Shown here one piece after another: positions 1 through 64,000 of a stretch of DNA of 64,000 bases. The DNA comes from Subtercola boreus (GTDB lineage Bacteria > Actinomycetota > Actinomycetes > Actinomycetales > Microbacteriaceae). The translations under genes were made by a program, and so were the position numbers. Numbering within the stretch: the stretch's first letter is position 1; every line of letters begins with the position of its first letter. Location of the stretch: assembly GCF_003399635.1 (NCBI RefSeq), contig NZ_NBXB01000041.1, positions 62,001 through 126,000 of the forward strand. Reading direction: 5' to 3'. The notes beneath the pieces were generated by a model that did no database searches, had not been told where the DNA came from, and worked only from the letters and a program-made list of their open reading frames with translations.

Positions 1-158
1 AGGCGGTGCAGGTCGCGATCATCGCTGCGCTGTTCCCGCTTCTCGCACTGCTGCGTCGCCGCCGGCCCCGGATCGGGTTGTGGGCGACAGGTGCCCTCGC
101 CGTGGCGGTTTCTGTGTTCGGGCTCATCTGGTTCGTCGAACGCCTCGTGGACCTGTGA
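1..158 (+). CDS. C-terminal end of a membrane protein (5' truncated by window)
   Basis: The frame whose stop is the TGA at 156-158 is open to the left edge and encodes about 51 residues. They form a hydrophobic segment, an RRRRPR basic patch, a second hydrophobic helix and a short tail ending ERLVDL. This is two transmembrane helices with a basic loop, so an integral membrane protein. The layout would suit the end of a HupE/UreJ-type protein, but there is too little sequence to assign a family. Confidence 0.6.
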   Translation, partial: AVQVAIIAALFPLLALLRRRRPRIGLWATGALAVAVSVFGLIWFVERLVDL

Positions 159-226
159 GAAAGCCACACCGTTCATGTGAATCGGCTCAGAACATTTGCA
201 CTCGATCAACTACCCCAGCGACATCC

Positions 227-248
227 GTTCAACCGCCGTTCACTCCGC
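227..248 (+). promoter_or_regulatory. PHO-box-like direct repeat upstream of the phosphoesterase
   Basis: Two adjacent 11-base units, GTTCAACCGCC and GTTCACTCCGC, lie head to tail 63 bases before the phosphoesterase start. A third related word (GTTCATGTGAA) lies at 171-181. Actinobacterial PhoP boxes are built of 11-base GTTCA-type direct repeats, so PhoP control under phosphate limitation is a reasonable inference. No binding data can be seen here. Confidence 0.55.
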
Positions 249-310
249 GCCGAGAGCGTGAAGCAGTCAACCTGTTCCTTTCACGGGAACCCCAAGAGAA
301 CGGAAGACTC

Positions 311-2305
311 ATGTCCTCCCCCACAGCATTCACAGCAGGGCGGCGGCGCACCCGCTACCGCGCCGCCGTGATCCTGACCGCCGCAGCCCTCGTGGGCTGC
401 GTCTCGGTCGGCAGCGGCTTCGCTGCCCCCTCCGCATCGGCGGCCGAGACCGCGAACCTCACCGGGGTCATCCTCGGAGTCGGCGCGAGCGAATCGCAGC
501 GCATCGTGTCCTGGTACTCCTCGGCCGACACCAGCCAGCAGGTGCAGCTCGCACCGACCTCGGCGATCGTCGCGGGTGCGTTCCCGGCCGGCGCCCAGAC
601 GTTCGCAGCCATCGGCGCGGCGAACATCGCGACCAGCGGCGGCTACAACCGCCACGCCACCATCACCGGGCTCAGCGAGAACACGACGTACTCGTACCGG
701 GTCGGCTCGGAAGGCAACTGGTCTGCGGCCTACAGCTTCAAGACGCAGAGCTTCGACGGCAACTACGACTTCCTGTTCCTCGGCGATCCGCAGATCGGTT
801 CGTCGGGCAACGTGGCGAAGGATGGCGCTGGCTGGGCCGACACGCTCGCCGTCGCCACTGCCGCCAACCCGAACGCCGAACTGCTCGTCTCGGGCGGCGA
901 CCAAGTCGAGACCGCGAACACCGAGGCGCAGTGGGACTCGTTCCTCGCGCCCGACCAGCTGCGCCAGGTTCCCTACGCAGCGACGATCGGAAACCACGAC
1001 GTCGGCGGCAAGGCCTACGAGCAGCACCTCTCCACCCCGAACACCGACCGGTCAGCCGCCTACTATTCCAACGGCAACCCCGCGTCGGCCACCTCGGGCG
1101 GCGACTACTGGTACATCTACAAGGATGTTCTGTTCATCGACCTGAACAGCAACAGCTACTCGACCGCACAGGGTGGTGGCGGAGACGCCGCGCACGTCGG
1201 CTACGTCACCGACGTGGTCACCCAGCACGGCGCAGAGGCGAAGTACACGGTTCTCGTGTACCACCACTCGATCTACTCCGCGGCCGACCACGCGAAGGAC
1301 AGCGATGCCAAGGTGCGCCGCGTCGACTTCCCGACGACGTTCTCCAACCTCGGCGTCGACCTCGTTCTGCAGGGACACGACCACGTGTACACCCGCAGCT
1401 ACGAGATCAAGAACGGCATCAAGGCGAACCCGGCGGAACAGCCCGGCGCGAACGATGTGTTCCCCGGCCCCGGCGGCGTCATCTACGTGACGGCGAACAG
1501 CGCCTCCGGCTCGAAGTACTACGACATCACGGCTCCCGACAACTCCGGCACCACGGGTGCCGGCAACGGCGCCGACCCGCTGAACCCGTCGAACTACTGG
1601 TACAACTCCTCCGAGAACCAGGAGCACGTGCGCTCGTACGTCAAGGTGCAGGTGCAGGCCGATCAGCTCGTCGTGCAGAACGTGCGCTCCGGCACGTGCG
1701 CCGCGCCGAACGCTGCTGTCGAGCTCGGCAAGGTCGCGTGGTGTGGACCGAACAGCGGTGCGACCGCAGCGCAGCCCGTCGGTTCCGTCACCGACTCGGT
1801 CACGATCCACGCGAACCACGGTAGCGGCGAAGACATCCAGGTGACAGTTCCGACCGCCGCCCCGGGTGAATTCGGCTGGACGATCGACGGCGGCAACCGC
1901 CTCGTCGACCTCGGCACCGCGACCGAGGTGAACGGCCAGTACTTCCAGGCCGCCGGCTCGATCAACCCGATCGTCGTCTCTGACACCCGTCACACGCAGT
2001 CCCCGTGGTCGATCTCCGCATCGGTCGGCGACTTCCGCGACGGCACCGCCACCTTTTCGGGCAAGAACCTCGGCTGGACGCCGAAGATCGTCACCGCCGG
2101 GGCGGGTGCGACCGCTGGAGTCGCCATCCAGTCCGGCTACGACGGTGGCGACGGCCTCTCGGTCTCCCGCGGCCTCGGCTCGGCGACCCAGGGCCACGCC
2201 CGCGGAACCGCTTCGCTCGGCGCAGACCTCGACCTGAAGATCCCGGGCTCCGTCGACAAGGGAAGCTACCGCGCGACCCTGACGCTGACCGCGCTCAGCA
2301 GCTAG
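311..2305 (+). CDS. Secreted purple-acid-phosphatase-like metallophosphoesterase with C-terminal WxL-like domain
   Basis: This 664-residue exported phosphoesterase starts at ATG 311, which gives a normal signal peptide (basic RRRTRYR, hydrophobic core, cleavage near ASA-A at about residue 44). A fibronectin-like purple acid phosphatase N-domain precedes a calcineurin-like catalytic domain with the metal-binding blocks GDPQIG (about 158), GGDQ, GNHD (about 226), YHHS and GHDH (about 354). From about residue 490 there is a beta-rich domain with PWSIS and a final SYRATLTLTALS, resembling the two motifs of WxL cell-surface domains. The next gene encodes a DUF916 (WxL-interacting) protein, which supports a surface location. 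A PHO-box-like repeat upstream suggests phosphate scavenging. The exact substrate is unknown. Confidence 0.85.
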   Translation: MSSPTAFTAGRRRTRYRAAVILTAAALVGCVSVGSGFAAPSASAAETANLTGVILGVGASESQRIVSWYSSADTSQQVQLAPTSAIVAGAFPAGAQTFAAIGAANIATSGGYNRHATITGLSENTTYSYRVGSEGNWSAAYSFKTQSFDGNYDFLFLGDPQIGSSGNVAKDGAGWADTLAVATAANPNAELLVSGGDQVETANTEAQWDSFLAPDQLRQVPYAATIGNHDVGGKAYEQHLSTPNTDRSAAYYSNGNPASATSGGDYWYIYKDVLFIDLNSNSYSTAQGGGGDAAHVGYVTDVVTQHGAEAKYTVLVYHHSIYSAADHAKDSDAKVRRVDFPTTFSNLGVDLVLQGHDHVYTRSYEIKNGIKANPAEQPGANDVFPGPGGVIYVTANSASGSKYYDITAPDNSGTTGAGNGADPLNPSNYWYNSSENQEHVRSYVKVQVQADQLVVQNVRSGTCAAPNAAVELGKVAWCGPNSGATAAQPVGSVTDSVTIHANHGSGEDIQVTVPTAAPGEFGWTIDGGNRLVDLGTATEVNGQYFQAAGSINPIVVSDTRHTQSPWSISASVGDFRDGTATFSGKNLGWTPKIVTAGAGATAGVAIQSGYDGGDGLSVSRGLGSATQGHARGTASLGADLDLKIPGSVDKGSYRATLTLTALSS

Positions 2306-2324
2306 GCAGCAGCACCTGAACGGC

Positions 2325-2364
2325 CCCGGTGGGGTGTGCGCCTGTCGGCATGCACCCCACCGGG
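2325..2364. terminator. Hairpin between phosphoesterase and DUF916 genes
   Basis: CCCGGTGGGGTG (2325-2336) pairs perfectly with CACCCCACCGGG (2353-2364), giving a 12-bp stem and a 16-base loop 20 bases after the phosphoesterase stop. There is no clear T-run after it. It may terminate or attenuate transcription between two functionally linked genes, or stabilise the upstream mRNA. Confidence 0.6.
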
Positions 2365-2392
2365 CATTCGCTCTTAACCCCCCAAGGACATC

Positions 2393-3472
2393 ATGAACGT
2401 GCACAGATCAGCCCGCTCCCTCCTCTCCACAGTGGCGGTCGCGGTGGCGGTCGCCACCCTCTCCCTCATCGGCGTCATCGGGATGCCCGCCGGGGTCGCC
2501 CACGCCGAGGGGGATGATGTGACGTGGACCGTGCGCACGGCATCCAACCAGTACGGCGCAGAGCGCACCGGCTACAACTACGCGATCACCCCCGGCGCCT
2601 CGGTCGACGATGCCCTGGTCGTGGCGAACCACGGTGACACCGCCGTGGTTCTCGGAGTGTACGCCGCCGACGGGTACACCACCGAGAGCGGGCAGTTCGA
2701 CCTCGTCGTGGCCGGAACGCAGTCCGTCGGCGTGGGTGCCTGGGTCGCGAGCGGCACCGACCACATCACCGTCGCGCCGGGCGAGACCACCGAGTTCCCC
2801 TTCACCCTCGCGGTGCCCGCCAATGCGACCCCCGGCGACTACTCCGGCGGTATCGTCACCTCGCTCACGCAGCCCGGCACCGAGAACGGCATCACCGTCG
2901 ACCGCCGGCTCGGCATCAAGATCACCCTGCGCGTGGGCGGCGACCTCGCCCCCGCCCTCGCCGTGGAGAACATGCACGTCGACTGGAACGGCGGCCTCAA
3001 CCCGTTCGCCGGCGGCGACGCGACGATCGGTTACACGCTCCACAACGCGGGCAACGCGGTTCTCTCGGCCCAGCAGTCGGCCTCGGTGGCCGGCCCGTTC
3101 GGCTGGTTCGGCGCGTCCGCTGGGACTCTGGATGCTCCCCCGCAGCTGCTCCCCGGCGAAAGCTGGAACGTGTCGGTGCCGGTGCGGGACGTCCCCGCAT
3201 CGTTCTGGCTGGGCGCGTCGGCGAGCGTGGTACCCGTGGTGATCGACGCGTCGGGTTCGACGACCGACCTCGACCCGGTGACCGCGTCGGCGTCGGGTTG
3301 GGCGGTGCCGTGGATGCTGCTGGTGGTCGTGCTCGTGCTCGCCGCGCTGATCGTGCTGGGTGTGCGCCTCCGCCGCCGCCGTGCGGCGTCGCGCCTCGCC
3401 GCGGAGGACGCGCGCGTGCAGGCCGCGGTCGCCTCGGCGCTCGAGTCGTCGCGCGAGGGCGCCGCGCTGTAG
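2393..3472 (+). CDS. DUF916 (WxL-interacting-protein-like) membrane-anchored surface protein
   Basis: This 359-residue protein has a signal peptide (cleavage near AHA-E, about 39), an extracellular beta-rich region containing DVTWTVRTASNQ and a long stretch typical of actinobacterial DUF916 proteins. A single transmembrane helix follows at about 301-325, then a basic RLRRRR stop-transfer and a cytoplasmic tail. DUF916 proteins in Firmicutes bind peptidoglycan and partner with WxL-domain proteins. Here it follows a protein with a WxL-like C-terminus by 88 bases. AAGGA lies eight bases before the ATG. The role as anchor or partner for the phosphoesterase is inferred. Confidence 0.8.
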   Translation: MNVHRSARSLLSTVAVAVAVATLSLIGVIGMPAGVAHAEGDDVTWTVRTASNQYGAERTGYNYAITPGASVDDALVVANHGDTAVVLGVYAADGYTTESGQFDLVVAGTQSVGVGAWVASGTDHITVAPGETTEFPFTLAVPANATPGDYSGGIVTSLTQPGTENGITVDRRLGIKITLRVGGDLAPALAVENMHVDWNGGLNPFAGGDATIGYTLHNAGNAVLSAQQSASVAGPFGWFGASAGTLDAPPQLLPGESWNVSVPVRDVPASFWLGASASVVPVVIDASGSTTDLDPVTASASGWAVPWMLLVVVLVLAALIVLGVRLRRRRAASRLAAEDARVQAAVASALESSREGAAL

Positions 3473-3522
3473 CGCGCCCCGTCCCCGCACGCGCCCCGCC
3501 CTCGCGCGCCGTCGAATCGATT

Positions 3523-3578
3523 CGAGAGGACGCAAACTGCTCTGAATCCCCGCGATTCGAGCACTTTGCGTCCTCTCG
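3523..3578. terminator. Long intergenic hairpin between convergent genes
   Basis: The left arm at 3523-3548 (begins CGAGAGGACGCAAA) is the reverse complement of 3554-3578 except for one mismatch and one bulge, so a stem of about 25 bp closes a loop of five bases. It lies between the convergent DUF916 and marR genes and can serve both as terminator. No T-tract follows on either side. Confidence 0.65.
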
Positions 3579-3678
3579 TCGGCCGCCCGGTGGGAGCCGG
3601 GACGGCGGGGTGGCGTGAGGGCTGCGGGCGGCATGGGAGCAGGATCCGCGGGGGCGGGGGCGGGGGCGGGCGGGCGGG

Positions 3679-4182
3679 TCAGCCCCGGTCGGCCCGAGGC
3701 AGCTCGAAGGCGGCGAGCCAGCCGGCGAGCAGCACCTCGAGCGCAGGGCGGTCGGCCGCCGGCACGAGGTCGACGAGCCGGCGCTCGTTCGCCATGTGCT
3801 CCGTGAACGCCGCGTCGATCACCTCACGCCCGCGGGCGGTCAGCGCCACCACGCGCCGCCGCCCGTCACCCTCCGCCACACGGCGCACCACGAGGCCCCC
3901 GGCCACGAGCCGGTCGAGGCGTTTCGTCATCGCCCCGGTCGTCACCATCGTGTGTTCGGCGAGCTCGCCGGGTGCCCGTTCGAACGGCTCACCCGCACGC
4001 CGCAGAGCTGCGAGCACGTCGAACTCGCCCTCCCCCAGACCGTGCCGCTCGTAGACGACGGTCAGCTCAGCCGTGAGGTGCGCTGCGAGCCGGTGCAGCC
4101 GGCCGATCACCCCCTGCGGTGACACGTCGAGGTCGGGGCGCTCGCGCCGCCATTCCGCCTGGATGCCTGAAACCCGATCCAT
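3679..4182 (-). CDS. MarR-family transcriptional regulator
   Basis: About 167 residues with a winged-helix fold of the MarR type: an N-terminal helix pair, then a recognition region around APGELAEHTMVTTGAMTKRLDRLV, and the wing motif GDGRRRVVALTARG with the typical DGR(R) signature. ATG 4182 is chosen as start; a GTG two codons upstream (4188) is an alternative. It is divergent from an EamA exporter, and a 28-bp near-perfect palindrome fills the gap, so it very likely controls itself and the exporter. Confidence 0.85.
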   Translation of the reverse strand: MDRVSGIQAEWRRERPDLDVSPQGVIGRLHRLAAHLTAELTVVYERHGLGEGEFDVLAALRRAGEPFERAPGELAEHTMVTTGAMTKRLDRLVAGGLVVRRVAEGDGRRRVVALTARGREVIDAAFTEHMANERRLVDLVPAADRPALEVLLAGWLAAFELPRADRG

Positions 4183-4192
4183 GTTCACACTC

Positions 4193-4220
4193 GACTATAA
4201 CTTCCGGGGAAGCTATAGTC
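4193..4220. promoter_or_regulatory. Palindromic operator between marR and eamA-type gene
   Basis: GACTATAACTTCC, a GG spacer and GGAAGCTATAGTC form two 13-base half-sites with one mismatch. The palindrome occupies nearly the whole gap between the two divergent genes. MarR dimers bind this kind of site, so it is the expected operator; the right half GGAAG may also double as ribosome binding site of the exporter. Confidence 0.8.
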
Positions 4221-4226
4221 ACTTCC

Positions 4227-5180
4227 ATGGAAGATACCGGCCTTCGGATGACCTCCCGCCCCGTCGCCTGGCGGTGGTTGCTCATCACCGCCATCGCGCC
4301 GATCGCGTGGGGCTCTAACTACTACGTGACGCGCCAGTTCCTGCCGCTCGATCATCCGCTCTGGGGCGCTGTGCTTCGTGCCCTGCCCGCCGGAGCGCTG
4401 CTGCTCGCGCTGGCCCGAGCCCGTCCGCACGGATCGTGGTGGTGGAAGTCGGTCGTGCTCGGCGCGCTCAACGTGGGCGCATTCTTCGTGCTGGTCTACC
4501 GCGCGTCGCAGCTCCTGCCGTCGAGCATCGCGTCCACCGTCATGGCGACCTCCGCGGCGGTGCTCATGCTGGTGGCGTGGCCGCTGCTGCGGGACCGGCC
4601 GACCCTCTTCCCGCTGCTCGGCGCTCTGGTCGGGTTCGTCGGGGTCGGCACGATGCTGCTCGGCGGCACCGCAGGCGTCGAACTCGCCGGGGTGCTCGCG
4701 TCCCTCGCCGCGATGCTGCTGTCGTCATTCGGTTTCGTGCTCACGAAGAAGTGGGCTGTCGAACAGAAGACCCTGGCGGTCACCTCGTGGCAGTTGATCG
4801 CCGGCGGGCTGATGGTGCTGCCCTTCGCGCTGCTCGTCGAGGGGGCTCCACCTGTGATAGACGGCACCGCGGCCCTCGCCTTCGGCTACGTGAGCGTGGT
4901 CGCGACCGCGGTCGCCTTCGTCGCGTGGTTCACGGGGCTCCGCCACCTGCCGGCCGGCACCGTCGGCCTGGTGGGGCTGCTCAACCCGGTCACCGGCGTG
5001 CTGCTCGGCACCCTGCTGGCCGCCGAGCCCTTCGGCCCGCGCCAGGCGATCGGCACCGCGCTGGTCGTGGCCGGAGTACTGCTCGGCCAGCGCCGGAGGC
5101 GAGGGGCCCCGGCGGGGCGGGAGGCGCGCGGCGGGGGGCGGGTCAGCCCGCCGACACCGGCACCGCGAACGAGATCGTGA
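4227..5180 (+). CDS. EamA/DMT-family transporter
   Basis: 317 residues with about ten hydrophobic helices in two EamA repeats (first around PIAWGSNYYVTRQFLP, second around SLAAMLLSSFGFVLTKKW to GLRHLPAGTVGLVGLLNPV). This is the drug/metabolite transporter superfamily, usually exporters of amino acids or small metabolites. Start ATG 4227 lies seven bases after the MarR operator; ATG 4248 is an alternative. The C-terminus overlaps the convergent downstream gene by 38 bases. Substrate unknown; the divergent MarR gene suggests induction by a small ligand. Confidence 0.82.
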   Translation: MEDTGLRMTSRPVAWRWLLITAIAPIAWGSNYYVTRQFLPLDHPLWGAVLRALPAGALLLALARARPHGSWWWKSVVLGALNVGAFFVLVYRASQLLPSSIASTVMATSAAVLMLVAWPLLRDRPTLFPLLGALVGFVGVGTMLLGGTAGVELAGVLASLAAMLLSSFGFVLTKKWAVEQKTLAVTSWQLIAGGLMVLPFALLVEGAPPVIDGTAALAFGYVSVVATAVAFVAWFTGLRHLPAGTVGLVGLLNPVTGVLLGTLLAAEPFGPRQAIGTALVVAGVLLGQRRRRGAPAGREARGGGRVSPPTPAPRTRS

Positions 5181-5595
5181 CTCCGCCGACCGTCGCCGAG
5201 CCCGTGACGGTGCCGTAGGCAGCGACGATCACCAGCGGGAAGGCGTAGCCGTCGGTGATCGTGTACGACGCCAGCGTCGGGCTCGAGTAGCCCTCGCCAT
5301 CCGGGTCGAACGACGCCGTGTTGGTGTCGTTCAGAGTGACCGTCAGCACTCCGCTCGCCAACGGTGCCCCGTTCTCGGAGACCGTGAAGACCAGCGGAAC
5401 CGAGTCGCCGATGCCGGCGGCGATGGGGTCGGGCGGGGTGATCGTCGCTGCAGCGCCCGACGCGGCCAACGCTGGCACGCCCACAGCGAGGGCGATGACC
5501 GGCATGCTCCAGGCAGCCGCGCGCATCACCGCACGACGGCTGGGCGACCATCCGTTCGCGAGGTCATCAGGGTCGGTCGATGGCGCGTTGTGCAT
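5143..5595 (-). CDS. Secreted Ig-like-fold protein, probable Tat signal
   Basis: 150 residues. The N-terminus has SRRAVMRAAAW followed by a hydrophobic stretch and an AxA-type cleavage site, which looks like a Tat signal. The mature part (about 100 residues) is a single beta-sandwich-like domain with alternating small and hydrophobic residues, similar to bacterial Ig-like domains. AGGAGAG lies seven bases before the ATG. It precedes the lamin-tail protein gene's far end; both are surface proteins. No enzymatic motif is visible, so the function is unknown. Confidence 0.7.
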   Translation of the reverse strand: MHNAPSTDPDDLANGWSPSRRAVMRAAAWSMPVIALAVGVPALAASGAAATITPPDPIAAGIGDSVPLVFTVSENGAPLASGVLTVTLNDTNTASFDPDGEGYSSPTLASYTITDGYAFPLVIVAAYGTVTGSATVGGVTISFAVPVSAG

Positions 5596-5663
5596 GATTT
5601 CTCTCTCCTGGTGTGCCGGTTGGTCTGGTGGCGCGACGCCACGGTGACGCTGCAGTGACGCCG

Positions 5664-8384
5664 TCAGTTCGCCGCGGTGGCCGCATACGGCGCCGCAAAG
5701 CTGCGCTGGCCGGCATCACCCGTGAGCACGACGGTGGCCGACCCGGCCGCCACCGCTGCCACGTACGTCTTGAAGGTCTGCGCGACGGTGGCGCCGGGTG
5801 CGACGGCCGTGAAGGTCTTCGTTCCGTAGGTCGACTTCAGCAGAACCGTGACCGGCACCGTCGAGGTGTTCGTCGCTGTCACCGTGAGCGAGACCTTGCC
5901 TGCCACGACAGCCGTCGACGCCGCCACAGTCGCCGTGAGTGCGGCGGCCGGCGCGGCGACGGTGATCGTGGGCAGCGCGATCGTCGTCGACCCCGAGCGT
6001 GCGGCCTTGAGCACGACCGAGCCGGGAGCTGTCCCGACGACGACCGGTGCCAGGGCGATCCCGGCCGAGTTCGTGATGACACCCGTAGAGGTCGCCCCGC
6101 CCGCGAACGTGCCCGGGCCGGTGATCTGGAAGGTGATCCTGATGCCGACCACCGGACTGAGGTTCGCGTCGACCAGCCGTGCGCCGAGGCCCGAAACGGT
6201 GCCGTTCGGCTCGATGGTGCGCGCGACGCCCTGCGGCTGCAGGGTCAGGATGCCCGTGGGGGCGGTCGCGGAGGCCGAGAGCGTCTGCACCGAGCTGACG
6301 ACCCCCGCGACATCCGTTGCCCGGTAGCGCACGGTGTGGGCGTTGCCGTCGAGCACCACCGGAGCGCTGTAGAGGGACCACGCGGTGGCCGTGTCGAGCT
6401 GGTACTCGATGGTGGCGACGCCCGATCCGGAGTCCGTCGCCGACAGCGTGAGCGCGCGACCCGTGAGCGCCGCCGAGACCACCGGTGCGGTTGTATCGGG
6501 AATGACGGTGCAGTTCACCGTGCCGCTCCGGAGCGCGGAGCCCTGATCGTTCGTGTCGTCCGACCAGAAGGCCGGCTTCTGACCGGCGACGCACTCGGCC
6601 TGCGGTGCGAGGGCGAATCCCTCGTTGTTGTAGTTCGGCATGCCGGAGGGGCGGTCATAGACGTGGGTCACCGCGAAGTGGCCCTTGTTCGTGCCTGACT
6701 GTGCGATCTCGAGGATCGCCGACTGCCCGTTGCAGGTGTCGTCGCAGACCGCCCAGAGGCGGCTCGTCTCCTGTTCGAACTCGAGATCCATCACGCCCGT
6801 GAAGCCGCTCGCGATCGTGGCGACGCGGGTGTAGCCGCCGGTCACCTGGTTGAGGGCGTAGGCGTAGACCGCACCGTTCGCTTCGAGGCCGACGAAGAAG
6901 AGCCCGTTGCCGTGATCGGCGTAGGTCGCAGGGTTGTAGGCGGCGCCGGTCTTCTCGTCGACGAAACCCTTCGAGGTGAGGAAGGAGTCGGAGAGCCAGG
7001 AGATCGCCTCGAGTCCGCTGTTGGGTGCCACGGCCGGCAGGTCGGCGGTGAGGTTCCACTCCATGGTGGCGTTCAGGCTGGTAGCACCGTTGGTCGCTGC
7101 GCCTGTCGCGTCGAACTTCAGCACCGAGGGGCGGCTGACCGCGCTCACGCTGTTGTTGCGCTCGGTCGACACGAAGGCGCCGCCCGAGGGGCCCGCGCCG
7201 GTGAAGGTCACACCTTCGGCATCCGGATCGCCCGTGCCGTCGGCGTAGTGCAGCGCCTTGCCGGCCGCAAAGGCCCCCGTGCCGGAGGTGTCGGAGACCC
7301 ACGCGCTGCCGTTGTACGTCAGTTTGTAGAGCGTGCTCGGCCCGTTCTTCACGGCCCAGAGGGTTCCGCGGGCGCTGGTGCCCGACGGGTCGTAGGCGAG
7401 GCCGCTCAGGTTGCCGCCGATGACGCCGTTCTGGTCTGCGGTGGCGATGGATGACGCACCCGGCCAGGCTTCGGCCGTCGGGCCGGTCGGCGTGGTCGGC
7501 GGGGCCTGGCCGCAGTCGTTGGCCGCGCCCTTGGTCGACGTCGTGGTCGCCTGGAACGCGCCGGTGCCGTCGGGGCAGCGTCCGTATGTCGTGCTCGCGT
7601 GCGCCGTCCAGGTGTAGGCGTCGATGAGTGTCGTGCCGTTGGGCGCGAAGAACCGGGCCGAGTCGGATGCGCCCAATCCGTAGGCGGTCTCCACATCGAG
7701 CGCGAGGTACCCCTTCGGGGCGATGCTCGTGCCCGCAGGGATGGTGAACACGTGCGTGTCGTCGTTGTCCTTGATGATGTAGCCCGCGACATCCAGAGCC
7801 ACCGCCGAGGTGTTGACGAGCTCGGCCCAGTCACCGGGAGTGCCGCCGCTCGACTCGACCTCGTTGATCTTCACCGAGGTGGCCACGGTCGGGGCAGGCG
7901 GTGTGCAGCTGTTCGCCGCACCCTTTGTCGAGGCGAGGGTCGTGGTGAAGGCACCGGTGCCGTCAGGGCAGCGGCCGTACGTAGGGCTTGCGTGCGACGT
8001 CCATGTGTACGAGTCGACGAGGGTCGTGCCGTCGGGCGCGAAGAGCCGGGCGGAGTCGGATGCGCCCAGCCCGTAAGCGGTCTCGACATCGAGCGCGAGG
8101 AAGCCGTTCGCCGCGATTGTCGTGTTCGCGGCGATCGTGAACACGTGCGTGTCGTCGTTGTCCTTGACGATGTAGCCCGACAGGTCCACCGGCGTCGCGG
8201 CGGTGTTCGCGAGCTCCACCCAGTCGCCCGGCGTGCCGCCGCTGGACTCGACCTCGTTGATCTTCACGCTGCTCGCGACGGGAACGGCGGTCGCCGCGGT
8301 CGCCGTCTGGAGTCCGACGAACGGCGACGCCAGAACGGCGGCGGCAAGAACGATCCCGACAGGGAAACGCCAACGGGCAGGCAC
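5664..8384 (-). CDS. Secreted multidomain protein: two lamin-tail domains, phytase-like propeller, Ig-like C-terminus
   Basis: About 906 residues from GTG 8384, where GAGGAAG lies 11 bases upstream; GTG 8396 is too close to that site. A signal peptide is followed by two near-identical lamin tail domains, each opening with SVKINEVESSGGTPGDW and containing DNDDTHVFTI and LALDVETAYGLGASDSAR. The centre (QNGVIGGNLSGLAYDPSG to NYNNEGFALAP) resembles esterase-like/phytase-like beta-propellers. An OmpL47-like repeat (IEYQLDTATAWSLYSAPV) and Ig-like domains end the protein. Proteins of this class are extracellular and often occur with phosphatases or nucleases. The exact activity cannot be called. 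Confidence 0.8.
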   Translation of the reverse strand: MPARWRFPVGIVLAAAVLASPFVGLQTATAATAVPVASSVKINEVESSGGTPGDWVELANTAATPVDLSGYIVKDNDDTHVFTIAANTTIAANGFLALDVETAYGLGASDSARLFAPDGTTLVDSYTWTSHASPTYGRCPDGTGAFTTTLASTKGAANSCTPPAPTVATSVKINEVESSGGTPGDWAELVNTSAVALDVAGYIIKDNDDTHVFTIPAGTSIAPKGYLALDVETAYGLGASDSARFFAPNGTTLIDAYTWTAHASTTYGRCPDGTGAFQATTTSTKGAANDCGQAPPTTPTGPTAEAWPGASSIATADQNGVIGGNLSGLAYDPSGTSARGTLWAVKNGPSTLYKLTYNGSAWVSDTSGTGAFAAGKALHYADGTGDPDAEGVTFTGAGPSGGAFVSTERNNSVSAVSRPSVLKFDATGAATNGATSLNATMEWNLTADLPAVAPNSGLEAISWLSDSFLTSKGFVDEKTGAAYNPATYADHGNGLFFVGLEANGAVYAYALNQVTGGYTRVATIASGFTGVMDLEFEQETSRLWAVCDDTCNGQSAILEIAQSGTNKGHFAVTHVYDRPSGMPNYNNEGFALAPQAECVAGQKPAFWSDDTNDQGSALRSGTVNCTVIPDTTAPVVSAALTGRALTLSATDSGSGVATIEYQLDTATAWSLYSAPVVLDGNAHTVRYRATDVAGVVSSVQTLSASATAPTGILTLQPQGVARTIEPNGTVSGLGARLVDANLSPVVGIRITFQITGPGTFAGGATSTGVITNSAGIALAPVVVGTAPGSVVLKAARSGSTTIALPTITVAAPAAALTATVAASTAVVAGKVSLTVTATNTSTVPVTVLLKSTYGTKTFTAVAPGATVAQTFKTYVAAVAAGSATVVLTGDAGQRSFAAPYAATAAN

Positions 8385-8548
8385 GATGCTTCTCACTTCC
8401 TCGGGAGGCGCGCGGTCGCTCTCCCCTCGCAGAGCATCCCGGCTCCGGGCATCCGTCACCTTGACGCCGGGTGAACGGCCGGTGCCGCACGCCTGGGCGG
8501 CATGCCGGTTCCTCAGCACTCGAAGGGAAGCTTCACCAGCTAGGCTTT

Positions 8549-8563
8549 TCGTAATACGATAAT
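8549..8563 (+). promoter_or_regulatory. Promoter and operator of the BrnT-like toxin operon
   Basis: TCGTAATACGA (8549-8559) is a perfect odd palindrome and overlaps a -10-like GATAAT (8558-8563). The first possible start codons (GTG 8567 and 8573) come 4-10 bases later, so the message may be leaderless. A ribbon-helix-helix antitoxin would be expected to bind this palindrome and repress its own operon. Confidence 0.5.
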
Positions 8564-8566
8564 CAG

Positions 8567-8806
8567 GTGAAGGTGCACCACTCAGCGTTGAAACACGGAA
8601 TTGAGCCGGCGGACTCGATCGCAGCCGCAGCCGGCGGTCTCTTCTCCATCGACCTTGAAGAAGGCAACCCGAGTAGGCAACTCCGGCTGGGGTTCGACAC
8701 CACCGGGCAGCTGCTTGAGCTGGTTGTTCTCACATTCGATAACAAACGCGAACTCATCATCCACTCGATGAAAGCGCGCAAGGCCTATTACGATTTACTG
8801 GACTGA
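8567..8806 (+). CDS. BrnT-like toxin of a type II toxin-antitoxin pair
   Basis: 79 residues beginning MKVHHSALKHGI and ending with RELIIHSMKARKAYYDLL. The C-terminal ELIIHSMKARKAYY block corresponds to the conserved R-x-I-S-A-R-K-A region of BrnT ribonuclease toxins. It directly precedes a ribbon-helix-helix gene, matching the brnT-brnA order. The start is GTG 8567, or GTG 8573. GC is lower than that of the flanking genes, which suits a mobile toxin-antitoxin module. Ribonuclease activity is inferred from the family. Confidence 0.7.
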   Translation: MKVHHSALKHGIEPADSIAAAAGGLFSIDLEEGNPSRQLRLGFDTTGQLLELVVLTFDNKRELIIHSMKARKAYYDLLD

Positions 8807-8817
8807 AGGTGAGGAAC

Positions 8818-9078
8818 ATGGCAGACAACTCGATCAACGGCGAGCCGGTCTCAGACGCCCAGCTTCAGAAGTGGGCAGATGAAGCCGAAATCGGCTACGA
8901 CACAACCGACCTGAAACGCCGCGGTCGACCCCGCATGGGGAGCTCGGTCGCTCACGTGACAACCATTCGGCTCGACCCGGAGCTCGAGTCGGCGCTCGAG
9001 CAACGAGCCGCGGCTGAGCACGTGAGCCGAAGCGAAGTCATTCGCCACGCCCTTCGCGAATGGCTCAAAAGCGCCTGA
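8818..9078 (+). CDS. Ribbon-helix-helix antitoxin
   Basis: 86 residues starting at ATG 8818 with GAAGG eight bases upstream. The C-terminal half, VTTIRLDPELESALEQRAAAE then SRSEVIRHALREWL, is a typical CopG/Arc ribbon-helix-helix DNA-binding domain. The N-terminal half (SDAQLQKWADEAEIGYD) is the usual toxin-contacting segment. It lies 11 bases after the toxin stop, so the two are co-transcribed. It probably neutralises the toxin and represses the operon at the palindrome upstream. Confidence 0.82.
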   Translation: MADNSINGEPVSDAQLQKWADEAEIGYDTTDLKRRGRPRMGSSVAHVTTIRLDPELESALEQRAAAEHVSRSEVIRHALREWLKSA

Positions 9079-9169
9079 CGGACACTCACAGTGCTCCCCC
9101 GCCGCCGCAAAACCAGGGGGAGCGCCCGGGGCGCTGCGAGTGGCGAGGGCGCCCGGGCGCCGCGCGGGG

Positions 9170-9454
9170 TCAGCGCGCGAGGAGGGCGGCGCGCTCCGGA
9201 TGTTCGTCGAACCACTGCCCGACGTACCAGCACATCGGCACCACGCGGTAGGTCGTGTTCTGCTCCACATCGTCGACGGCGTAGGTGACGACCTCGTTCG
9301 CGTAACCCCTGCCGCGGAGCTTCGGGTCGGTGAACGTGTGATTGAACGAGATGGTGTTGTCGCGCAGCACGTAGTCCGCCGCACTGACCAGGGCGCCGTC
9401 GACGCGCAGGAAGTAGCGGTGCCGCTCGGTGTCGTGCAGGAGTTCGCTTGCCAT
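9170..9454 (-). CDS. GNAT-family N-acetyltransferase (YjdJ-like small type)
   Basis: 94 residues from ATG 9454. The sequence LRVDGALVSAADYVLRDNTISFNHTF...RGRGYANEVVTYAVDD has the acetyl-CoA binding R-G-x-G-Y/x-A loop of GNAT enzymes, and the length fits the minimal YjdJ group (N-acetyltransferases of about 95 residues). PMCWYVGQWFDEHPERAALL is the usual C-terminal signature. It is divergent from a small membrane-protein gene. Substrate unknown. Confidence 0.8.
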   Translation of the reverse strand: MASELLHDTERHRYFLRVDGALVSAADYVLRDNTISFNHTFTDPKLRGRGYANEVVTYAVDDVEQNTTYRVVPMCWYVGQWFDEHPERAALLAR

Positions 9455-9563
9455 GACCCCAGAATACGTCCGGATGCCCGCACGAATCATCCAGCGCGCG
9501 TCCAGCGTTCTCACTGAGTGCTCATAGCGTCCGCACTCACGATGGAGGAGAACCGAGGAGGAC

Positions 9564-9716
9564 ATGATGAACAGGTACCTGGCGAAGATCCGCCCCGCGC
9601 TCGGAGCGCTCGGGATCGTTCTGTCGGTGGTGGTCGGCTACAACACGTGGGCGCAGATCGACGCGGCGAACGGCGACCACACGGGCAACAGCCACTGGGT
9701 CCAGAGCGCCGACTGA
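9564..9716 (+). CDS. Small single-helix membrane protein (50 aa)
   Basis: ATG 9564 follows a strong GAGGAGG seven bases upstream. The 50 residues MMNRYLAKIRPALGALG... contain one transmembrane helix (about 12-28) and a polar C-terminus ending HWVQSAD. The region upstream (9491-9507) has CCAGCG repeated 11 bases apart, a spacing used by OmpR-type regulators. The mug gene follows 18 bases later. No family recognised. Confidence 0.6.
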   Translation: MMNRYLAKIRPALGALGIVLSVVVGYNTWAQIDAANGDHTGNSHWVQSAD

Positions 9717-9734
9717 CCGGCGTATCGTGCAGGG

Positions 9735-10319
9735 ATGAAGCTCAGCCGCGCCCAGCTGGCCGCCTTCCACGGCGGCACCCTCCCCGACCTGCTCGGGCCG
9801 GGCGTCCGCCTCCTGTTCGTCGGCATCAACCCGGGGCTCCGGGCGGTCGCTGTGCAGGCACCCTTCGGCGGGGGGAGCAACCGGTTCTACCCGGCCCTGT
9901 TCCGCGCCGGGATCGTCGACCACCGCATCGACGCCAGCGACGGACTGCGGCCGGATGACCGGGCCCACCTCGAAGCGCGCGGCATCGGCATCACGAGCCT
10001 GGTGGCCACGGCATCCGCTCGCGCAGACGAACTGTCGCAGGAAGCGCTGGTAGCGGGTGCCCTCGATCTCGAACGGCGGGTGCGGATGATCGCGCCCACC
10101 GTCGTCGCGATGCTCGGTGTCACGGCCTACCGCGCGGCCTTCGGGCGCCCCCGTGCGGCGCCGGGACTCCAGCCCGAGCCGCTGGGAGGGGTGCCGCTCT
10201 GGGTGGTGCCGAACCCCAGCGGGCTGAATGCGCACGAGACGGCGGATTCCCTCGGGGCCGCGTACCGTGCCGTCGCGATGGCGGCAGGCATCCCGGTGTA
10301 CGACCCGCCGCCCGCCTGA
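9735..10319 (+). CDS. mug: Mug-type uracil/mismatch DNA glycosylase
   Basis: 194 residues. Family-2 uracil-DNA glycosylase motifs are present: LLFVGINPGLR (motif with catalytic Asn in GINPG) near the N-terminus, GGSNRFYPALFRAGI, and VPNPSGLNAH (the NPSG motif) near the C-terminus. It removes uracil or thymine mispaired with G, acting in the cytoplasm in base excision repair. It starts 18 bases after the small membrane-protein gene and ends before a conserved hairpin shared with the convergent SDR gene. Confidence 0.9.
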   Translation: MKLSRAQLAAFHGGTLPDLLGPGVRLLFVGINPGLRAVAVQAPFGGGSNRFYPALFRAGIVDHRIDASDGLRPDDRAHLEARGIGITSLVATASARADELSQEALVAGALDLERRVRMIAPTVVAMLGVTAYRAAFGRPRAAPGLQPEPLGGVPLWVVPNPSGLNAHETADSLGAAYRAVAMAAGIPVYDPPPA

Positions 10320-10375
10320 CGGCACCCGCCCGCCCCGCGCCGCACGTCCGCCCCGCCCGCCCGCCCCGCACCTCA

Positions 10376-10435
10376 GTCAAATGGGCGATTTGGGCCCCAA
10401 AAACGTGGCTATGGGGCCCAAACTGCCCACTCGAT
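10376..10435. repeat. Intergenic hairpin element, family 1, copy 1
   Basis: TTTGGGCCCCA at 10389-10399 pairs with TGGGGCCCAAA further on, and both arms extend outward (10376-10399 with 10412-10435) with some mismatches. The right-arm sequence, read in reverse complement as ATCGAGTGGGCAGTTTGG followed by GCCCCA, recurs at 22677-22738 and 39353-39413. It lies between convergent mug and SDR genes, so it may terminate both. Confidence 0.7.
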
Positions 10436-10448
10436 GGGAGGGAGCCGG

Positions 10449-11345
10449 CTACGGAGTAGGCATGCCGCCATTGACGTGCAGCGTCTCGCCGACGACGTAG
10501 CTCGACTCGCCCGACGCGAGGAACACGTAGGCCGGCGCCAGCTCCGATGGCTGGCCCCAGCGACCGAGCGGCGTCTGCTCGCCGACCGTCGGCAGCTCCT
10601 CGGTGGGCTGACCGCCCGCGGTCTGCAGCGGAGTCCAGATCGGCCCGGGCGCGACGACGTTCACGCGGATGCCCTTCGGCGCGAGCTGCTGCGAGAGCGC
10701 CTTCGAGAACGTGTTGATCGCGGCCTTCGTCGAGGCGTAGTCGACGAGTGTCTCCGAGGGCGAGTACGCCTGGATCGACGACGTGTTGATGATGCTGGAA
10801 CCCGGCGCAAGGTGCGGGAGCGCGGCCTTGGTGATCCAGAACATCGCGTAGACGTTCGTCTTGTATGTCTCGTCGAACTGCTCGTCGGAGAGTTCGAGCA
10901 GGTCTTCGACGAACTGCTGCTTGCCGGCGTTGTTCACCAGGATGTCGAGCCCGCCGAGGGCTGCGACCGCGTCGGCCACGAGGCTCCGGCTGAACTCGGC
11001 GCTCGTGATGTCACTCGCGAAACCCGCGCCCTTCTGCCCGGCCTCCTCGATCAGGGCGAGGATGCGGTCGGCGTCCTCCTGCTCCTCGGGCAGGAACGAG
11101 ATCGCGACGTCGGCACCTTCGCGCGCGAACGCGATCGCGACGGCCGCGCCGATGCCCGAATCGCCTCCGGTGACGAGCGCCTTGCGACCGGCGAGCCGTC
11201 CGCTGCCGCGGTAGGTCTTCTCTCCGCGGTCGGCGCGGTCGTCGAGTTCGGAGTCGAGCCCGGCGCCTTCCTGGTACTGCGCAGACGGGGTGATGTCGGC
11301 GAACATCTTCGAGGGATCCTGGAACGTGTACTGGTCATCAGTCAT
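10449..11345 (-). CDS. SDR-family oxidoreductase (YghA/YhxC-like)
   Basis: 298 residues. A short N-terminal extension (FQDPSKMFADITP...RGEKTYRGSGRLAGRKALVTGG) is typical of the YghA/YhxC subgroup of short-chain dehydrogenases. The nucleotide-binding TGGDSGIG, the NNAG motif, the active-site Ser in NTSSIQAY and the YASTK catalytic pair are all present, as is the C-terminal GETLHVNGG. NAD(P)-dependent oxidation of an alcohol is expected; the substrate is unknown. It is divergent from an aldo/keto reductase across a family 2 hairpin. Confidence 0.88.
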   Translation of the reverse strand: MTDDQYTFQDPSKMFADITPSAQYQEGAGLDSELDDRADRGEKTYRGSGRLAGRKALVTGGDSGIGAAVAIAFAREGADVAISFLPEEQEDADRILALIEEAGQKGAGFASDITSAEFSRSLVADAVAALGGLDILVNNAGKQQFVEDLLELSDEQFDETYKTNVYAMFWITKAALPHLAPGSSIINTSSIQAYSPSETLVDYASTKAAINTFSKALSQQLAPKGIRVNVVAPGPIWTPLQTAGGQPTEELPTVGEQTPLGRWGQPSELAPAYVFLASGESSYVVGETLHVNGGMPTP

Positions 11346-11451
11346 GCTTCGACGCTACGCGCGGGGCAGCGGGGGCAGCGGGGGGTTGCGCTCCGCCCGT
11401 TCCCCCGACAGTTCGGTCCCGGATGCCCGGATCGAGCTCGAGCGCGACCGC

Positions 11452-11507
11452 GAAGGGACCCAAATCGCGCCAACCCAGGTTGCGTGGCGCGATCTGCGTC
11501 CCCTCGC
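11452..11507. repeat. Intergenic hairpin element, family 2, copy 1
   Basis: The arm 11452-11473 (begins CGAAGGGACCCAAATCGCGC) pairs with 11486-11507 with three mismatches over 22 bp and a 12-base loop. The core AAGGGACCCAAA recurs in the hairpin at 46651-46718. Unlike most others in this window it lies between two divergent genes, so it cannot be a terminator for either neighbour. Confidence 0.65.
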
Positions 11508-11530
11508 GGGCCACGGGGCCTGGGCGGGAA

Positions 11531-11558
11531 GGAGGGAGGGAGGGAGGGAGGGAGGGAG
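11531..11558 (+). repeat. Seven perfect GGAG tetranucleotide repeats
   Basis: GGAG is repeated seven times without a mismatch, 25 bases before the aldo/keto reductase start. A separate GGAGG site (11577-11581 region) is placed correctly for translation. Tandem tetranucleotides mutate by slippage, so the spacing upstream of this gene could vary between cells. It could also offer decoy ribosome binding sites. Confidence 0.8.
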
Positions 11559-11582
11559 AAAGGCGCGGGTAGGGTCGGAGGC

Positions 11583-12605
11583 ATGAGCGACAACGCCTCC
11601 CGCCTCGGACTCGGGCTCGCCGCCATCGGCCGCCCCGCGTACATCACGGTTGGGCGGGGCGACGACTTGGGCGCCGGCGCCGAGAGGTCGGTCGACGCGA
11701 TGCGCGGCCGCGCGCACCAGCTGCTCGAGGGGGCGTGGATGCTCGGCATCCGCTACTTCGACGCCGCGCGGTCCTACGGGCACGCCGAACAGTTCCTCGG
11801 ATCCTGGCTCGTCGAACATCCGGAGCGCCGCAACGAACTCACCATCGGCTCGAAGTGGGGATACGAATACGTGGGCGGCTGGCGCATGGACGCCCCCGTG
11901 CAGGAACGCAAGGAACACAGCCTCCGGATGCTCGAGGCGCAGTGGCCCGAGACGCTCGAGGCCCTCGGCGGGTCGCCTGACGTGTACCTCGTGCATTCGC
12001 TCACGCCCGACAGCCCTGCCCTCGGCGACGGTGCGCTCCTCGACCGTCTGCGCGAGATCGCGGCCGGCGGGGTGCGGGTCGGCTTCTCGACGAGCGGACC
12101 GGGCCAGTCCGCGGTGATCGACGCCGCCCTCGCGATGCCGGATTCGCCCTTCAGCGCGGTGCAGTGCACGTGGAACCTGCTGGAACAGTCCGCGGGCGCC
12201 GCCCTCGCCCGGGCGAACGATGCGAAGTGGCTCGTGGTGGTGAAGGAGGCGCTGGCGAACGGGCGCCTGACGGCGCGCGGTGCGGGCTCCGCGGATGCCG
12301 CGGGCCGCGCGGGTGGCGCTGGTGCGGCGGGCGCGGTGGGCGGCGCGGTGGGTGCAGCGCAGGGCGGCGAGCGCGCGGCGGCGGCACTGGCCGCGGCCGA
12401 CGGCCAGCCGCTCGCCGGGTTCGCGCTCGGGGCGGCGCTGGCGCATCCGTGGGCCGACATCGTGCTCACCGGGGCCGTCACCGGAGCGCAGTTGCGCGAG
12501 AACCTCGACTCCGGTCGTCCACGCGCCGGCGACGAAGCCCTGGCCGCTCTTGCGGAGCCACCCGGGCAGTACTGGGCGGAACGCACCGCACGCGCCTGGA
12601 CCTGA
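11583..12605 (+). CDS. Aldo/keto reductase
   Basis: 340 residues with a TIM-barrel aldo/keto reductase pattern. The catalytic tetrad is visible: Asp in YFDAARSYG, Tyr of that same segment, Lys in GSKWGY, and His in YLVHSL. The C-terminal third holds a low-complexity Ala/Gly insert (about residues 235-275) that is not part of the usual fold. NADPH-dependent carbonyl reduction is expected. It is divergent from an SDR gene, so the locus may be a small redox unit. Confidence 0.85.
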   Translation: MSDNASRLGLGLAAIGRPAYITVGRGDDLGAGAERSVDAMRGRAHQLLEGAWMLGIRYFDAARSYGHAEQFLGSWLVEHPERRNELTIGSKWGYEYVGGWRMDAPVQERKEHSLRMLEAQWPETLEALGGSPDVYLVHSLTPDSPALGDGALLDRLREIAAGGVRVGFSTSGPGQSAVIDAALAMPDSPFSAVQCTWNLLEQSAGAALARANDAKWLVVVKEALANGRLTARGAGSADAAGRAGGAGAAGAVGGAVGAAQGGERAAAALAAADGQPLAGFALGAALAHPWADIVLTGAVTGAQLRENLDSGRPRAGDEALAALAEPPGQYWAERTARAWT

Positions 12606-12683
12606 CGGCCCGTGCCGAAACCAGCCGAGAGGGCGTGACACAGGCTCACCTTCGGGAGTAGCCTCGACCGCGGAGGTCCTGCC

Positions 12684-14831
12684 ATGTCGCTGCACCGATT
12701 CCGAAGCTCCCGCCCTGTCGTCCTGGGCGCCGCCCTGGTCGCGCTGACGCTGGCCGTGACCCTGGCCGGCCCCGCCGTCACGCCCGCCACCGCCACGCCC
12801 GCCACCGCCGCCACCGCCTCCGCCTCGACCACTGCTGGCGAAACCCAGGCCGCCGCCGCCCCCGCCCGCATCCTGAGCACCCCCTCCGGCCGCTGCCTCG
12901 ACGTCATCGGCAACGTGGCCACCCCCGGTACGGGCATGAACATCTACGACTGCAACAACCAACCCAACCAGGGCTGGACGTTCAGCACCGCCAGCGAGCT
13001 GAAGACCTTCGGCGACACCCGCTGCCTCGACGTCGCCAGCCACGTCACCACCTCCCCCGCACGCGCGCAGATCTACACCTGCAACGGCGGCGCGAACCAG
13101 AAGTGGCGGCTGAACGCGAACGGAACGATCACCGGAGTGGAGTCCGGCCTCTGCCTCGACGTCACCGGCGGCGCCACAGCCAACAGCACCCCCGTGGGCA
13201 TGCTGACCTGCAACGGCAGCGTCGGCCAGAAGTTCAGCACGAGCCTCGTGCCCGACACCACCCCGCCGAGCATCCCCGGCGACGCACACATCAGCACGCT
13301 CACCTGCAACAGCGTCGGTTTCGGCTGGACCGTCTCCACCGACAACGTGGGCGTCACCTTCTACGACGTCTACCACGACGGCCAGCTGATGGCCTCGGTG
13401 GCCGCCCCGGCCCGCCGCGCGAATCTCAGGGTGGTCGCCGGTGCGACGTGGGGGCTCTACGTGAATGCACGGGATGCCGCGGGAAATGTGTCCCAGGCGA
13501 GCCAGACGGTGTCGATCACCCCTCCCAACTGCCAGGCCGACACGCAGCCGCCGACCGCACCGACCGGCCTCACGGCATCCGTGTCGGGAACGACGGTCAC
13601 GCTGACGTGGAAGGCCTCGACCGACAACATCGGCGTCCGCGCCTACGACATCTACCGCGGTTCGGTGAAGGTCGGCGCGGTGACCGGTACGGCATCCGCG
13701 GCCCCCGCCACCACGTTCGTCGACAGCGGACTCTCCCCGGCGACGACGTACGGCTACTTCGTCGTCGCGCGTGACGGCCAGGCGAACGTGTCGACGCACA
13801 GCGCCTCCGTGTCGGTGAAGACGGGCTCCGGATGCGCCCAGGCCGTCTGCTCCGTCAGCCAGGTCGGCGTCGACACCGACATCCCGTGGGGCCTCGTCAC
13901 GCTGGCTGACGGAACGATCCTCTACAGTCGGCGCGACGCCCATGACATCACGCACCTGAACCCTGCGACGGGTGCGAAGACGACGCTCGGAACGGTGCCG
14001 AACGTGCAGAGCACCGACGGCGAGGGCGGGCTGCTCGGGCTGGCGATCGCCCCCGACTTCGCGACAACGCACTGGCTCTACATCATGCACACCACCGCGA
14101 CCGACAACCGCATCGTTCGCATCAAGGTCGAGAACGACTCGCTCGTCGCGTCGAGCGAGCAGGTGCTGCTGACGGGGATCCTCCGCAACAAGTTCCACAA
14201 CGGCGGGCGCTTGCGCTTCGGCCCGGACGGGAAACTGTACGCGAGCACCGGCGACGCCCAGAACGGCGACAACGCCCAGAACCTCGCCTCGCTGAACGGC
14301 AAGGTGCTGCGGATGAACGCCGACGGCACCGTGCCGAGCGACAACCCCTTTGGCAACTACATCTGGAGTTACGGCCACAGGAACCCCCAGGGCCTGGCAT
14401 TCGACTCGCAGGGTCGTCTCTGGGAGCAGGAGTTCGGCAACAGCGTGATGGACGAGACGAACCTCATCGTGCGGGGCGGCAACTACGGCTGGCCGGCCTG
14501 TGAGGGCACGACGGGCACGTGCGGCACGGCCGGCTTCCGCGCCCCCGCGCAGACGTATCCCACCTCCGAGGGCTCATGCTCGGGCATCGCGATCGTGCGC
14601 GATGTGCTCTACGTGGCGTGCGAGCGGGGCACCCGGCTCTACCGGGAGGTCATTTCGGGCACCGGCCTGACGAACGTGCAGGTGCTCTTCAACGGCACCT
14701 ACGGGCGGCTCCGCACCGTCGAGCCGGCACCGGGCGGTGGCCTCTGGCTGACGACCAGCAACCTCGGCGACAAGGACAGCGTGCCGAACAACAGCGACGA
14801 GAAGCTCCTGCGCGTCACGCTCGGCGGCTGA
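12684..14831 (+). CDS. Secreted ricin-lectin / FN3 / PQQ-type sugar dehydrogenase protein
   Basis: 715 residues with a signal peptide, then a Thr/Ala-rich linker. A ricin-type beta-trefoil spans about 55-190, with repeated GRCLDV, TRCLDV and GLCLDV plus QxW-like NQGWTF and NQKWRL motifs. Two fibronectin type III domains follow (about 195-285 and 288-380). From about 385 there is a glucose/sorbosone dehydrogenase beta-propeller, with EGGLLGLAIAPDF, NKFHNGGRLRFGPDGKLY, YGHRNPQGLAFD and NYGWPACEG. Such proteins bind polysaccharide with the lectin and oxidise sugars outside the cell using PQQ. GGAGG lies before the ATG. Confidence 0.88.
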   Translation: MSLHRFRSSRPVVLGAALVALTLAVTLAGPAVTPATATPATAATASASTTAGETQAAAAPARILSTPSGRCLDVIGNVATPGTGMNIYDCNNQPNQGWTFSTASELKTFGDTRCLDVASHVTTSPARAQIYTCNGGANQKWRLNANGTITGVESGLCLDVTGGATANSTPVGMLTCNGSVGQKFSTSLVPDTTPPSIPGDAHISTLTCNSVGFGWTVSTDNVGVTFYDVYHDGQLMASVAAPARRANLRVVAGATWGLYVNARDAAGNVSQASQTVSITPPNCQADTQPPTAPTGLTASVSGTTVTLTWKASTDNIGVRAYDIYRGSVKVGAVTGTASAAPATTFVDSGLSPATTYGYFVVARDGQANVSTHSASVSVKTGSGCAQAVCSVSQVGVDTDIPWGLVTLADGTILYSRRDAHDITHLNPATGAKTTLGTVPNVQSTDGEGGLLGLAIAPDFATTHWLYIMHTTATDNRIVRIKVENDSLVASSEQVLLTGILRNKFHNGGRLRFGPDGKLYASTGDAQNGDNAQNLASLNGKVLRMNADGTVPSDNPFGNYIWSYGHRNPQGLAFDSQGRLWEQEFGNSVMDETNLIVRGGNYGWPACEGTTGTCGTAGFRAPAQTYPTSEGSCSGIAIVRDVLYVACERGTRLYREVISGTGLTNVQVLFNGTYGRLRTVEPAPGGGLWLTTSNLGDKDSVPNNSDEKLLRVTLGG

Positions 14832-14876
14832 ACGGCTCGTCAGCCGCCCGACCGCGCGGCTGAATAAGCTGTCGTC

Positions 14877-15764
14877 ATGACCAACGTTTCCGACCTGTTC
14901 GACGAATCCGTGTGGAGGCCCGTCGACGGCTTCTCCGACCTGACGGACATCACCTATCACCACGACACCGCGGGCCGGGTCGCCCGGGTGGCCTTCAACC
15001 GGCCGGAGGTGCTGAACGCGTTCCGCCCGCAGTCGGTCGACGAACTGTTCCGGGTGCTCGAGGATGCCCGCCAGAACACCCGCATCGGCGTTGTGCTGCT
15101 GACCGGCAACGGCCCCAGCCCGAAGGACGGCAAGTGGGCGTTCTGCTCGGGCGGCGACCAGCGCATCCGGGGCCGCGACGGCTACCAGTACAAGGACGGC
15201 ACGCACTCGACGGGCCGGCTCCACATCCTGGAGGTGCAGCGGCTCATCCGGTTCATGCCGAAGGTCGTCATCGCCGTGGTTCCGGGCTGGGCAGCGGGCG
15301 GCGGGCACTCCCTCCACGTGATCTGCGACCTCACCATCGCGAGCGCGGAGCACGCCCACTTCAAGCAGACCGATGCCGATGTCGGCTCGTTCGACGGCGG
15401 CTACGGCAGCGCCTACCTCGCCCGGCAGGTGGGGCAGAAGGTCGCCCGCGAGATCTTCTTCCTCGCCGAGGAGTACAGCGCCCAGCGCGCCTACGAGATG
15501 GGCGCGATCAACGCGGTCGTGCCGCACGCTGAGCTCGAGTCGACGGCCTACGCCTGGGCGAACACGATCCTCGGCAAGTCGCCGACGGCGATCCGGATGC
15601 TCAAATTCGCGTTCAACGCCGTCGACGACGGGCTCGTGGGCCAGCAGATCTTCGCGGGCGAGGCGACCCGGCTCGCCTACGGCACCGACGAAGCGGTCGA
15701 GGGCCGGGACTCGTTCCTCGAGAAGCGCGAGGCCGACTGGGGGCCCTACCCCTGGCAGTTCTGA
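14877..15764 (+). CDS. menB: 1,4-dihydroxy-2-naphthoyl-CoA synthase (menaquinone synthesis)
   Basis: 295 residues of the crotonase fold. MenB-specific signatures are clear: an N-terminal DITYHHDTAGRVARVAFNRPEV, the oxyanion region FCSGGDQRIRG, the WAAGGGHSLHVICDLTIAS block, TDADVGSFDGGYGSAYLARQVG and the C-terminal EKREADWGPYPWQF. It closes the second ring of the naphthoate in menaquinone biosynthesis, in the cytoplasm. No other men genes are adjacent in the window. Downstream lies a dead arginine deiminase fragment. Confidence 0.95.
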   Translation: MTNVSDLFDESVWRPVDGFSDLTDITYHHDTAGRVARVAFNRPEVLNAFRPQSVDELFRVLEDARQNTRIGVVLLTGNGPSPKDGKWAFCSGGDQRIRGRDGYQYKDGTHSTGRLHILEVQRLIRFMPKVVIAVVPGWAAGGGHSLHVICDLTIASAEHAHFKQTDADVGSFDGGYGSAYLARQVGQKVAREIFFLAEEYSAQRAYEMGAINAVVPHAELESTAYAWANTILGKSPTAIRMLKFAFNAVDDGLVGQQIFAGEATRLAYGTDEAVEGRDSFLEKREADWGPYPWQF

Positions 15765-15781
15765 CGCGACGGCGGCCGGCC

Positions 15782-16111
15782 TCAGTAGTCGACGGCGTCG
15801 CGGATGATCGGGCTGGTCATGCAGTGGCCGACGCCCCGTCCGCGACCGAGCTCCGCTCCGACGATCGGGATGACCTCGATGCCCGCCTTCTGCAGCAGGT
15901 CGTTGGTCTGGGTGTTGCGGTCGTAGGTCTAGACCACGCGGGGGCGGAGGGCCACGGCGTTGTTGCCGGAGTCCCACTGCTGGCGTTCAGACGTGTAGGC
16001 GTCGCCGGCGGTCGCGACGACATGCAGCTTCGGCAGGCCGAGGCTGTGCGCCACGCCGTCGTCGAAGGCAGCGGAGCCCTCATCGGTGATGTGCAGGGCG
16101 CCCCGGCGCTC
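15782..16111 (-). pseudogene. arcA: Relic of arginine deiminase (C-terminal quarter, internal TAG)
   Basis: The minus frame ending at the TGA 15782-15784 encodes the C-terminal part of arginine deiminase: [46 protein letters not shown] and [18 protein letters not shown] with the active-site Cys. About 105 of roughly 410 residues remain. A TAG codon at 15929-15931 interrupts the frame after RPRVV, and no start or N-terminal domains exist upstream. This is a dead fragment. It sits in the 463-base gap between menB and the TetR gene; nothing else is recognised in 16112-16227 beyond the TetR leader. Confidence 0.88.
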
Positions 16112-16227
16112 AGGCCATTACGGAAAGGAGCCCCCCGCGACGGAACCATGCCTGTCGCAGTGCAAGTGGTCTTCACCTTGGTGACGGGGCGTTACTCTGT
16201 CGATATGAGTTTCGATGGTGTATCCCG

Positions 16228-16956
16228 ATGAGTGCGACGACCAGACCGACCCGGCGCGAAGAGCGGCGCCAGCAGACGGTGCAGGAGATCAAGCAACTCG
16301 CCATGGAGCAGATCCGTGCGGGCGGGCCGGATGCCGTGTCCCTCAGCGGCATCGTGCGACAGATGTCGATGTCACCGGCCGCCCTCTACCGCTACTTCGC
16401 CAACCGCGACGCGCTGCTGGCCGATCTGGTGGTCGACGCCTACAACGAACTGGCCGACTCCCTCGCCGCCATCGAGCCGGGCAGGCGATCCGCGGCCGAT
16501 CAGCTGGATGCGGTGCTCCGCGGCAGCCGCGCCTGGGCACTCGAGCACCCAAACGCCTACCGCCTGATCTTCCAGACCACGATCGGTTCGGGCGAGGATT
16601 TCGCTGCAGACCGAACGATCCCGGCATCCTCCCGCAGCATGGCCGTCATCGTCGACGCCCTGTCGGCGGCGACGGGCCATGCCGAACAGGATGCCGCCGC
16701 CGCCCCGCCCGCAACGGGATCGGATGCCGCCCGATCCCAGGCCTTCCAGAGCTGGGCGGAGCGATCGGGGCTCACCCACGTTCCCGTCGACGTGCTCATG
16801 CTCGCCTTTCTGACCTGGACCCGGCTCCACGGCATCATCAGCCTCGAACTCGGCGGTCACCTCGCCGCCACCGGCATCGGCGCCGACCTCCTCTTCGAAG
16901 CTGAACTGGAGATCATCCGCCTCCAGGCAGCGCGCCTGCCGGCGGCGGCGTCCTAG
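16228..16956 (+). CDS. TetR-family regulator with WHG C-terminal domain
   Basis: 242 residues. The N-terminal DNA-binding domain (AMEQIRAGGPDAVSLSGIVRQMSMSPAALYRYFANRDALLADL) is a standard TetR helix-turn-helix. The C-terminal domain contains LMLAFLTWTRLHGIISLELGGHL, the WHG-type signature (W-x-x-L-H-G) of TetR_C_13-like domains. It follows the arginine deiminase relic on the opposite strand. The target genes are not evident from the neighbourhood. Confidence 0.85.
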   Translation: MSATTRPTRREERRQQTVQEIKQLAMEQIRAGGPDAVSLSGIVRQMSMSPAALYRYFANRDALLADLVVDAYNELADSLAAIEPGRRSAADQLDAVLRGSRAWALEHPNAYRLIFQTTIGSGEDFAADRTIPASSRSMAVIVDALSAATGHAEQDAAAAPPATGSDAARSQAFQSWAERSGLTHVPVDVLMLAFLTWTRLHGIISLELGGHLAATGIGADLLFEAELEIIRLQAARLPAAAS

Positions 16957-17066
16957 GCGCGCTGCTCGGAGGCGGGCCGCCCTGGCGTAGACCGTCAGCG
17001 GGCTGGCCGCGCACACGACCCAACCGCAGGACAAGGCTCATCATTGTGAGACCCGCACCGCGCGGA

Positions 17067-17621
17067 TCAGTCGCCGCGTGCCGCCCTCGCCCTCGCCTTG
17101 ATCTCACGGATCACGTCGGTCTTGGCCTCCGCGTAGTCGTTCATGTCGTTCCACTGCCGGCTGAGCAGTTCCCGCTTGGTGCTCTCGTAGAGGGCACGGT
17201 CGCGCGCGTCGCCGCGGAGATGGTCGCGGAGCAGCAGATACTCCCCCACGGCAGGGTCGTTCCGTTCGTAGATGTGCACGTGGACGTCCCGTTCCGGTGT
17301 GCGCACGAGACGATGCCCGGGCTCCCGCACGCGCAGCTCGTACCCGGCGGCGAGGAGAGCCGGGAGGTAGTCCTTCTCGGCGGTGATGTCGTCGACCGTC
17401 AGCACGATGTCGACGATCGGTTTCGCGGCCAGCCCCGGCACCGACGTGGAACCGATGTGTTCGATGTCGACGCGCACAGCCGCGAGCGCCTCCGCAATGC
17501 GTCGCCTGTGACCGCGGTACGCGACCACCCACTGTTCGTCGTAGCTGTGGAGTTCGAGTTTCCTCGCCTCCGCGCCGCCGATGATCTCGACGGTGGTCAC
17601 ATCGACCCGAGCGTCATCCAT
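17067..17621 (-). CDS. GrpB-family protein (nucleotidyltransferase-like)
   Basis: 184 residues from ATG 17621. The motif IEHIGSTSVPGLAAKPIVDIVL is the GrpB/dephospho-CoA-kinase-associated signature, with the G-S-T and the D-I residues of a nucleotidyltransferase-like core. RDVHVHIYERNDP and the ending KTDVIREIKARARA also fit. In some actinobacteria this domain is fused to CoaE; here it is free-standing. It is divergent from the enoyl-CoA hydratase gene. Function uncharacterised. Confidence 0.85.
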   Translation of the reverse strand: MDDARVDVTTVEIIGGAEARKLELHSYDEQWVVAYRGHRRRIAEALAAVRVDIEHIGSTSVPGLAAKPIVDIVLTVDDITAEKDYLPALLAAGYELRVREPGHRLVRTPERDVHVHIYERNDPAVGEYLLLRDHLRGDARDRALYESTKRELLSRQWNDMNDYAEAKTDVIREIKARARAARGD

Positions 17622-17727
17622 GTTCTCAGGGTACCGGGACGGCACCGTGCGACGGGTTCGTGCGAAACTGTTCGCGAGCGCGGCGACGGGACTCGGCAGC
17701 GTGAGTTCCGCTGACCAAGGAGACACC

Positions 17728-18513
17728 ATGACCACCGCGCTCGTGCGATCCGACCGGCCCGACCCGGGCGTCGTCATCGTGACCCTTGACAGCCCCGCCA
17801 CGCGGAACGCGCTGGGCGACGAGTTGATGGACCAGCTGCTCGCCGCACTCGAGGCGGCCCGCGACGACAGCGAGGTGCGGGTGGTGGTGATCACCTCCTC
17901 GCACGACCGGGTGTTCTCGGCCGGCGGCGACCTGAAGGCGTTCGCCGACGACCGATCGCCCGACGAGAAGTTCGAGGGACTCGGCCGGTTCCCACGGCTC
18001 TACCGCCTGCTGGGAGCACTCGGCAAGCCGGTGATCTGCGCGGCGAACGGCGATGTGCTCGCCGGCGCCTTCGGGCTCGCCCTCGCCTGCGACCTGGTGA
18101 TCGCGAAGGAGTCGGCGAGGTTCGGATGCCCGGAGATCAACGTCGGCGTCTTCCCGTTCATGATCTCCGCCCTGCTCTACCGCAACATCGACCGCATGAA
18201 GGCCAACGAATTGATGATGGTCGGCGACCTCGTCACTGCGACCGAGGGCAAGGAGCTCGGGTTCGTGAACCGGGTCGTGCCCGATGACGACTTCGAGGCG
18301 GAGGTTCTGGCCTGGGCGCTGCGCATCGCCACGAAGTCGCCGCTCCTGATGCGGCTCGGCAAGGAGGCGATCGACGCGACCCGCGACCTGCCGCTCGGCG
18401 ACGCGTTCGACGTACTGCAGCACCACCTGGCCGATGCCTTCGGCACCGCAGACATGAAAGAGGGAGTCGCGGCCTTCCGGGAGAAGCGCGACCCGGTCTG
18501 GTCGCTCCGATGA
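17728..18513 (+). CDS. Enoyl-CoA hydratase/isomerase family protein
   Basis: 261 residues from ATG 17728 with AAGGAG seven bases upstream. The crotonase oxyanion-hole motifs FSAGGDLKAF and ANGDVLAGAFGLALACDLVIAKESARFGCPEINVGVFP are present. It is followed 31 bases later by an HMG-CoA lyase gene. In leucine catabolism methylglutaconyl-CoA hydratase supplies HMG-CoA for the lyase, so this protein may be that hydratase; the assignment is inferred from position. It acts in the cytoplasm on acyl-CoA thioesters. Confidence 0.85.
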   Translation: MTTALVRSDRPDPGVVIVTLDSPATRNALGDELMDQLLAALEAARDDSEVRVVVITSSHDRVFSAGGDLKAFADDRSPDEKFEGLGRFPRLYRLLGALGKPVICAANGDVLAGAFGLALACDLVIAKESARFGCPEINVGVFPFMISALLYRNIDRMKANELMMVGDLVTATEGKELGFVNRVVPDDDFEAEVLAWALRIATKSPLLMRLGKEAIDATRDLPLGDAFDVLQHHLADAFGTADMKEGVAAFREKRDPVWSLR

Positions 18514-18544
18514 CAGGATGGTGAGGGACGAAGGAGTCACGAGC

Positions 18545-19498
18545 ATGAACAGCAGAAGACCCGGCAGCGTCGTCATTCGCGAGGTCGGCCCCCGCGACGG
18601 CTTCCAGAACGAACCGGAGGTGATCGCCACCGCCGACAAGATCCGCCTCATCGAATCGCTCGGCCGCGCCGGGCTCACCCGCATCGAGGTGGCGAGTTTC
18701 GTGCGGTCCGACGTCATTCCGCAGCTCTCCGACGGTGTGGACGTACTGAAGGGCGTCCGGCTGCCGACCTCCGTGTCGCGCGCGGTGCTCATTCCGAACA
18801 GCAAAGGCCTCGACAACGCCCTCGCCGTGCGGGAGTACTTCGATGAAGCGTCGATCTTCGTGAGCGCCTCCGAGACGCACAACCGCAACAACATCAACCG
18901 CACCGTCGAGCAGACCATGGCCGACGACCGGGCGATGGCGGGCCGGATCCTGGATGCCGGACTCACGCTCGACGCGGTGATCGCCACCTCGTTCGGCTGC
19001 CCCTACGAGGGGCGCATCCCGCTCGACCGGGTGCTCGGCCTCGCCGAACGCTTCGCCGAGATGGGTGCCACCGAGATCGGCTTCGGCGACACGACCGGCA
19101 TGGCGAACCCAGCCTACGTCTCCGACTTCTTCGGTGCGGCTTCCGAACGGCTGCCGGGCGTCGAACTCACCGCGCATTTCCACAACACCCGCGGCCAGGG
19201 CCTGACGAACGCGTACGCAGCACTCGAGGCGGGCTGCGCGAGCTTCGAGTCGAGCTTCGGCGAGCTCGGCGGATGCCCGGTGCCGGCCGGCTCGACCGGG
19301 AACATCGCGACCGAAGACCTGGTCAGCATGTTCGAGGAGATGGGTGTCGACACGGGCGTCGACCTGAACCTCATCATCGACGCTGCGCGTGAGGCGCAGA
19401 CCACGCTCGGGCGAAAGCTCACGAGCCACTCGATCCTCGCCGGCCCCGTCGACTGGACCGGCGCGCTCGGCGGGCAGGGGGCTAGCGTGGGGGCATGA
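18545..19498 (+). CDS. mvaB: Hydroxymethylglutaryl-CoA lyase
   Basis: 317 residues from ATG 18545 with AAGGAG eight bases upstream. The HMGL-like TIM barrel is clear: IREVGPRDGFQNE (catalytic Arg-Asp), VASFVRSDVIPQL, SASETHNRNN, GFGDTTGMA, ELTAHFHNTRGQGL and the Cys-loop ELGGCPVPAGSTGNIATED. It splits HMG-CoA to acetoacetate and acetyl-CoA, the final step of leucine degradation. Its stop overlaps the start of the lipoprotein gene by four bases (ATGA). Confidence 0.9.
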   Translation: MNSRRPGSVVIREVGPRDGFQNEPEVIATADKIRLIESLGRAGLTRIEVASFVRSDVIPQLSDGVDVLKGVRLPTSVSRAVLIPNSKGLDNALAVREYFDEASIFVSASETHNRNNINRTVEQTMADDRAMAGRILDAGLTLDAVIATSFGCPYEGRIPLDRVLGLAERFAEMGATEIGFGDTTGMANPAYVSDFFGAASERLPGVELTAHFHNTRGQGLTNAYAALEAGCASFESSFGELGGCPVPAGSTGNIATEDLVSMFEEMGVDTGVDLNLIIDAAREAQTTLGRKLTSHSILAGPVDWTGALGGQGASVGA

Positions 19499-20130
19499 AG
19501 ACCCGTGCCGCACTCCTCGTCGTTGCCGCCGCCGCCGCTCTCACCGTCACCGGATGCGCGGCCGGACAACCCGCGCCGACCGTGACCACGACGACCACTG
19601 TCACCTCCGCGCCGACCGCGCCCGCGACATCCACCGCCACCGGCACCCCCACCCCGACCGCCACGTCGGGCGGCCAGGTCGACCCGAACGCCCCGGCCGG
19701 CCAGTGCGCCGACAGCGCGCTGGCCGTCGCCGTCACCCCGGCTGCGGGCGGTGGAGCAGCCGGGTCCGTCTTCTTCACGGTCGACTTCACCAACACGGGT
19801 GCGAGCGCCTGCAACCTCCGCGGCGCGCCCGGGGTCTCGATCGTGGGCGACGGCAACGGCACCCAACTGGGCTCCCCCGCCAAGCAGACCGACCAGACGG
19901 TCGCCACGGTGACCCTGCAGCCGGGCCAGACCGTCTCCGCCCCGCTCCAGCAGACCAACATCGACGCCGGCGGCGGGCCCCTCGCCGGCGACTGCACCGT
20001 CGTCCCAGGCGACGGCTACCGCGTCTACCCGCCGCACTCGTTCACCGCATTCTTCGTGGCGTCCGCCGGCATCCTCGCCTGCAGCAATACCGTCGACTGG
20101 ATGAACGTGGGCCCGGTCGCCGCACCCTGA
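19495..20130 (+). CDS. DUF4232 lipoprotein
   Basis: 211 residues. The signal peptide ends in the lipobox TVTGC (Cys about 21), so the protein is lipid-anchored outside the membrane. A Thr/Pro-rich linker follows, then a DUF4232 domain with CADSALAVAV, FTNTGASACNLRGAPGVSIVGDG and a C-terminal Cys in ILACSNTVDW; two disulfides are likely. The start overlaps the mvaB stop. Function unknown; these are common in actinobacteria. Confidence 0.82.
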   Translation: MKTRAALLVVAAAAALTVTGCAAGQPAPTVTTTTTVTSAPTAPATSTATGTPTPTATSGGQVDPNAPAGQCADSALAVAVTPAAGGGAAGSVFFTVDFTNTGASACNLRGAPGVSIVGDGNGTQLGSPAKQTDQTVATVTLQPGQTVSAPLQQTNIDAGGGPLAGDCTVVPGDGYRVYPPHSFTAFFVASAGILACSNTVDWMNVGPVAAP

Positions 20131-20172
20131 CCCCGCGTGGCTATTCTGGAGGAAGCCGACCAGAGGAGCCCC

Positions 20173-20952
20173 GTGACCACCGCGAACACCTACGCCTTCA
20201 CCGGAAAGACCGTCATCGTCACCGGGGCAGGCTCCGGAATCGGCCGTTCGATCGCACGACTCTTTCTCGAGAACGACGCCAACGTGGTCGTGTCGGGCCG
20301 ACGTGCAGAGGGATTGGCGGAGACGATCAGCGGGTTCCCTGATGCCCGCACCCTCGTCGTGCCCGGTGACATCGCCGCGCGAGCCGATGTCGACGCCCTC
20401 GTCGCGGCGACGGTGGAGCGTTTCGGGGCCCTCGATGTGCTGGTCGCCAACGCGGGCGTGTACTTCGGCGGAGAGATCGACGAGCTCACCGACCCGCAGT
20501 GGGCGACGCTGAAGGGCACGAACATCGACGGAGTGCTGTTCTCGGTGCAGGCGGCCCTCCCCCACCTCGTCGCCTCCCGCGGCAACATCGTCGCCGTCTC
20601 CTCTGTCTCGGGGCTCCGGGGCGACTGGGGCCAGGCCGCCTACAACGCCACCAAGGGGGCCGTGAACGCGATGGTGCAGTCGCTCGCGCTCGACCTGGGC
20701 GCCCGGGGCGTGCGCGTGAACGCTGTCGCCCCGGCCTTCACCCTCACCGAGATGACCGACCACATGGCGACGACCCCCGAAGCACTCGCCCCGTTCACAA
20801 ACCGCATCGCTCTCGCGCGCCCCGGCACGCCGGAGGACATCGCGCCCGCCGTGCTGTTCCTGGCGAGCGCGGATGCCGCGTACATCACCGGCGCGATCCT
20901 TGCCGTCGACGGCGGAACGAGCGCCTCCACGGGCCAGCCGCACGCCGGCTGA
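20173..20952 (+). CDS. SDR-family oxidoreductase
   Basis: 259 residues from GTG 20173, preceded by AGAGGAG. It has the cofactor motif TGAGSGIGRS, NAGVYFGG (NNAG position), the catalytic Ser in AVSSVSG and YNATKGAV. The ending ILAVDGGTSA is standard. A 3-oxoacyl reductase or alcohol dehydrogenase role is possible, but the substrate cannot be read. The 3' part is overlapped on the other strand by the frameshifted HigA-like reading frame. Confidence 0.88.
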   Translation: MTTANTYAFTGKTVIVTGAGSGIGRSIARLFLENDANVVVSGRRAEGLAETISGFPDARTLVVPGDIAARADVDALVAATVERFGALDVLVANAGVYFGGEIDELTDPQWATLKGTNIDGVLFSVQAALPHLVASRGNIVAVSSVSGLRGDWGQAAYNATKGAVNAMVQSLALDLGARGVRVNAVAPAFTLTEMTDHMATTPEALAPFTNRIALARPGTPEDIAPAVLFLASADAAYITGAILAVDGGTSASTGQPHAG

Positions 20953-21260
20953 GCGTCAGGCGATCTGGATTCGTTGATTCCGATCTCCACCTCGACATGC
21001 AGTTGCCCACCCACGGCCTCAACGTATCGACGGAGCGTATCGACCTGAGTTCGTTCGATCTCGCCGTGCTCGAGCCGCGAGACGCGATTCTGACTCACTC
21101 TGAGGGCCTCAGCAATTTCCACCTGAGTGAGGCCTGTTGCTTCCCGCAGTTCACGAAGACGGTAGGCGCGTACCTCTTCGAGCAAGTTCTTCTTGTGTTC
21201 GTCTACCGCTGCACGATCGACCGGGCGTTTCGCGAGTACGTCAGTGACGGATCTGGTCAT
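20640..21260 (-). CDS. XRE-family antitoxin (HigA-like) with C-terminal frameshift extension
   Basis: As read, 206 residues. The first 95 form a helix-turn-helix antitoxin (RLRELREATGLTQVEIAEALRVSQNRVSRLEHGEIERTQVDTLRRYVEAVGGQLHVEVEIG). After EVEIG the sequence runs antisense through the SDR gene. In another frame the next codons read NQRIQIA and then TGA at 20956-20958, which is the usual ending of this family. So one base appears to be lost near 20985, replacing the normal end by about 110 foreign residues. Its start overlaps the toxin stop by four bases (20956-21260 would be the intact gene). Confidence 0.7.
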   Translation of the reverse strand: MTRSVTDVLAKRPVDRAAVDEHKKNLLEEVRAYRLRELREATGLTQVEIAEALRVSQNRVSRLEHGEIERTQVDTLRRYVEAVGGQLHVEVEIGINESRSPDAQPACGWPVEALVPPSTARIAPVMYAASALARNSTAGAMSSGVPGRARAMRFVNGASASGVVAMWSVISVRVKAGATAFTRTPRAPRSSASDCTIAFTAPLVAL

Positions 21261-21622
21261 CTTCGTTCACCTCTCAGCGTATTCTCATGGTTCTCGAATC
21301 GAACATCTGCAACCGGGATGTTCTCCTGGTACCACTTCTTCCAGCGACCCGCCTTGTCGCCTGCAACCAACAGGATCGCTGTTCGATGCGAATCGAAAGC
21401 GAAAAGCACCCGGAGTTCGGACCGCCCGCTCGATCCCGGGCGCAGTTCCTTCATGTTCTTGTGTGCGGAACCCGAAACAGAGTCCATCAGAGGCCGGCCC
21501 AGCTGAGGGCCATACGTGCTGAGGAGCTCGACCGCAGCAATCACGTGTTCATATGAACCCTGGTCCAGCTCCAGGAGCCAGTGCTCGATATGCCCAAGGT
21601 CCACTTCCCACGTCGAAATCAC
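21257..21622 (-). CDS. RelE/HigB-type toxin (phage Gp49-like)
   Basis: 121 residues from GTG 21622 with AGAAGG upstream. The core has the RelE-fold pattern LLELDQGSYEHVIAAVELL, GRPLMDSVSGSAHKNMKELRPGSSGRSELRVLFAFDSHRTAILLVAGDKAGRWKKWY. That pattern matches HigB/Gp49-like mRNA interferases. It is encoded upstream of, and overlaps, the XRE antitoxin, as in host-inhibition-of-growth (higBA) loci. GC is below its neighbours. Cleavage of ribosome-bound mRNA is the expected activity. Confidence 0.83.
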   Translation of the reverse strand: MISTWEVDLGHIEHWLLELDQGSYEHVIAAVELLSTYGPQLGRPLMDSVSGSAHKNMKELRPGSSGRSELRVLFAFDSHRTAILLVAGDKAGRWKKWYQENIPVADVRFENHENTLRGERR

Positions 21623-21624
21623 AC

Positions 21625-21658
21625 TACACCTTCTGAGTTATATTACCTACAGGGTGTA
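21625..21658 (-). promoter_or_regulatory. Promoter and operator of the HigBA-like operon
   Basis: On the minus strand the -10-like TAATAT (21640-21645) is flanked by inverted arms TACACC and GGTGTA at 21653-21658 and 21625-21630. The XRE antitoxin would be expected to bind the arms and block the promoter between them. The AT-rich composition contrasts with the surrounding GC-rich DNA. Confidence 0.55.
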
Positions 21659-21755
21659 TTCTTTGGCTTCTTCAGGCCGTATCCCAGAGGCGGAATGGGC
21701 GGACTGTCCGCCCTGTGCATCCTATCTGAGAAATTATCAGAAACGACGCGCGGCG

Positions 21756-22622
21756 TCAGGCGCCGAGCAGCCCGTCGACGAAGTCGGTCACTGTGCCGAG
21801 CACCTCGTCGCGGTTCGTCTCGTTGAACACCTCGTGGCGCGCCCCGGGGAAGATGTGCTCGGTGAGCGCCGAGCCGGCGATCACCTCGATACCGGCACGA
21901 CTGTCGACGAGCGGCACGAGCTGGTCATCCGAGCCCTGGATCCAGAGCGCGGGAAGCGTGCCGAGGTCGCCGGAGCGGGCGATCAGCGCGAGGCCGGCGT
22001 TCAGCGCCTCGAGGGTCGCCCGCTTGAAAGGACCGTGCCAGACGAGCGGGTCGGCCACGTACGCCTCGCCCACGGCAGGGTCGCGCGAGAGGGTCGACGG
22101 TTCGATGGGGGTGTCGGGGATCGGGTCGAGCAGCAGCAGGTCATCCACCACCTGCCAGCGGCCGAGCACCGGGCCGGAGAGCACCAGCGCGGCCAGCTCC
22201 TCGCCATAGCGCTGAGCGAAACGGGCACCGATCATGCCGCCCATCGAGTGCCCGATGAGCACGACGGGCAGGTCTGCCAGGTCTGCCGGGCCAGCCCGGC
22301 CAGCCGAGCCGGGGGCGGATGCCCGGGTGAGCTCCAACAGCGTGTGCAGGTCGGCCACGACATCCTCGTAGTCGCCGACGAGCACCCGCTCGCCGGCACT
22401 CTTCCCGTGGCCGACATGGTCGACGCCGTGCACGATCGCGCCGCGCGAGACCAGCCAGTCGGCGACGTACTCGTAGCGCCCGATGTGTTCGCCGTACCCA
22501 TGCGCGAGCAGCACCACATACCGGGGTTCGGGGGCACCGCCGCGATCGGCGACACCGCCCCAGGTGCGGGCGACGCGTTCACCGTCGGTTCCGTCGAAGG
22601 TCCATTCGTTCGAGGTTGCCAT
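21756..22622 (-). CDS. Alpha/beta hydrolase, monoacylglycerol-lipase-like
   Basis: 288 residues from ATG 22622. It has the serine-aminopeptidase S33/lysophospholipase layout: HGYGEHIGRY (oxyanion HG), DHVGHGKSAGER, the nucleophile GHSMGG, an Asp in IQGSDDQLVP and the catalytic His in FPGARHEVFNETNRDEVL. These are monoglyceride-lipase signatures. It likely hydrolyses monoacylglycerols or lysophospholipids in the cytoplasm. A family 1 hairpin separates it from the upstream transporter gene on the same strand. Confidence 0.87.
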   Translation of the reverse strand: MATSNEWTFDGTDGERVARTWGGVADRGGAPEPRYVVLLAHGYGEHIGRYEYVADWLVSRGAIVHGVDHVGHGKSAGERVLVGDYEDVVADLHTLLELTRASAPGSAGRAGPADLADLPVVLIGHSMGGMIGARFAQRYGEELAALVLSGPVLGRWQVVDDLLLLDPIPDTPIEPSTLSRDPAVGEAYVADPLVWHGPFKRATLEALNAGLALIARSGDLGTLPALWIQGSDDQLVPLVDSRAGIEVIAGSALTEHIFPGARHEVFNETNRDEVLGTVTDFVDGLLGA

Positions 22623-22676
22623 GCCCCGAACATACGCCCGCCGGCCCGCCCGCGGAAGGCCGGGGAGCTGCCGGAT

Positions 22677-22738
22677 GATCGGGTGTGCAGTTTCGGCCCA
22701 CAGATCGCCCCCTTGGGGCCCGAACTGCCCACTCGATC
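22677..22738. repeat. Intergenic hairpin element, family 1, copy 2
   Basis: The arm at 22677-22702 (GATCGGGTGTGCAGTTTCGG start) pairs imperfectly with 22714-22738, whose reverse complement begins GATCGAGTGGGCAGTTCGGG. That arm matches the element at 10376-10435 and 39353-39413. It lies between two minus-strand genes, where it could terminate the transporter transcript. Confidence 0.7.
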
Positions 22739-22813
22739 GTGATGGGCACCGACGGTTCGGGCGGGCGGGCGCGAACCGGCCGGTGCGGGCGCGCGGGCGG
22801 AGGCGGAGGGGCG

Positions 22814-24277
22814 TCAGCCCATGTGCGCGGCGAGCTGCTGCTCGCCCTGCGGCAGCAGCTCGCTCTTCGAGCCGCGGATGAAGATCACAGCGATCACGGA
22901 TGCCGCCACCATGGCGATCGCAGCGGCGACGAAGACCGCCGAATACCCGTCGGTGAAGGCTCCGAACACCGGAACGCCCGACTCGAGGGAGGACTTCTCG
23001 ACACCGGCGTAGATCGCTGTGAACACGGAGACGCCGATCGACCCGCCGATCTGGAGCGCCGCATTCACGGTGGCGGATGCCGCACCGGCGTCGTGCGGAG
23101 CAACACCGGTCAGGGCGAGGTTCTGCAGCGTGACGAAGAGCATCGAGAGCCCGATGCCGAGCAGAACGAGCCCGGGCAGCACCTCGGTGAAGTAGTTGCC
23201 GCCGGGGGTGATGCCGCTGAGGTACCAGAGTCCGGCCGCACTCACCAGGGGTCCGGCGATGAGCAGGGGCCGCGGGCCGATCTTCGGCAGCATCTTCGTG
23301 AGGAATGGAACGACCAGCAGGATCACGATGGTCATCGCGACGTTCGCGAGCCCCGCCGTGAGCGGGCGCATGCCGAGCACGATCTGGAAGTGGAACGTGA
23401 GGTAGAGCGTGGCACCGATCAGCACACTCCCGACGATTGCCTGGATGAGGAACGCGCCGCCGCGAACCCGGTCGGCCACGACCCGGAGCGGCAGGAGCGG
23501 CTGCGCCACCCGGGACTCGATCACGATGAAGAGCACCAGGAGCCCCGCCCCGAGCGCGAGGAAACCGATGGTGTTGGCCGAACCCCAGCCGTCTTCCGCG
23601 AGGCTGAAGCCGTAGACCAGCGAGCCGAGGCCGAGGGTGACGGTGACGGCGCCCCAAATGTCGAGGCGGTTCTCGCCCTCCGCGCGGCTCTCACGCAGGT
23701 ACAGGATGCCGCCGATGAACCCGATGATCACGAAGACCACATTGACGAGAAGGCACCAGCGCCAACTCGTGAACTCGGTCAGCACACCGCCGAGGATGAG
23801 GCCGACCGCCGCGCCACTGCCGCCGATGATACCGAACACGGCGAAGGCGGTGTTGCGGTCCCTGCCCGAAGCGAAGGTCACCGTGAGCAGGGCGAGCGCG
23901 GCCGGGGCCAGCAGGGCTGCGAACAGGCCCTGGAGCCCCCGGGCGATCACCAGCTCGGTGCCGTTCTGGGCGATCCCGCCGAGTGCAGACGCGATCCCGA
24001 AGCCGAGCAGACCAACGAGGAAGGCGCGCTTGCGCCCCCAGTAGTCGGCGACGCGGCCGCCGAGCAGCAGCAGCGCGCCGAAGACCAGCACGTAGGCGGT
24101 CACGACCCACTGGCGCTCGAGGTCGCTGAGCCCGAGCTCGGCCTGGGCATCCGGAAGCGCGATCGTGACGATGGTGGCGTCGAGCACCACCACGAGCTGA
24201 GTGAGCGCGAGAACGGCGAGCGAGAGCCATTTGTTGGGCAGTCGGAGCGTGTCGGGCAGTCGGAGTGCGTCGGACAT
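22814..24277 (-). CDS. MFS transporter, DHA2 (14-helix, EmrB/QacA-like)
   Basis: 487 residues from ATG 24277 with GGGGGTTT upstream. The signature of helix 1, ALTQLVVVLDATIVTIALPDAQAELGLS, with the D in LD-x-TIV, is typical of DHA2 drug:proton antiporters, and YVLVFGALLLLGGRVADYWGRKR is the conserved loop 2-3. About 14 hydrophobic helices are seen. It probably exports drugs or other toxic compounds. The upstream region holds a 10-bp palindrome and a repeated 13-mer that may bind a regulator. Confidence 0.87.
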   Translation of the reverse strand: MSDALRLPDTLRLPNKWLSLAVLALTQLVVVLDATIVTIALPDAQAELGLSDLERQWVVTAYVLVFGALLLLGGRVADYWGRKRAFLVGLLGFGIASALGGIAQNGTELVIARGLQGLFAALLAPAALALLTVTFASGRDRNTAFAVFGIIGGSGAAVGLILGGVLTEFTSWRWCLLVNVVFVIIGFIGGILYLRESRAEGENRLDIWGAVTVTLGLGSLVYGFSLAEDGWGSANTIGFLALGAGLLVLFIVIESRVAQPLLPLRVVADRVRGGAFLIQAIVGSVLIGATLYLTFHFQIVLGMRPLTAGLANVAMTIVILLVVPFLTKMLPKIGPRPLLIAGPLVSAAGLWYLSGITPGGNYFTEVLPGLVLLGIGLSMLFVTLQNLALTGVAPHDAGAASATVNAALQIGGSIGVSVFTAIYAGVEKSSLESGVPVFGAFTDGYSAVFVAAAIAMVAASVIAVIFIRGSKSELLPQGEQQLAAHMG

Positions 24278-24370
24278 GAAGAAACCCCCAGGCTTCTGAA
24301 GAAACGAAGATGCTGGAGGTTTCGAGCCTCGGATCGGCACGACACTGCGTGCCCGCCTGACCGTCCCCGG

Positions 24371-24431
24371 ACCACGTGGTCGGGCAGGTCTTCATCCTAC
24401 ATCGGATGCCGAGGAGCAACATCGGATGCCG
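24371..24431. promoter_or_regulatory. Palindrome and 20-base-spaced direct repeat upstream of MFS gene
   Basis: ACCACGTGGT (24371-24380) is a perfect palindrome. ACATCGGATGCCG occurs at 24399-24411 and again at 24419-24431, exactly 20 bases apart, two helical turns. Both lie in the 213-base gap upstream of the minus-strand transporter gene. They are candidate regulator sites; no regulator gene is adjacent. Part of the 13-mer (GGATGCC) is a common word in this genome, so the repeat may be chance. Confidence 0.4.
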
Positions 24432-24490
24432 CAGGGCGAAGCCGATCACGCGAGGCCCCACACTCTCCGGGGCTGAGACCGGCCCGCTCG

Positions 24491-25423
24491 TCAGAGGGCG
24501 CGCAGCTGGTCGAAACGCTGCAGGATGAGGCCCTCCCGGAGTGCCCAGGGGCAGATCTCCGCGACCGCGATGCCGAGGCCCGAGAGCGCAGACTCAGCCA
24601 CGAGGGCCGCAGCGAGCATCTGTTTCGCGCGAACATCCGAGACCCCCGGCAGCTCAGCCCGGTCGGCCACACTCATCGCGGCCAGGCGGTTCGCCCAGAG
24701 CGTCAGATCGCGGAGGTGCAGCTCGCGTTTCACGTACGGGCCCGCCGCGCGCGGCGCTGCCCCCGTGATGCGCGCGAGCGACCGGAACGACTTCGAGGTC
24801 GCCGCCACGATCGTCGCCGGTTCGAGCTGCTGCAGCGCCGCGATCGGCTCCTCGAGCGTCTCGCGGATGTACCGCCTGGCCGCCTTCACGCTCTTCGCGG
24901 TCGGCGGGTCGCCCGGCAGGTGGTCCCAGGTCAGTCGGCCGGCCCCGAGCGGCACCGACAGCGCGAGCTCCGGATGCTCGTCGGCCCCCATCGCGAGCTC
25001 GAACGACCCGCCCCCGATGTCGAGGTTCAGGATGTTGCCCGAACCCCAGCCGTACCAGCGCCGCACAGCGAGGAACGTGGCCGCCGCCTCATCCGGTCCG
25101 CTCAGCTCGGCGAGTCGGATGCCCGTCTCCACATACACGCGGGTGAGAACCGCCTCGCCGTTCGCCGCCTCGCGGATCGCCGACGTAGCGAATGCCAGCA
25201 GATCTTCGGCGTCGTGCGTGCGAGCGAAGGCGGCCGCCTCGGTGATGAAGTCGATCAGCTCGCGCTGACCCTTCTCATTGATTGCGCCGTCGTCGTCGAG
25301 GAAGGCCACCAGCTGCAGCGCCCGTTTGAATGAGCCGAACGGGATAGGCCGTGCCCCCGGGTGCGCGTCGATGAGGAGGAGGTGCACAGTGTTGGATCCG
25401 ATGTCGAGAACGCCAAGCCGCAT
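24491..25423 (-). CDS. Ppx/GppA-family phosphatase
   Basis: 310 residues of the sugar-kinase/actin fold. Conserved segments are LGVLDIGSNTVHLLL (phosphate loop 1), ATSAIREAANG, LAELSGPDEA and LNLDIGGGSFELA (loop 2). The length matches the short actinobacterial Ppx type. It hydrolyses polyphosphate and/or pppGpp. It is divergent from a DUF2510 membrane protein. The short form lacks the C-terminal HD-like domain of E. coli Ppx. Confidence 0.9.
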   Translation of the reverse strand: MRLGVLDIGSNTVHLLLIDAHPGARPIPFGSFKRALQLVAFLDDDGAINEKGQRELIDFITEAAAFARTHDAEDLLAFATSAIREAANGEAVLTRVYVETGIRLAELSGPDEAAATFLAVRRWYGWGSGNILNLDIGGGSFELAMGADEHPELALSVPLGAGRLTWDHLPGDPPTAKSVKAARRYIRETLEEPIAALQQLEPATIVAATSKSFRSLARITGAAPRAAGPYVKRELHLRDLTLWANRLAAMSVADRAELPGVSDVRAKQMLAAALVAESALSGLGIAVAEICPWALREGLILQRFDQLRAL

Positions 25424-25592
25424 AGGTCGAACCTAGTGCCTCGGGACGGAACGGCCCGCGCGCCGGGGTCGTCGCGCTCCCGCGGCCTGTGACACACCCG
25501 CCCGTGGCGCTAAGGTGTCGAGTGCGCTACGACGGGGTCGCCCCGGGCGAGCGACCCCTGCCAAGCGCAGTGCATCCCTTGAAAGGCTGACC

Positions 25593-26243
25593 GTGACCGA
25601 TATCCATGATCCCCAGGGCGATCCGAACCGTCTTCCCGCCGGCGCCGCGGCACCCGGCTGGTACCCGACCGCGCCGGGTTCACCGACGTTCCGCTGGTGG
25701 GACGGCGTGCAGTGGACCGAGCACCTCCAGAACCAGCCGCTCGTCGCGTCCGCGGCGATCTCGACCGTGACCGCATCGACGCCGGTCTACAACGTCTTCA
25801 TCTGGCTCTTCACGCTGCTGCCGATCGTGTCGCTGCTCGCGCTCATCCCGGCCGACCTCACCTCGACCTTCGAGCAGTCGATGCGCCAGGCGCTGGCGAA
25901 CCCGGGGAGCCGCAGTTACAGCAGCGCAGCCATGCTCACGCCCGGGTACCTGCTGCTGCAGCTGCTCAGCTTCCTGGTCTGGGCCGCGATGGTCGTGCTC
26001 GCGTACTTCGACTGGAAGCGCCTCGGCCAGCTCGGTTTCGCCCGGCGCTTCCACTGGGCGTGGGGCTTCCTGACCGTCGTCTACCTCATCGGCCGCACCG
26101 TCATGGTGCGCAAGGAGAGCGGCCGCGGGCTCGCGGTCATCTGGGTCTACATCGGGCTGGTCGTGGTGACATTCGTGGTGGTCGGCATCCAACTCGTGTC
26201 GGTCTTCTCCGCGATGGGCCAGCTCGTGCAGCAGTACCGCTGA
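25593..26243 (+). CDS. DUF2510 membrane protein
   Basis: 216 residues from GTG 25593, with GAAAGG seven bases upstream. The N-terminal APGWYPTAPGSPTFRWWDGVQWTEH is the DUF2510 domain (tryptophan-rich, cytoplasmic). About four hydrophobic helices follow (VFIWLFTLLPIVSLLALIP, YLLLQLLSFLVWAAMVVLAYF, WGFLTVVYLIGRTVM, IWVYIGLVVVTFVVVGIQLV). Such proteins are frequent in actinobacteria and have no defined role. Confidence 0.8.
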   Translation: MTDIHDPQGDPNRLPAGAAAPGWYPTAPGSPTFRWWDGVQWTEHLQNQPLVASAAISTVTASTPVYNVFIWLFTLLPIVSLLALIPADLTSTFEQSMRQALANPGSRSYSSAAMLTPGYLLLQLLSFLVWAAMVVLAYFDWKRLGQLGFARRFHWAWGFLTVVYLIGRTVMVRKESGRGLAVIWVYIGLVVVTFVVVGIQLVSVFSAMGQLVQQYR

Positions 26244-26269
26244 CCCGGCCGCCCGCGCGAGATCGAGAG

Positions 26270-26683
26270 TCAGTCGATCTCGGTGGTGAGCTGCGCGACC
26301 ACCGCAGGCACGTCCGTCTTGATGGTGTTCCAGACGACCTGGTAGTCATTCGCCTGGTAGTGATGTCCCAGCCGGTTGCGCATACCGCGGATCTGTCCCC
26401 AAGGAACATTCGGGTGCCGATCGCGCACTTCCACAGTCAATCTGTCGCAGAGCTCGTGGAACTTGATGACAATCGCGTCAGCGGCGTGCCTGCTGAGCCG
26501 GCCGGCTTCGGAGTCGAAGTGCTCCCAACCGAGCGCGACCACGGCGTCTGCATCGGCAGCCAGCTCGAGCATCGCCTCGATGACCTCGGGCGTCGTGTCG
26601 AGTCGGGGTTGTGCGCTGCTCGACTCCCGCGGCGAGCGCGCCCGGAAACGATTCCGGCCGGAGTCACCCTCCCCGACCGTCAC
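26270..26683 (-). CDS. HepT-like toxin (HEPN ribonuclease)
   Basis: 137 residues from GTG 26683. The HEPN-domain motif R-x(4-6)-H-x-Y is present in GMRNRLGHHYQANDYQVVWNTI, as in HepT ribonuclease toxins. The long first 30 residues (SGRNRFRARSPRESSSAQP) are not usual and may be an extension. Its start overlaps the stop of an XRE-MNT gene by four bases (GTGA), in the antitoxin-first order. MNT-type antitoxins silence HepT by adding AMP to the tyrosine of the active motif. Confidence 0.85.
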   Translation of the reverse strand: MTVGEGDSGRNRFRARSPRESSSAQPRLDTTPEVIEAMLELAADADAVVALGWEHFDSEAGRLSRHAADAIVIKFHELCDRLTVEVRDRHPNVPWGQIRGMRNRLGHHYQANDYQVVWNTIKTDVPAVVAQLTTEID

Positions 26684-27135
26684 AGCAGAACCGCCTCCGC
26701 ACGGATGCGATCCATCACACGACTGGGCTGGGCACGATCGCTCACGACGTCGACGGGGTAGCCGAGCAGATTTTCGGCTGCAGCGGCGAATCCGCTGAGA
26801 TCCAGGAGGGATCCTTCGTCGCTGAGAGTCACCAGCAGGTCGACATCGCTGGCCCTGTCGTCTGTGCCGTGGACGGAGGAGCCGAACACCCGAACCTCGG
26901 TGACGTGGAACAGCCGCGCGGTCTCGAGTATCTCGTCTGCGAAACGCTCGAGCATCTCTGATGGCCGCAACCTCGCCTCCCGCTCGATACGGTCGATCGT
27001 GGTGGGCGACGGCGTCACGACCCCGCGTTCGTAGGCGCTGATCTTCGGCTGGCTGACGCCGGTTCTCTTCGCGAGCTCCTTCTGCGTGAGCTGCGCCGTC
27101 TCGCGCATTTCGCGCAGCCGTTCACCGACGGTCAT
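26680..27135 (-). CDS. MntA-type antitoxin fused to an XRE DNA-binding domain
   Basis: 151 residues from ATG 27135; GGAGGAGG lies seven bases before it, whereas ATG 27141 is too close. Residues 1-60 are an XRE helix-turn-helix (LTQKELAKRTGVSQPKISAYERGVVTPS). The rest is a minimal nucleotidyltransferase with VRVFGSSVHG and DDRASDVDLLV, giving the G-S-x(n)-D-x-D metal site. So the protein can both repress its promoter and AMPylate the HepT toxin. The fusion of regulator and enzyme is a known variant of the HepT/MNT system. Confidence 0.87.
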   Translation of the reverse strand: MTVGERLREMRETAQLTQKELAKRTGVSQPKISAYERGVVTPSPTTIDRIEREARLRPSEMLERFADEILETARLFHVTEVRVFGSSVHGTDDRASDVDLLVTLSDEGSLLDLSGFAAAAENLLGYPVDVVSDRAQPSRVMDRIRAEAVLL

Positions 27136-27150
27136 CGACATACCTCCTCC

Positions 27151-27168
27151 GTATACCTCGGGGTATAT
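27151..27168. promoter_or_regulatory. Palindromic operator of the XRE-MNT/HepT operon
   Basis: GTATACCTCGGGGTATAT is an 18-base imperfect palindrome (14 of 18 positions symmetric) ending 16 bases before the antitoxin start. The XRE domain encoded by the first gene is the natural ligand, suggesting autoregulation. Confidence 0.6.
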
Positions 27169-27207
27169 CTTAGTGTGCGCGGGGTGGGCGACCGTATGCT
27201 GTGAGGC

Positions 27208-27657
27208 ATGACGGAGGTTTCACGCGCGACGCAGACCGGCACGCGCATGCGGCGCCCGGGCGTCGTGACGCTCGTGGTGGTGCTCACCTATGTCGCGGGG
27301 CTGTTCGATGTGCTGCTCGGCATCCTCGCGATCTTCGCGCGCTACCTCCCCGACGTGATCGACGACGGGGAGGGCATCCGCCTCGTCGTGACCCTCGTGG
27401 GTGCGGCGACACTGCTGTTCGGGCTGCTCACCATCGCCCTGGCCTCGGGCATCGCGCGGGGCGACCGCGTCGCGCGCTGGTGCGTCACCGGACTCCTGCT
27501 GCTGAGCTTCGTGCTCACCGCCGTGTATTTCATCGCCCACACCGGCCAGGGCCCCGTGGGGATGATCGTTCAGGCGGTGATCTCGGCCGTGGTCATCCTG
27601 CCGCTCTGGATCGGCCGGGGCGGGCGTTACTTCGCCGCATCCACCGTCCCGGTCTGA
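27208..27657 (+). CDS. Four-helix membrane protein of unknown function
   Basis: 149 residues with four hydrophobic helices (VTLVVVLTYVAGLFDVLLGILAIF, VVTLVGAATLLFGLLTIALASGIA, WCVTGLLLLSFVLTAVYFI, IVQAVISAVVILPLWI). No known domain signature was recognised. Its 3' end overlaps the convergent P-type ATPase gene by 31 bases. The gene is divergent from the HepT/MNT operon but unlikely to be related to it. Confidence 0.7.
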   Translation: MTEVSRATQTGTRMRRPGVVTLVVVLTYVAGLFDVLLGILAIFARYLPDVIDDGEGIRLVVTLVGAATLLFGLLTIALASGIARGDRVARWCVTGLLLLSFVLTAVYFIAHTGQGPVGMIVQAVISAVVILPLWIGRGGRYFAASTVPV

Positions 27658-30182
27658 ACGGAGGGCGCGCCCGCGGCCGGACGGTGCAGCAGGCTCCGGT
27701 TCGCGGCCTGGCCGCCGACCATCCGCAGCTCGTCCCGCCGGGTCAGCCGGCGGTGCACGAACCGCACGATCTCGATCAGCCCGATGCAGCCGGCCGCGAC
27801 CACCAGGATGAGCGCGGCCGTCTCGAACGACGGGTCGACGAGTTGGAGGAAGTCGCCCACAATCGGGATCGTGTAGACGAGAACGAGCCCGATCATCATC
27901 GCGCCGATCACGACGGTCTTGAACGGAGTGACCGGGCGGGAGAGCACCACGAGGATCCAGAGCCCGATGACGGTGAGGATGAGCGTCGAGCCGGTGCGGA
28001 TCTCGGCCTGAGGCGTTCCGATGTTCGCCGAGACGACGGCGAAGACCGCCAGACCGAGCGTCACGACGGCCCCGGCCGGAATGGCGAAGGTCAGTGAACG
28101 CCGCAGGAATCCGGGGATGTACCGCTTCGCATTCGGCAGCAGAGCGAAGAAGAACGCGGGGATGCCGATGGTGAGCCCGTCGGTGATCGAGAGCTGGCGC
28201 GGCAGGAACGGAAACGGAAGAAGCAGCACCCCGAACACGAGCGCGAGGAACGTGGCGTAGGCCGTCTTCGTGAGGAACAGCATCGAGACGCGTTCGATGT
28301 TCGCGATCACCTGCCGCCCCTCGGCCACCACATGCGGCAGATGCGAGAACCGCCCGTCGAGCAGGATGAGCCGGGCCACGGCCTTGGTCGCCGCAGCGCC
28401 GGAGTTCATGGCGACGCCGATGTCGGCCTCCTTGATCGCGAGCGCGTCGTTGACGCCATCGCCGGTCATCGCCACGGTGTGCCCGGCCGCTTTCAGCGCG
28501 ACGACGATCCGTTTCTTCTGGTCGGGAGTGACCCGCCCGAAGACCGTCGTGGTCTCGAGCAGGGCGATCAGGGCATCCTGGTCCTCGGGCAGTTCGCGCG
28601 CATCGAAGCCGTGCGGAGCGTCGAGGCCCACGTCGCGGGCGATCGCGGCCACGGTCTGCGGATTGTCGCCGGAGATCACCCGCACCGCCACCCCCTGCGC
28701 CGCGAAGTAGTCGAGCGTCTCACGGGCGTCCGGGCGGATGTTCTCGCGGAACGTCAGCAGGGCGACCGGCACGGCGTCGGCCGGCACCGTCTCGTCGTGG
28801 GTGGGCGTGCCGTGCGCCAGCACGAGGGTGCGACGGCCCGTTGCGGCGAGCTCGGTGGCACGGGTGGCGAGAGCGGTGCGGCCGGCCCCGGATGCTGGAC
28901 TGCCATCCGCGGCGCTGCCGGCATCCGGGAACACCATCTCCGGCCCGCCGAGGATCCACATGCCGTCGTCGAACACGACCGCGCTCCACTTGCGGGCCGA
29001 GGAGAACGGCACCGTCCCGACGGGCGCGGCCGAGGGCTGCTCACCGAATTCGGAAGCCAGGCTCCGGGCCGTGGCGTTCGCATCGTTCTGCACGCCGTAC
29101 CAGGCCAGAACCTGCTTCCAGCCCGGGTGGGCGTCATCCCGATGACTCTGGCCGACCGGATGCGCCCCGTCGAACACGATGTCGCCCTGGGTGAGCGTGC
29201 CGGTCTTGTCGAGGCAGATGATGTCGATGCGCGCGAGCCCCTCGACGGCCGGCAGCTCCTGCACAAGCACCTGCTGGCGCGAGAGCTTCACCGCACCGAC
29301 CGCGAACGTGATGCTCGTGATCAGCACCAGCCCGAGGGGCACAGCGGCCACGACGGAGGCGATCGTGGCGACGACGGCATCCGTCCACCTCCCGCTGGCG
29401 ATCGCTTCGCCCCAGCCGCCCTGCGCGAACATCTGCGAGTTCAGCACGATCAGGGCGAGCGGGCCGATGATCCAGGTGATCCACTTCAGCACACGGTTGA
29501 TGGATGATCGGAGCTCGGATGTGACCATCGAGAACCTCTTGGCCTCATTCGCGATGCGATTGGCGAAGGAGTCGGCCCCGACCCGCACCACGACCGCGCG
29601 GCCCTCGCCGCCCACCACAATCGAGCCGGAGAGCACCTCCGTGCCGGGCGTCTTCTCGACGGCATCGGATTCGCCGGTCAGCATCGACTCGTCGAGCTGG
29701 AGACCCCGGGCATCCACCACCCGGCCGTCGGCTGCCACCTGGTCGCCGGCGCGCAACACGAGCAGGTCATCCAGGACCACCTCGGCGATGGCCACCTCGA
29801 CCTCGGCGCCGTCCCGCCAGACCCGCGCACTCGGAGCGTTCAGCAGGGCGAGGCGGTCGAGTGCGCGCTTGGCGCTGTACTCCTGCACCGTGCCGATCAC
29901 CGCGTTCGCGACGGCGCTGAAGCCGAACAGGGCATCCTGCCAGCGCCCGACCACCAGCAGTACGAGGAAGCAGGCCGCGACTATGCCATTGAAAAGCGTG
30001 AGCACGTTCGCCCGCACGATGCTCCAGACGCTGCGGCTGGAGTTCTGCACGAACGCGTTGGTGCGGCCGTCGGCGGTGCGCTCGGCGACCTCGGCCGCGG
30101 TCAGGCCCCTGGCGCCGGGATCGGTCGCGGCGCTGCGCGCGTGGGCGTCGTCGGCGCCGGGTCGCACGTCAGTCCTGTCCAT
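27627..30182 (-). CDS. P-type cation-translocating ATPase (CtpE-like)
   Basis: 851 residues from ATG 30182 (an upstream ATG at 30218 is possible). The phosphatase loop LTGES (about 168), phosphorylation motif DKTGTLT (Asp about 325), and hinge GDGVNDALAIKEADIGVAMNSG are intact, with about ten helices. No N-terminal metal-binding domain is present. It resembles mycobacterial CtpE, a calcium-linked P-type ATPase, but the ion is not certain. It overlaps the upstream DUF4436 gene by 14 bases, so both form one operon. Confidence 0.88.
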   Translation of the reverse strand: MDRTDVRPGADDAHARSAATDPGARGLTAAEVAERTADGRTNAFVQNSSRSVWSIVRANVLTLFNGIVAACFLVLLVVGRWQDALFGFSAVANAVIGTVQEYSAKRALDRLALLNAPSARVWRDGAEVEVAIAEVVLDDLLVLRAGDQVAADGRVVDARGLQLDESMLTGESDAVEKTPGTEVLSGSIVVGGEGRAVVVRVGADSFANRIANEAKRFSMVTSELRSSINRVLKWITWIIGPLALIVLNSQMFAQGGWGEAIASGRWTDAVVATIASVVAAVPLGLVLITSITFAVGAVKLSRQQVLVQELPAVEGLARIDIICLDKTGTLTQGDIVFDGAHPVGQSHRDDAHPGWKQVLAWYGVQNDANATARSLASEFGEQPSAAPVGTVPFSSARKWSAVVFDDGMWILGGPEMVFPDAGSAADGSPASGAGRTALATRATELAATGRRTLVLAHGTPTHDETVPADAVPVALLTFRENIRPDARETLDYFAAQGVAVRVISGDNPQTVAAIARDVGLDAPHGFDARELPEDQDALIALLETTTVFGRVTPDQKKRIVVALKAAGHTVAMTGDGVNDALAIKEADIGVAMNSGAAATKAVARLILLDGRFSHLPHVVAEGRQVIANIERVSMLFLTKTAYATFLALVFGVLLLPFPFLPRQLSITDGLTIGIPAFFFALLPNAKRYIPGFLRRSLTFAIPAGAVVTLGLAVFAVVSANIGTPQAEIRTGSTLILTVIGLWILVVLSRPVTPFKTVVIGAMMIGLVLVYTIPIVGDFLQLVDPSFETAALILVVAAGCIGLIEIVRFVHRRLTRRDELRMVGGQAANRSLLHRPAAGAPSVQTGTVDAAK

Positions 30183-31125
30183 CGGGCTGTTCTTCTGGCG
30201 CGCGTGCCGGAGTGCCACCGGCGGCAGGCGATATCGGGGGCCTTTCGGCAGGGCTCCCCCACCGTTTCCATGCGGTCACGTAGATGCCGAGACCGGTCAC
30301 CAGAGCGACGATCACCCACAACACCACGAGGAAGTCGATCCATGAGCCGACCGGTGGGGAGCCCGGGAGGAAGCCCCGGAGCGGGATGGTCGCGAAGAGC
30401 ATGGCGCCGATCCAGCTCATGAACGAGGCCTCGACCTTTCGCCGGCCACGATAGACCGTGGTGGAGACGTAGAGCACGAGGGCTGCGATCAGCACCATCA
30501 GTCCGAGCAGGAGGATGCCGAAAGCGAGGGTGCTCCACGAGCGAACCGCGGTGATCTGCACGTCGAAGATTCCGGCGTCTCCTTCGTCGCTCGCCGTCGG
30601 CTTCGGCGCCGACAGGGACCATCCCGGGAGATAGCCCGCTCCGATGATGTACGGGCTCGGAAGGGCCACGGCATCGCCGTTCTTCACGACGTACACGCCG
30701 AGCTGCAGGCTGGAGCGGTAGATGTCGAACGGCCAGTTCTCGACGGCCCCGGGGGCGAACAGGGAGACGGTGGTGATCCCCGGAATGGAGCCCGCCGCAT
30801 AGTCGATCGTCTGGCTGCCGTCGACCGGAGACACCACCACGATCAGCGGATCGGCCAACGTGCTTGACCCCGGCTCGAGCAGTTGGTCGGAGACGATCAG
30901 CCGGAGCTGTGTCGAAATACGCTCGCCCGCGGCATCCACCGTCTGCGGCGTCAACACCACGGTGACTTCCCCGGCCGCCGGCTGCTGGATGCCGCCAGCC
31001 GAATCGACCCGGCCGCTCGAGGAGTAGAGCAGGGCGACGAGGGTGTAGACCACGACGGCGATCGCGACCCCGATGATCACGCGACGACGGGTGTGACGCC
31101 CGGGCGCCGGCTGCAGTGTGCTCAC
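30169..31125 (-). CDS. DUF4436 membrane protein
   Basis: 318 residues. An N-terminal helix (VIIGVAIAVVVYTLVALLY) is followed by an extracellular beta-rich region (residues about 45-200, including VENWPFDIYRSSLQLGVYV), then three helices near the C-terminus and a cytoplasmic tail ending in a Pro-rich segment. This is the DUF4436 layout. It is translationally coupled to the P-type ATPase gene, so a role with the pump is possible but unproven. Confidence 0.82.
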   Translation of the reverse strand: MSTLQPAPGRHTRRRVIIGVAIAVVVYTLVALLYSSSGRVDSAGGIQQPAAGEVTVVLTPQTVDAAGERISTQLRLIVSDQLLEPGSSTLADPLIVVVSPVDGSQTIDYAAGSIPGITTVSLFAPGAVENWPFDIYRSSLQLGVYVVKNGDAVALPSPYIIGAGYLPGWSLSAPKPTASDEGDAGIFDVQITAVRSWSTLAFGILLLGLMVLIAALVLYVSTTVYRGRRKVEASFMSWIGAMLFATIPLRGFLPGSPPVGSWIDFLVVLWVIVALVTGLGIYVTAWKRWGSPAERPPISPAAGGTPARAPEEQPDGQD

Positions 31126-31169
31126 GCCTCCGAGCCTAGCGATCGGCAGGCGTGGGTTCAGGGCCTGAC

Positions 31170-31739
31170 TCAGCCGTCGTGGTCCACCCGGTATCGCAGG
31201 AAGACCACGCCATTGCCGAAACGGTGTTCAGCCAGCAAGGTGAGCCGAGCATCCAGACCCGCAGGGAGGAACCGCTTGCCGCCGCCGACGATCACCGGCG
31301 AGACGTACTGCTGCACCTCGTCGACAAGCCGAGCGGTGAGCGCGTGGGCCGCGAGCGCCGCACCGCCGACGACGAGGTTCCGGCTCGCTTCGGCCTTCAG
31401 CCTGGCCACGGCCACGGGGTCGAACCTCGGCTCGAGGCGCGTGCGCGCGGTGTCGACGTCGTCGGGAACCAGTGTCGTCGAGTACACGATCTTGTCGGCC
31501 GCACGCCAGAGCGTCGCGTAGTCGCGCATCACGGGCGAAGGATCGTCGTGTGGCACGGTCTCCCAGAAACGCATCGTCTCGTAGAGCCGTCGTCCGTAGA
31601 GGTGGGTGCCGACCTCCCGCTGGGTGTCGTTGACGAACGCGTGCACCTCCTCGTCGGGTGCGCTCCAGGCGAACGAACCCGCAGCATCCTCGATGTAGCC
31701 GTCGAGCGAGGTGATGCAGGAGTAGATCAGGCTCGCCAT
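31170..31739 (-). CDS. Dihydrofolate reductase family protein (RibD C-terminal-like)
   Basis: 189 residues. The N-terminal SLIYSCITSLDGYIED, the TMRFWETVP region and LVVGGAALAAHALTARLVDEVQQYVSPVIVGGGKRFLP match the RibD_C/YyaP-like branch of the DHFR fold. These enzymes bind NADPH; their substrate is usually unknown. It stands alone, divergent from the AbiEi-like gene. Confidence 0.85.
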   Translation of the reverse strand: MASLIYSCITSLDGYIEDAAGSFAWSAPDEEVHAFVNDTQREVGTHLYGRRLYETMRFWETVPHDDPSPVMRDYATLWRAADKIVYSTTLVPDDVDTARTRLEPRFDPVAVARLKAEASRNLVVGGAALAAHALTARLVDEVQQYVSPVIVGGGKRFLPAGLDARLTLLAEHRFGNGVVFLRYRVDHDG

Positions 31740-31931
31740 GACATCTGCCCCAGCGCTGACCCCGGCGCCGGCAGATGTGGCTTCACGAGGGCCTCCTTCG
31801 GCTTCGGTTCCAGACTACCGAGATTTCCTCTGAACCTCAGGGGATCCTCCACAGGCGACTCGATCGTAGAGTTCTCCACAGGAAGCTCCGCGCCCTGTGT
31901 CGCGTCCGCATCGAACGACCATTCTCTCCCT

Positions 31932-32876
31932 ATGACTATGTCGATCGATCCCCGACTGATCAGCGTTCGCGATGTCGAGCTCGGGGGAGGCCACCGTCGC
32001 GAACTGGCGCGTGCCTCGACCCGAGGGACACTCCGCCGACTACGGCCCGGCGTCTATGTCGATACCGACACGTGGCGCACGCTGGATGAGGCCGAGAAGT
32101 ACCTCGCCGTCTGTCGCGCAGCGTCCGCCACAGCCGGCGCCCGGCCGGTGCTCTCCCACTGGTCAGCGGCGGTCGTCCACGGGATCCCGATCCTCGGGTC
32201 ATGGCCGACAGACATCCACCGCCTCATGGAACGCACGTCGGGCGGGCGCTCCCGGCCGGGAACAGTGGCTCACCCGACACGGCTCGACACGGTCGAGATC
32301 GTGGAGGTGAACGGGATGCTCGTCACCTCGGTGGCGCGCACGACGGCCGATCTCGCAGCCTGCGCCTCCTTTGCGTCGGCGGTCGCCTCAGCCGATTACG
32401 TCCTTCATCGCAAACGAAAGACGCACCTCACGAAAGAACACTTGCGCAACGGCATCGAGGTTGCGTGCGTCACACGTGGCAGGCGCCGGGCTCACGCGAT
32501 TCTCGAGTTCGCAACGGACCTCGCCGACTCGCCGGCCGAATCCGCGAGCCGAGTGAGCATGAACCTCGCCGGTCTCGTGATGCCCGAGTTGCAATCTGAA
32601 TTCTTCGACGCCGACGGTTTTATCGGCGCGACGGACTTTCACTGGCCCGGAGTACGGCTCATCGGAGAGGTGGATGGTCGCCAGAAGTACCTCAAGCCCG
32701 AATACCTCGAGGGTCGCTCGCCGGGCGAGGTCGTCTACCAGGAGAAACTGCGGGAGGACCGACTCCGGAACCTCCAACTGACGGTACGACGCTGGGACTG
32801 GCAGCGGGCGAACAGCCCGACACGCCTCGCGGCGCTGCTCCGCCCTGCGGGCGTACCCCTCCGCCGCGGCCGCTGA
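31932..32876 (+). CDS. AbiEi-like antitoxin-domain protein with nuclease-like C-terminus
   Basis: 314 residues from ATG 31932 (ATG ACT ATG; no clear ribosome binding site). The N-terminal half (SVRDVELGGGHRRELARASTRGTLRRLRPGVYVDTD... VLSHWSAAVVHGIPI... VTSVARTTADLA) is the type IV antitoxin AbiEi-like winged-helix region. The C-terminal part (GLVMPELQSEFFDADGFIGATDFHWPGVRLIGEVDGRQKY...) resembles a DUF559/restriction-endonuclease-like fold with D and E-x-D. No AbiEii toxin gene is adjacent, so this is an orphan. Confidence 0.72.
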   Translation: MTMSIDPRLISVRDVELGGGHRRELARASTRGTLRRLRPGVYVDTDTWRTLDEAEKYLAVCRAASATAGARPVLSHWSAAVVHGIPILGSWPTDIHRLMERTSGGRSRPGTVAHPTRLDTVEIVEVNGMLVTSVARTTADLAACASFASAVASADYVLHRKRKTHLTKEHLRNGIEVACVTRGRRRAHAILEFATDLADSPAESASRVSMNLAGLVMPELQSEFFDADGFIGATDFHWPGVRLIGEVDGRQKYLKPEYLEGRSPGEVVYQEKLREDRLRNLQLTVRRWDWQRANSPTRLAALLRPAGVPLRRGR

Positions 32877-32940
32877 CGCCGCCCCGCCCCCGCGCGCGCG
32901 CCCGCCCACGCCCGCGCCTCCGCGGTTCCGCGGTTCCGCG

Positions 32941-33008
32941 GTTCCGCGCGCGTTTGTCGCTTCCGCACCTGCGCGCGCACCCGCCAAAGCGACAATCGGT
33001 AGCGGAAC
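32941..33008. repeat. Intergenic hairpin element, family 3, copy 1
   Basis: GTTCCGC at 32941 and TTGTCGCTT near 32954 pair with AAGCGACAA and GCGGAAC at the other end (to 33008). Upstream, CGGTTCCG is repeated three times in tandem (32925-32945). The arm word TTTGTCGCTTCCGC recurs in the hairpin at 33678-33723. It follows the AbiEi-like gene. Confidence 0.65.
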
Positions 33009-33080
33009 CGATGCGGGCGGCGCCCCGCTAGACTCTGGCGCACGGAGGCACCGACACCCCGCGACGTCCGGCGACGCACG

Positions 33081-33746
33081 GTGTTGGCAACCGCGGCGTG
33101 GGGCGTCCCCGTGCTGGCGATGGCCGTCACCGCCCCGGCGGCCGTCGCGAGCGGCGGGCCAGCCGACCTCATGCTCGTGGAATCCGGCCCGATCCAAGGC
33201 ACCGACCCAGCCGTGCTGTCCTTCGTGCTGACGTTGACCGGCCTTCCGGCGCTGCCCGCGAGCTCGCCGGGCGACTACATCGGCATCCTGCTCGGCTTCT
33301 GCCTGCCCGACGGACTCGCCGTGGAGTCGGTGTCATCGACGAGCAACGGATGGTCGTTCGAGCCCACCACGGATCCGTACGAAGCCGGGGAGACCTTCGT
33401 CTACAACTCGATTGCCTTCGATGCCTACTCCTCGGACACCCTGCTGGTCCAGGTGCGGCAGTCCCCCGAGGTGACGGGACTGCACGGCACGCTCGGGGCG
33501 GATGCGAGCGTCGCTACTACCGGTTACGCCCAGGATCTCGAGTGGGCGTACAGCTACGGCACGCCCTCCGGCTCCGCGCTGCCCAACTGTGCCAAGGCAG
33601 ATCCCGCCTCCGCCCCGGCTGACGCCGCCCCCCCCCCCCCCCCCCCCGCCCCCCGCCGCACCCACTGTTCCGCACACGTTTGTCGCTTCCGCGCCGGGGC
33701 GCGCACCCGCGGAAGCGACAAACCATGGCGCAAGAGTTCTCAGTGA
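33081..33746 (+). CDS. Secreted protein of unknown function, start and end uncertain
   Basis: As read, 221 residues. The in-frame sequence upstream of GTG 33081 (TPRDVRRRTVLA) looks like a Tat-type n-region, but no ATG, GTG or TTG precedes it before a TAG at 33000-33002. So the natural start seems lost or non-standard. The body to about residue 180 is a beta-rich single domain with two Cys (FCLPDG, NCAKAD). After that, the frame runs into a 20-base C tract and a hairpin, giving a poly-Pro and Arg-rich tail that may not be real. It may be a decaying gene. Confidence 0.5.
   Translation: MLATAAWGVPVLAMAVTAPAAVASGGPADLMLVESGPIQGTDPAVLSFVLTLTGLPALPASSPGDYIGILLGFCLPDGLAVESVSSTSNGWSFEPTTDPYEAGETFVYNSIAFDAYSSDTLLVQVRQSPEVTGLHGTLGADASVATTGYAQDLEWAYSYGTPSGSALPNCAKADPASAPADAAPPPPPPAPRRTHCSAHVCRFRAGARTRGSDKPWRKSSQ
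33628..33647 (+). repeat. Poly-C tract of 20 bases
   Basis: Twenty consecutive C residues lie inside the 3' part of the preceding reading frame, where they encode prolines. Such a run is prone to slippage, so the frame after it may vary in vivo or have been misread in sequencing. It is followed by further C-rich sequence and the family 3 hairpin. Confidence 0.9.
33678..33723. repeat. Intergenic hairpin element, family 3, copy 2
   Basis: GTTTGTCGCTTCCGC (33678-33692) pairs perfectly with GCGGAAGCGACAAAC (33709-33723), giving a 15-bp stem and a 16-base GC-rich loop. Its arm and part of its loop (GCGCGCACCCGC) match the element at 32941-33008, about 730 bases away. The two copies flank the 33081-33746 gene. 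Confidence 0.75.
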
Positions 33747-33769
33747 CGGCGGGAGGGCGCCGACGCGGA

Positions 33770-33804
33770 GAAGCCCGGGCTCCCACGAGGGGGGCCCGGG
33801 CTTC
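33770..33804. terminator. Hairpin terminator between convergent genes
   Basis: GAAGCCCGGGC (33770-33780) pairs with GCCCGGGCTTC (33794-33804), an 11-bp GC-rich stem with a 13-base loop. It stands between the 3' ends of the preceding gene and the clp gene. No T-tract is apparent. Next to it an 18-base unit rich in GCGGCGACGCGCAGGGGC is repeated twice (33813-33848). Confidence 0.65.
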
Positions 33805-33847
33805 GGGGAGGCGCGGCGACGCGCAGGGGCGCGGCGACGCGCAGGGG

Positions 33848-36442
<2,595 letters not shown>

Positions 36443-36459
36443 GTGTCCTCCTGAAGAAA

Positions 36460-36480
36460 CGTGAGTGCCCTCGACTCAAG
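36460..36480. promoter_or_regulatory. HAIR-like HspR operator 1
   Basis: CGTGAGT, a seven-base spacer GCCCTCG and ACTCAAG match the HAIR consensus CTTGAGT-N7-ACTCAAG, with two changes in the left half. It is 18 bases upstream of the clp start codon. The HAIR element binds the repressor HspR in actinobacteria. Confidence 0.75.
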
Positions 36481-36523
36481 TCAACGTGGGACCCCCCGGC
36501 CGCATTCCCGGGGATACGATAAA

Positions 36524-36544
36524 CGTGAGTCGGGTCGACTCAAT
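36524..36544. promoter_or_regulatory. HAIR-like HspR operator 2
   Basis: CGTGAGT, spacer CGGGTCG and ACTCAAT form a second HAIR-like site, 64 bases from the first (six helical turns). On the minus strand TTGAGT within it could serve as -35. The site overlaps the stop codon of the upstream gene at 36540-36542, so coding and regulation share bases. Confidence 0.72.
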
Positions 36545-37163
36545 GCAGTTTCGGGGCGGCCCTGCCCGGAGTGTTGCGCCCCAGCGCCTGCAGGTCGATG
36601 TGCCGGAGGGCCATCATCCGCCCCACCCGCTTCTGGGCGTAGTCGGACTCGGTCGCCGAGCCGGCCACCCGGTCGAGACGGTTCTCGACGTTGGCACGCA
36701 CCTCGCCCCAGGCGCTCTCCCTCGCCGTCTCGACGACCTCGTCGATCACGCTCGACACACCGCGGAGGCGGGTCAGCTCGCTCGCGAGTGCAGAGTACGT
36801 GACTCGGCGCTGGGTGAACAGCCTCAGCTCCTCCCCCGCCTCCTCCGTCTGTGTGCCTGACTTGCGCTTCTTCGCGACGAGTGCCGCCGATTCCGCGCGC
36901 ATGCGGCCGGCGTAGCTCACCTGCTCAAGGGCCAGGTCGATGAGCTCGGAGCGCACGAAGACCCGGGCGCTCTCGATGTCGAACGGCCGGTCCTCCCGGA
37001 TCGACCCCACGATGATGAAGTTCTTGGTGGCCATCGTGAGCGCCAGCCGTGTGATGAGCACACCCTCGTCGACCGCGCGGGCGACGACGGTCGAGTCGAT
37101 CGCCAGAAGCGGGATCCTGTTGCGCCGGAACAGGCCGCCGAGACGCGACCGCTTCGCTGCCAC
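36540..37163 (-). CDS. Conserved-looking protein of unknown function
   Basis: 207 residues from GTG 37163, chosen because AGGAGGT lies seven bases upstream; a longer frame opens at 37247. The protein starts AAKRSRLGGLFRRNRIPLLAID and is mainly helical, with basic stretches (VAKKRKSG, LRHIDLQALGRN). No transmembrane segment, signal peptide or known motif was recognised. It is upstream of the clp gene on the same strand. Confidence 0.6.
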   Translation of the reverse strand: MAAKRSRLGGLFRRNRIPLLAIDSTVVARAVDEGVLITRLALTMATKNFIIVGSIREDRPFDIESARVFVRSELIDLALEQVSYAGRMRAESAALVAKKRKSGTQTEEAGEELRLFTQRRVTYSALASELTRLRGVSSVIDEVVETARESAWGEVRANVENRLDRVAGSATESDYAQKRVGRMMALRHIDLQALGRNTPGRAAPKLH

Positions 37164-37252
37164 TGCCCCCACCTCCTCGCTCCACAGGGCCGATGCGACC
37201 TCGCCCCTCAAATGTACGGCGTCCCGCCGGCTGCCGGGTGGCCACATCCCGC

Positions 37253-38280
37253 TCAGTCGGTGAGCGACAGGTCGCCGAGGGCCCGGGCGATCGTCTCCTC
37301 GGACGGCAGGGCCGCCCGCTCCTCCGGCGGGAGCAGGTCATAACTCGCGATCGCGACCGGATGGCTGCTGCCCCCGAGCGCATACCGCACGACGCGGTCG
37401 CTCTTGTTGCTGCAGAGTAGGAGGCCGACTGTCGGCGCGTGCTGGGGCTTTCGCATCACGTCATCGACAACCGCGACGTAGAAGCCGAGCTGGCCTGCGA
37501 ATTCGGGTTTGAACCTGCCGGCCTTCAACTCGATGACTATGTAGCGGAGCTGATCCGTGTGGAAGAACAGCAGATCGACGAAGAAGTCATCGCCGTCCAC
37601 GTCGAAATGCACCTGTCGACCGACGAAGGCGAAATCCCGGCCGAGTTCGCCAGGGTGCGACTGATGCGCTCGACCATCGCCTGCTCGATCTGCCGTTCCC
37701 CGGCGTCACTGTCGATGCCCAGAAAATCGAACACGTACGGATCTTTAATCAGCTGCTGTGCGAGCTCGGATTCGCTCGGTTCGAGCACGCGGTCAAAATT
37801 GGTCGGGGCCGCGCCGAAGCGCAGGTGCGCGCGGGTCTTGATGTGATGCTACAGAACGGCCCGAGACCAGCCGAGTTCAACAGCCTGGCGAACGTACCAA
37901 CCCCGCGTTTCGTCGTCAACGTAAGCCATGAGAACCCGCAGGTAACCCCAGGGCAATTGGTCCACAAGTTGTGGACCAATTGCGGCTTCGTCGGGCCACA
38001 TCTCCGAGAGCCGTCGCATGTACTTGAGATTCGATACGGAGAAGCCTGCCATACCAGGGAACACGGACTTGAGGTCGAGGGAGAGTCGTTCGAGGCTCTT
38101 GGTACCCCACGGTCACTCAGCCGTCTCAGCAATGAGAGCCTTGCCGATATGCCAGTACATTCGAATCATCTCTGCGCTGATCACCCGTTGCGCGCGATGA
38201 CGGGAAGCACGTACTCGCAGCTTCACCGCGCTGAGAACAGCAAGATAGTGAGACGAGTCAGGTTCAAGGACGGCTATCAT
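37253..38280 (-). pseudogene. Broken DUF1016/YhcG-type PD-(D/E)XK nuclease
   Basis: Reading from ATG 38280 gives the DUF1016 N-domain (RAQRVISAEMIRMYWHIGKAL, then KSLERLSLDLKSVFPGMAGFSVSNLKYMRRLSEMWP). There is a TGA at 38113-38115 where family members have Trp, and a TAG near 37849-37851 after SRAVL. The middle continues in the same frame (LEPSESELAQQLIKDPYVFDFLG). A one-base loss near 37650-37655 then shifts into the C-terminal domain FAFVGRQVHFDVDGDDFFVDLLFFHTDQLRYIVIELKAG, with D and E-x-K intact. Three inactivating lesions mean the gene is dead. YhcG proteins are often linked to defence islands. Confidence 0.88.
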
Positions 38281-38341
38281 GATGATTACTCATCATACGG
38301 TATCCGGCGCCGCCGCTCTAGAGTTGCTCTCGGGAGGCACC

Positions 38342-38833
38342 ATGCAGATCCGAGACGCGATTCCGGATGATCTACCGGCCATTCTCGCCATCCACAACGA
38401 GGCCATTCTGAACTCGGTCGCGATCTGGACCGACGAGACCGTCGACCTGGCCGAGCGCGCAGCGTGGTTCGAATCTCACCGTCGGCACGGGTTCCCGGTG
38501 CTGGTCGCCGTCGATGACGATGGGTTGCTCGGCTACGCCAGCCTCAGCGCGTGGCACACGAAGAGCGGCTTCCGCCACACCGTCGAGGACTCCATCTACC
38601 TCCGCCCCGAAGCCATCGGCCGCGGAATCGGCCGCGCCCTTCTCGGCGCCCTGCTCGAGCGCGCCCGCGAGGGCGACTACCACGTGGTCGTCGCCGACAT
38701 CGAGGCCGGCAACGCGGCATCCATCCGCCTGCATGCCGCGTTCGGCTTCGAACTCACCGGCACCGTTCGCGAGGTGGGCACCAAGTTCGGCCGCTGGCTC
38801 GACCTCACCACCATGCGCCTCGCCCTCGCCTGA
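38342..38833 (+). CDS. GNAT acetyltransferase, phosphinothricin-acetyltransferase type
   Basis: 163 residues from ATG 38342, preceded by GGGAGG. It has IRDAIPDDLPAILAIHNEAILNSVAIWTDE at the N-terminus and RHTVEDSIYLRPEAIGRGIGRALLGALLERA, in which GRGIGR is the acetyl-CoA loop. These are typical of the Pat/Bar/MddA branch, which acetylates phosphinothricin, methionine sulfoximine or similar amines. Its stop overlaps the next start by one base. Confidence 0.87.
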   Translation: MQIRDAIPDDLPAILAIHNEAILNSVAIWTDETVDLAERAAWFESHRRHGFPVLVAVDDDGLLGYASLSAWHTKSGFRHTVEDSIYLRPEAIGRGIGRALLGALLERAREGDYHVVVADIEAGNAASIRLHAAFGFELTGTVREVGTKFGRWLDLTTMRLALA

Positions 38834-39324
38834 TGAGCGAAGCACGCACGTCAGCGCCGCCGGGCTGGTACGACGCACCGGATGCGCCAGGGCAGGACCG
38901 CTGGTGGGATGGCTCGGGATGGAGCTCTCTCTACCACCGCGCTCCCCGGCGATCCCTGTTCAATCCGGGCTACGCGCGCGCCATGCCGCCGGGGCTCAAC
39001 CGCCGGGCCGCATACGGCCTGCGTCTCTGCCGCAAGGGAACGGCCATCTTTCTGCTGGTCATTGTCGTGCTGTTGAGCGCGTCGGTCGCCCTCCCCGCAG
39101 GGCTGTTCCTGCCGATCGGAATGCTGGTCGGGCTGGCGTGCGCACTGGCCGTCGCAGCGCTTCTCGGCGTCGCCTCCATGGTGTTGGGGGTGCAGGCGGT
39201 CCGCCTGGCGGAGCGCCTCGGCGGCCTCGGCGCGGCCATCAATGCCGTCGTCTCCGGCGTCTTCACCCTCGGCCTCGCAGCCGCCGCCCTCGTAGCAGCG
39301 CTCGGAGCGTTCGCCGCCCGCTGA
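38833..39324 (+). CDS. DUF2510 membrane protein
   Basis: 163 residues; ATG 38833 overlaps the stop of the GNAT gene. The N-terminal PPGWYDAPDAPGQDRWWDGSGWSSL is a DUF2510 domain. Three hydrophobic helices follow (AIFLLVIVVLLSASVALPAGLFLP, IGMLVGLACALAVAALLGVASMV, VVSGVFTLGLAAAALVAALGAFA). It ends in front of a family 1 hairpin. Function unknown; coupling to the acetyltransferase suggests co-expression. Confidence 0.78.
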   Translation: MSEARTSAPPGWYDAPDAPGQDRWWDGSGWSSLYHRAPRRSLFNPGYARAMPPGLNRRAAYGLRLCRKGTAIFLLVIVVLLSASVALPAGLFLPIGMLVGLACALAVAALLGVASMVLGVQAVRLAERLGGLGAAINAVVSGVFTLGLAAAALVAALGAFAAR

Positions 39325-39352
39325 CTGAGCCCGCCCATCCCCACCACACAAA

Positions 39353-39413
39353 GATCGAGTGGGCAGATTGGGCCCCAGAATCATAGATTTGAGGCCCAAA
39401 CTGCCCACTGGAT
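39353..39413. repeat. Intergenic hairpin element, family 1, copy 3
   Basis: The arm 39353-39377 (GATCGAGTGGGCAGATTGGG start) pairs with 39390-39413, with few mismatches and a 12-base loop. This is the best conserved copy of the family at 10376-10435 and 22677-22738. It lies between the convergent DUF2510 and GH2 genes. Confidence 0.75.
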
Positions 39414-39437
39414 GGGATGGAGGGTGGGGAGCGCGGG

Positions 39438-41987
39438 CTACCGGGCGGGGCCGGCCGCCGTGAGGGCCGCCACCTCCGCGGCCGAGAGCGCCCGATCGAA
39501 GATCTTCGCCCCGTCAACCGAACCGTTGAGGTAGTCGACCGGGTTGCCGCCGAACTTCCCACGGCCGATCTCGAAGTTGCCCGTTCCCTTGTCTCCGCCG
39601 CCGAGGATGCCCACGCTGCCCGAGAGCGTTCCGTCGACGTAGATCGACAGCGACGAGTGCGTCACATCCCGCACGCCGACGAGGTGGTACCACTGGCCCA
39701 CCACGGGCGCGCCGACCGTGTTCGCCAGCGCTCGAACGCTCGCGAAGCTGAACGCCCAGCGCTTGTCGGCCCCCGAGTACTGCAGGAAGAAGGCGCTGTT
39801 CGCATCCCCGTCCTCACTCGCCACCGTCTGGAACGCATCGCCTGCCGCATTGAGCTTGACCCAGGCCGAGACACTGTAGTTCGTGTTCTCGGTCGGGATC
39901 AGCGTCTTCGCACTCTCGGCGAACTGGTTCACGCCGTTCAGCACGAGCGCGTTGCCGTCGAGCCCGGGGCCGAAGGTGGCACCGTTCCGGAGGGTCAGCG
40001 GGTTGCTGCCCTGAGGAGGCGTGCCGACCGAGTCCGAAGCGACAACACCCGACGTCTCGTTGAACCGGTAGTTGTCCACTCCGGCCGTCCCGGGCGTTCC
40101 GGGAGGCGCCGGCGGCGTGGGCTTGGCGCCGGCCGCAATCACCTCGAGGTTCACGGCGCGAACGCGTGCCTCGTCGACCTTCTCCACCTTGCGGTCGTAG
40201 GTGAAGAAGCCGTTCTGCTCACCTTCGACATCCGTGATCTGAGTGTAGACAGCACCCGACAGGCCGTAGGGCGCGCCCTGGTCACGAAGCACAGCCGTGT
40301 TGGCCACGTACTTGTCGTTCAGCTCGGCGGCATCCTTGACCGATCCGTAGGGGTTGATGGTCGCCGTCGGCCAGGTGTGCCCCTCGACCGAGAGCGTCAG
40401 CCCGCCGTGTTCACCGTCGATGGATGCCCGTTTCGCGTCCGGCGCGGGAAGCGCCGGCCCCTGGTACTGGTGCCAGTCGATGATGTCGCCCGTCCCCGGG
40501 TCGCCGGGGGTGTCGCAGCAGTTGGAGCCCGACCGGTCGTTCACGAGCCGGGACGGATCCTGCGCCTTGACCTGGGCGCCGACATCCGAGGCCGCCTGCA
40601 CGCTCCACTGGCCCCACCCCTCGTTGAACGGGATCCAGCCGATGATCGACGTGACGTTCTTCAACTGGTCGACCATCGTCGCGGTCTCGGCGCGGAAGTT
40701 CGCCTTGTCGGCCGTCGACAACGAGCCGTTCCGGCCGGTCGGCAGAGCGGGTGAGTCCTGCCAGACCATCAGCCCGAGCCTGTCGGCCCAGTAGTACCAG
40801 CGTGCCGGTTCGATCTTGATGTGCTTGCGGATGGTGTTGAACCCGAGATCCTTCGTCTTCTGGATGTCGAACTTCAGCGCAGCATCCGTCGGCGCCGTAT
40901 AGATGCCGTCGGGCCAGTAGCCCTGGTCGAGCGTCGAGAGCAGGAACGTCGGCTTGCCGTTCAGCGTGATGCGCTGCTTGCCATCGACGTTCGCGACCGC
41001 GATCGATCGCAACCCCGCGTAGCTCTCGAACTCGTCGTTCGAGCCCTGCCCGTCGAGCTTCACCTTGAAGGTGTAGAGGAACGGGTCGTCGGGGCTCCAG
41101 AGGTGCGCCTTCGGCACGGTGATCTTCAGTGGCGCTCCGGCGTCGGCGCGGCCGCTCGCGACCTTCTTCTTGCCGTCGTAGACATCCACGGTGAGCTTCG
41201 CGCGCGACGGATCGCCGTTCAGCGTCGTCTGGATGGCGAAAGAACTGGACGCGACATCCGGAGTCGCCGTGAAGCTCGCCACGCTGGTCGCCGCCACCGG
41301 CTCGAGCCAGACCGACTGCCAGATTCCGGATGCTGCGGTGTAGAAGATGCCACTCGGATCGTTGCGCTGCTTGCCGACCGGGATGTTCGCGTCGTCGACC
41401 GGCGAGTGCACGGCGACTACGATCTCCTGCTGCCCCCGGTCGCGGAGCGCGCCCGTGATGTCGACGCTGAACGCGTCATAGCCGCCGGTGTGGCGGGCGA
41501 CCTGCGTGCCGTTCACATAGACGGTCGCGTCGTAGTTGACCGCACCGAAGTTCAGTCGCACGCGCTGGTCGTGGTTCGTGTAGTCCTTCGGAACGTCGAG
41601 AGTCTTCCGATAGAACATGAACTCGTCGTGCTTCTGGATGCCCGACAGCGCCGACTCGGTGGGGTACGGCACGAGGATCTGGCCGGCCAGGTCCTTCCCG
41701 AAGGCCGGCGGGGTGAAGCCGTCTGTGCCCGCGTACTGCCAGAGGCCGTTGAGGCTTAGCCATTTCGGCTTGTCGACGCTCGGCCGGGCGAGTTGCGGGC
41801 GGGGGTAGTCGGGCAGAGCGTTCGTGGGCGAGACGTCGGCCGTCCACGGGGTGCTGAGCGGGGCCGTCTTGGGCGCCCACGCTGCGGCAGGCGCCGCCTG
41901 GGCCGTGGCGGGCATCGCCACCAGGCCGACGAGGCAGGCCGCAGCCAGCCCGAGGCCGAGCACCCTGCCGAGATTCTTTCTTCTCAT
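39438..41987 (-). CDS. Secreted glycoside hydrolase family 2 protein with LamG domain
   Basis: 849 residues from ATG 41987 with GGAAG upstream (ATG 42014 is less likely). A signal peptide (cleavage at about 32, ATAQA-A) precedes the GH2 sugar-binding domain (GLWQYAGTDG...PYPTESALSGIQ), Ig-like domain and a TIM barrel with GWIPFNEGWGQW, whose Glu (about 454) is the acid/base, and IDGEHGG as likely nucleophile region. From about 640 a laminin-G-like domain is present. It probably cleaves beta-galactosides or beta-glucuronides outside the cell. The neighbouring GalKTME operon is 5 kb away. Confidence 0.87.
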   Translation of the reverse strand: MRRKNLGRVLGLGLAAACLVGLVAMPATAQAAPAAAWAPKTAPLSTPWTADVSPTNALPDYPRPQLARPSVDKPKWLSLNGLWQYAGTDGFTPPAFGKDLAGQILVPYPTESALSGIQKHDEFMFYRKTLDVPKDYTNHDQRVRLNFGAVNYDATVYVNGTQVARHTGGYDAFSVDITGALRDRGQQEIVVAVHSPVDDANIPVGKQRNDPSGIFYTAASGIWQSVWLEPVAATSVASFTATPDVASSSFAIQTTLNGDPSRAKLTVDVYDGKKKVASGRADAGAPLKITVPKAHLWSPDDPFLYTFKVKLDGQGSNDEFESYAGLRSIAVANVDGKQRITLNGKPTFLLSTLDQGYWPDGIYTAPTDAALKFDIQKTKDLGFNTIRKHIKIEPARWYYWADRLGLMVWQDSPALPTGRNGSLSTADKANFRAETATMVDQLKNVTSIIGWIPFNEGWGQWSVQAASDVGAQVKAQDPSRLVNDRSGSNCCDTPGDPGTGDIIDWHQYQGPALPAPDAKRASIDGEHGGLTLSVEGHTWPTATINPYGSVKDAAELNDKYVANTAVLRDQGAPYGLSGAVYTQITDVEGEQNGFFTYDRKVEKVDEARVRAVNLEVIAAGAKPTPPAPPGTPGTAGVDNYRFNETSGVVASDSVGTPPQGSNPLTLRNGATFGPGLDGNALVLNGVNQFAESAKTLIPTENTNYSVSAWVKLNAAGDAFQTVASEDGDANSAFFLQYSGADKRWAFSFASVRALANTVGAPVVGQWYHLVGVRDVTHSSLSIYVDGTLSGSVGILGGGDKGTGNFEIGRGKFGGNPVDYLNGSVDGAKIFDRALSAAEVAALTAAGPAR

Positions 41988-42058
41988 CCGAGACCAACTT
42001 CCTTGTTGATTCATGAACGACCGCGGAGCTGCCTGAAAGAGCTCTCAGGAAGCGATGG

Positions 42059-42859
42059 TCATGAGAAGTGTTGCAAAATACTGTCCAAAAGTCTACCGAC
42101 GACTACGGTCACCTCGAATTCGTCGGAACTCTCCGCATGCGCTTCAAGTCCGGCTGCCGTGAAGATGCGGATGACCGACGGCGCCTGCGCTTCGTTGACC
42201 TCGACCAGCAGGCGGCCATCCGGTGCCAGCCAGTCTGCGGCGCACGCCGCGACCCGGCGCTGCACGTCGAGCCCGTCGTCTCCCCCGTCGAGCGCGACCC
42301 GCGACTCGTGCAGCCGCGCCTCGGGGGGCATGAGGGAAAGCGCCTCGGTGGGCACGTAGGGGGTGTTCGCCACGATGACGTCGAACGAGCCCGCGAGGCC
42401 TGCGGGCAGGGGCGCGAAGAGGTCGCCCTCGAAGACACGGTCGGGGCGAGCGAGGTTCCGGCGGGCCGTCCGCACCGCGGCGGGGTCGATGTCGGCCGCG
42501 AAGACGCGGGCTCCGGGGATGCCCGTCTCGACGACGAGCGCGATGGCGCCGGATCCGCAGCAGAGGTCGAGCACCGTCGGCTGGGCGCCGCTTGCCTCCC
42601 TCGCGAACGCCAGGGCCAACCCCGCCAGGAACTCGGTGCGCCGGCGCGGCACGAACACCGCGGCGTCCACCCCCACCCGGATCCCCGCGAACTCGGCCCA
42701 GCCGAGGATGTGCTCGAGCGGAATACCCTCGATCCGCCGCAGAACCATGGCTTCGAGCTCAGCGTCGCTTCCCGCCTGCGCAACGAGAAGAGCGGCCTCC
42801 TCCTCAGCGAACACGCAGCCCGCGGCCCGCAGGCGCAGGACGGTGGCGGACTCGCTCAG
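42059..42859 (-). CDS. Putative protein N5-glutamine methyltransferase (PrmC-like)
   Basis: 266 residues if translation starts at CTG 42859. The methyltransferase motif VLDLCCGSGAIALVV binds AdoMet, and FDVIVANTPYVPTEAL contains the N-x-P-Y motif of glutamine methyltransferases. ILGWAEFAGIRVGVDAAVFVPRRRTEFL is the family's N-terminal signature. No ATG, GTG or TTG occurs where homologues start. The CTG overlaps the stop of a small upstream gene (CTGA), so coupled initiation at CTG is inferred. Confidence 0.78.
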   Translation of the reverse strand: MSESATVLRLRAAGCVFAEEEAALLVAQAGSDAELEAMVLRRIEGIPLEHILGWAEFAGIRVGVDAAVFVPRRRTEFLAGLALAFAREASGAQPTVLDLCCGSGAIALVVETGIPGARVFAADIDPAAVRTARRNLARPDRVFEGDLFAPLPAGLAGSFDVIVANTPYVPTEALSLMPPEARLHESRVALDGGDDGLDVQRRVAACAADWLAPDGRLLVEVNEAQAPSVIRIFTAAGLEAHAESSDEFEVTVVVGRLLDSILQHFS

Positions 42860-42960
42860 TGTCGGTACGGCGACGTGAACATCGCGATGCCGGCCGCGAT
42901 GCCGGTGATGCCTGTTCCCACGGTGATGAAGGCGAGCAGCCCGATGAGCAGTTCCGGCAT
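42856..42960 (-). CDS. Small membrane protein (34 aa) coupled to the methyltransferase gene
   Basis: ATG 42960 is preceded by AGGGAGAAG six bases upstream. The product begins MPELLIGLLAFITVGTG and has one hydrophobic helix with a Gly-rich GTGITGIAAGI segment. It ends SPYRH. Its stop TGA (42856-42858) overlaps the CTG start of the methyltransferase. It is too short for most gene finders. Function unknown. Confidence 0.6.
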   Translation of the reverse strand: MPELLIGLLAFITVGTGITGIAAGIAMFTSPYRH

Positions 42961-43236
42961 GTCTTCTCCCTGTGGCAGTTCGTGGTCGTAGCGGTTCGTG
43001 GACGGCGCCAACGCACATTCGTCCGGAGCCCAGCCTAGCCTCGGATCACTCTTACGGGAAAGCGGGACAAGCGCACGCACGATTCCGATGAGGAGCCATG
43101 GTCGCCAGGACGGTTTTCGGTTGGCCGGCGTTCAGTGAGGCCTTTCGCGAGTTCGACGTCGGCTCCGTCGACGCTGCAGGACCAATCCGCAGCCCTCGCC
43201 CGGTGCGAGCCGCTCGGGAAGTGGGACAATGGGCGT

Positions 43237-43833
43237 GTGAATGCCACCACCCTTGCGCTCGTCCGTCACGGTGAGACCGACTGGAACGCCGAACGCCGCA
43301 TCCAGGGCCGGTCGGATGTTCCTCTGAACGACACCGGCCGCGCTCAGGTTCGGGCGACCGCCCGGCTGCTCCAGGGCCAGGACTGGGACTTCGTGGTCTG
43401 CTCACCGCTCTCCCGTGCCCGCGAGAGCGCGGAGATCATCGCCGGCGAGCTCGGGCTCACGGTCACCAGCCAGATCCCCGAGCTGGTCGAACGTCACTAC
43501 GGGCGGGCCGAGGGCATGCAGGACGGCGACGAACTGCGGGCGCTCCGCATCCCGGGCGGCTTCCTCGAGGCCGAGACCGAGGAGGAGGTCGCCGCCCGGG
43601 CGTCCCTCGCCCTCCGCAGGGTCGTGAAGGCCAACCCCGGATCCCGCATCATCGTCGTCGCACACGGAACGCTCATCCGGCTCACCCTCTCCGCCCTCAG
43701 CGGCGGCCCGGTCGGCAGCATCTCCAACGCCGGGCACTGCGTCATCCACCATGTGCTGCGCGACGACGACGCAGTGGAATGGTCGCTGTCCGTGGTGAAC
43801 GGTGCGGCCTGGCCGGTGCCCGAACCCGCCTGA
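43237..43833 (+). CDS. Histidine phosphatase family protein
   Basis: 198 residues from GTG 43237. The catalytic motif is LALVRHGETDWNAERRIQGRSD, with phospho-accepting His of RHG, and the second His in IIVVAHGTLIRL. This is the cofactor-dependent phosphoglycerate-mutase-like branch; small actinobacterial members are mostly phosphatases of unknown substrate. It is followed closely by the convergent anti-sigma gene. Confidence 0.87.
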   Translation: MNATTLALVRHGETDWNAERRIQGRSDVPLNDTGRAQVRATARLLQGQDWDFVVCSPLSRARESAEIIAGELGLTVTSQIPELVERHYGRAEGMQDGDELRALRIPGGFLEAETEEEVAARASLALRRVVKANPGSRIIVVAHGTLIRLTLSALSGGPVGSISNAGHCVIHHVLRDDDAVEWSLSVVNGAAWPVPEPA

Positions 43834-43848
43834 GCAACCGCGCGCGGG

Positions 43849-44571
43849 TCAGCCCGCGTCGTGCAGCACGGAACGAAGCAGCACCGCGCCCGTCTCGCCG
43901 GACACGATCGACACGGCCGTGATGTCGGAACGCCGGATGCTCGTCGTGGCGGTCGGCGTCGCCGTCGTACCGGGCCCCGACGTCCATGAGGCGACCTGCG
44001 TCGCCTCACCCCTCCGGTCGGTCACCAGCATCGCGTAACTCCTCGCCGTACCGCTGCCGACCTGCCCCTCGTAGGTGCAGGTCCAGTCGATGCGGGTGCC
44101 CCAGGGCTCCTCGCCGAGCACCGCAACGGCGCTCAGCGGGCTCTGTACCTCGGCCGTGAAGGTGAGCCGGTCGTCCTGCGAGGCCGTTACGGGTGCGACC
44201 GTCACCGGCGACAGCGAGACCACGAGCGCGACGGTCACCGCCGCAGCCACGGCGAGGATGCCCGCAGAGGTGAACACGCGGCGACGGAGCCTCGCGCGCC
44301 GCGCCCGCGCCAGCAGCCGCGGGAGGAGTTCGGCCGGCACCGTGGCCTCGACCGGACCCTGAACCAGACCGACCGCCTCGGCACGAGCGACAGACGCGAG
44401 CAGGCCCGGCATGCCGGCGAGGTCGGCGAGCGCCGCACGACAGTCCGGGCATCCGGCGACGTGCTGCTCGTACTCGTGTCGCTCAGCCGGGGCGAGCGAG
44501 CCGAGCACGTAGGCGGCATCCCAGTCACGGAAGCGGTCGTCCGGACCGATGGCGTCTTCGCGCGCGTTCAT
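43849..44571 (-). CDS. Zinc-finger anti-sigma factor
   Basis: 240 residues. The N-terminal zf-HC2 domain holds H-x3-C-x2-C in HEYEQHVAGCPDC. A transmembrane helix (AGILAVAAAVTVALVVSL, about 115-135) leads to an extracytoplasmic domain containing RLTFTAEVQSPLSAVAVLGEEPWGTRIDWTCTYE. Its ATG overlaps the sigma factor stop by four bases. It holds the ECF sigma factor inactive at the membrane until a signal arrives. The zinc site suggests redox sensing, which would agree with the Rieske gene next door. Confidence 0.88.
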   Translation of the reverse strand: MNAREDAIGPDDRFRDWDAAYVLGSLAPAERHEYEQHVAGCPDCRAALADLAGMPGLLASVARAEAVGLVQGPVEATVPAELLPRLLARARRARLRRRVFTSAGILAVAAAVTVALVVSLSPVTVAPVTASQDDRLTFTAEVQSPLSAVAVLGEEPWGTRIDWTCTYEGQVGSGTARSYAMLVTDRRGEATQVASWTSGPGTTATPTATTSIRRSDITAVSIVSGETGAVLLRSVLHDAG

Positions 44572-45071
44572 CGTGTCACCCCCTTCTCCTGCAGGGAGAG
44601 CCTGACCGCCCGGAGGGCATAGTGCAACTGGGACTTGACCGTGCCCTCGGGGATGTCGAGCAGTTCGCTGAGCTCGGCGATCGACTTCTGGCCGTAGAAC
44701 GAGTGCACCAGAACCTCCCGGTGCGGCCGGGAGAGTCCGCTGATCGCCTCCGAGACGAGCCAGGCCTCGAGAACGGCGTCGGTGTGGTCGGCGGATGCCC
44801 GTTCCGGCAGGGTGTCGGTGCCGATCTCGTTGCGCGACCGTGCACTCCGCCAGTCGTCGATCACCAGGTTGCGCGCCACCGTGAACAGCCACGACTGCGG
44901 GGACTGCTCGGAGTTCTGCAGCACCCGGGGGTTCTGCCAGGCCCGGAACAGCGTCTCCTGCACAACATCTTCGGCGAGCTGGCGGTCGTTCGTCAGGCGC
45001 AGGGCGAACCGCAGCAGAGCGGGGGCGTGCTGGTCGTGGAGTTCGCGGAGAAGCAGAGCCTGATCATCCAT
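44568..45071 (-). CDS. ECF sigma-70 factor
   Basis: 167 residues from ATG 45071 with AGGAGGTG upstream. Region 2 (LRFALRLTNDRQLAEDVVQETLFRAWQNP) and region 4 (LSRPHREVLVHSFYGQKSIAELSELLDIPEGTVKSQLHYALRAVR) are intact. It is co-transcribed with its anti-sigma factor. Its upstream promoter (45107-45131) has the same -35 and -10 boxes as the promoter of the divergent Rieske gene, so it most likely activates both itself and that operon. Confidence 0.9.
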   Translation of the reverse strand: MDDQALLLRELHDQHAPALLRFALRLTNDRQLAEDVVQETLFRAWQNPRVLQNSEQSPQSWLFTVARNLVIDDWRSARSRNEIGTDTLPERASADHTDAVLEAWLVSEAISGLSRPHREVLVHSFYGQKSIAELSELLDIPEGTVKSQLHYALRAVRLSLQEKGVTR

Positions 45072-45106
45072 GGCCGCACCTCCTGTCTCACTCTGGCACT
45101 GTTGTA

Positions 45107-45131
45107 TACGAGACGTCGGCCAGAAAAGTTC
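45107..45131 (-). promoter_or_regulatory. ECF-type promoter of the sigma/anti-sigma operon
   Basis: On the minus strand GAACTT (45126-45131), a 13-base spacer and CTCGTA (45107-45112) precede the sigma gene by 35 bases. The same GAACTT-N13-CTCGTA pattern reads in the opposite direction at 45142-45166. ECF promoters commonly carry GAAC at -35 and CGT at -10. Confidence 0.78.
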
Positions 45132-45141
45132 ATACTCGGGT

Positions 45142-45166
45142 GAACTTCCTGTGGGGCGTTCTCGTA
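45142..45166 (+). promoter_or_regulatory. ECF-type promoter of the Rieske operon
   Basis: GAACTT (45142-45147), a 13-base spacer and CTCGTA (45161-45166) point toward the Rieske gene, 65 bases from its start. The mirror-image copy drives the sigma gene; the two -35 boxes are only 10 bases apart. Control by the neighbouring sigma factor is strongly implied. Confidence 0.78.
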
Positions 45167-45231
45167 GGTACGGGTAGCAGTATCTCAAGTCAGCCTCGTC
45201 CGGCAGGTCCGGCAGTACCAGAAGGAGCATC

Positions 45232-45729
45232 ATGACCGAGAACCAGACCGTCACCCGCCGCGTCATCCTCACCGCCGGAACCACCGGGCTGGTCGGTGCC
45301 AGCACTCTTCTGCTCGCCGCCTGCAGCACCGGCGGGGCAGACACTGCCGCGCCCGCAGCCAGCAGCGCTGCGACGGGTTCGGCGACCGGTTCGGCAGCGG
45401 CACCGAGCGGTGCGGCATCCGGTGCCGCGGCGGTGGGCGGGGCGGAGATCGCGAAACTCGCCGACGTTCCGGTGGGCCAGGCGACCAGCGTCACGTTCGA
45501 CGGGCAGGAACTCCTGGTGGCCCAGCCGACCGCCGGCACTGTGGTCGCCTTCAGCTCGGTCTGCCCGCACCAGGGCTGCGCCGTCGCGTTCGCGAAGACC
45601 GACTTCGCGTGCCCCTGCCACGGCTCCACCTTCGAGCTCGCCACCGGCGACGTCACGCACGGGCCGGCCCAGAAGGGCCTCACGGCGGTGAAGGCCGTCG
45701 TCTCCGGGGATGCGATCGTAGCGGCCTGA
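45232..45729 (+). CDS. Tat-exported Rieske [2Fe-2S] lipoprotein
   Basis: 165 residues. The signal TRRVILTAGTTGLVGASTLLLAAC combines a twin-arginine motif with a lipobox Cys. After an Ala/Ser-rich linker the Rieske domain has CPHQGC and CPCHGS, both ligand pairs intact, and a conserved LATGDVTHGP. It holds a [2Fe-2S] cluster outside the membrane and probably transfers electrons; its partner is unknown. The paired ECF promoter upstream links it to the adjacent sigma factor. Confidence 0.88.
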   Translation: MTENQTVTRRVILTAGTTGLVGASTLLLAACSTGGADTAAPAASSAATGSATGSAAAPSGAASGAAAVGGAEIAKLADVPVGQATSVTFDGQELLVAQPTAGTVVAFSSVCPHQGCAVAFAKTDFACPCHGSTFELATGDVTHGPAQKGLTAVKAVVSGDAIVAA

Positions 45730-45804
45730 CGCCGCCGGCCGACCCGTTCGCTTTCGCGCTCCCACCCCTCCCCTCTCCTTCCCACGTCGACAGAAAGCTG
45801 CCGC

Positions 45805-46617
<813 letters not shown>

Positions 46618-46650
46618 CCCGCCCCCGCCCCGCCCGGGTCTTCCACCGCT

Positions 46651-46718
46651 CGCACCCCAAGGGACCCAAAACGCGCCGTCCAGAAGAATCCCGGACGATA
46701 TGGGTCCCTTCGGGTGCG
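46651..46718. repeat. Intergenic hairpin element, family 2, copy 2
   Basis: CGCACCCCAAGGGACCCA (46651-46668) pairs with TGGGTCCCTTCGGGTGCG (46701-46718), one mismatch in 18 bp, with further partial pairing inside. AAGGGACCCAAA is shared with the hairpin at 11452-11507. Here it lies between convergent genes. Confidence 0.72.
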
Positions 46719-46737
46719 GGCGAGTTGCGGGGGCCGA

Positions 46738-47208
46738 CTAGGGAATGCGCCAGTAGTCCTTCCCCCCGGTCAGCAGGTTGCGCTCGTTGATCGTCGGAGC
46801 AGATGCTGTGCCGAGGAGCACCAGATCCCATGTCCCCGACGGCACCGAGCGGCTCACTCCGGACGCCCAGAGCGGCACGTTGTCAGCTCGGTAGATGACA
46901 ACATTGCCATCACTCTGGAGGCTGATCTTCGAAGCACCACGACCGTGGGTCTGTGAATGCCACAGCGCCCGGCCACTGTCGTTGTAGAGCACCCGGTTGC
47001 CGTCGGTCTGGAAGACGAGCTTGGAATTGTCGGTGCGGGATTCCACCCAGAATCCGCCCAGCCCGTACTCGACGAACCCGCTGGCGGAGCTCCATTTGTA
47101 CTCTGCCAGCGTGCCGTCTGCATGAGCGGCTTGAGGCACGAGTGCCCCGGCGACCAGCACAGTTGAAATGAGAGGCGCAGCAATCAGCGCACGGATATGT
47201 TTTTTCAT
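46738..47208 (-). CDS. Secreted bulb-type-lectin-like protein
   Basis: 156 residues with a signal peptide (cleavage near AHA-D, about 31). The mature protein has two segments matching the mannose-binding Q-x-D-x-N-x-V-x-Y motif of bulb lectins: FQTDGNRVLY and LQSDGNVVIY. A third copy is degraded. GC is clearly lower than that of neighbours, and codons such as AAA and GAA are more frequent, suggesting recent acquisition. It may bind mannose-rich glycans, in bacteria sometimes as an antibacterial lectin. Confidence 0.75.
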   Translation of the reverse strand: MKKHIRALIAAPLISTVLVAGALVPQAAHADGTLAEYKWSSASGFVEYGLGGFWVESRTDNSKLVFQTDGNRVLYNDSGRALWHSQTHGRGASKISLQSDGNVVIYRADNVPLWASGVSRSVPSGTWDLVLLGTASAPTINERNLLTGGKDYWRIP

Positions 47209-47256
47209 TCCGCCACATTACTGATTAAACCTCACCATGCAAGAGCTTGAAAACGG

Positions 47257-48234
47257 TCAGTCGGAGTACTGGGCCGCCGCCCAGCCGGAGGCGATCATGT
47301 CGGTGAGGGTGTGGCCGGGCATCCACCCGACGTCGCGGGCGGCGCGCTCGCCCGAAGCGACGATGCGCGCGGGGTCGCCGGGGCGGGCCGGCAGTACTTC
47401 GGGGTCGAACGGGATGCCCGTGACCGCAGCCATCGACGTCATGATCTCGCGCACCGAGACGCCCGATCCGCTGCCGAGGTTGTAGGCGGCGTCGAGCGGA
47501 ACGCCGGCGTCGAGCTTGCGGGCCGCCTCCACGTGCGCCGCCGCGACATCCGCCACGTGCACGTAGTCCCGCACGCAGGTTCCGTCGGGGGTCGGGTACT
47601 GGTCGCCGAAGATCTTCGGCGTCTTGCCCGCCTGCAGGGCCCGGAACACCAGCGGGAACAGGTTGTGCGGGCTGGTGTCGCTCACCTCGGGCGTGGCCGA
47701 TCCGACGACGTTGAAGTACCGCAGGGCAGTGTGACGGAGACCGGTCGCGACAGCCTGGTCGGCGATCAGCCACTCGCCGATGAGCTTGGTCTCGCCGTAG
47801 GGCGACTCGGGCGACGTGGCGGTCTCCTCGGTGACGAACTCGGCCGGCGTATTGCCGTAGACGGCCGCGCTCGACGAGAACACAATCGAGGGCACGCCTG
47901 TCGCGTGCATCGCCTCGAGCAGGTTCACCGTGGCGGTGACGTTCTGCGTGTAGGTGTGCAGTGGGCGCTGTACGGAGACGCCGGCGTATTTGTAGCCCGC
48001 GAGGTGCACGACTCCGGTCAGCGGATGCTCGGACGAGGCCCAGCGCGCGAACACCTCATCGACGAAGGCTCTGTCGACGAGCGAACCCTGCTCGAGAGCC
48101 ACCCCGTCGGGCACGAATCCGGCCTGGCCGCTGGAGAGGTCGTCGATCACGACGACGTCGATGCCTGCCGCTAGGAAGGCGCGGGCGACGTGCGATCCGA
48201 TGTAGCCGGCGCCGCCGGTCACGAGCCAGGTCAT
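47257..48234 (-). CDS. galE: UDP-glucose 4-epimerase
   Basis: 325 residues. The Rossmann motif TGGAGYIGSHV binds NAD. VHLAGYKYAGVSVQRPLHTYTQN, SSSAAVYGNTP and the YGETK active-site pair are typical of GalE. It interconverts UDP-galactose and UDP-glucose in the cytoplasm. Its start overlaps the galM stop by four bases, making it the last gene of galT-galK-galM-galE. Confidence 0.93.
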   Translation of the reverse strand: MTWLVTGGAGYIGSHVARAFLAAGIDVVVIDDLSSGQAGFVPDGVALEQGSLVDRAFVDEVFARWASSEHPLTGVVHLAGYKYAGVSVQRPLHTYTQNVTATVNLLEAMHATGVPSIVFSSSAAVYGNTPAEFVTEETATSPESPYGETKLIGEWLIADQAVATGLRHTALRYFNVVGSATPEVSDTSPHNLFPLVFRALQAGKTPKIFGDQYPTPDGTCVRDYVHVADVAAAHVEAARKLDAGVPLDAAYNLGSGSGVSVREIMTSMAAVTGIPFDPEVLPARPGDPARIVASGERAARDVGWMPGHTLTDMIASGWAAAQYSD

Positions 48235-49299
48235 GCGATCTCCTCAGGGATTGGGGTCGAGCGGGGTGCGGGTGCGGGTGCAGATTCCGGGGCGGGCGCG
48301 GGCACGGGTGCGGGCACGAACGTGATGCCCCACGAGGCGGTCCAGCTCGCGCCGGGCTCGATAACGTGCAGGTCGACACCGCTGTTGAACGCGTCGGGCG
48401 GTGCCGTGGTCGGTTCGACCGTGACGGCCCAGCCGGGACCGGAGCCGAGTGGGAAGATCTGCGTCGTGAAGACCTGGGCGTGGCTGTAGTTCTGGTCACC
48501 CCAGAGCTCGATGCGACGGGCATCCGGAGCTTCGATCGTGTGCACGTACCGTCCGTCAGCCTCGGCTGCGAGGTCGAAGTAGGCGGTGTCGAGGTCGAGG
48601 TCGCCCACGACCGCACCCCGCGAGAGGTCGAACCGCGTGCCGGCGACAGGCTCGGCGCCGACAGGGTTGAGCCTGTCATCCACCAGCACACGCGTTGCGG
48701 CGCGCACCGTCACGGTGAGTTCCGGGATCGGCACGTCTCCGATACGGAAGTACGGGTGCGCCCCGAGCGCGGCCGGCGCGGGGCGGTCGCCCGTGTTGAC
48801 CAGCGTGTGGGTGATGCTGAGCGCGTTCTCGCCGAGCTCGAACGTCGTGTCGACGGTCAGGGCGAACGGGTAGCCGTCGGTCGGGTGGATGTTCGCCCGG
48901 AGGGTGATCGACGACCCCGTTCGTCGCACCACCGTGTGCTGCTGCTCGAAGAGGAAGCCGTGCAGCGCGTTGCCGCGGCCGGGCTCGGTCAGAGGCAGCT
49001 GACGGGGCGTGCCGGCATCGTTCCACCGACCGTCGCGCACGCGGTTCGGCCAGGGTGCGAGCATCCAGCCGGCGCAGAACAGCGGCACGGCCGTCTCGTC
49101 GAAGCCCTGGATGACCGGGACTCCGTCGAACTCGAGCACCCGCAGCATCGCGCCGATGGCGGTGACGACCGCGCGCGAACGGCGTGCGGTCGCACTGCCC
49201 GCGCCTCGCGCGCCGCCTTCGTCGCCTGCACCGCTTCCGCCGCCCGCGCCGCTTCCCGCCCACAGCAACTCGAACTGCTCACCCGTCGGGTATTCGTTC

Positions 49300-49307
<8 letters not shown>
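48231..49307 (-). CDS. galM: Aldose 1-epimerase (galactose mutarotase)
   Basis: 358 residues. GHP-type motifs include LAPWPNRVRDGRW, NALHGFLFEQQ (catalytic His), TLVNTGDRPAPAALGAHPYF and TVEPTTAPPDAFNSG (Glu base). A long Gly/Ala insertion near the N-terminus and a Pro/Ala-rich tail are not part of the fold. It converts beta-D-galactose to the alpha form used by GalK. It overlaps galK by eight bases. Confidence 0.88.
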
Positions 49308-50500
<1,193 letters not shown>

Positions 50501-50508
<8 letters not shown>

Positions 50509-51652
50509 GGGTCTCGAAGCTCTCTCGCAGGTTGCGGGCCGTGGTCTCGGGCGGAACGTCGCCGATGAACGCCCCCATCGCCGACTCCGAGCCGGCCAGG
50601 AACTTCAGCCGGTCGACCGCCCGGCGCGGCGAGGTGATCTGTAACATCAGGCGGATGTCGTCGCGGTGCGAGTTCACCGGTGCCTGGTGCCAGCCCGCGA
50701 TGTACGGGGTCGGCGTCTCGTAGAGCCCGTCGATCGCCCGCAGAACGCGCGGGTAGAGCACGGCGAGTTCGTCCCGCTCGGCGGAGGTCGTCGCGGCGAG
50801 GTCGGGCAGCTGTCGGTGCGGGAGGATGTGCACTTCGATGGGCCAGCGGGCGGCGAACGGTACGAAGGCGCTCCAGTGCTCGCCCTGCACGATCATCCGC
50901 TCGCCCGCCTGCTCGCTGGCGAGGATGTCGGCGAACAGCGTCGGCCCATAACTCTCGAGAGAGGCGACCAGACGCTGGGTGCGGGGGCTGACGAACGGAT
51001 AGGAGTAGATCTGGCCATGGGGGTGGTGGAGCGTCACGCCGACCTGTTCGCCGCGGTTCTCGAACGGAAAGACCTGCTCGATTCCGGGCATCGCGCTCAG
51101 AACAGCGGTGCGGTCGGCCCAGGCCTCGATCACGGTACGGGCGCGTGAGGTCGGCAGCGACCCGAACGACCCCTCGCGCTCGGGGCTGAAGCAGACCACT
51201 TCGCAGCGGCCGATGGATGCCCGGGAGCGACCGAGGGCGATCCCGGAATCATCGGGCACCGGCACGGCGCCGGCCACGAGCAGCTCGGGCCCGAACGAGG
51301 GGGAACGGTTCTCGAAGACCGCGACGTCGTAGAGGCTCGGCACCTCGGAGGGGTTGTCGGGCGCCTGCGGGGCAAGCGGATCGAGGTTCGCCGGCGGCAG
51401 GAACACGCGGTTGTTTCGGGCGGCTGCGATGGAGATCCACTCGCCGGTGAGCACATCCTGGCGCATCAGAGCGGTGGGCGGACGCGGGTCGAGGGGCCGA
51501 TCGTCGGGCAGGCGTTCCGGCGCGAGCGTGGTGACGGCGTCGTCGTAGTAGATCAGCTCCCGGCCGTCGGCGAGCACGTGCGAGCGCTTGACGATGGGAT
51601 GCCCGCCGACGAGGGAGAGGTCTTCGACAGTTCCGGTCGGGGAGGGGGGCAT
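50501..51652 (-). CDS. galT: Galactose-1-phosphate uridylyltransferase
   Basis: 383 residues from ATG 51652 with GAGG upstream. The catalytic H-x-H-x-Q triad is present as HHPHGQIY. EVCFSPE-like CFSPEREGSFGSLP and HWSAFVPFAARWPIEVHILPHRQLPDL match GalT. It exchanges UMP between UDP-glucose and galactose-1-phosphate. It is the first gene of the Leloir operon and is divergent from a DeoR regulator. Confidence 0.92.
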
Positions 51653-51729
51653 GTCGCCTCTTTCGAATACGCAAGCTGACTCGGCAGTTTCGCCAAGCTC
51701 CATGGTAATGCATCACCCTATGAGTTGTC

Positions 51730-51757
51730 TTTGGTTCTGTTTGGTTTCTTATTGACA
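51730..51757. promoter_or_regulatory. DeoR-type operator and promoter elements in the gal intergenic region
   Basis: TTTGGTT occurs at 51730-51736 and 51740-51746, ten bases apart, so on the same DNA face. DeoR-family regulators bind similar T/G-rich direct repeats. A TTGACA at 51752-51757 could be the -35 of the deoR gene. The 134-base gap separates galT from deoR; control of both genes is probable. Confidence 0.55.
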
Positions 51758-51786
51758 AATTGGCGCGCGCTCAGCACGATGGAGGC

Positions 51787-52698
51787 GTGGCCGAAGCTGA
51801 GAACGACCAACAGTTGCCCGCGGCGCTCCGGCGGGAACGGATGCTCGCGGTCATCGATGAGCGAGGATTCGCCCGCGTGGGCGAACTCGGCGAGACGTTC
51901 GGGGTCTCCGACGTCACCGTTCGGGCCGACCTCGACGAGCTCGATCGCCTGAAGGCGATCCGGCGCGTGCACGGCGGGGCGGTCATCCGAAGCCGTCACC
52001 TGCAGGCCGAGCCCACGTTCGAGCAGGCGATCGGGGCATCGGCGGCCGAGAAGAGAACGATCGGTTCGCTCGCAGCGTCCTTGGTTCAACCCGGCCAGAG
52101 CGTGCTGCTCGACGTGGGTTCGACGGCTCTGGCTGTGGCAGAGGCGCTCGTCGCCCGCGAGGATCTCAGCGACGTCGTGGTGATCACGAACGGACTCAGT
52201 ATCGCCCTCGCCCTCGAGCCGGGCGTGGTGCTCGGGCGCCTCACGGTCATCGTGACAGGCGGAACCCTCCGCCCGCAGCAGCACTCGCTCGTCGAACCGC
52301 TGGCGTCGCCCCTCCTGCGGGGCCTGCACGCCGACCTCGCCTTCATCGGCTGCAACGGCGTCGACGGCGCCCTCGGAGTGACGAATGTCAACCTGCCGGA
52401 AGCCCAGGTCAAACGACTGATGCTCGAGTCAGCGAGCCGCGCCGTGATCATCGCCGACCGCAGCAAGCTCGGGCAGGTGCACCTCGGCACGGTCGGGGCG
52501 CTGGGCGAGTTCGACGCCCTGGTGACGGGGGCGGTGGGCGGCCCCGCCCCTGGCTCGGCGGGCGGAAGCGCTCCGGATGCGCTGGCCGGACCCGCCCCTG
52601 GCGCGTCAGGCGGCGGCGCTCCGGATGCTCTGGCCGAGGCCTTCGAGCAGGCGGGCTTGCTCGTGATCACCGACCTCGCCACCGCTGCCCGCTTCTGA
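51787..52698 (+). CDS. DeoR/GlpR-family regulator of the gal operon
   Basis: About 303 residues from GTG 51787 (start uncertain; TTG 51760 and ATG 51841 are alternatives). The N-terminal domain has RRERMLAVIDERGFARVGELGETFGVSDVTVRADLDELDRLKAIRRVHGGAV, the DeoR signature. The C-terminal sugar-phosphate sensor has DVGSTALAVAEAL and GCNGVDGALGVTN. Near the C-terminus a Pro/Gly/Ala repeat (PGSAGGSAPDALAGPAPGASGGGAPDALA) is inserted. Galactose-pathway phosphosugar is the expected effector, by position. Confidence 0.85.
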   Translation: MAEAENDQQLPAALRRERMLAVIDERGFARVGELGETFGVSDVTVRADLDELDRLKAIRRVHGGAVIRSRHLQAEPTFEQAIGASAAEKRTIGSLAASLVQPGQSVLLDVGSTALAVAEALVAREDLSDVVVITNGLSIALALEPGVVLGRLTVIVTGGTLRPQQHSLVEPLASPLLRGLHADLAFIGCNGVDGALGVTNVNLPEAQVKRLMLESASRAVIIADRSKLGQVHLGTVGALGEFDALVTGAVGGPAPGSAGGSAPDALAGPAPGASGGGAPDALAEAFEQAGLLVITDLATAARF

Positions 52699-52735
52699 CC
52701 CGTCCCCTGCCGTCGCCCCCATCCGCCCCGCGCAA

Positions 52736-52808
52736 GTGCGCAATTCAGGCACCGGGGCCCGCCGCGTCGAGATCGTCAATGGCGTGGCCCTGTGCCTGAA
52801 TTGCGCAC
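52736..52808. terminator. Long hairpin between convergent deoR and gabT
   Basis: GTGCGCAATTCAGGCAC (52736-52752) pairs perfectly with GTGCCTGAATTGCGCAC (52792-52808), a 17-bp stem; GGGCC words inside extend it. The loop is about 39 bases. It stands between convergent genes, and no T-tract follows. The arm contains an unusual AT-rich core for this genome. Confidence 0.7.
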
Positions 52809-52904
52809 AAGTGGCGGGGCGGGGCGGGCGGGGTGGGCTCGGGGCGGGCGGGGCGCGTGGATGCCGGCGTGCGGGAGGAGGCGCCCGGGCGCGGGCGGGC
52901 CGGG

Positions 52905-54248
52905 TTAGGGCTCGAGCGCCTGCAGGGCCTGCTCGATGACCGTTGCGGCGTCGTCGATGAGGGCCTCGCTGATGACGACGCTCGGCAGGAAGCGTAGAAC
53001 GCTGTCCCAGCTGCCCGCATCCAGAACGATCACGCCATTCGAGGTCGCGTGCGCGATGACCGCCGAGAGCGCCTCGGGGTTCGGCTTGCGGGTGCCCGGA
53101 TGCACGAGCTCGACGCCGAACATGGCGCCCTTGCCGCGCACCTCACCGACGACCGAGAACTTCTCGGCCCAGTCGCCGATGCGGGCGAAGAAGGCTCGCT
53201 CGACGCGCTTCGCCTCCTCGATCAGGTTCTCGCTCTCGATGAGGTCGAACACCGCGAGGGCCGCTGCGGTCGAGACCGGGTTGCCGCCGAAGGTGCCGCC
53301 GATGCCGCCGGGCTGCACGGCATCCATGATCTCGGCCCGGCCGGTGACCGCAGCCAGCGGGAAGCCGCCGGCGATCCCCTTCGCGCTCGTCACCAGGTCG
53401 GGCACGACGTTGTGGTGCTCGATCGCGTACCAGGCGCCCGATCGAGCGATACCGGCCTGGATCTCGTCGGAGACGAAGACGATGCCGTTCTCGGTGCAGA
53501 AGGCGCTGAGTGTCTCGAAGAAACCTTCCGCCGGGATCACGATGCCGCCGTCGCCCTGGATGGGCTCGACGAAGAGGGCTGCCAGTTCGGTCGCGCCGAT
53601 GTGGGTGGTGATGTAGTCGATGGTGCGCTCGGCAGCCTCGACCCCCGTCATACCGTCGGGGTCGCGGAACGGGTAGCTCGTCGGAACACTGTAGATCTCC
53701 CCCGGGAACGGCCCCATCCCGGCGCGCTCCGGCCACGGCCGGTAGGTCATCGCCATGGTGAGGTTCGTGCGACCGTGGAAGGCGTGGTCGAGAGCGGCGA
53801 TCGCGCGGCGACCGGTGTACTTTCGGGCGATCTTGACGGCGTTCTCGACAGCCTCTGCGCCCGAGTTCACGAGGATGGATCGCTTCTCGAAGTCGCCGGG
53901 CGTGATCTCGGCGAGCTTCTCTGCGACGAGCAGGTAGTTCGCGTACGGCGTCACGGTGAACAGCGTGTGGGTGAGCTTGCTCGCCTGCGCCGCCGCGGCG
54001 GCAGCGATGGCCGGGTGGGCGTGACCGATGGTGGTGACGCCGATCCCGCAACCCAGGTCGATGATCTGGTTGCCGTCGACGTCGACGAGGATCGCGCCCG
54101 ACCCGTGGTCCATGTAGATGTCGGCGAGCGTTCCGGCGCCGCGCGACACCGTCTTCAGGCGGCGAGCGTGGAGTTCTTTCGATTTCGGACCGGGGAGCTC
54201 GGTGACGATCTTGCGTTCCTGGGACACGGTGAAGGGAGAGGAGGCCAT
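52905..54248 (-). CDS. gabT: 4-aminobutyrate aminotransferase
   Basis: 447 residues of the class-III PLP aminotransferases. Key segments: VDVDGNQIIDLGCGIGVTTIGHAHP, VNSGAEAVENAVKIARKYTGR, ALDHAFHGRTNLTMAMT, EPIQGDGGIVIP, VFVSDEIQAGIARSG and the PLP lysine in VTSAKGIAGGFPL. The order and spacing fit GabT. It transaminates GABA to succinate semialdehyde. No gabD neighbour is seen; a DedA gene lies upstream on the same strand. Confidence 0.9.
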   Translation of the reverse strand: MASSPFTVSQERKIVTELPGPKSKELHARRLKTVSRGAGTLADIYMDHGSGAILVDVDGNQIIDLGCGIGVTTIGHAHPAIAAAAAAQASKLTHTLFTVTPYANYLLVAEKLAEITPGDFEKRSILVNSGAEAVENAVKIARKYTGRRAIAALDHAFHGRTNLTMAMTYRPWPERAGMGPFPGEIYSVPTSYPFRDPDGMTGVEAAERTIDYITTHIGATELAALFVEPIQGDGGIVIPAEGFFETLSAFCTENGIVFVSDEIQAGIARSGAWYAIEHHNVVPDLVTSAKGIAGGFPLAAVTGRAEIMDAVQPGGIGGTFGGNPVSTAAALAVFDLIESENLIEEAKRVERAFFARIGDWAEKFSVVGEVRGKGAMFGVELVHPGTRKPNPEALSAVIAHATSNGVIVLDAGSWDSVLRFLPSVVISEALIDDAATVIEQALQALEP

Positions 54249-54267
54249 GCTTCGAGCTTAGATCGTG

Positions 54268-54966
54268 TCAAGCCTCTGACCGGTTCGCCCTGCGGGCGCG
54301 GAGAACCGACACCAGCACCGAGACGAGGGTGATCACGAGGATGCCGCCGATGACCACGTCGATGTACCGGGTGACGACATCGGCGACGCCCGGGATGTGC
54401 CCGAGGAAGTATCCGAGCAGCACGATCAGCAGAGTCCAGCCCACCCCGCCGATCGCGTTGTAGAGGAGAAACTTGCGGTAGTGCATCCTGCCGACACCCG
54501 CGGCGACCGGTGCGAAGGTGCGCACGACCGCGATGAACCGGGCGAGGATGACGGCGGCACCGCCGTACTTCGTGAAGAACGCCTGGGTGCGCTCGACGCT
54601 CTTCGTACTGAAGATTCCCGAGCTCTTGCGCTCGAAAATGCGCGGCCCCGTCCGGTAGCCGATCAGGTAGCCGAGCTGGTCGCCGAGCACGGCCGAGATC
54701 GAGATGACGATCACCACAAGCCAGATCGGAACCGGGATCACGCCCGTGAACGTCAGCAGCCCCGTGAAGAAGAGCAGGGTGTCGCCGGGCAGCACGAACC
54801 CGATCAGCAGCCCGGTCTCGGCGAAGATGATCGCGCAGACCACCACGAGCGCCCAGGGGCCGGTGTTCTGGATGACCGTGTTGGGGTCGATCGGATTCAC
54901 CCCGGCGAATGGGGTGGAGGCGGCGAGCGCGTGGAGAGCGCCCGTCACGAAGGAAGTGGAGGTCAC
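54268..54966 (-). CDS. DedA-family membrane protein
   Basis: 232 residues from GTG 54966, which overlaps the histidine-kinase stop (GTGA). The DedA/VTT signature is clear: IFAETGLLIGFVLPGDTLLFFTGLL (Glu in the first helix and the GDT), then GYRTGPRIFERK, FLARFIAVVRTFAPVAAGVGRMHYRKFLLYNAIGGVGW. DedA proteins flip phospholipid carriers and affect drug sensitivity. Coupling to the two-component system suggests regulation by cell-envelope stress. Confidence 0.87.
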   Translation of the reverse strand: MTSTSFVTGALHALAASTPFAGVNPIDPNTVIQNTGPWALVVVCAIIFAETGLLIGFVLPGDTLLFFTGLLTFTGVIPVPIWLVVIVISISAVLGDQLGYLIGYRTGPRIFERKSSGIFSTKSVERTQAFFTKYGGAAVILARFIAVVRTFAPVAAGVGRMHYRKFLLYNAIGGVGWTLLIVLLGYFLGHIPGVADVVTRYIDVVIGGILVITLVSVLVSVLRARRANRSEA

Positions 54967-56585
54967 GCGGTGTTTTCCTGACTGGACGCTGTTGCGGACA
55001 CGGGGTTGGTGGAGGCCGTGTTGGTGGAGGCCGTGTTGGTGGAGGCCGTGTTGGTGGAGGCCGGGTTGGTGGAGGCCGGGTTGGTGGGGAGGGCGCTGGC
55101 GGGGACGGAGCCGGAGGACCCGGGGATCGTGGCTACGACGCTGAGCCCGCGCGGCTGACGGTTCGTTATCGTCACAGCGCCGCCCGCCGAGGTGACGAGT
55201 GCCTGCACGATCGACAGCCCGAGCCCGGCACCGACGGAACCCGGGCGCGTGCCGCCACGCGATTCGTCCTCGCGCGCGAAGCGGTCGAAGGCGAGCGGCA
55301 GAAAGTCCGGAGCCATTCCCGGCCCGGTGTCCGTGATCTCGAGGGTCAGCGCCCGGGCGGAGCACGCGAGGCTCGCCCTGACGGTTCCCGGCCGCCCGGT
55401 CTGCGACTGCCCGGTCTCCGACGGGCCTTGCGACTGCCCGCCTGCCGCCCCGCTCACTGCCGCCCCGCTCACTGCCACCTCGCTCGCTGTCGCCTCATTC
55501 ATGGCCACGATCGCGTTGCCGAGCAGGTTGTCGACGATGCGCCCGAAGTTGCGCCGGGAGAGTTCGAACGGGGCCACCTCTTCGTGGTCGCCGACGTCGT
55601 AGTCCACGAGGATGCCCGATCCGATGCTCACCAGCCTCGCCCGGTCGATCGCGTCAGCCAGTTCTTCGGCGAGATCGTCGAACGAGGTGGTCTCCCGGGC
55701 CGTCATCCCCTCGATGCGCGTGAGCTCCAGCAGGCTCGCGGCAAGCGCGGAGAGTCTCTGCACCGTTCGCTCCGCCGACTCGATCTCGCCCAGCAGCGCC
55801 GACGCGTCCCCCGTGCAGAGGTGGGCCAGCTCGAGCTGCGTCTGCAGGATGGCGATCGGGGTCCGGAGTTCGTGGCTCGCGTCGGACACCAGCTGCTTCT
55901 CGCGGTCCGCAGAGGCGCGGAGCTGGGTGATGAGGTCGTTGAGTGTGTTCGCGAGATAGAAGAGTTCATCGTGCGCAGGCCCCACGGGAAGAAGTTCGAC
56001 GGAGGCGGTTCCCCTCAGCCGTTCTGCGGTGCGCCGCATCGCCGCGACGGGGCGGAGCGCCGCGCTGGCGAGCAACCAGGACCCGACACCGAACAGGAGG
56101 GTAAGGATGACGAGGCCCCACGCGAGCGCACGCGTGAGGTTGTCGAGAGACAGTGCCGATGCGGCCTCGTTGCGCGCCGTCACGACGCTCCAGGTGCCGT
56201 CGGGCGCCGGGATCTGCCGGGCGAGCACCAGGTAACGCGCGGCGGGGGTGCGCACATCCTGAACCGCGGACCCGGCCGCGGCAAGGCTGATGAGGCTCGG
56301 ACCGAGCTCGGCCGGGAGGGATGACTGCATCACCCGTCCGCTCGGATCGATCACCGCGACCAGTTGCCCCTGGGCGGGGGTGTCGAGGTTCGACGTTCTG
56401 CCGTCGGCGATCTCCTGCTGGTACTGCGCGACGTCGCCCTGCAACAGCATCACCGACGAACTGCGGAGGATCGAGTCGACCTGCCGGTGCACCACGACGG
56501 CGGTTCCCGCGAAGAAGACTCCCGCGATGATGAGCGTGCCGACGGTCAGCCGCACCCTGATGGAGAGTCGCCGGATCAGTCTCAC
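54963..56585 (-). CDS. Two-component sensor histidine kinase
   Basis: 540 residues from GTG 56585. Two helices flank an extracellular domain (about 35-165). A HAMP segment follows, then HisKA with SDASHELRTPIAIL (His about 235), and HATPase with NLLGNAIVAM, ITDTGPGMAPD and GAGLGLSIVQALV. The inserted loop around GAAGGQSQGPSETGQSQTG is unusual. The C-terminus ends in several tandem TNPAS/TNTAS repeats from a 15-base DNA repeat. It pairs with the response regulator upstream (29 bases) and overlaps dedA. Confidence 0.88.
   Translation of the reverse strand: MRLIRRLSIRVRLTVGTLIIAGVFFAGTAVVVHRQVDSILRSSSVMLLQGDVAQYQQEIADGRTSNLDTPAQGQLVAVIDPSGRVMQSSLPAELGPSLISLAAAGSAVQDVRTPAARYLVLARQIPAPDGTWSVVTARNEAASALSLDNLTRALAWGLVILTLLFGVGSWLLASAALRPVAAMRRTAERLRGTASVELLPVGPAHDELFYLANTLNDLITQLRASADREKQLVSDASHELRTPIAILQTQLELAHLCTGDASALLGEIESAERTVQRLSALAASLLELTRIEGMTARETTSFDDLAEELADAIDRARLVSIGSGILVDYDVGDHEEVAPFELSRRNFGRIVDNLLGNAIVAMNEATASEVAVSGAAVSGAAGGQSQGPSETGQSQTGRPGTVRASLACSARALTLEITDTGPGMAPDFLPLAFDRFAREDESRGGTRPGSVGAGLGLSIVQALVTSAGGAVTITNRQPRGLSVVATIPGSSGSVPASALPTNPASTNPASTNTASTNTASTNTASTNPVSATASSQENTA
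55005..55089. repeat. 15-base tandem repeat in the kinase C-terminus
   Basis: GTTGGTGGAGGCCGT (plus-strand reading; fourth and fifth copies end in GG) is repeated about five and a half times. On the coding strand it gives STNTA/STNPA units in the kinase tail. A 15-base unit preserves frame when copy number changes, so tail length may vary between strains. Confidence 0.88.
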
Positions 56586-56613
56586 ACCGTCACCGCCAGC
56601 TCATCCGGCCACG

Positions 56614-57291
56614 TCACTCACTTGCCACCTCGAGCCCGTACCCCACCCCTCGGCGGGTGGCGATCGAGACATCGGAGCCGAGCGGATCGAGCTTGCGGCG
56701 CAGATAGCTCACATACTGGTCGACCACGTTCGCATCGATGTGCTCGGTGCGACCCCACACCTCATCGAGGATCTCCGTGCGACTCATGGTGACTCCCGGC
56801 CGCCCGGCGAGCAGTCGCAGCAGATCGAATTCCTTCGGGCTGAGCGTGAGCGTCGCGTCGCCGACGATCGCCTTGCGGTTGTGACTGTCGACCACGAGCG
56901 AACCCACCGTGAGGGAGAGCTGGGGGCCGACGCTCTCGCGTCGTAGCAGGGCCCGGATGCGCGCCGTCAGTTCGACGAACGCGAACGGCTTCGTGAGGTA
57001 GTCGTCGGCACCGGCGTCGAGACCCTTCACCCGGTCGTCGACGTCGTCACGGGCGGTGAGCAGCAGAATCGGCACGGTCGAGTTCTGTTCGCGCATGTGC
57101 CTGCAGAACTCGAAACCGGACATCCCGGGGAGCATGACATCGACGATCGCCGCCGAGTATGTGCCCGCGCTCACGGAAATCAGGCCGTCGACACCGTTCG
57201 CCACCCGGTCGACGTCGTACCCTTCAGCAGCCAGCCCCTTGGCGAGCAGGCGCCCCATCTCGTCTTCGTCTTCGACAATCAGCAATCTCAC
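56614..57291 (-). CDS. OmpR-type response regulator
   Basis: 225 residues from GTG 57291, with GAGAGGTG upstream. The receiver domain has LIVEDEDEMG (acidic pocket), phospho-Asp in VDVMLPG (Asp51), LLTARDD and the Lys in YLTKPF. The C-terminal winged helix (LTLSPKEFDLLRLLAGRPGVTMSRTEILDEVWG...NVVDQYVSYLRRKL) binds DNA. It partners the kinase immediately downstream. The His-rich relic upstream hints at an old link to copper resistance. Confidence 0.92.
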   Translation of the reverse strand: MRLLIVEDEDEMGRLLAKGLAAEGYDVDRVANGVDGLISVSAGTYSAAIVDVMLPGMSGFEFCRHMREQNSTVPILLLTARDDVDDRVKGLDAGADDYLTKPFAFVELTARIRALLRRESVGPQLSLTVGSLVVDSHNRKAIVGDATLTLSPKEFDLLRLLAGRPGVTMSRTEILDEVWGRTEHIDANVVDQYVSYLRRKLDPLGSDVSIATRRGVGYGLEVASE

Positions 57292-57388
57292 GAATCACCT
57301 CTCCGTTCTGATTATGCTGGCACGCTCTCAGGGAAGCGGTGATCAGGGCAGGAAAAGATGTGGAAACTCACACGGCCTTCCAGATTGG

Positions 57389-57490
57389 GGCCACGGGCAC
57401 GACGAAATGGCCCACGACCAGATGGCCCCTGCCGGGCACGATGGCCATGATCATTCCGGCCATGACCACATGGGGCACGGCAGTCACGGC
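57389..57490 (+). other. His-rich coding relic resembling the N-terminus of a copper ATPase
   Basis: In one plus-strand frame this stretch reads GHGHDEMAHDQMAPAGHDGHD followed by HSGHDHMGHGSHG. The density of His/Asp/Met and repeats is like the metal-binding N-terminus of CopB-type copper ATPases. No start codon with ribosome binding site or downstream ATPase body exists; the frame is lost in the antisense of the HIRAN gene. It lies next to a two-component system, as copper ATPases often do. It is probably a relic. Confidence 0.45.
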
Positions 57491-57511
57491 CGGAACCGAC
57501 CGAACCGGTGC

Positions 57512-58072
57512 TCAGCCGAGCCGCACCCGCCACGGGTCGGCCCGCGACCCCGCGCCGAGGATCGTCGCGGGCACGATGACCTGCTCGGCATCGAGGATGT
57601 GCGGTCGAAGCTGGGCGGCCCACCCGCGACTGAGCCCGGGCGGCAGGTAACCGACCTTCTGAGACCCGTAGTAGAACAGCAGCTCCACGCGCACGGCGTT
57701 CGAATCGAACGGATTGTTGGGTTCGAGCTCGAGTGACGCGAAGAGGGGTTCGCCGGGCTCAGACAGCGCCGCGCGCGCCTCGACCACAGCGAGGATGCCC
57801 GCTTGGTGGAAGTCGGTGGCGTACACCTCGAACGGATGCTCGATCTCGACCTCGACCGCGGAGACCGGTTCGCCCACCGGAACCTCGAGCAGCTCCGAGC
57901 GCAGCAGTGCGTCCTCGCGGCCGAGGGCAGCCGACGCGCGGAACGAGATCAGCGCAGCGCCGAGGAACGTGAACGTGGCGAGCCAGCCGATGTGAGGAAG
58001 GAACAGCGAGAAGAACGCCGCCACCAGCAACGCACCGCGGAACCAGCCGGGCCACGTCGCTGGGCTGAGCAT
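57512..58072 (-). CDS. Membrane-anchored HIRAN-domain protein
   Basis: 186 residues from ATG 58072 with GGAG five bases upstream. Two hydrophobic helices at the N-terminus (GALLVAAFFSLFLPHIGWLATFTFLGAALISF) are followed by a basic linker. Near the end, NPFDSNAVRVELLFYYGSQKVGYLPPGLSRGWAAQL matches HIRAN domains, which in helicases bind 3' DNA ends; small prokaryotic forms have unknown roles. The membrane anchor is odd for a DNA-binding domain. Confidence 0.72.
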   Translation of the reverse strand: MLSPATWPGWFRGALLVAAFFSLFLPHIGWLATFTFLGAALISFRASAALGREDALLRSELLEVPVGEPVSAVEVEIEHPFEVYATDFHQAGILAVVEARAALSEPGEPLFASLELEPNNPFDSNAVRVELLFYYGSQKVGYLPPGLSRGWAAQLRPHILDAEQVIVPATILGAGSRADPWRVRLG

Positions 58073-58088
58073 GGAGCTCCGGATCCGT

Positions 58089-58310
58089 CTACTTCTCGGA
58101 GATCTCGTGGGCCAGCTTTGCGAGCGTGATGTCGTCGACCTCGACGTCTGCCTGTTCGAAGCGTTCGCGCAGGTTGTGCAGCACGATCGCAAGACTCTGG
58201 CCCGAGTGATCCTGCCGCGTCTGAGCGAGAATGCCGGTGATCTTCTGCTCGTTGGTCGCGTCGTCGCTGCCCGCCATGATGGGCGCGCTCTGTTCACCGT
58301 TGTCAGCCAT
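58089..58310 (-). CDS. Small acidic protein of unknown function
   Basis: 73 residues from ATG 58310, with GGGAGG nine bases upstream; ATG 58319 has no space for a site. The sequence is soluble, helical and acidic (DNGEQSAPIMAGSDDATNEQKI, ERFEQADVEVDDITLAKLAHEI). It lies 16 bases before the HIRAN gene on the same strand, so the two are probably co-transcribed. No family recognised. Confidence 0.65.
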   Translation of the reverse strand: MADNGEQSAPIMAGSDDATNEQKITGILAQTRQDHSGQSLAIVLHNLRERFEQADVEVDDITLAKLAHEISEK

Positions 58311-58387
58311 ACCTCCCATCCTCCCACAGCCACAGATCTGCCAGCGCGGTCTTGCTTTCGATCGACCCTCGGCTCTGGAATAGGAAC

Positions 58388-59233
58388 ATGACTCAGCAGA
58401 GCGTCCGTGATTCGGGCCGGCGCACCCCTTCCTCCGACCGGCTCCGCCAGGTGCTGGTGGCGATCGGTGCGGTCGTCGCGGTCGTCGGTTCCTTCATCGG
58501 ATCGGGCGCCGCGGGCGGCACCCCCATCGCGCAGGCGGCTGGCGGCGCGCTCAGCGCTGACGCCACCCTGCTCGCACCGGCGGGCGGCGCCTTCTCGATC
58601 TGGAGCGTCATCTACCTGGGCCTCGTGGGGTACGCCATCTGGCAGTTCCTGCCTGCCCAGCGAGCGGATGACCGCCAGCGCCGACTCGGTTACCCGGTGC
58701 TGCTCACGCTGGTGCTGAACGCTGCCTGGATCCTGAGCGTGCAGGCCGGCCTGCTCGCCCTCAGCGCGGTGGTCATCCTGCTGTTGCTCGTGTCGCTCTG
58801 CTGGGCCTACGGCCGGGCGATAGCGACGCGTGGTCTCGGCCGCCGTTCGGCTCTCGGCACCCTGCTCGTTGACGGCACGCTCGGCCTCTACCTCGGTTGG
58901 GTCAGCGTGGCGACGGCCGCGAACATCACCTCGTTCCTGCAGTTTGCCGGCTTCACCGGTTTCGGATGGTCGCCCGAGGGCTGGGCGATCGCGATCGTCG
59001 GCGTGGCAGGCCTGGTCGGCGTGCTCGTCGCCGTCTGGAGCAGAGGGAGCATCTCCGCGATGTTGTCCCTGGCCTGGGGGCTCGTCTGGATCGAGGTGTC
59101 GCGCGTCTCCGGCGCCCTCCCGTCGCGGCCCGTCGCAATGGCAGCCTTCGGGGCGGCGGCGGTCGTGGTGGTCGCGACGCTCGTCGCGCGCATCGTGGCC
59201 GAGCGCGGCAGGCGGGCGGAGGCCGCCCGGTAG
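58388..59233 (+). CDS. TspO/MBR-like (tryptophan-rich sensory) membrane protein
   Basis: 281 residues from ATG 58388. It has about eight hydrophobic helices and the motifs PAGGAFSIWSVIYLGLVGYAIWQ, LNAAWILSVQAG and WVSVATAANITS, which are shared by the longer actinobacterial TspO-like proteins. TspO proteins bind tetrapyrroles and may respond to oxidative stress. It is divergent from the small acidic protein gene and lies 54 bases before a DMT exporter gene. Confidence 0.8.
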   Translation: MTQQSVRDSGRRTPSSDRLRQVLVAIGAVVAVVGSFIGSGAAGGTPIAQAAGGALSADATLLAPAGGAFSIWSVIYLGLVGYAIWQFLPAQRADDRQRRLGYPVLLTLVLNAAWILSVQAGLLALSAVVILLLLVSLCWAYGRAIATRGLGRRSALGTLLVDGTLGLYLGWVSVATAANITSFLQFAGFTGFGWSPEGWAIAIVGVAGLVGVLVAVWSRGSISAMLSLAWGLVWIEVSRVSGALPSRPVAMAAFGAAAVVVVATLVARIVAERGRRAEAAR

Positions 59234-59287
59234 CGCTGGCGCTGGATGGGCAGCGGCCCGCCAGCGGGCGTATGTCACAATCGTGAG

Positions 59288-60400
59288 GTGACCAGCCCGG
59301 AACGTTCAACGAGCAGGAACATACGGGCGGCCACGCTTCTGGTCGTCGCCGCGGCCGTCTGCTTCGGAACCACCGGAACCGCCCATGCCCTGGGCGCGGG
59401 AGACGCGAGCGCCCTCTCCCTGGGGTCGGCGCGGATCGTCTTCGGTGGGGCCCTGCTCGCGCTCGTCGCGCTCACCGTCGTTCTGCGGTCCCGCTCGGTG
59501 CGGAACTCCCTCGCGCTGAATTCCTCGCGGCGGAACTCCCTCGCACTGAATTCTTCGCGGCGGAACTCCTCCATGCGGAACCTTTCCCTGCCCGACCCTT
59601 CCGCGCCGGATCGCTCGCCGCGAACGTCGCGCCTCGAACCGCTCGCTTCGGCCCGGCGCGGCAGTATCCCGGTACATGCCGTCCCCGCGCTTTTGCTGGT
59701 CGTCGTCGGCGCCGTCGGCGTCGCCGCCTACCAACCGAACTTCTTCACCGGCACCCACGAGAACGGCGTCGCCGACGGCACGCTTGTGGCACTCGGCTCC
59801 GCTCCCGTGCTCACCGGACTGCTCGAATGGGGCGTGCGGCGGAGGGCTCCGGGGGTGCGCTGGGGCCTTGCCGCGGTGGTCGCAGCGGCGGGCGTGGCCG
59901 TGCTGTCGGGCATCCTCAGCCCGGGCCAGGCGGAGAGCGGAGCATCCGGACCCGTGACGACCCTCGGGCTGCTCGGGTCTCTCGGAGCCGGAGCCTCCTA
60001 CGCCGTCTACGCGCTGAGCAGCAAACTGCTGCTCGACCGCGGTTGGCTGCCAACGGTCGTCATGGGCACGACGTTCGGCGTTGCGGCGCTGTTCATGACA
60101 CCCGTACTCGTCACCTCAGATCTGTCGTGGCTGGGCCGCACGGGTGGACTCGTGACCACTGCCTGGCTCGCGGTCGTGACGGTCGCCCTCGCATACACGC
60201 TCTTCGCGCGGGGGCTCCGCTCCCTGCCCTCTTCCCGCGTCGCCACCCTCACCCTGGTTGAGCCGCTGACCGCCACCATGCTCGGAGTGCTGCTGTTGAG
60301 CGAACAGTTCACGGCCGCGATCATCGTCGGGCTCCTGCTTCTCACCGCCGGCATCCTCATCCTCACCCTCGACCGTCGACCTCCTCGAATCATTAAGTGA
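59288..60400 (+). CDS. EamA/DMT-family exporter with inserted repeat
   Basis: 370 residues from GTG 59288. Ten helices form two EamA repeats (AVCFGTTGTAHALG...; LGAGASYAVYALSSKLLLDR...LRSLPSSRVATLTLVEPLTATMLGVLLL). Between helices 2 and 3 there is an Arg/Ser/Asn-rich insert of about 60 residues with SLALNSSRRN repeated twice, encoded by a 30-base tandem repeat. This insert is absent from ordinary DMT proteins. Substrate unknown. Confidence 0.82.
   Translation: MTSPERSTSRNIRAATLLVVAAAVCFGTTGTAHALGAGDASALSLGSARIVFGGALLALVALTVVLRSRSVRNSLALNSSRRNSLALNSSRRNSSMRNLSLPDPSAPDRSPRTSRLEPLASARRGSIPVHAVPALLLVVVGAVGVAAYQPNFFTGTHENGVADGTLVALGSAPVLTGLLEWGVRRRAPGVRWGLAAVVAAAGVAVLSGILSPGQAESGASGPVTTLGLLGSLGAGASYAVYALSSKLLLDRGWLPTVVMGTTFGVAALFMTPVLVTSDLSWLGRTGGLVTTAWLAVVTVALAYTLFARGLRSLPSSRVATLTLVEPLTATMLGVLLLSEQFTAAIIVGLLLLTAGILILTLDRRPPRIIK
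59501..59569 (+). repeat. 30-base tandem repeat inside the DMT gene
   Basis: A 30-base unit starting CGGAACTCCCTCGC is present at 59501-59530 and 59531-59560 with few changes, then the first nine bases recur at 59561. It encodes RNSLALNSSR and lies in the cytoplasmic or periplasmic loop insert. The unit keeps the frame. Confidence 0.85.
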
Positions 60401-60480
60401 CAATTATTCACTGAATGCCGGAAATTGCGCTACTCTTCGTGAGATCCCTTCTGAAGAGGGGTGACGATGGAGGAAACGCA

Positions 60481-61659
60481 GTGACGCATGCACCGGTCGA
60501 CGACCGCAATCGATCCCACACGGCCGCTTCACGCAGGGCTGTCGGTCGACGGATGCTCGCCAACGGCGGAGTGATCCAGGTCGGAGCGATCGGGCAGTAC
60601 GGCCGCGCGAACAGCGATGGATCGTCCACGGCGTTCTCGGGAACGGCCAGCTCCGCACCCGGACTCATCGGCACTCCGGCCGGAACCGTCACCCCGAGCG
60701 GATCGATCGGAATCCCGACGCCCGGAAGCGGCGCGATCATCACGGTCGGCAGCCCTCTGGTAGATCCGGTTGCCCTGAAAGGCGACTTCATCGAGCTCGC
60801 TGCTTCTGCCAGTCAGACCTCCGGGGGTACTCAGGCGGCGCAGTACCGACTGGGCAGCTTCGCCGTCGTGGTGGGCGGCCGACTCGTCGCGACACCCCTC
60901 TCGACCATCCGACCCGCGATCGACTCGCTGATCGCGGCGATGACGACCGCGGGCGTCACCCCTCCGGCGAACCCGTTCCCCGCCGACTTCTCCGTGCACC
61001 TGACAACGGCCGACCTGCAGGCCGCAGGTCTCGGCAACGACCTCAACAACCTGCCGCCCGACACCGACCTGACACAGTACATCCCTCTGGCCGTCACGAA
61101 CCAGATCCTTCACGAATCGAATGACTTTCTCGCCACCGCCAGCGCCTCCGTTGCCGGGGTCCCCGTCGGAATGCAGCCCGCCCTGGTGCTCGCGATCTCG
61201 ACAGCGCAGGATATCATCGGCCCCGTCGGCGCCACGCTGGGCAGCCCGTTCCAGGGGCCGCTCGGAATCGCCCTGCGGGGCTCGGCGCAACTCGTGGTGA
61301 ACCACCGCGAGACACGCAACGGCGCGCTGACAGAGACCGCGCTCCGCGTGGGCCTCGGGTCGGCAGGCTCACTGGCGGCGGTGGATCTCGCAAGCGCATC
61401 CGTCGGCCCGAACGCCGGTGCGACGGTTCAGCCGACCACCGCGCCGACCCCCGGCACCACGGCCGGCTCCGGCGGTGCAGGCACGACCGGCACGGGCACA
61501 GGCGCAAGCACAAGAGCCACCCTTGCGCACACCGGGGCGCCCCTGGAGACGCAACTGGTGCCCTGGGCCACCCTCGCGCTCGCTCTGCTCGTCGCGGGCT
61601 ACGCCGCCTTCACCGTGACCGGATGTCGACGCCAGAGGGACTCAGCCTCCGGCGAATGA
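60481..61659 (+). CDS. Cell-wall-anchored surface protein (LAHTG sorting signal) lacking a signal peptide
   Basis: 392 residues from GTG 60481 with GGAGGAAAC upstream. The C-terminus is LAHTGAPLE, a hydrophobic helix (WATLALALLVAGYAAFTVTGC) and RRQRDS, a sortase-E type sorting signal (LAxTG). The body is rich in Ala/Gly/Thr and resembles actinobacterial choice-of-anchor G proteins (for example DFSVHLTTADLQAAGLG and a Thr/Gly linker). The N-terminus (THAPVDDRNRSHTAASRRAVGRR) has no hydrophobic core, so export is unexplained. It may have lost its signal peptide. Confidence 0.68.
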   Translation: MTHAPVDDRNRSHTAASRRAVGRRMLANGGVIQVGAIGQYGRANSDGSSTAFSGTASSAPGLIGTPAGTVTPSGSIGIPTPGSGAIITVGSPLVDPVALKGDFIELAASASQTSGGTQAAQYRLGSFAVVVGGRLVATPLSTIRPAIDSLIAAMTTAGVTPPANPFPADFSVHLTTADLQAAGLGNDLNNLPPDTDLTQYIPLAVTNQILHESNDFLATASASVAGVPVGMQPALVLAISTAQDIIGPVGATLGSPFQGPLGIALRGSAQLVVNHRETRNGALTETALRVGLGSAGSLAAVDLASASVGPNAGATVQPTTAPTPGTTAGSGGAGTTGTGTGASTRATLAHTGAPLETQLVPWATLALALLVAGYAAFTVTGCRRQRDSASGE

Positions 61660-61664
61660 TGTGG

Positions 61665-61698
61665 CGGCAGGGCACTCCTTCTCCCGGAGGCCCTGCCG
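61665..61698. terminator. Hairpin downstream of the surface-protein gene
   Basis: CGGCAGGGC (61665-61673) pairs with GCCCTGCCG (61690-61698), a nine-base stem with a 16-base loop, six bases after the stop of the LAHTG protein gene. It probably ends that transcript. The rest of the gap to 61949 holds nothing recognised. Confidence 0.6.
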
Positions 61699-61948
61699 TC
61701 GAAGACTCACGCTGAACAGGAACGGCGTGAGGATGGCCTCGCGCGGCTCGCACCAGCGACCGCGCGGGGCCTCTGTCTGTGCGCCGCCGCTCCCTCATCA
61801 CACCCGCGGCGGCCAGCACCCGCGAGCCACGTCACGGCACCTGCGGCGAGTCGCCCCTACCCGACAACCGCCACCTGCGGCACGGATCTCCCACCTCACC
61901 CCACGACGGCAGGCCGCCCACACCACGTCCGCTCGGACTCGCATACGC

Positions 61949-62263
<315 letters not shown>

Positions 62264-62590
62264 TCAGCAAACAGCGGAACCGGCCGGGGCCCTCTCAGCG
62301 AAGGCGGCTTCCATCGCAGCGATGACGGTGTCGATGTCGACGCGCGGCGGCTGGGTCGACCGCGGCACCCGCGCGTCCCGCTGAGCCAGGGGGCCGGATG
62401 CTCGCGCGGGACTCTCCTGCCGAACCGGGCCGCGGGCACCCCGCACGGCGCCACTCACGGCGAGAACGATCGCCACGGTTGCCGCCACGGCGGCGAGCGC
62501 GACCAGCACGGCGATCGAGCAGAGCAGCACGGCGAGTGCGGCGTCTCGGGTGAGCAGCAGGGCGGTCACGGTCCAGGCAGTGACGAGCAT
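62264..62590 (-). CDS. Small membrane protein of unknown function
   Basis: 108 residues from ATG 62590, with GGAGACG upstream. Two hydrophobic stretches (LVTAWTVTALLLTRDAALAVLLC and AVLVALAAVAATVAIVLAVSGAV) are followed by a Pro/Arg-rich tail. No family signature was seen. It lies between a TPP-enzyme relic and a TetR gene, all on the same strand, and may itself be a minor or decaying gene. Confidence 0.5.
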   Translation of the reverse strand: MLVTAWTVTALLLTRDAALAVLLCSIAVLVALAAVAATVAIVLAVSGAVRGARGPVRQESPARASGPLAQRDARVPRSTQPPRVDIDTVIAAMEAAFAERAPAGSAVC

Positions 62591-62748
62591 CGTGTCGTCT
62601 CCGTTCGGGCCGCCTCGGGCAGCGTCCCACTCTCGACACGAGGCAGCGCGCCCGGCAGACGACAGGCCGCCGGGCGCTCTCACCGGCGACTCATAAGTCG
62701 CTCACACCCGGCCCAGCCCAGCCCTGCCCTCCCGGCCGCCCCGTCCGC

Positions 62749-63420
62749 TCAGCCCGGCGACCCCGCCACATCCGCGGCCGCCAGCGCACGCACCTTGTCG
62801 AGCTTGCCCTCGAACGAGCATTCGAGCAGCTGCTCGACATCCGGGTCCGTGTCGACATCGTCGATCATCCGGAGCCCCACCATCGTGTTGATCAGCATGC
62901 CCTCGGCGAGGAACCCGCGCACCTCTTGGGGACTGAACCCCGCCACGTCGCGGAGGTACCGGTAGACCTTCATGAAACCCTCCCGGCCCACCCGCCCGAT
63001 GACCGGGTCCCTGCCCAGGACGAAAGCGTGCATGAGCGAGAGGAGGAGGCCGCGGTCTTCGAGCTGGTCGACGTAGGCGGCGCCGAGGCGGCCCGCCAAT
63101 GTCGACTCGTCGGAGCTATCGGTGTCGCCAGAGTCGCCGGGCGGCGTCTCGACCACCTCGGCGAACGCCGCGAGCAGCCGGTCGAGCGCCTGCTCGATCA
63201 CCGCGAGGAACAGCTGCTCCTTCGTACCGAAGGTCTGCACCACGTACGGCTGGCTGACCCCGGCTGCCCGGGCGATCTGGGCTGTCGTCGCTCCGACGTA
63301 GCCGTAGTCTCCGAAGACCTGCATGGCCGCCTGAAGGATCGACCCGCGCCGGTCTTCCCCGCGCATGCGGGTGAGCGGTGGATGCCCGGCCGAAGCAGCT
63401 CCGATAGTCATGTTTGACAT
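62749..63420 (-). CDS. TetR-family regulator
   Basis: 223 residues. The N-terminal helix-turn-helix is ILQAAMQVFGDYGYVGATTAQIARAAGVSQPYVVQTFGTKEQLFLAVI. The ligand domain is longer than average and contains an acidic Ser/Asp stretch (GDSGDTDSSDES). ATG 63420 (or ATG 63411) directly follows two tandem operator-like palindromes. It is divergent from a DHA2 transporter and very likely controls it. Confidence 0.87.
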   Translation of the reverse strand: MSNMTIGAASAGHPPLTRMRGEDRRGSILQAAMQVFGDYGYVGATTAQIARAAGVSQPYVVQTFGTKEQLFLAVIEQALDRLLAAFAEVVETPPGDSGDTDSSDESTLAGRLGAAYVDQLEDRGLLLSLMHAFVLGRDPVIGRVGREGFMKVYRYLRDVAGFSPQEVRGFLAEGMLINTMVGLRMIDDVDTDPDVEQLLECSFEGKLDKVRALAAADVAGSPG

Positions 63421-63463
63421 GTTATCAGTCGATAGGTAAAGTCATGAGTTATCAAGCGATAAC
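63421..63463. promoter_or_regulatory. Two TetR-type operators
   Basis: GTTATCAGTCGATAGG (63421-63436) and GTTATCAAGCGATAAC (63448-63463) share half-sites GTTATC and GATA, 27 bases apart. The second is a perfect palindrome with a four-base centre. They fill the start of the divergent gap between the TetR and MFS genes and probably repress both. Confidence 0.8.
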
Positions 63464-63500
63464 AAATCCCCTGCCACCGACACCGAATCGAGAACCGGCC

Positions 63501-64000
63501 ATGACCGCCGACACCAGCACCGCCCCTGCTACACCGGCCGGCTCTCGCGCCGGCAACGCCGGCAACGCCCGCCGCGCCACGGGCCACCGCCTCATCCCCA
63601 TCTGGCTCGCGGTCGTCGCGGCCTCCCTGCCGATGTTCATGGCCACGCTCGACAACCTCATCATGACGAGCGCGCTGCCGGTCATCCGCACCGATCTCAA
63701 CGCCTCGATCGGCGAACTGCAGTGGTTCGTGAACGCCTACACGCTCTCCTTCGCGACCTTCATGCTGATGGCCGTGGCCCTCGGCGACCGGCTCGGCCGC
63801 CGCTCCGTCTTCGTTTTCGGTATCGCCCTGTTCACCCTCGCGAGCGCGTTCTCGGCGCTCAGCACCGACCCGTGGATGCTCATTGTGGGCCGCGCGTTCC
63901 AGGGCGTCGGTGCCGCCGCACTGATGCCCCTCTCCCTGACCCTCCTCGTCGGTTCGGTCAGCACCAGGCTCCGACCGCTCGCGATCGGCATCTGGGGCGG
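63501..64000 (+). CDS. MFS transporter, DHA2 type (3' truncated by window)
   Basis: ATG 63501 opens a frame that continues to the right edge, 166 codons so far. After a Thr/Ala/Gly-rich cytoplasmic tail come VAASLPMFMATLDNLIMTSALPVIRTDL (helix 1, with the D of DHA2 pumps) and LMAVALGDRLGRRS (loop 2-3 motif). It has at least four helices here. Divergent from the TetR gene with paired operators, it is likely a drug or toxin efflux pump induced by its substrate. Confidence 0.88.
   Translation, partial: MTADTSTAPATPAGSRAGNAGNARRATGHRLIPIWLAVVAASLPMFMATLDNLIMTSALPVIRTDLNASIGELQWFVNAYTLSFATFMLMAVALGDRLGRRSVFVFGIALFTLASAFSALSTDPWMLIVGRAFQGVGAAALMPLSLTLLVGSVSTRLRPLAIGIWG

Follow-up and report, generated by a model that had tools for sequence, protein, structure and literature searches.

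A putative divergent promoter pair of a SigL-like ECF sigma factor between its own operon and a Rieske-DUF2231 operon in Subtercola boreus

The structurally well-studied sigma factor SigL of Mycobacterium tuberculosis and its anti-sigma factor RslA form the described system to which the locus considered here is closest. The specificity of SigL at the promoter positions -12 and -11 is set by His54 and Asp60, and G is preferred at -11, according to the cited part of the work (PMC6372665). Upon oxidation, RslA releases its zinc, after which its binding to SigL is weaker, and the SigL targets named in the cited part of the same study are cell-wall and polyketide genes (PMC2877774). Moreover, SigL is a regulatory target of the protease Rip1; both proteins are important for growth when iron is low, and Rip1 also when zinc is low (PMC10449499, in the part cited).

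Here, we describe a locus of Subtercola boreus, in which homologous genes for a sigma factor and a zinc-binding anti-sigma factor adjoin, as in the SigL-RslA system. The stretch 45107-45166 of the window, i.e. of the 64,000 nucleotides of DNA that were analysed, is highly likely to be a divergent promoter pair, from which the linked SigL-like sigma factor would drive its own operon and an operon for a Rieske lipoprotein and a DUF2231 membrane protein. The -10 regions share with those recognised by SigL the CG just upstream of T(-12) (PMC6372665, in the part cited). Likewise, TGAAC-N17-CGTn precedes sigL in 12 of 13 loci of a family (f10) that was taken as mycobacterial. However, none of these 13 loci has a divergent Rieske gene or a divergent site. 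In the EcfG/PhyR system, too, one sigma factor drives two divergent units from its promoters (PMC8103513, in the part cited), but the proteins of that system are unrelated and the second unit at the Subtercola locus is an effector operon and not a regulator. The sigma/anti-sigma pair is thus of a known type, whereas the literature searched contained no report of a Rieske-DUF2231 operon as a target of SigL or of any ECF sigma factor, although an earlier mention may exist; in the portions of the candidate papers that were covered, Rieske proteins are mentioned in tables, away from sigma factors.

The two divergent operons

The sigma factor contains the sigma regions 2 and 4 (PF04542 and PF08281) and scores above the cut-off of NF007227, which together with PRK09645 we take to stand for SigL; an anti-sigma gene lies downstream and TGAAC-N17-CGTn upstream of its gene (Table 1). 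The start of the anti-sigma gene overlaps the sigma stop codon by 4 nt (ATGA). Judged from these features, the pair is a homologue of SigL-RslA. A point against the promoter assignment is the -11 base, which is A in all 24 Subtercola promoters (T(-12)A(-11)), whereas the M. tuberculosis protein favours T(-12)G(-11) (PMC6372665, in the part cited). In the alignment, the specificity residues His54 and Asp60 are replaced by Asn47 and Asn53 in the Subtercola sigma factor. Since the residues at these positions vary across the SigL family, the replacement is read as a matter of specificity and not of membership. A small residue at position 53 is paired with A at -11 in 12 of 14 loci, which belong mostly to one clade and amount to three independent pairs, and sigma factors with Asp at the equivalent position occur also with T or A at -11. 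The link between residue 53 and the -11 base is attractive, but a lead only.

Table 1 Features of the locus and two sets of Rieske loci used for comparison
Feature	Position or loci	Strand	Details
SigL-like ECF sigma factor, 167 aa	44568..45071	-	PDB 6dv9_F (SigL), E 1.9e-48; NF007227, 211.9 bits, cut-off 202
RslA-like membrane anti-sigma factor, 240 aa, zf-HC2	43849..44571	-	PDB 3hug_B, E 1.2e-19; PF13490; HxxxCxxC; membrane helix by eye
Putative SigL-type promoter, sigma/anti-sigma operon	45107..45132	-	TGAAC 45132-45128, N17, CGTA 45110-45107; exact match; core kept in 12/12 Subtercola
Putative SigL-type promoter, Rieske-DUF2231 operon	45141..45166	+	TGAAC 45141-45145, N17, CGTA 45163-45166; core kept in 12/12 Subtercola
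Predicted start, sigma operon	G45097	-	11 nt after T of CGT; 26-nt leader
Predicted start, Rieske operon	A45176	+	56-nt leader; placed likewise from the apparently leaderless genes
Rieske [2Fe-2S] protein, 165 aa	45232..45729	+	PF00355, E 5.5e-16; RR-containing (Tat-like) signal, lipobox LAAC, both cluster-ligand motifs
DUF2231 membrane protein, 270 aa, four long predicted helices	45805..46617	+	PF09990, 27.3 bits, cut-off 26.4
Apparently leaderless Rieske loci (eight Amycolatopsis, one Streptomyces radicis)	L127, L136, L138, L140, L144, L148, L154, L165, L169		
N17-bearing Rieske loci away from sigL	L114, L133, L146, L155, L162, L175, L176, L178, L187		

The best profile match of the Rieske protein is 5cxm (E 2.3e-18), presumably the cyanobacterial plasma-membrane protein PetC3. 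The domain is shared with this protein and with Rieske proteins of the bc/b6f type; unlike the latter, the Subtercola protein is lipoprotein-like and the next gene encodes a DUF2231 protein and not cytochrome b. The cluster motifs CxH and CxxH, the RR signal and the lipobox cysteine are all present, and R9, R10, C31, C111/H113 and C127/C129/H130 are invariant in the 18 aligned sequences. The DUF2231 protein, which passes the gathering score of PF09990 by a narrow margin, has three histidines (H8, H13 and H77) that are invariant in 12 sequences. Its structure model (mean pLDDT 67.5) gave no Foldseek match at E <= 0.001, and its VIA matches resemble generic helix bundles. It is because of the Rieske ligands and the conserved histidines, and not of any structural match, that the two proteins are read as probably being an electron-transfer pair at the outer membrane face. 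The arrangement with the sigma factor also provides a hint at the function of this uncharacterised pair.

Two observations were made in passing. Six-base repeats at 46186-46230 (TCTGCG-like, by eye) encode a Ser-Ala stretch in the linker of the DUF2231 protein, and the length of this linker varies strongly among the relatives. Directly beyond the DUF2231 gene, 46738-47208 on the minus strand encodes a secreted-looking protein that resembles lectin-like bacteriocins; its match to NF033557 (E 2e-19, 70 bits) is far below the curated cut-off of 275.

The divergent promoter pair in Subtercola

An earlier note on this DNA had described two promoters with the same boxes and the same spacing and with 10 bases between their -35 boxes, and exact matches confirm these boxes and distances. 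GAACTT-N13-CTCGTA is present at 45107-45131 on the minus strand and at 45142-45166 on the plus strand, the two copies facing outwards and being separated by 45132-45141. No further exact copy exists in the window, and 100 dinucleotide-preserving shuffles of the window gave a mean of 0.00 and a maximum of 0. A scan of the genome returned the divergent pair alone from 3,848,592 bases, while allowing up to one mismatch yielded 12 sites versus 5 for a reversed control pattern. However, the note had taken GAACTT-N13-CTCGTA as the target motif of the sigma factor, and this has to be corrected: judged by comparison, the core recognition motif is TGAAC-N17-CGTn, which is common to the SigL family.

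Indeed, TGAAC-N17-CGTA is the sole part that is invariant in both promoters of the 12 Subtercola genomes searched, all of which have the two divergent sites as well as the Rieske gene. That all 12 letters of the boxes agree is to some extent peculiar to this species and its closest sister (L009 and L010). The TT after GAAC is present in 12/12 genomes on the sigma side and is unconserved on the Rieske side, where the commonest letters reach 6/12 and 5/12. The T preceding CGTA occurs in 11/12 and 12/12 of the two promoters, respectively, whereas the C preceding that T (TCGTA) is found in only 6/12 and 8/12. The spacers are mostly variable across the genus, with both cores intact. Beyond the -10 region, the Rieske promoter reads CGTAG.TAC..GTAG, in which the letters shown are present in 12/12 genomes, except for the first G after CGTA (11/12).

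The two inner boxes could also be seen as AAGTTCA-N8-TGAACTT, that is, as the palindromic operator of a dimeric transcription factor rather than as parts of two promoters. By eye, they form an inverted repeat in the window whose 7-bp arms match perfectly and are spaced by 8 bases, and the gap between the GAAC cores is 10 in 9 of the 12 Subtercola genomes. However, this gap is 11 in one genome and 46 in two, and in the latter both cores and the CGTA ends are intact. Across 37 loci with two sites, the gap ranges from 4 to 129 and is 10 in ten of them, while the inner spacer peaks sharply at 17, and the outer CGTA parts are conserved as well as the inner arms. The operator was rejected on the grounds that the inner spacer is constant but the distance from core to core is not, and we regard it as highly improbable.

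Under the two-promoter reading, the transcription start was placed 11 nt after the T of CGT because nine Rieske genes look leaderless (Table 1): in each of them, the RR signal begins at an in-frame ATG exactly 10 nt after CGT, with no stop. At the predicted -1/+1 positions, the Subtercola promoters read TG on the sigma side and TA on the Rieske side (12/12 each). The T(+1)G(+2) core recognition element described in the cited part of PMC6372665 has no counterpart in a preference for T at the matching place of the sigL promoters outside the genus. The purines at that place outside the genus may reflect the ribosome-binding site.

Conservation beyond the genus and size of the regulon

For a wider comparison, 82 distinct sigL loci were compiled from the best matches in 150 genomes of the family and 296 of the class, from the genus search and from named Rieske loci. 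The family and class searches contributed the best-scoring 30 loci each, because of which the sample leans to close relatives; the named Rieske loci are the top-scoring 80 from a larger number of matches. Duplicates (L039, L040, L041 and L113) were left out of the counts, as were Rieske loci with fewer than 300 bases upstream (L130, L149, L163 and L168). Two loci whose Rieske gene is not divergent (L076 and L082) were classed as having neither partner, and the Rieske gene of L012, L059 and L065 was recognised by tblastn.

Upstream of sigL, TGAAC-Nn-CGT with n = 17 occurs in 67 of the 82 loci, and each of the other spacers between 8 and 28 in at most 6. The same peak is seen upstream of Rieske genes near sigL (N17 in 36/38; other spacers from 8 to 28 in at most 6). 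These roughly 100 natural SigL-type promoter candidates (67 + 36) may be useful for work on promoter recognition by ECF sigma factors. A divergent site is present in 41/43 sigL loci with a divergent Rieske or DUF2231 gene versus 5/39 of the others, with the control spacers 12, 15, 19 and 22 giving 7, 0, 2 and 0 of 43 and 0, 1, 0 and 0 of 39, respectively. The count includes L189 as site-positive, though its Rieske gene is 1.8 kb away. Two loci (L055, which has DUF2231, and L126) have divergent genes and lack the divergent site. In a tree of the 82 sigma factors, the Rieske arrangement is found in the Microbacteriaceae, in a separate group of Amycolatopsis and Streptomyces radicis and at single loci of Frankiales and Pseudonocardia; when counted against the loci with DUF2231 alone, the Rieske label requires three changes. 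When corrected for this tree, the association between site and gene is not significant (5.4 pairs agree and 1.0 disagrees; median sign-test p 0.22) because there are so few independent changes.

The conservation in the genus and beyond, together with the co-occurrence, lends support to two further claims of the note, namely that the linked ECF sigma factor uses the sites as promoters and that the Rieske-DUF2231 operon is its output. The sequence itself shows the promoter-like sites and how they are conserved, the families of the genes and which of these features occur together, and from this we infer dependence on the sigma factor. Given the conserved core, the N17 peak and the way in which the divergent site tracks a Rieske or DUF2231 gene on that side, direct control of the Rieske lipoprotein-DUF2231 operon by this factor is very probable.

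The -35 elements of ECF promoters are generally alike, and another ECF sigma factor with a similar motif could act at the locus as well or might even be the one that mainly serves the Rieske operon. A first search of the genome for relatives of the sigma factor gave 23 candidate stretches, one of which reached E <= 1e-25, and an N17 site is also found at some Rieske genes away from sigL (9/61). This signal is weak, as N16 also occurs in 9/61; the site of L133 stands 618 nt before the Rieske domain and those of L162 and L176 are possibly at coding positions. All nine genomes with such a locus encode a SigL-like protein at E <= 3e-36, as do, at E <= 1e-25, 20 of the 31 genomes searched among those of the 52 loci without a site, and the link of the distant sites to the sigma factor is only suggestive. 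Against another sigma factor stands the tracking of the divergent site with Rieske/DUF2231 beside sigL (41/43 versus 5/39). The base after CGT, which is the same in both promoters of 25/32 loci, points in the same direction, but 12 of these loci belong to Subtercola, and the agreement outside the genus is 13/20 and not significant (permutation P 0.11). A second sigma factor as the main activator is therefore considered improbable, and the linked SigL-like factor is preferred.

A comparison within Agromyces also speaks for a dependence on the SigL-like factor. In Agromyces ramosus, the Rieske site is kept, and sigL is found elsewhere (not within 4 kb) with an N17 site of its own. The related A. 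salentinus and A. bracchium have neither a Rieske site nor a sigma match better than 1e-15. At four loci (L057, L073, L075 and L088), no Rieske gene was found and a divergent DUF2231 gene carries the site, so that the steadier partner at these loci may be DUF2231. For two of the five site-positive loci among the others (L071 and L078), the product of the divergent gene looks exported by eye. Finally, sigL lacks the usual promoter at L060, L066 and L080, where a nearby gene is YceI-like by eye.

The exact core TGAAC-N17-CGTA occurs at 15 sites in the genome. In a rough reading of open reading frames, 12 of the 13 sites other than the pair are unconvincingly placed, most of them overlapping likely coding frames, while the reading left some, such as L099, undecided. 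One core site, L105 (G000:C16:57174-57199), lies 70 nt before a flavoprotein-like gene and over the 3' end of a globin gene, both named by eye, and is doubtful as a promoter because of this overlap. In a relative (G001, two contigs), two of the five core sites are the pair; the remaining three comprise one at the beginning of a likely reading frame and two within likely coding frames. The 121 sites with TGAAC-N17-CGTK are not distinguishable from the coding background; for counts of CGTG, a reversed pattern is an unfair control because N17 places AAC and GTG in one frame, which lets coding matches (Asn...Val) inflate these counts. A large regulon was rejected, as no exact core site in the genome apart from the pair is clearly placed as a promoter, and the regulon looks local, save for sites with other -11 bases. 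With its clear SigL-type sites confined to one divergent intergenic region, this environmental relative could offer a clean test bed for a sigma factor of the SigL type. In another genome, an exact core site (L248, G004:C1:358755-358780) stands directly before a palindrome that resembles the IdeR/DtxR iron-box motif; for the protein encoded downstream, the other 11 genomes gave no match at E <= 1e-10, and it falls into no Pfam family.

Proposed circuit and inducing signal

In the circuit that we propose, the membrane-bound RslA-like anti-sigma factor would hold the sigma factor until a signal releases it, possibly by loss of zinc upon oxidation, by regulated proteolysis or by both. The freed sigma factor would direct RNA polymerase to TGAAC-N17-CGTA on both strands. 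Its own operon would be amplified by positive autoregulation, with the co-made anti-sigma factor acting as a brake, and the operon for the exported Rieske lipoprotein and the DUF2231 membrane protein would be turned on.

A possible addition to this explanation, and one which falls somewhat short of an even chance, is that the anti-sigma factor senses oxidants via its zinc site and that the Rieske-DUF2231 pair discharges or senses the same redox state of the envelope. Such a redox-responsive envelope circuit is plausible, given that the output is an iron-sulfur protein and that RslA of M. tuberculosis behaves accordingly, with oxidation costing it zinc and part of its hold on SigL (PMC2877774, in the part cited). 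The HxxxCxxC motif (H37, C41 and C44) is kept in 12/12 Subtercola anti-sigma factors, and the pattern follows just downstream of sigL in 78/82 loci, counted as matches in any frame, of which the 12 Subtercola sequences were read out. However, three of the four zinc ligands of RslA are kept; His25 of RslA aligns to Asp12, and a His at the matching position is not conserved among the Subtercola anti-sigma factors. Moreover, the importance of SigL and Rip1 under low iron, and of Rip1 under low zinc as well, makes a metal signal equally possible (PMC10449499, in the part cited). A protein of the Peptidase_M50 (site-2 protease) family is encoded in the genome, but likewise in all 14 control genomes. 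With the zinc motif kept but the fourth ligand of RslA not, oxidant and metal stress are both candidates for the inducing signal.

A far-reaching extension, which we consider unlikely, would be that Rieske-DUF2231 has been a core output of the actinobacterial SigL branch since early times and, besides being an effector, serves as the envelope redox sensor that feeds back on RslA, with the near-touching promoters competing for polymerase and giving a switch-like response, and with the mycobacteria having lost the original output and rewired SigL. The combination of Rieske-DUF2231 with SigL was seen in the Microbacteriaceae, in Amycolatopsis and in Streptomyces radicis.
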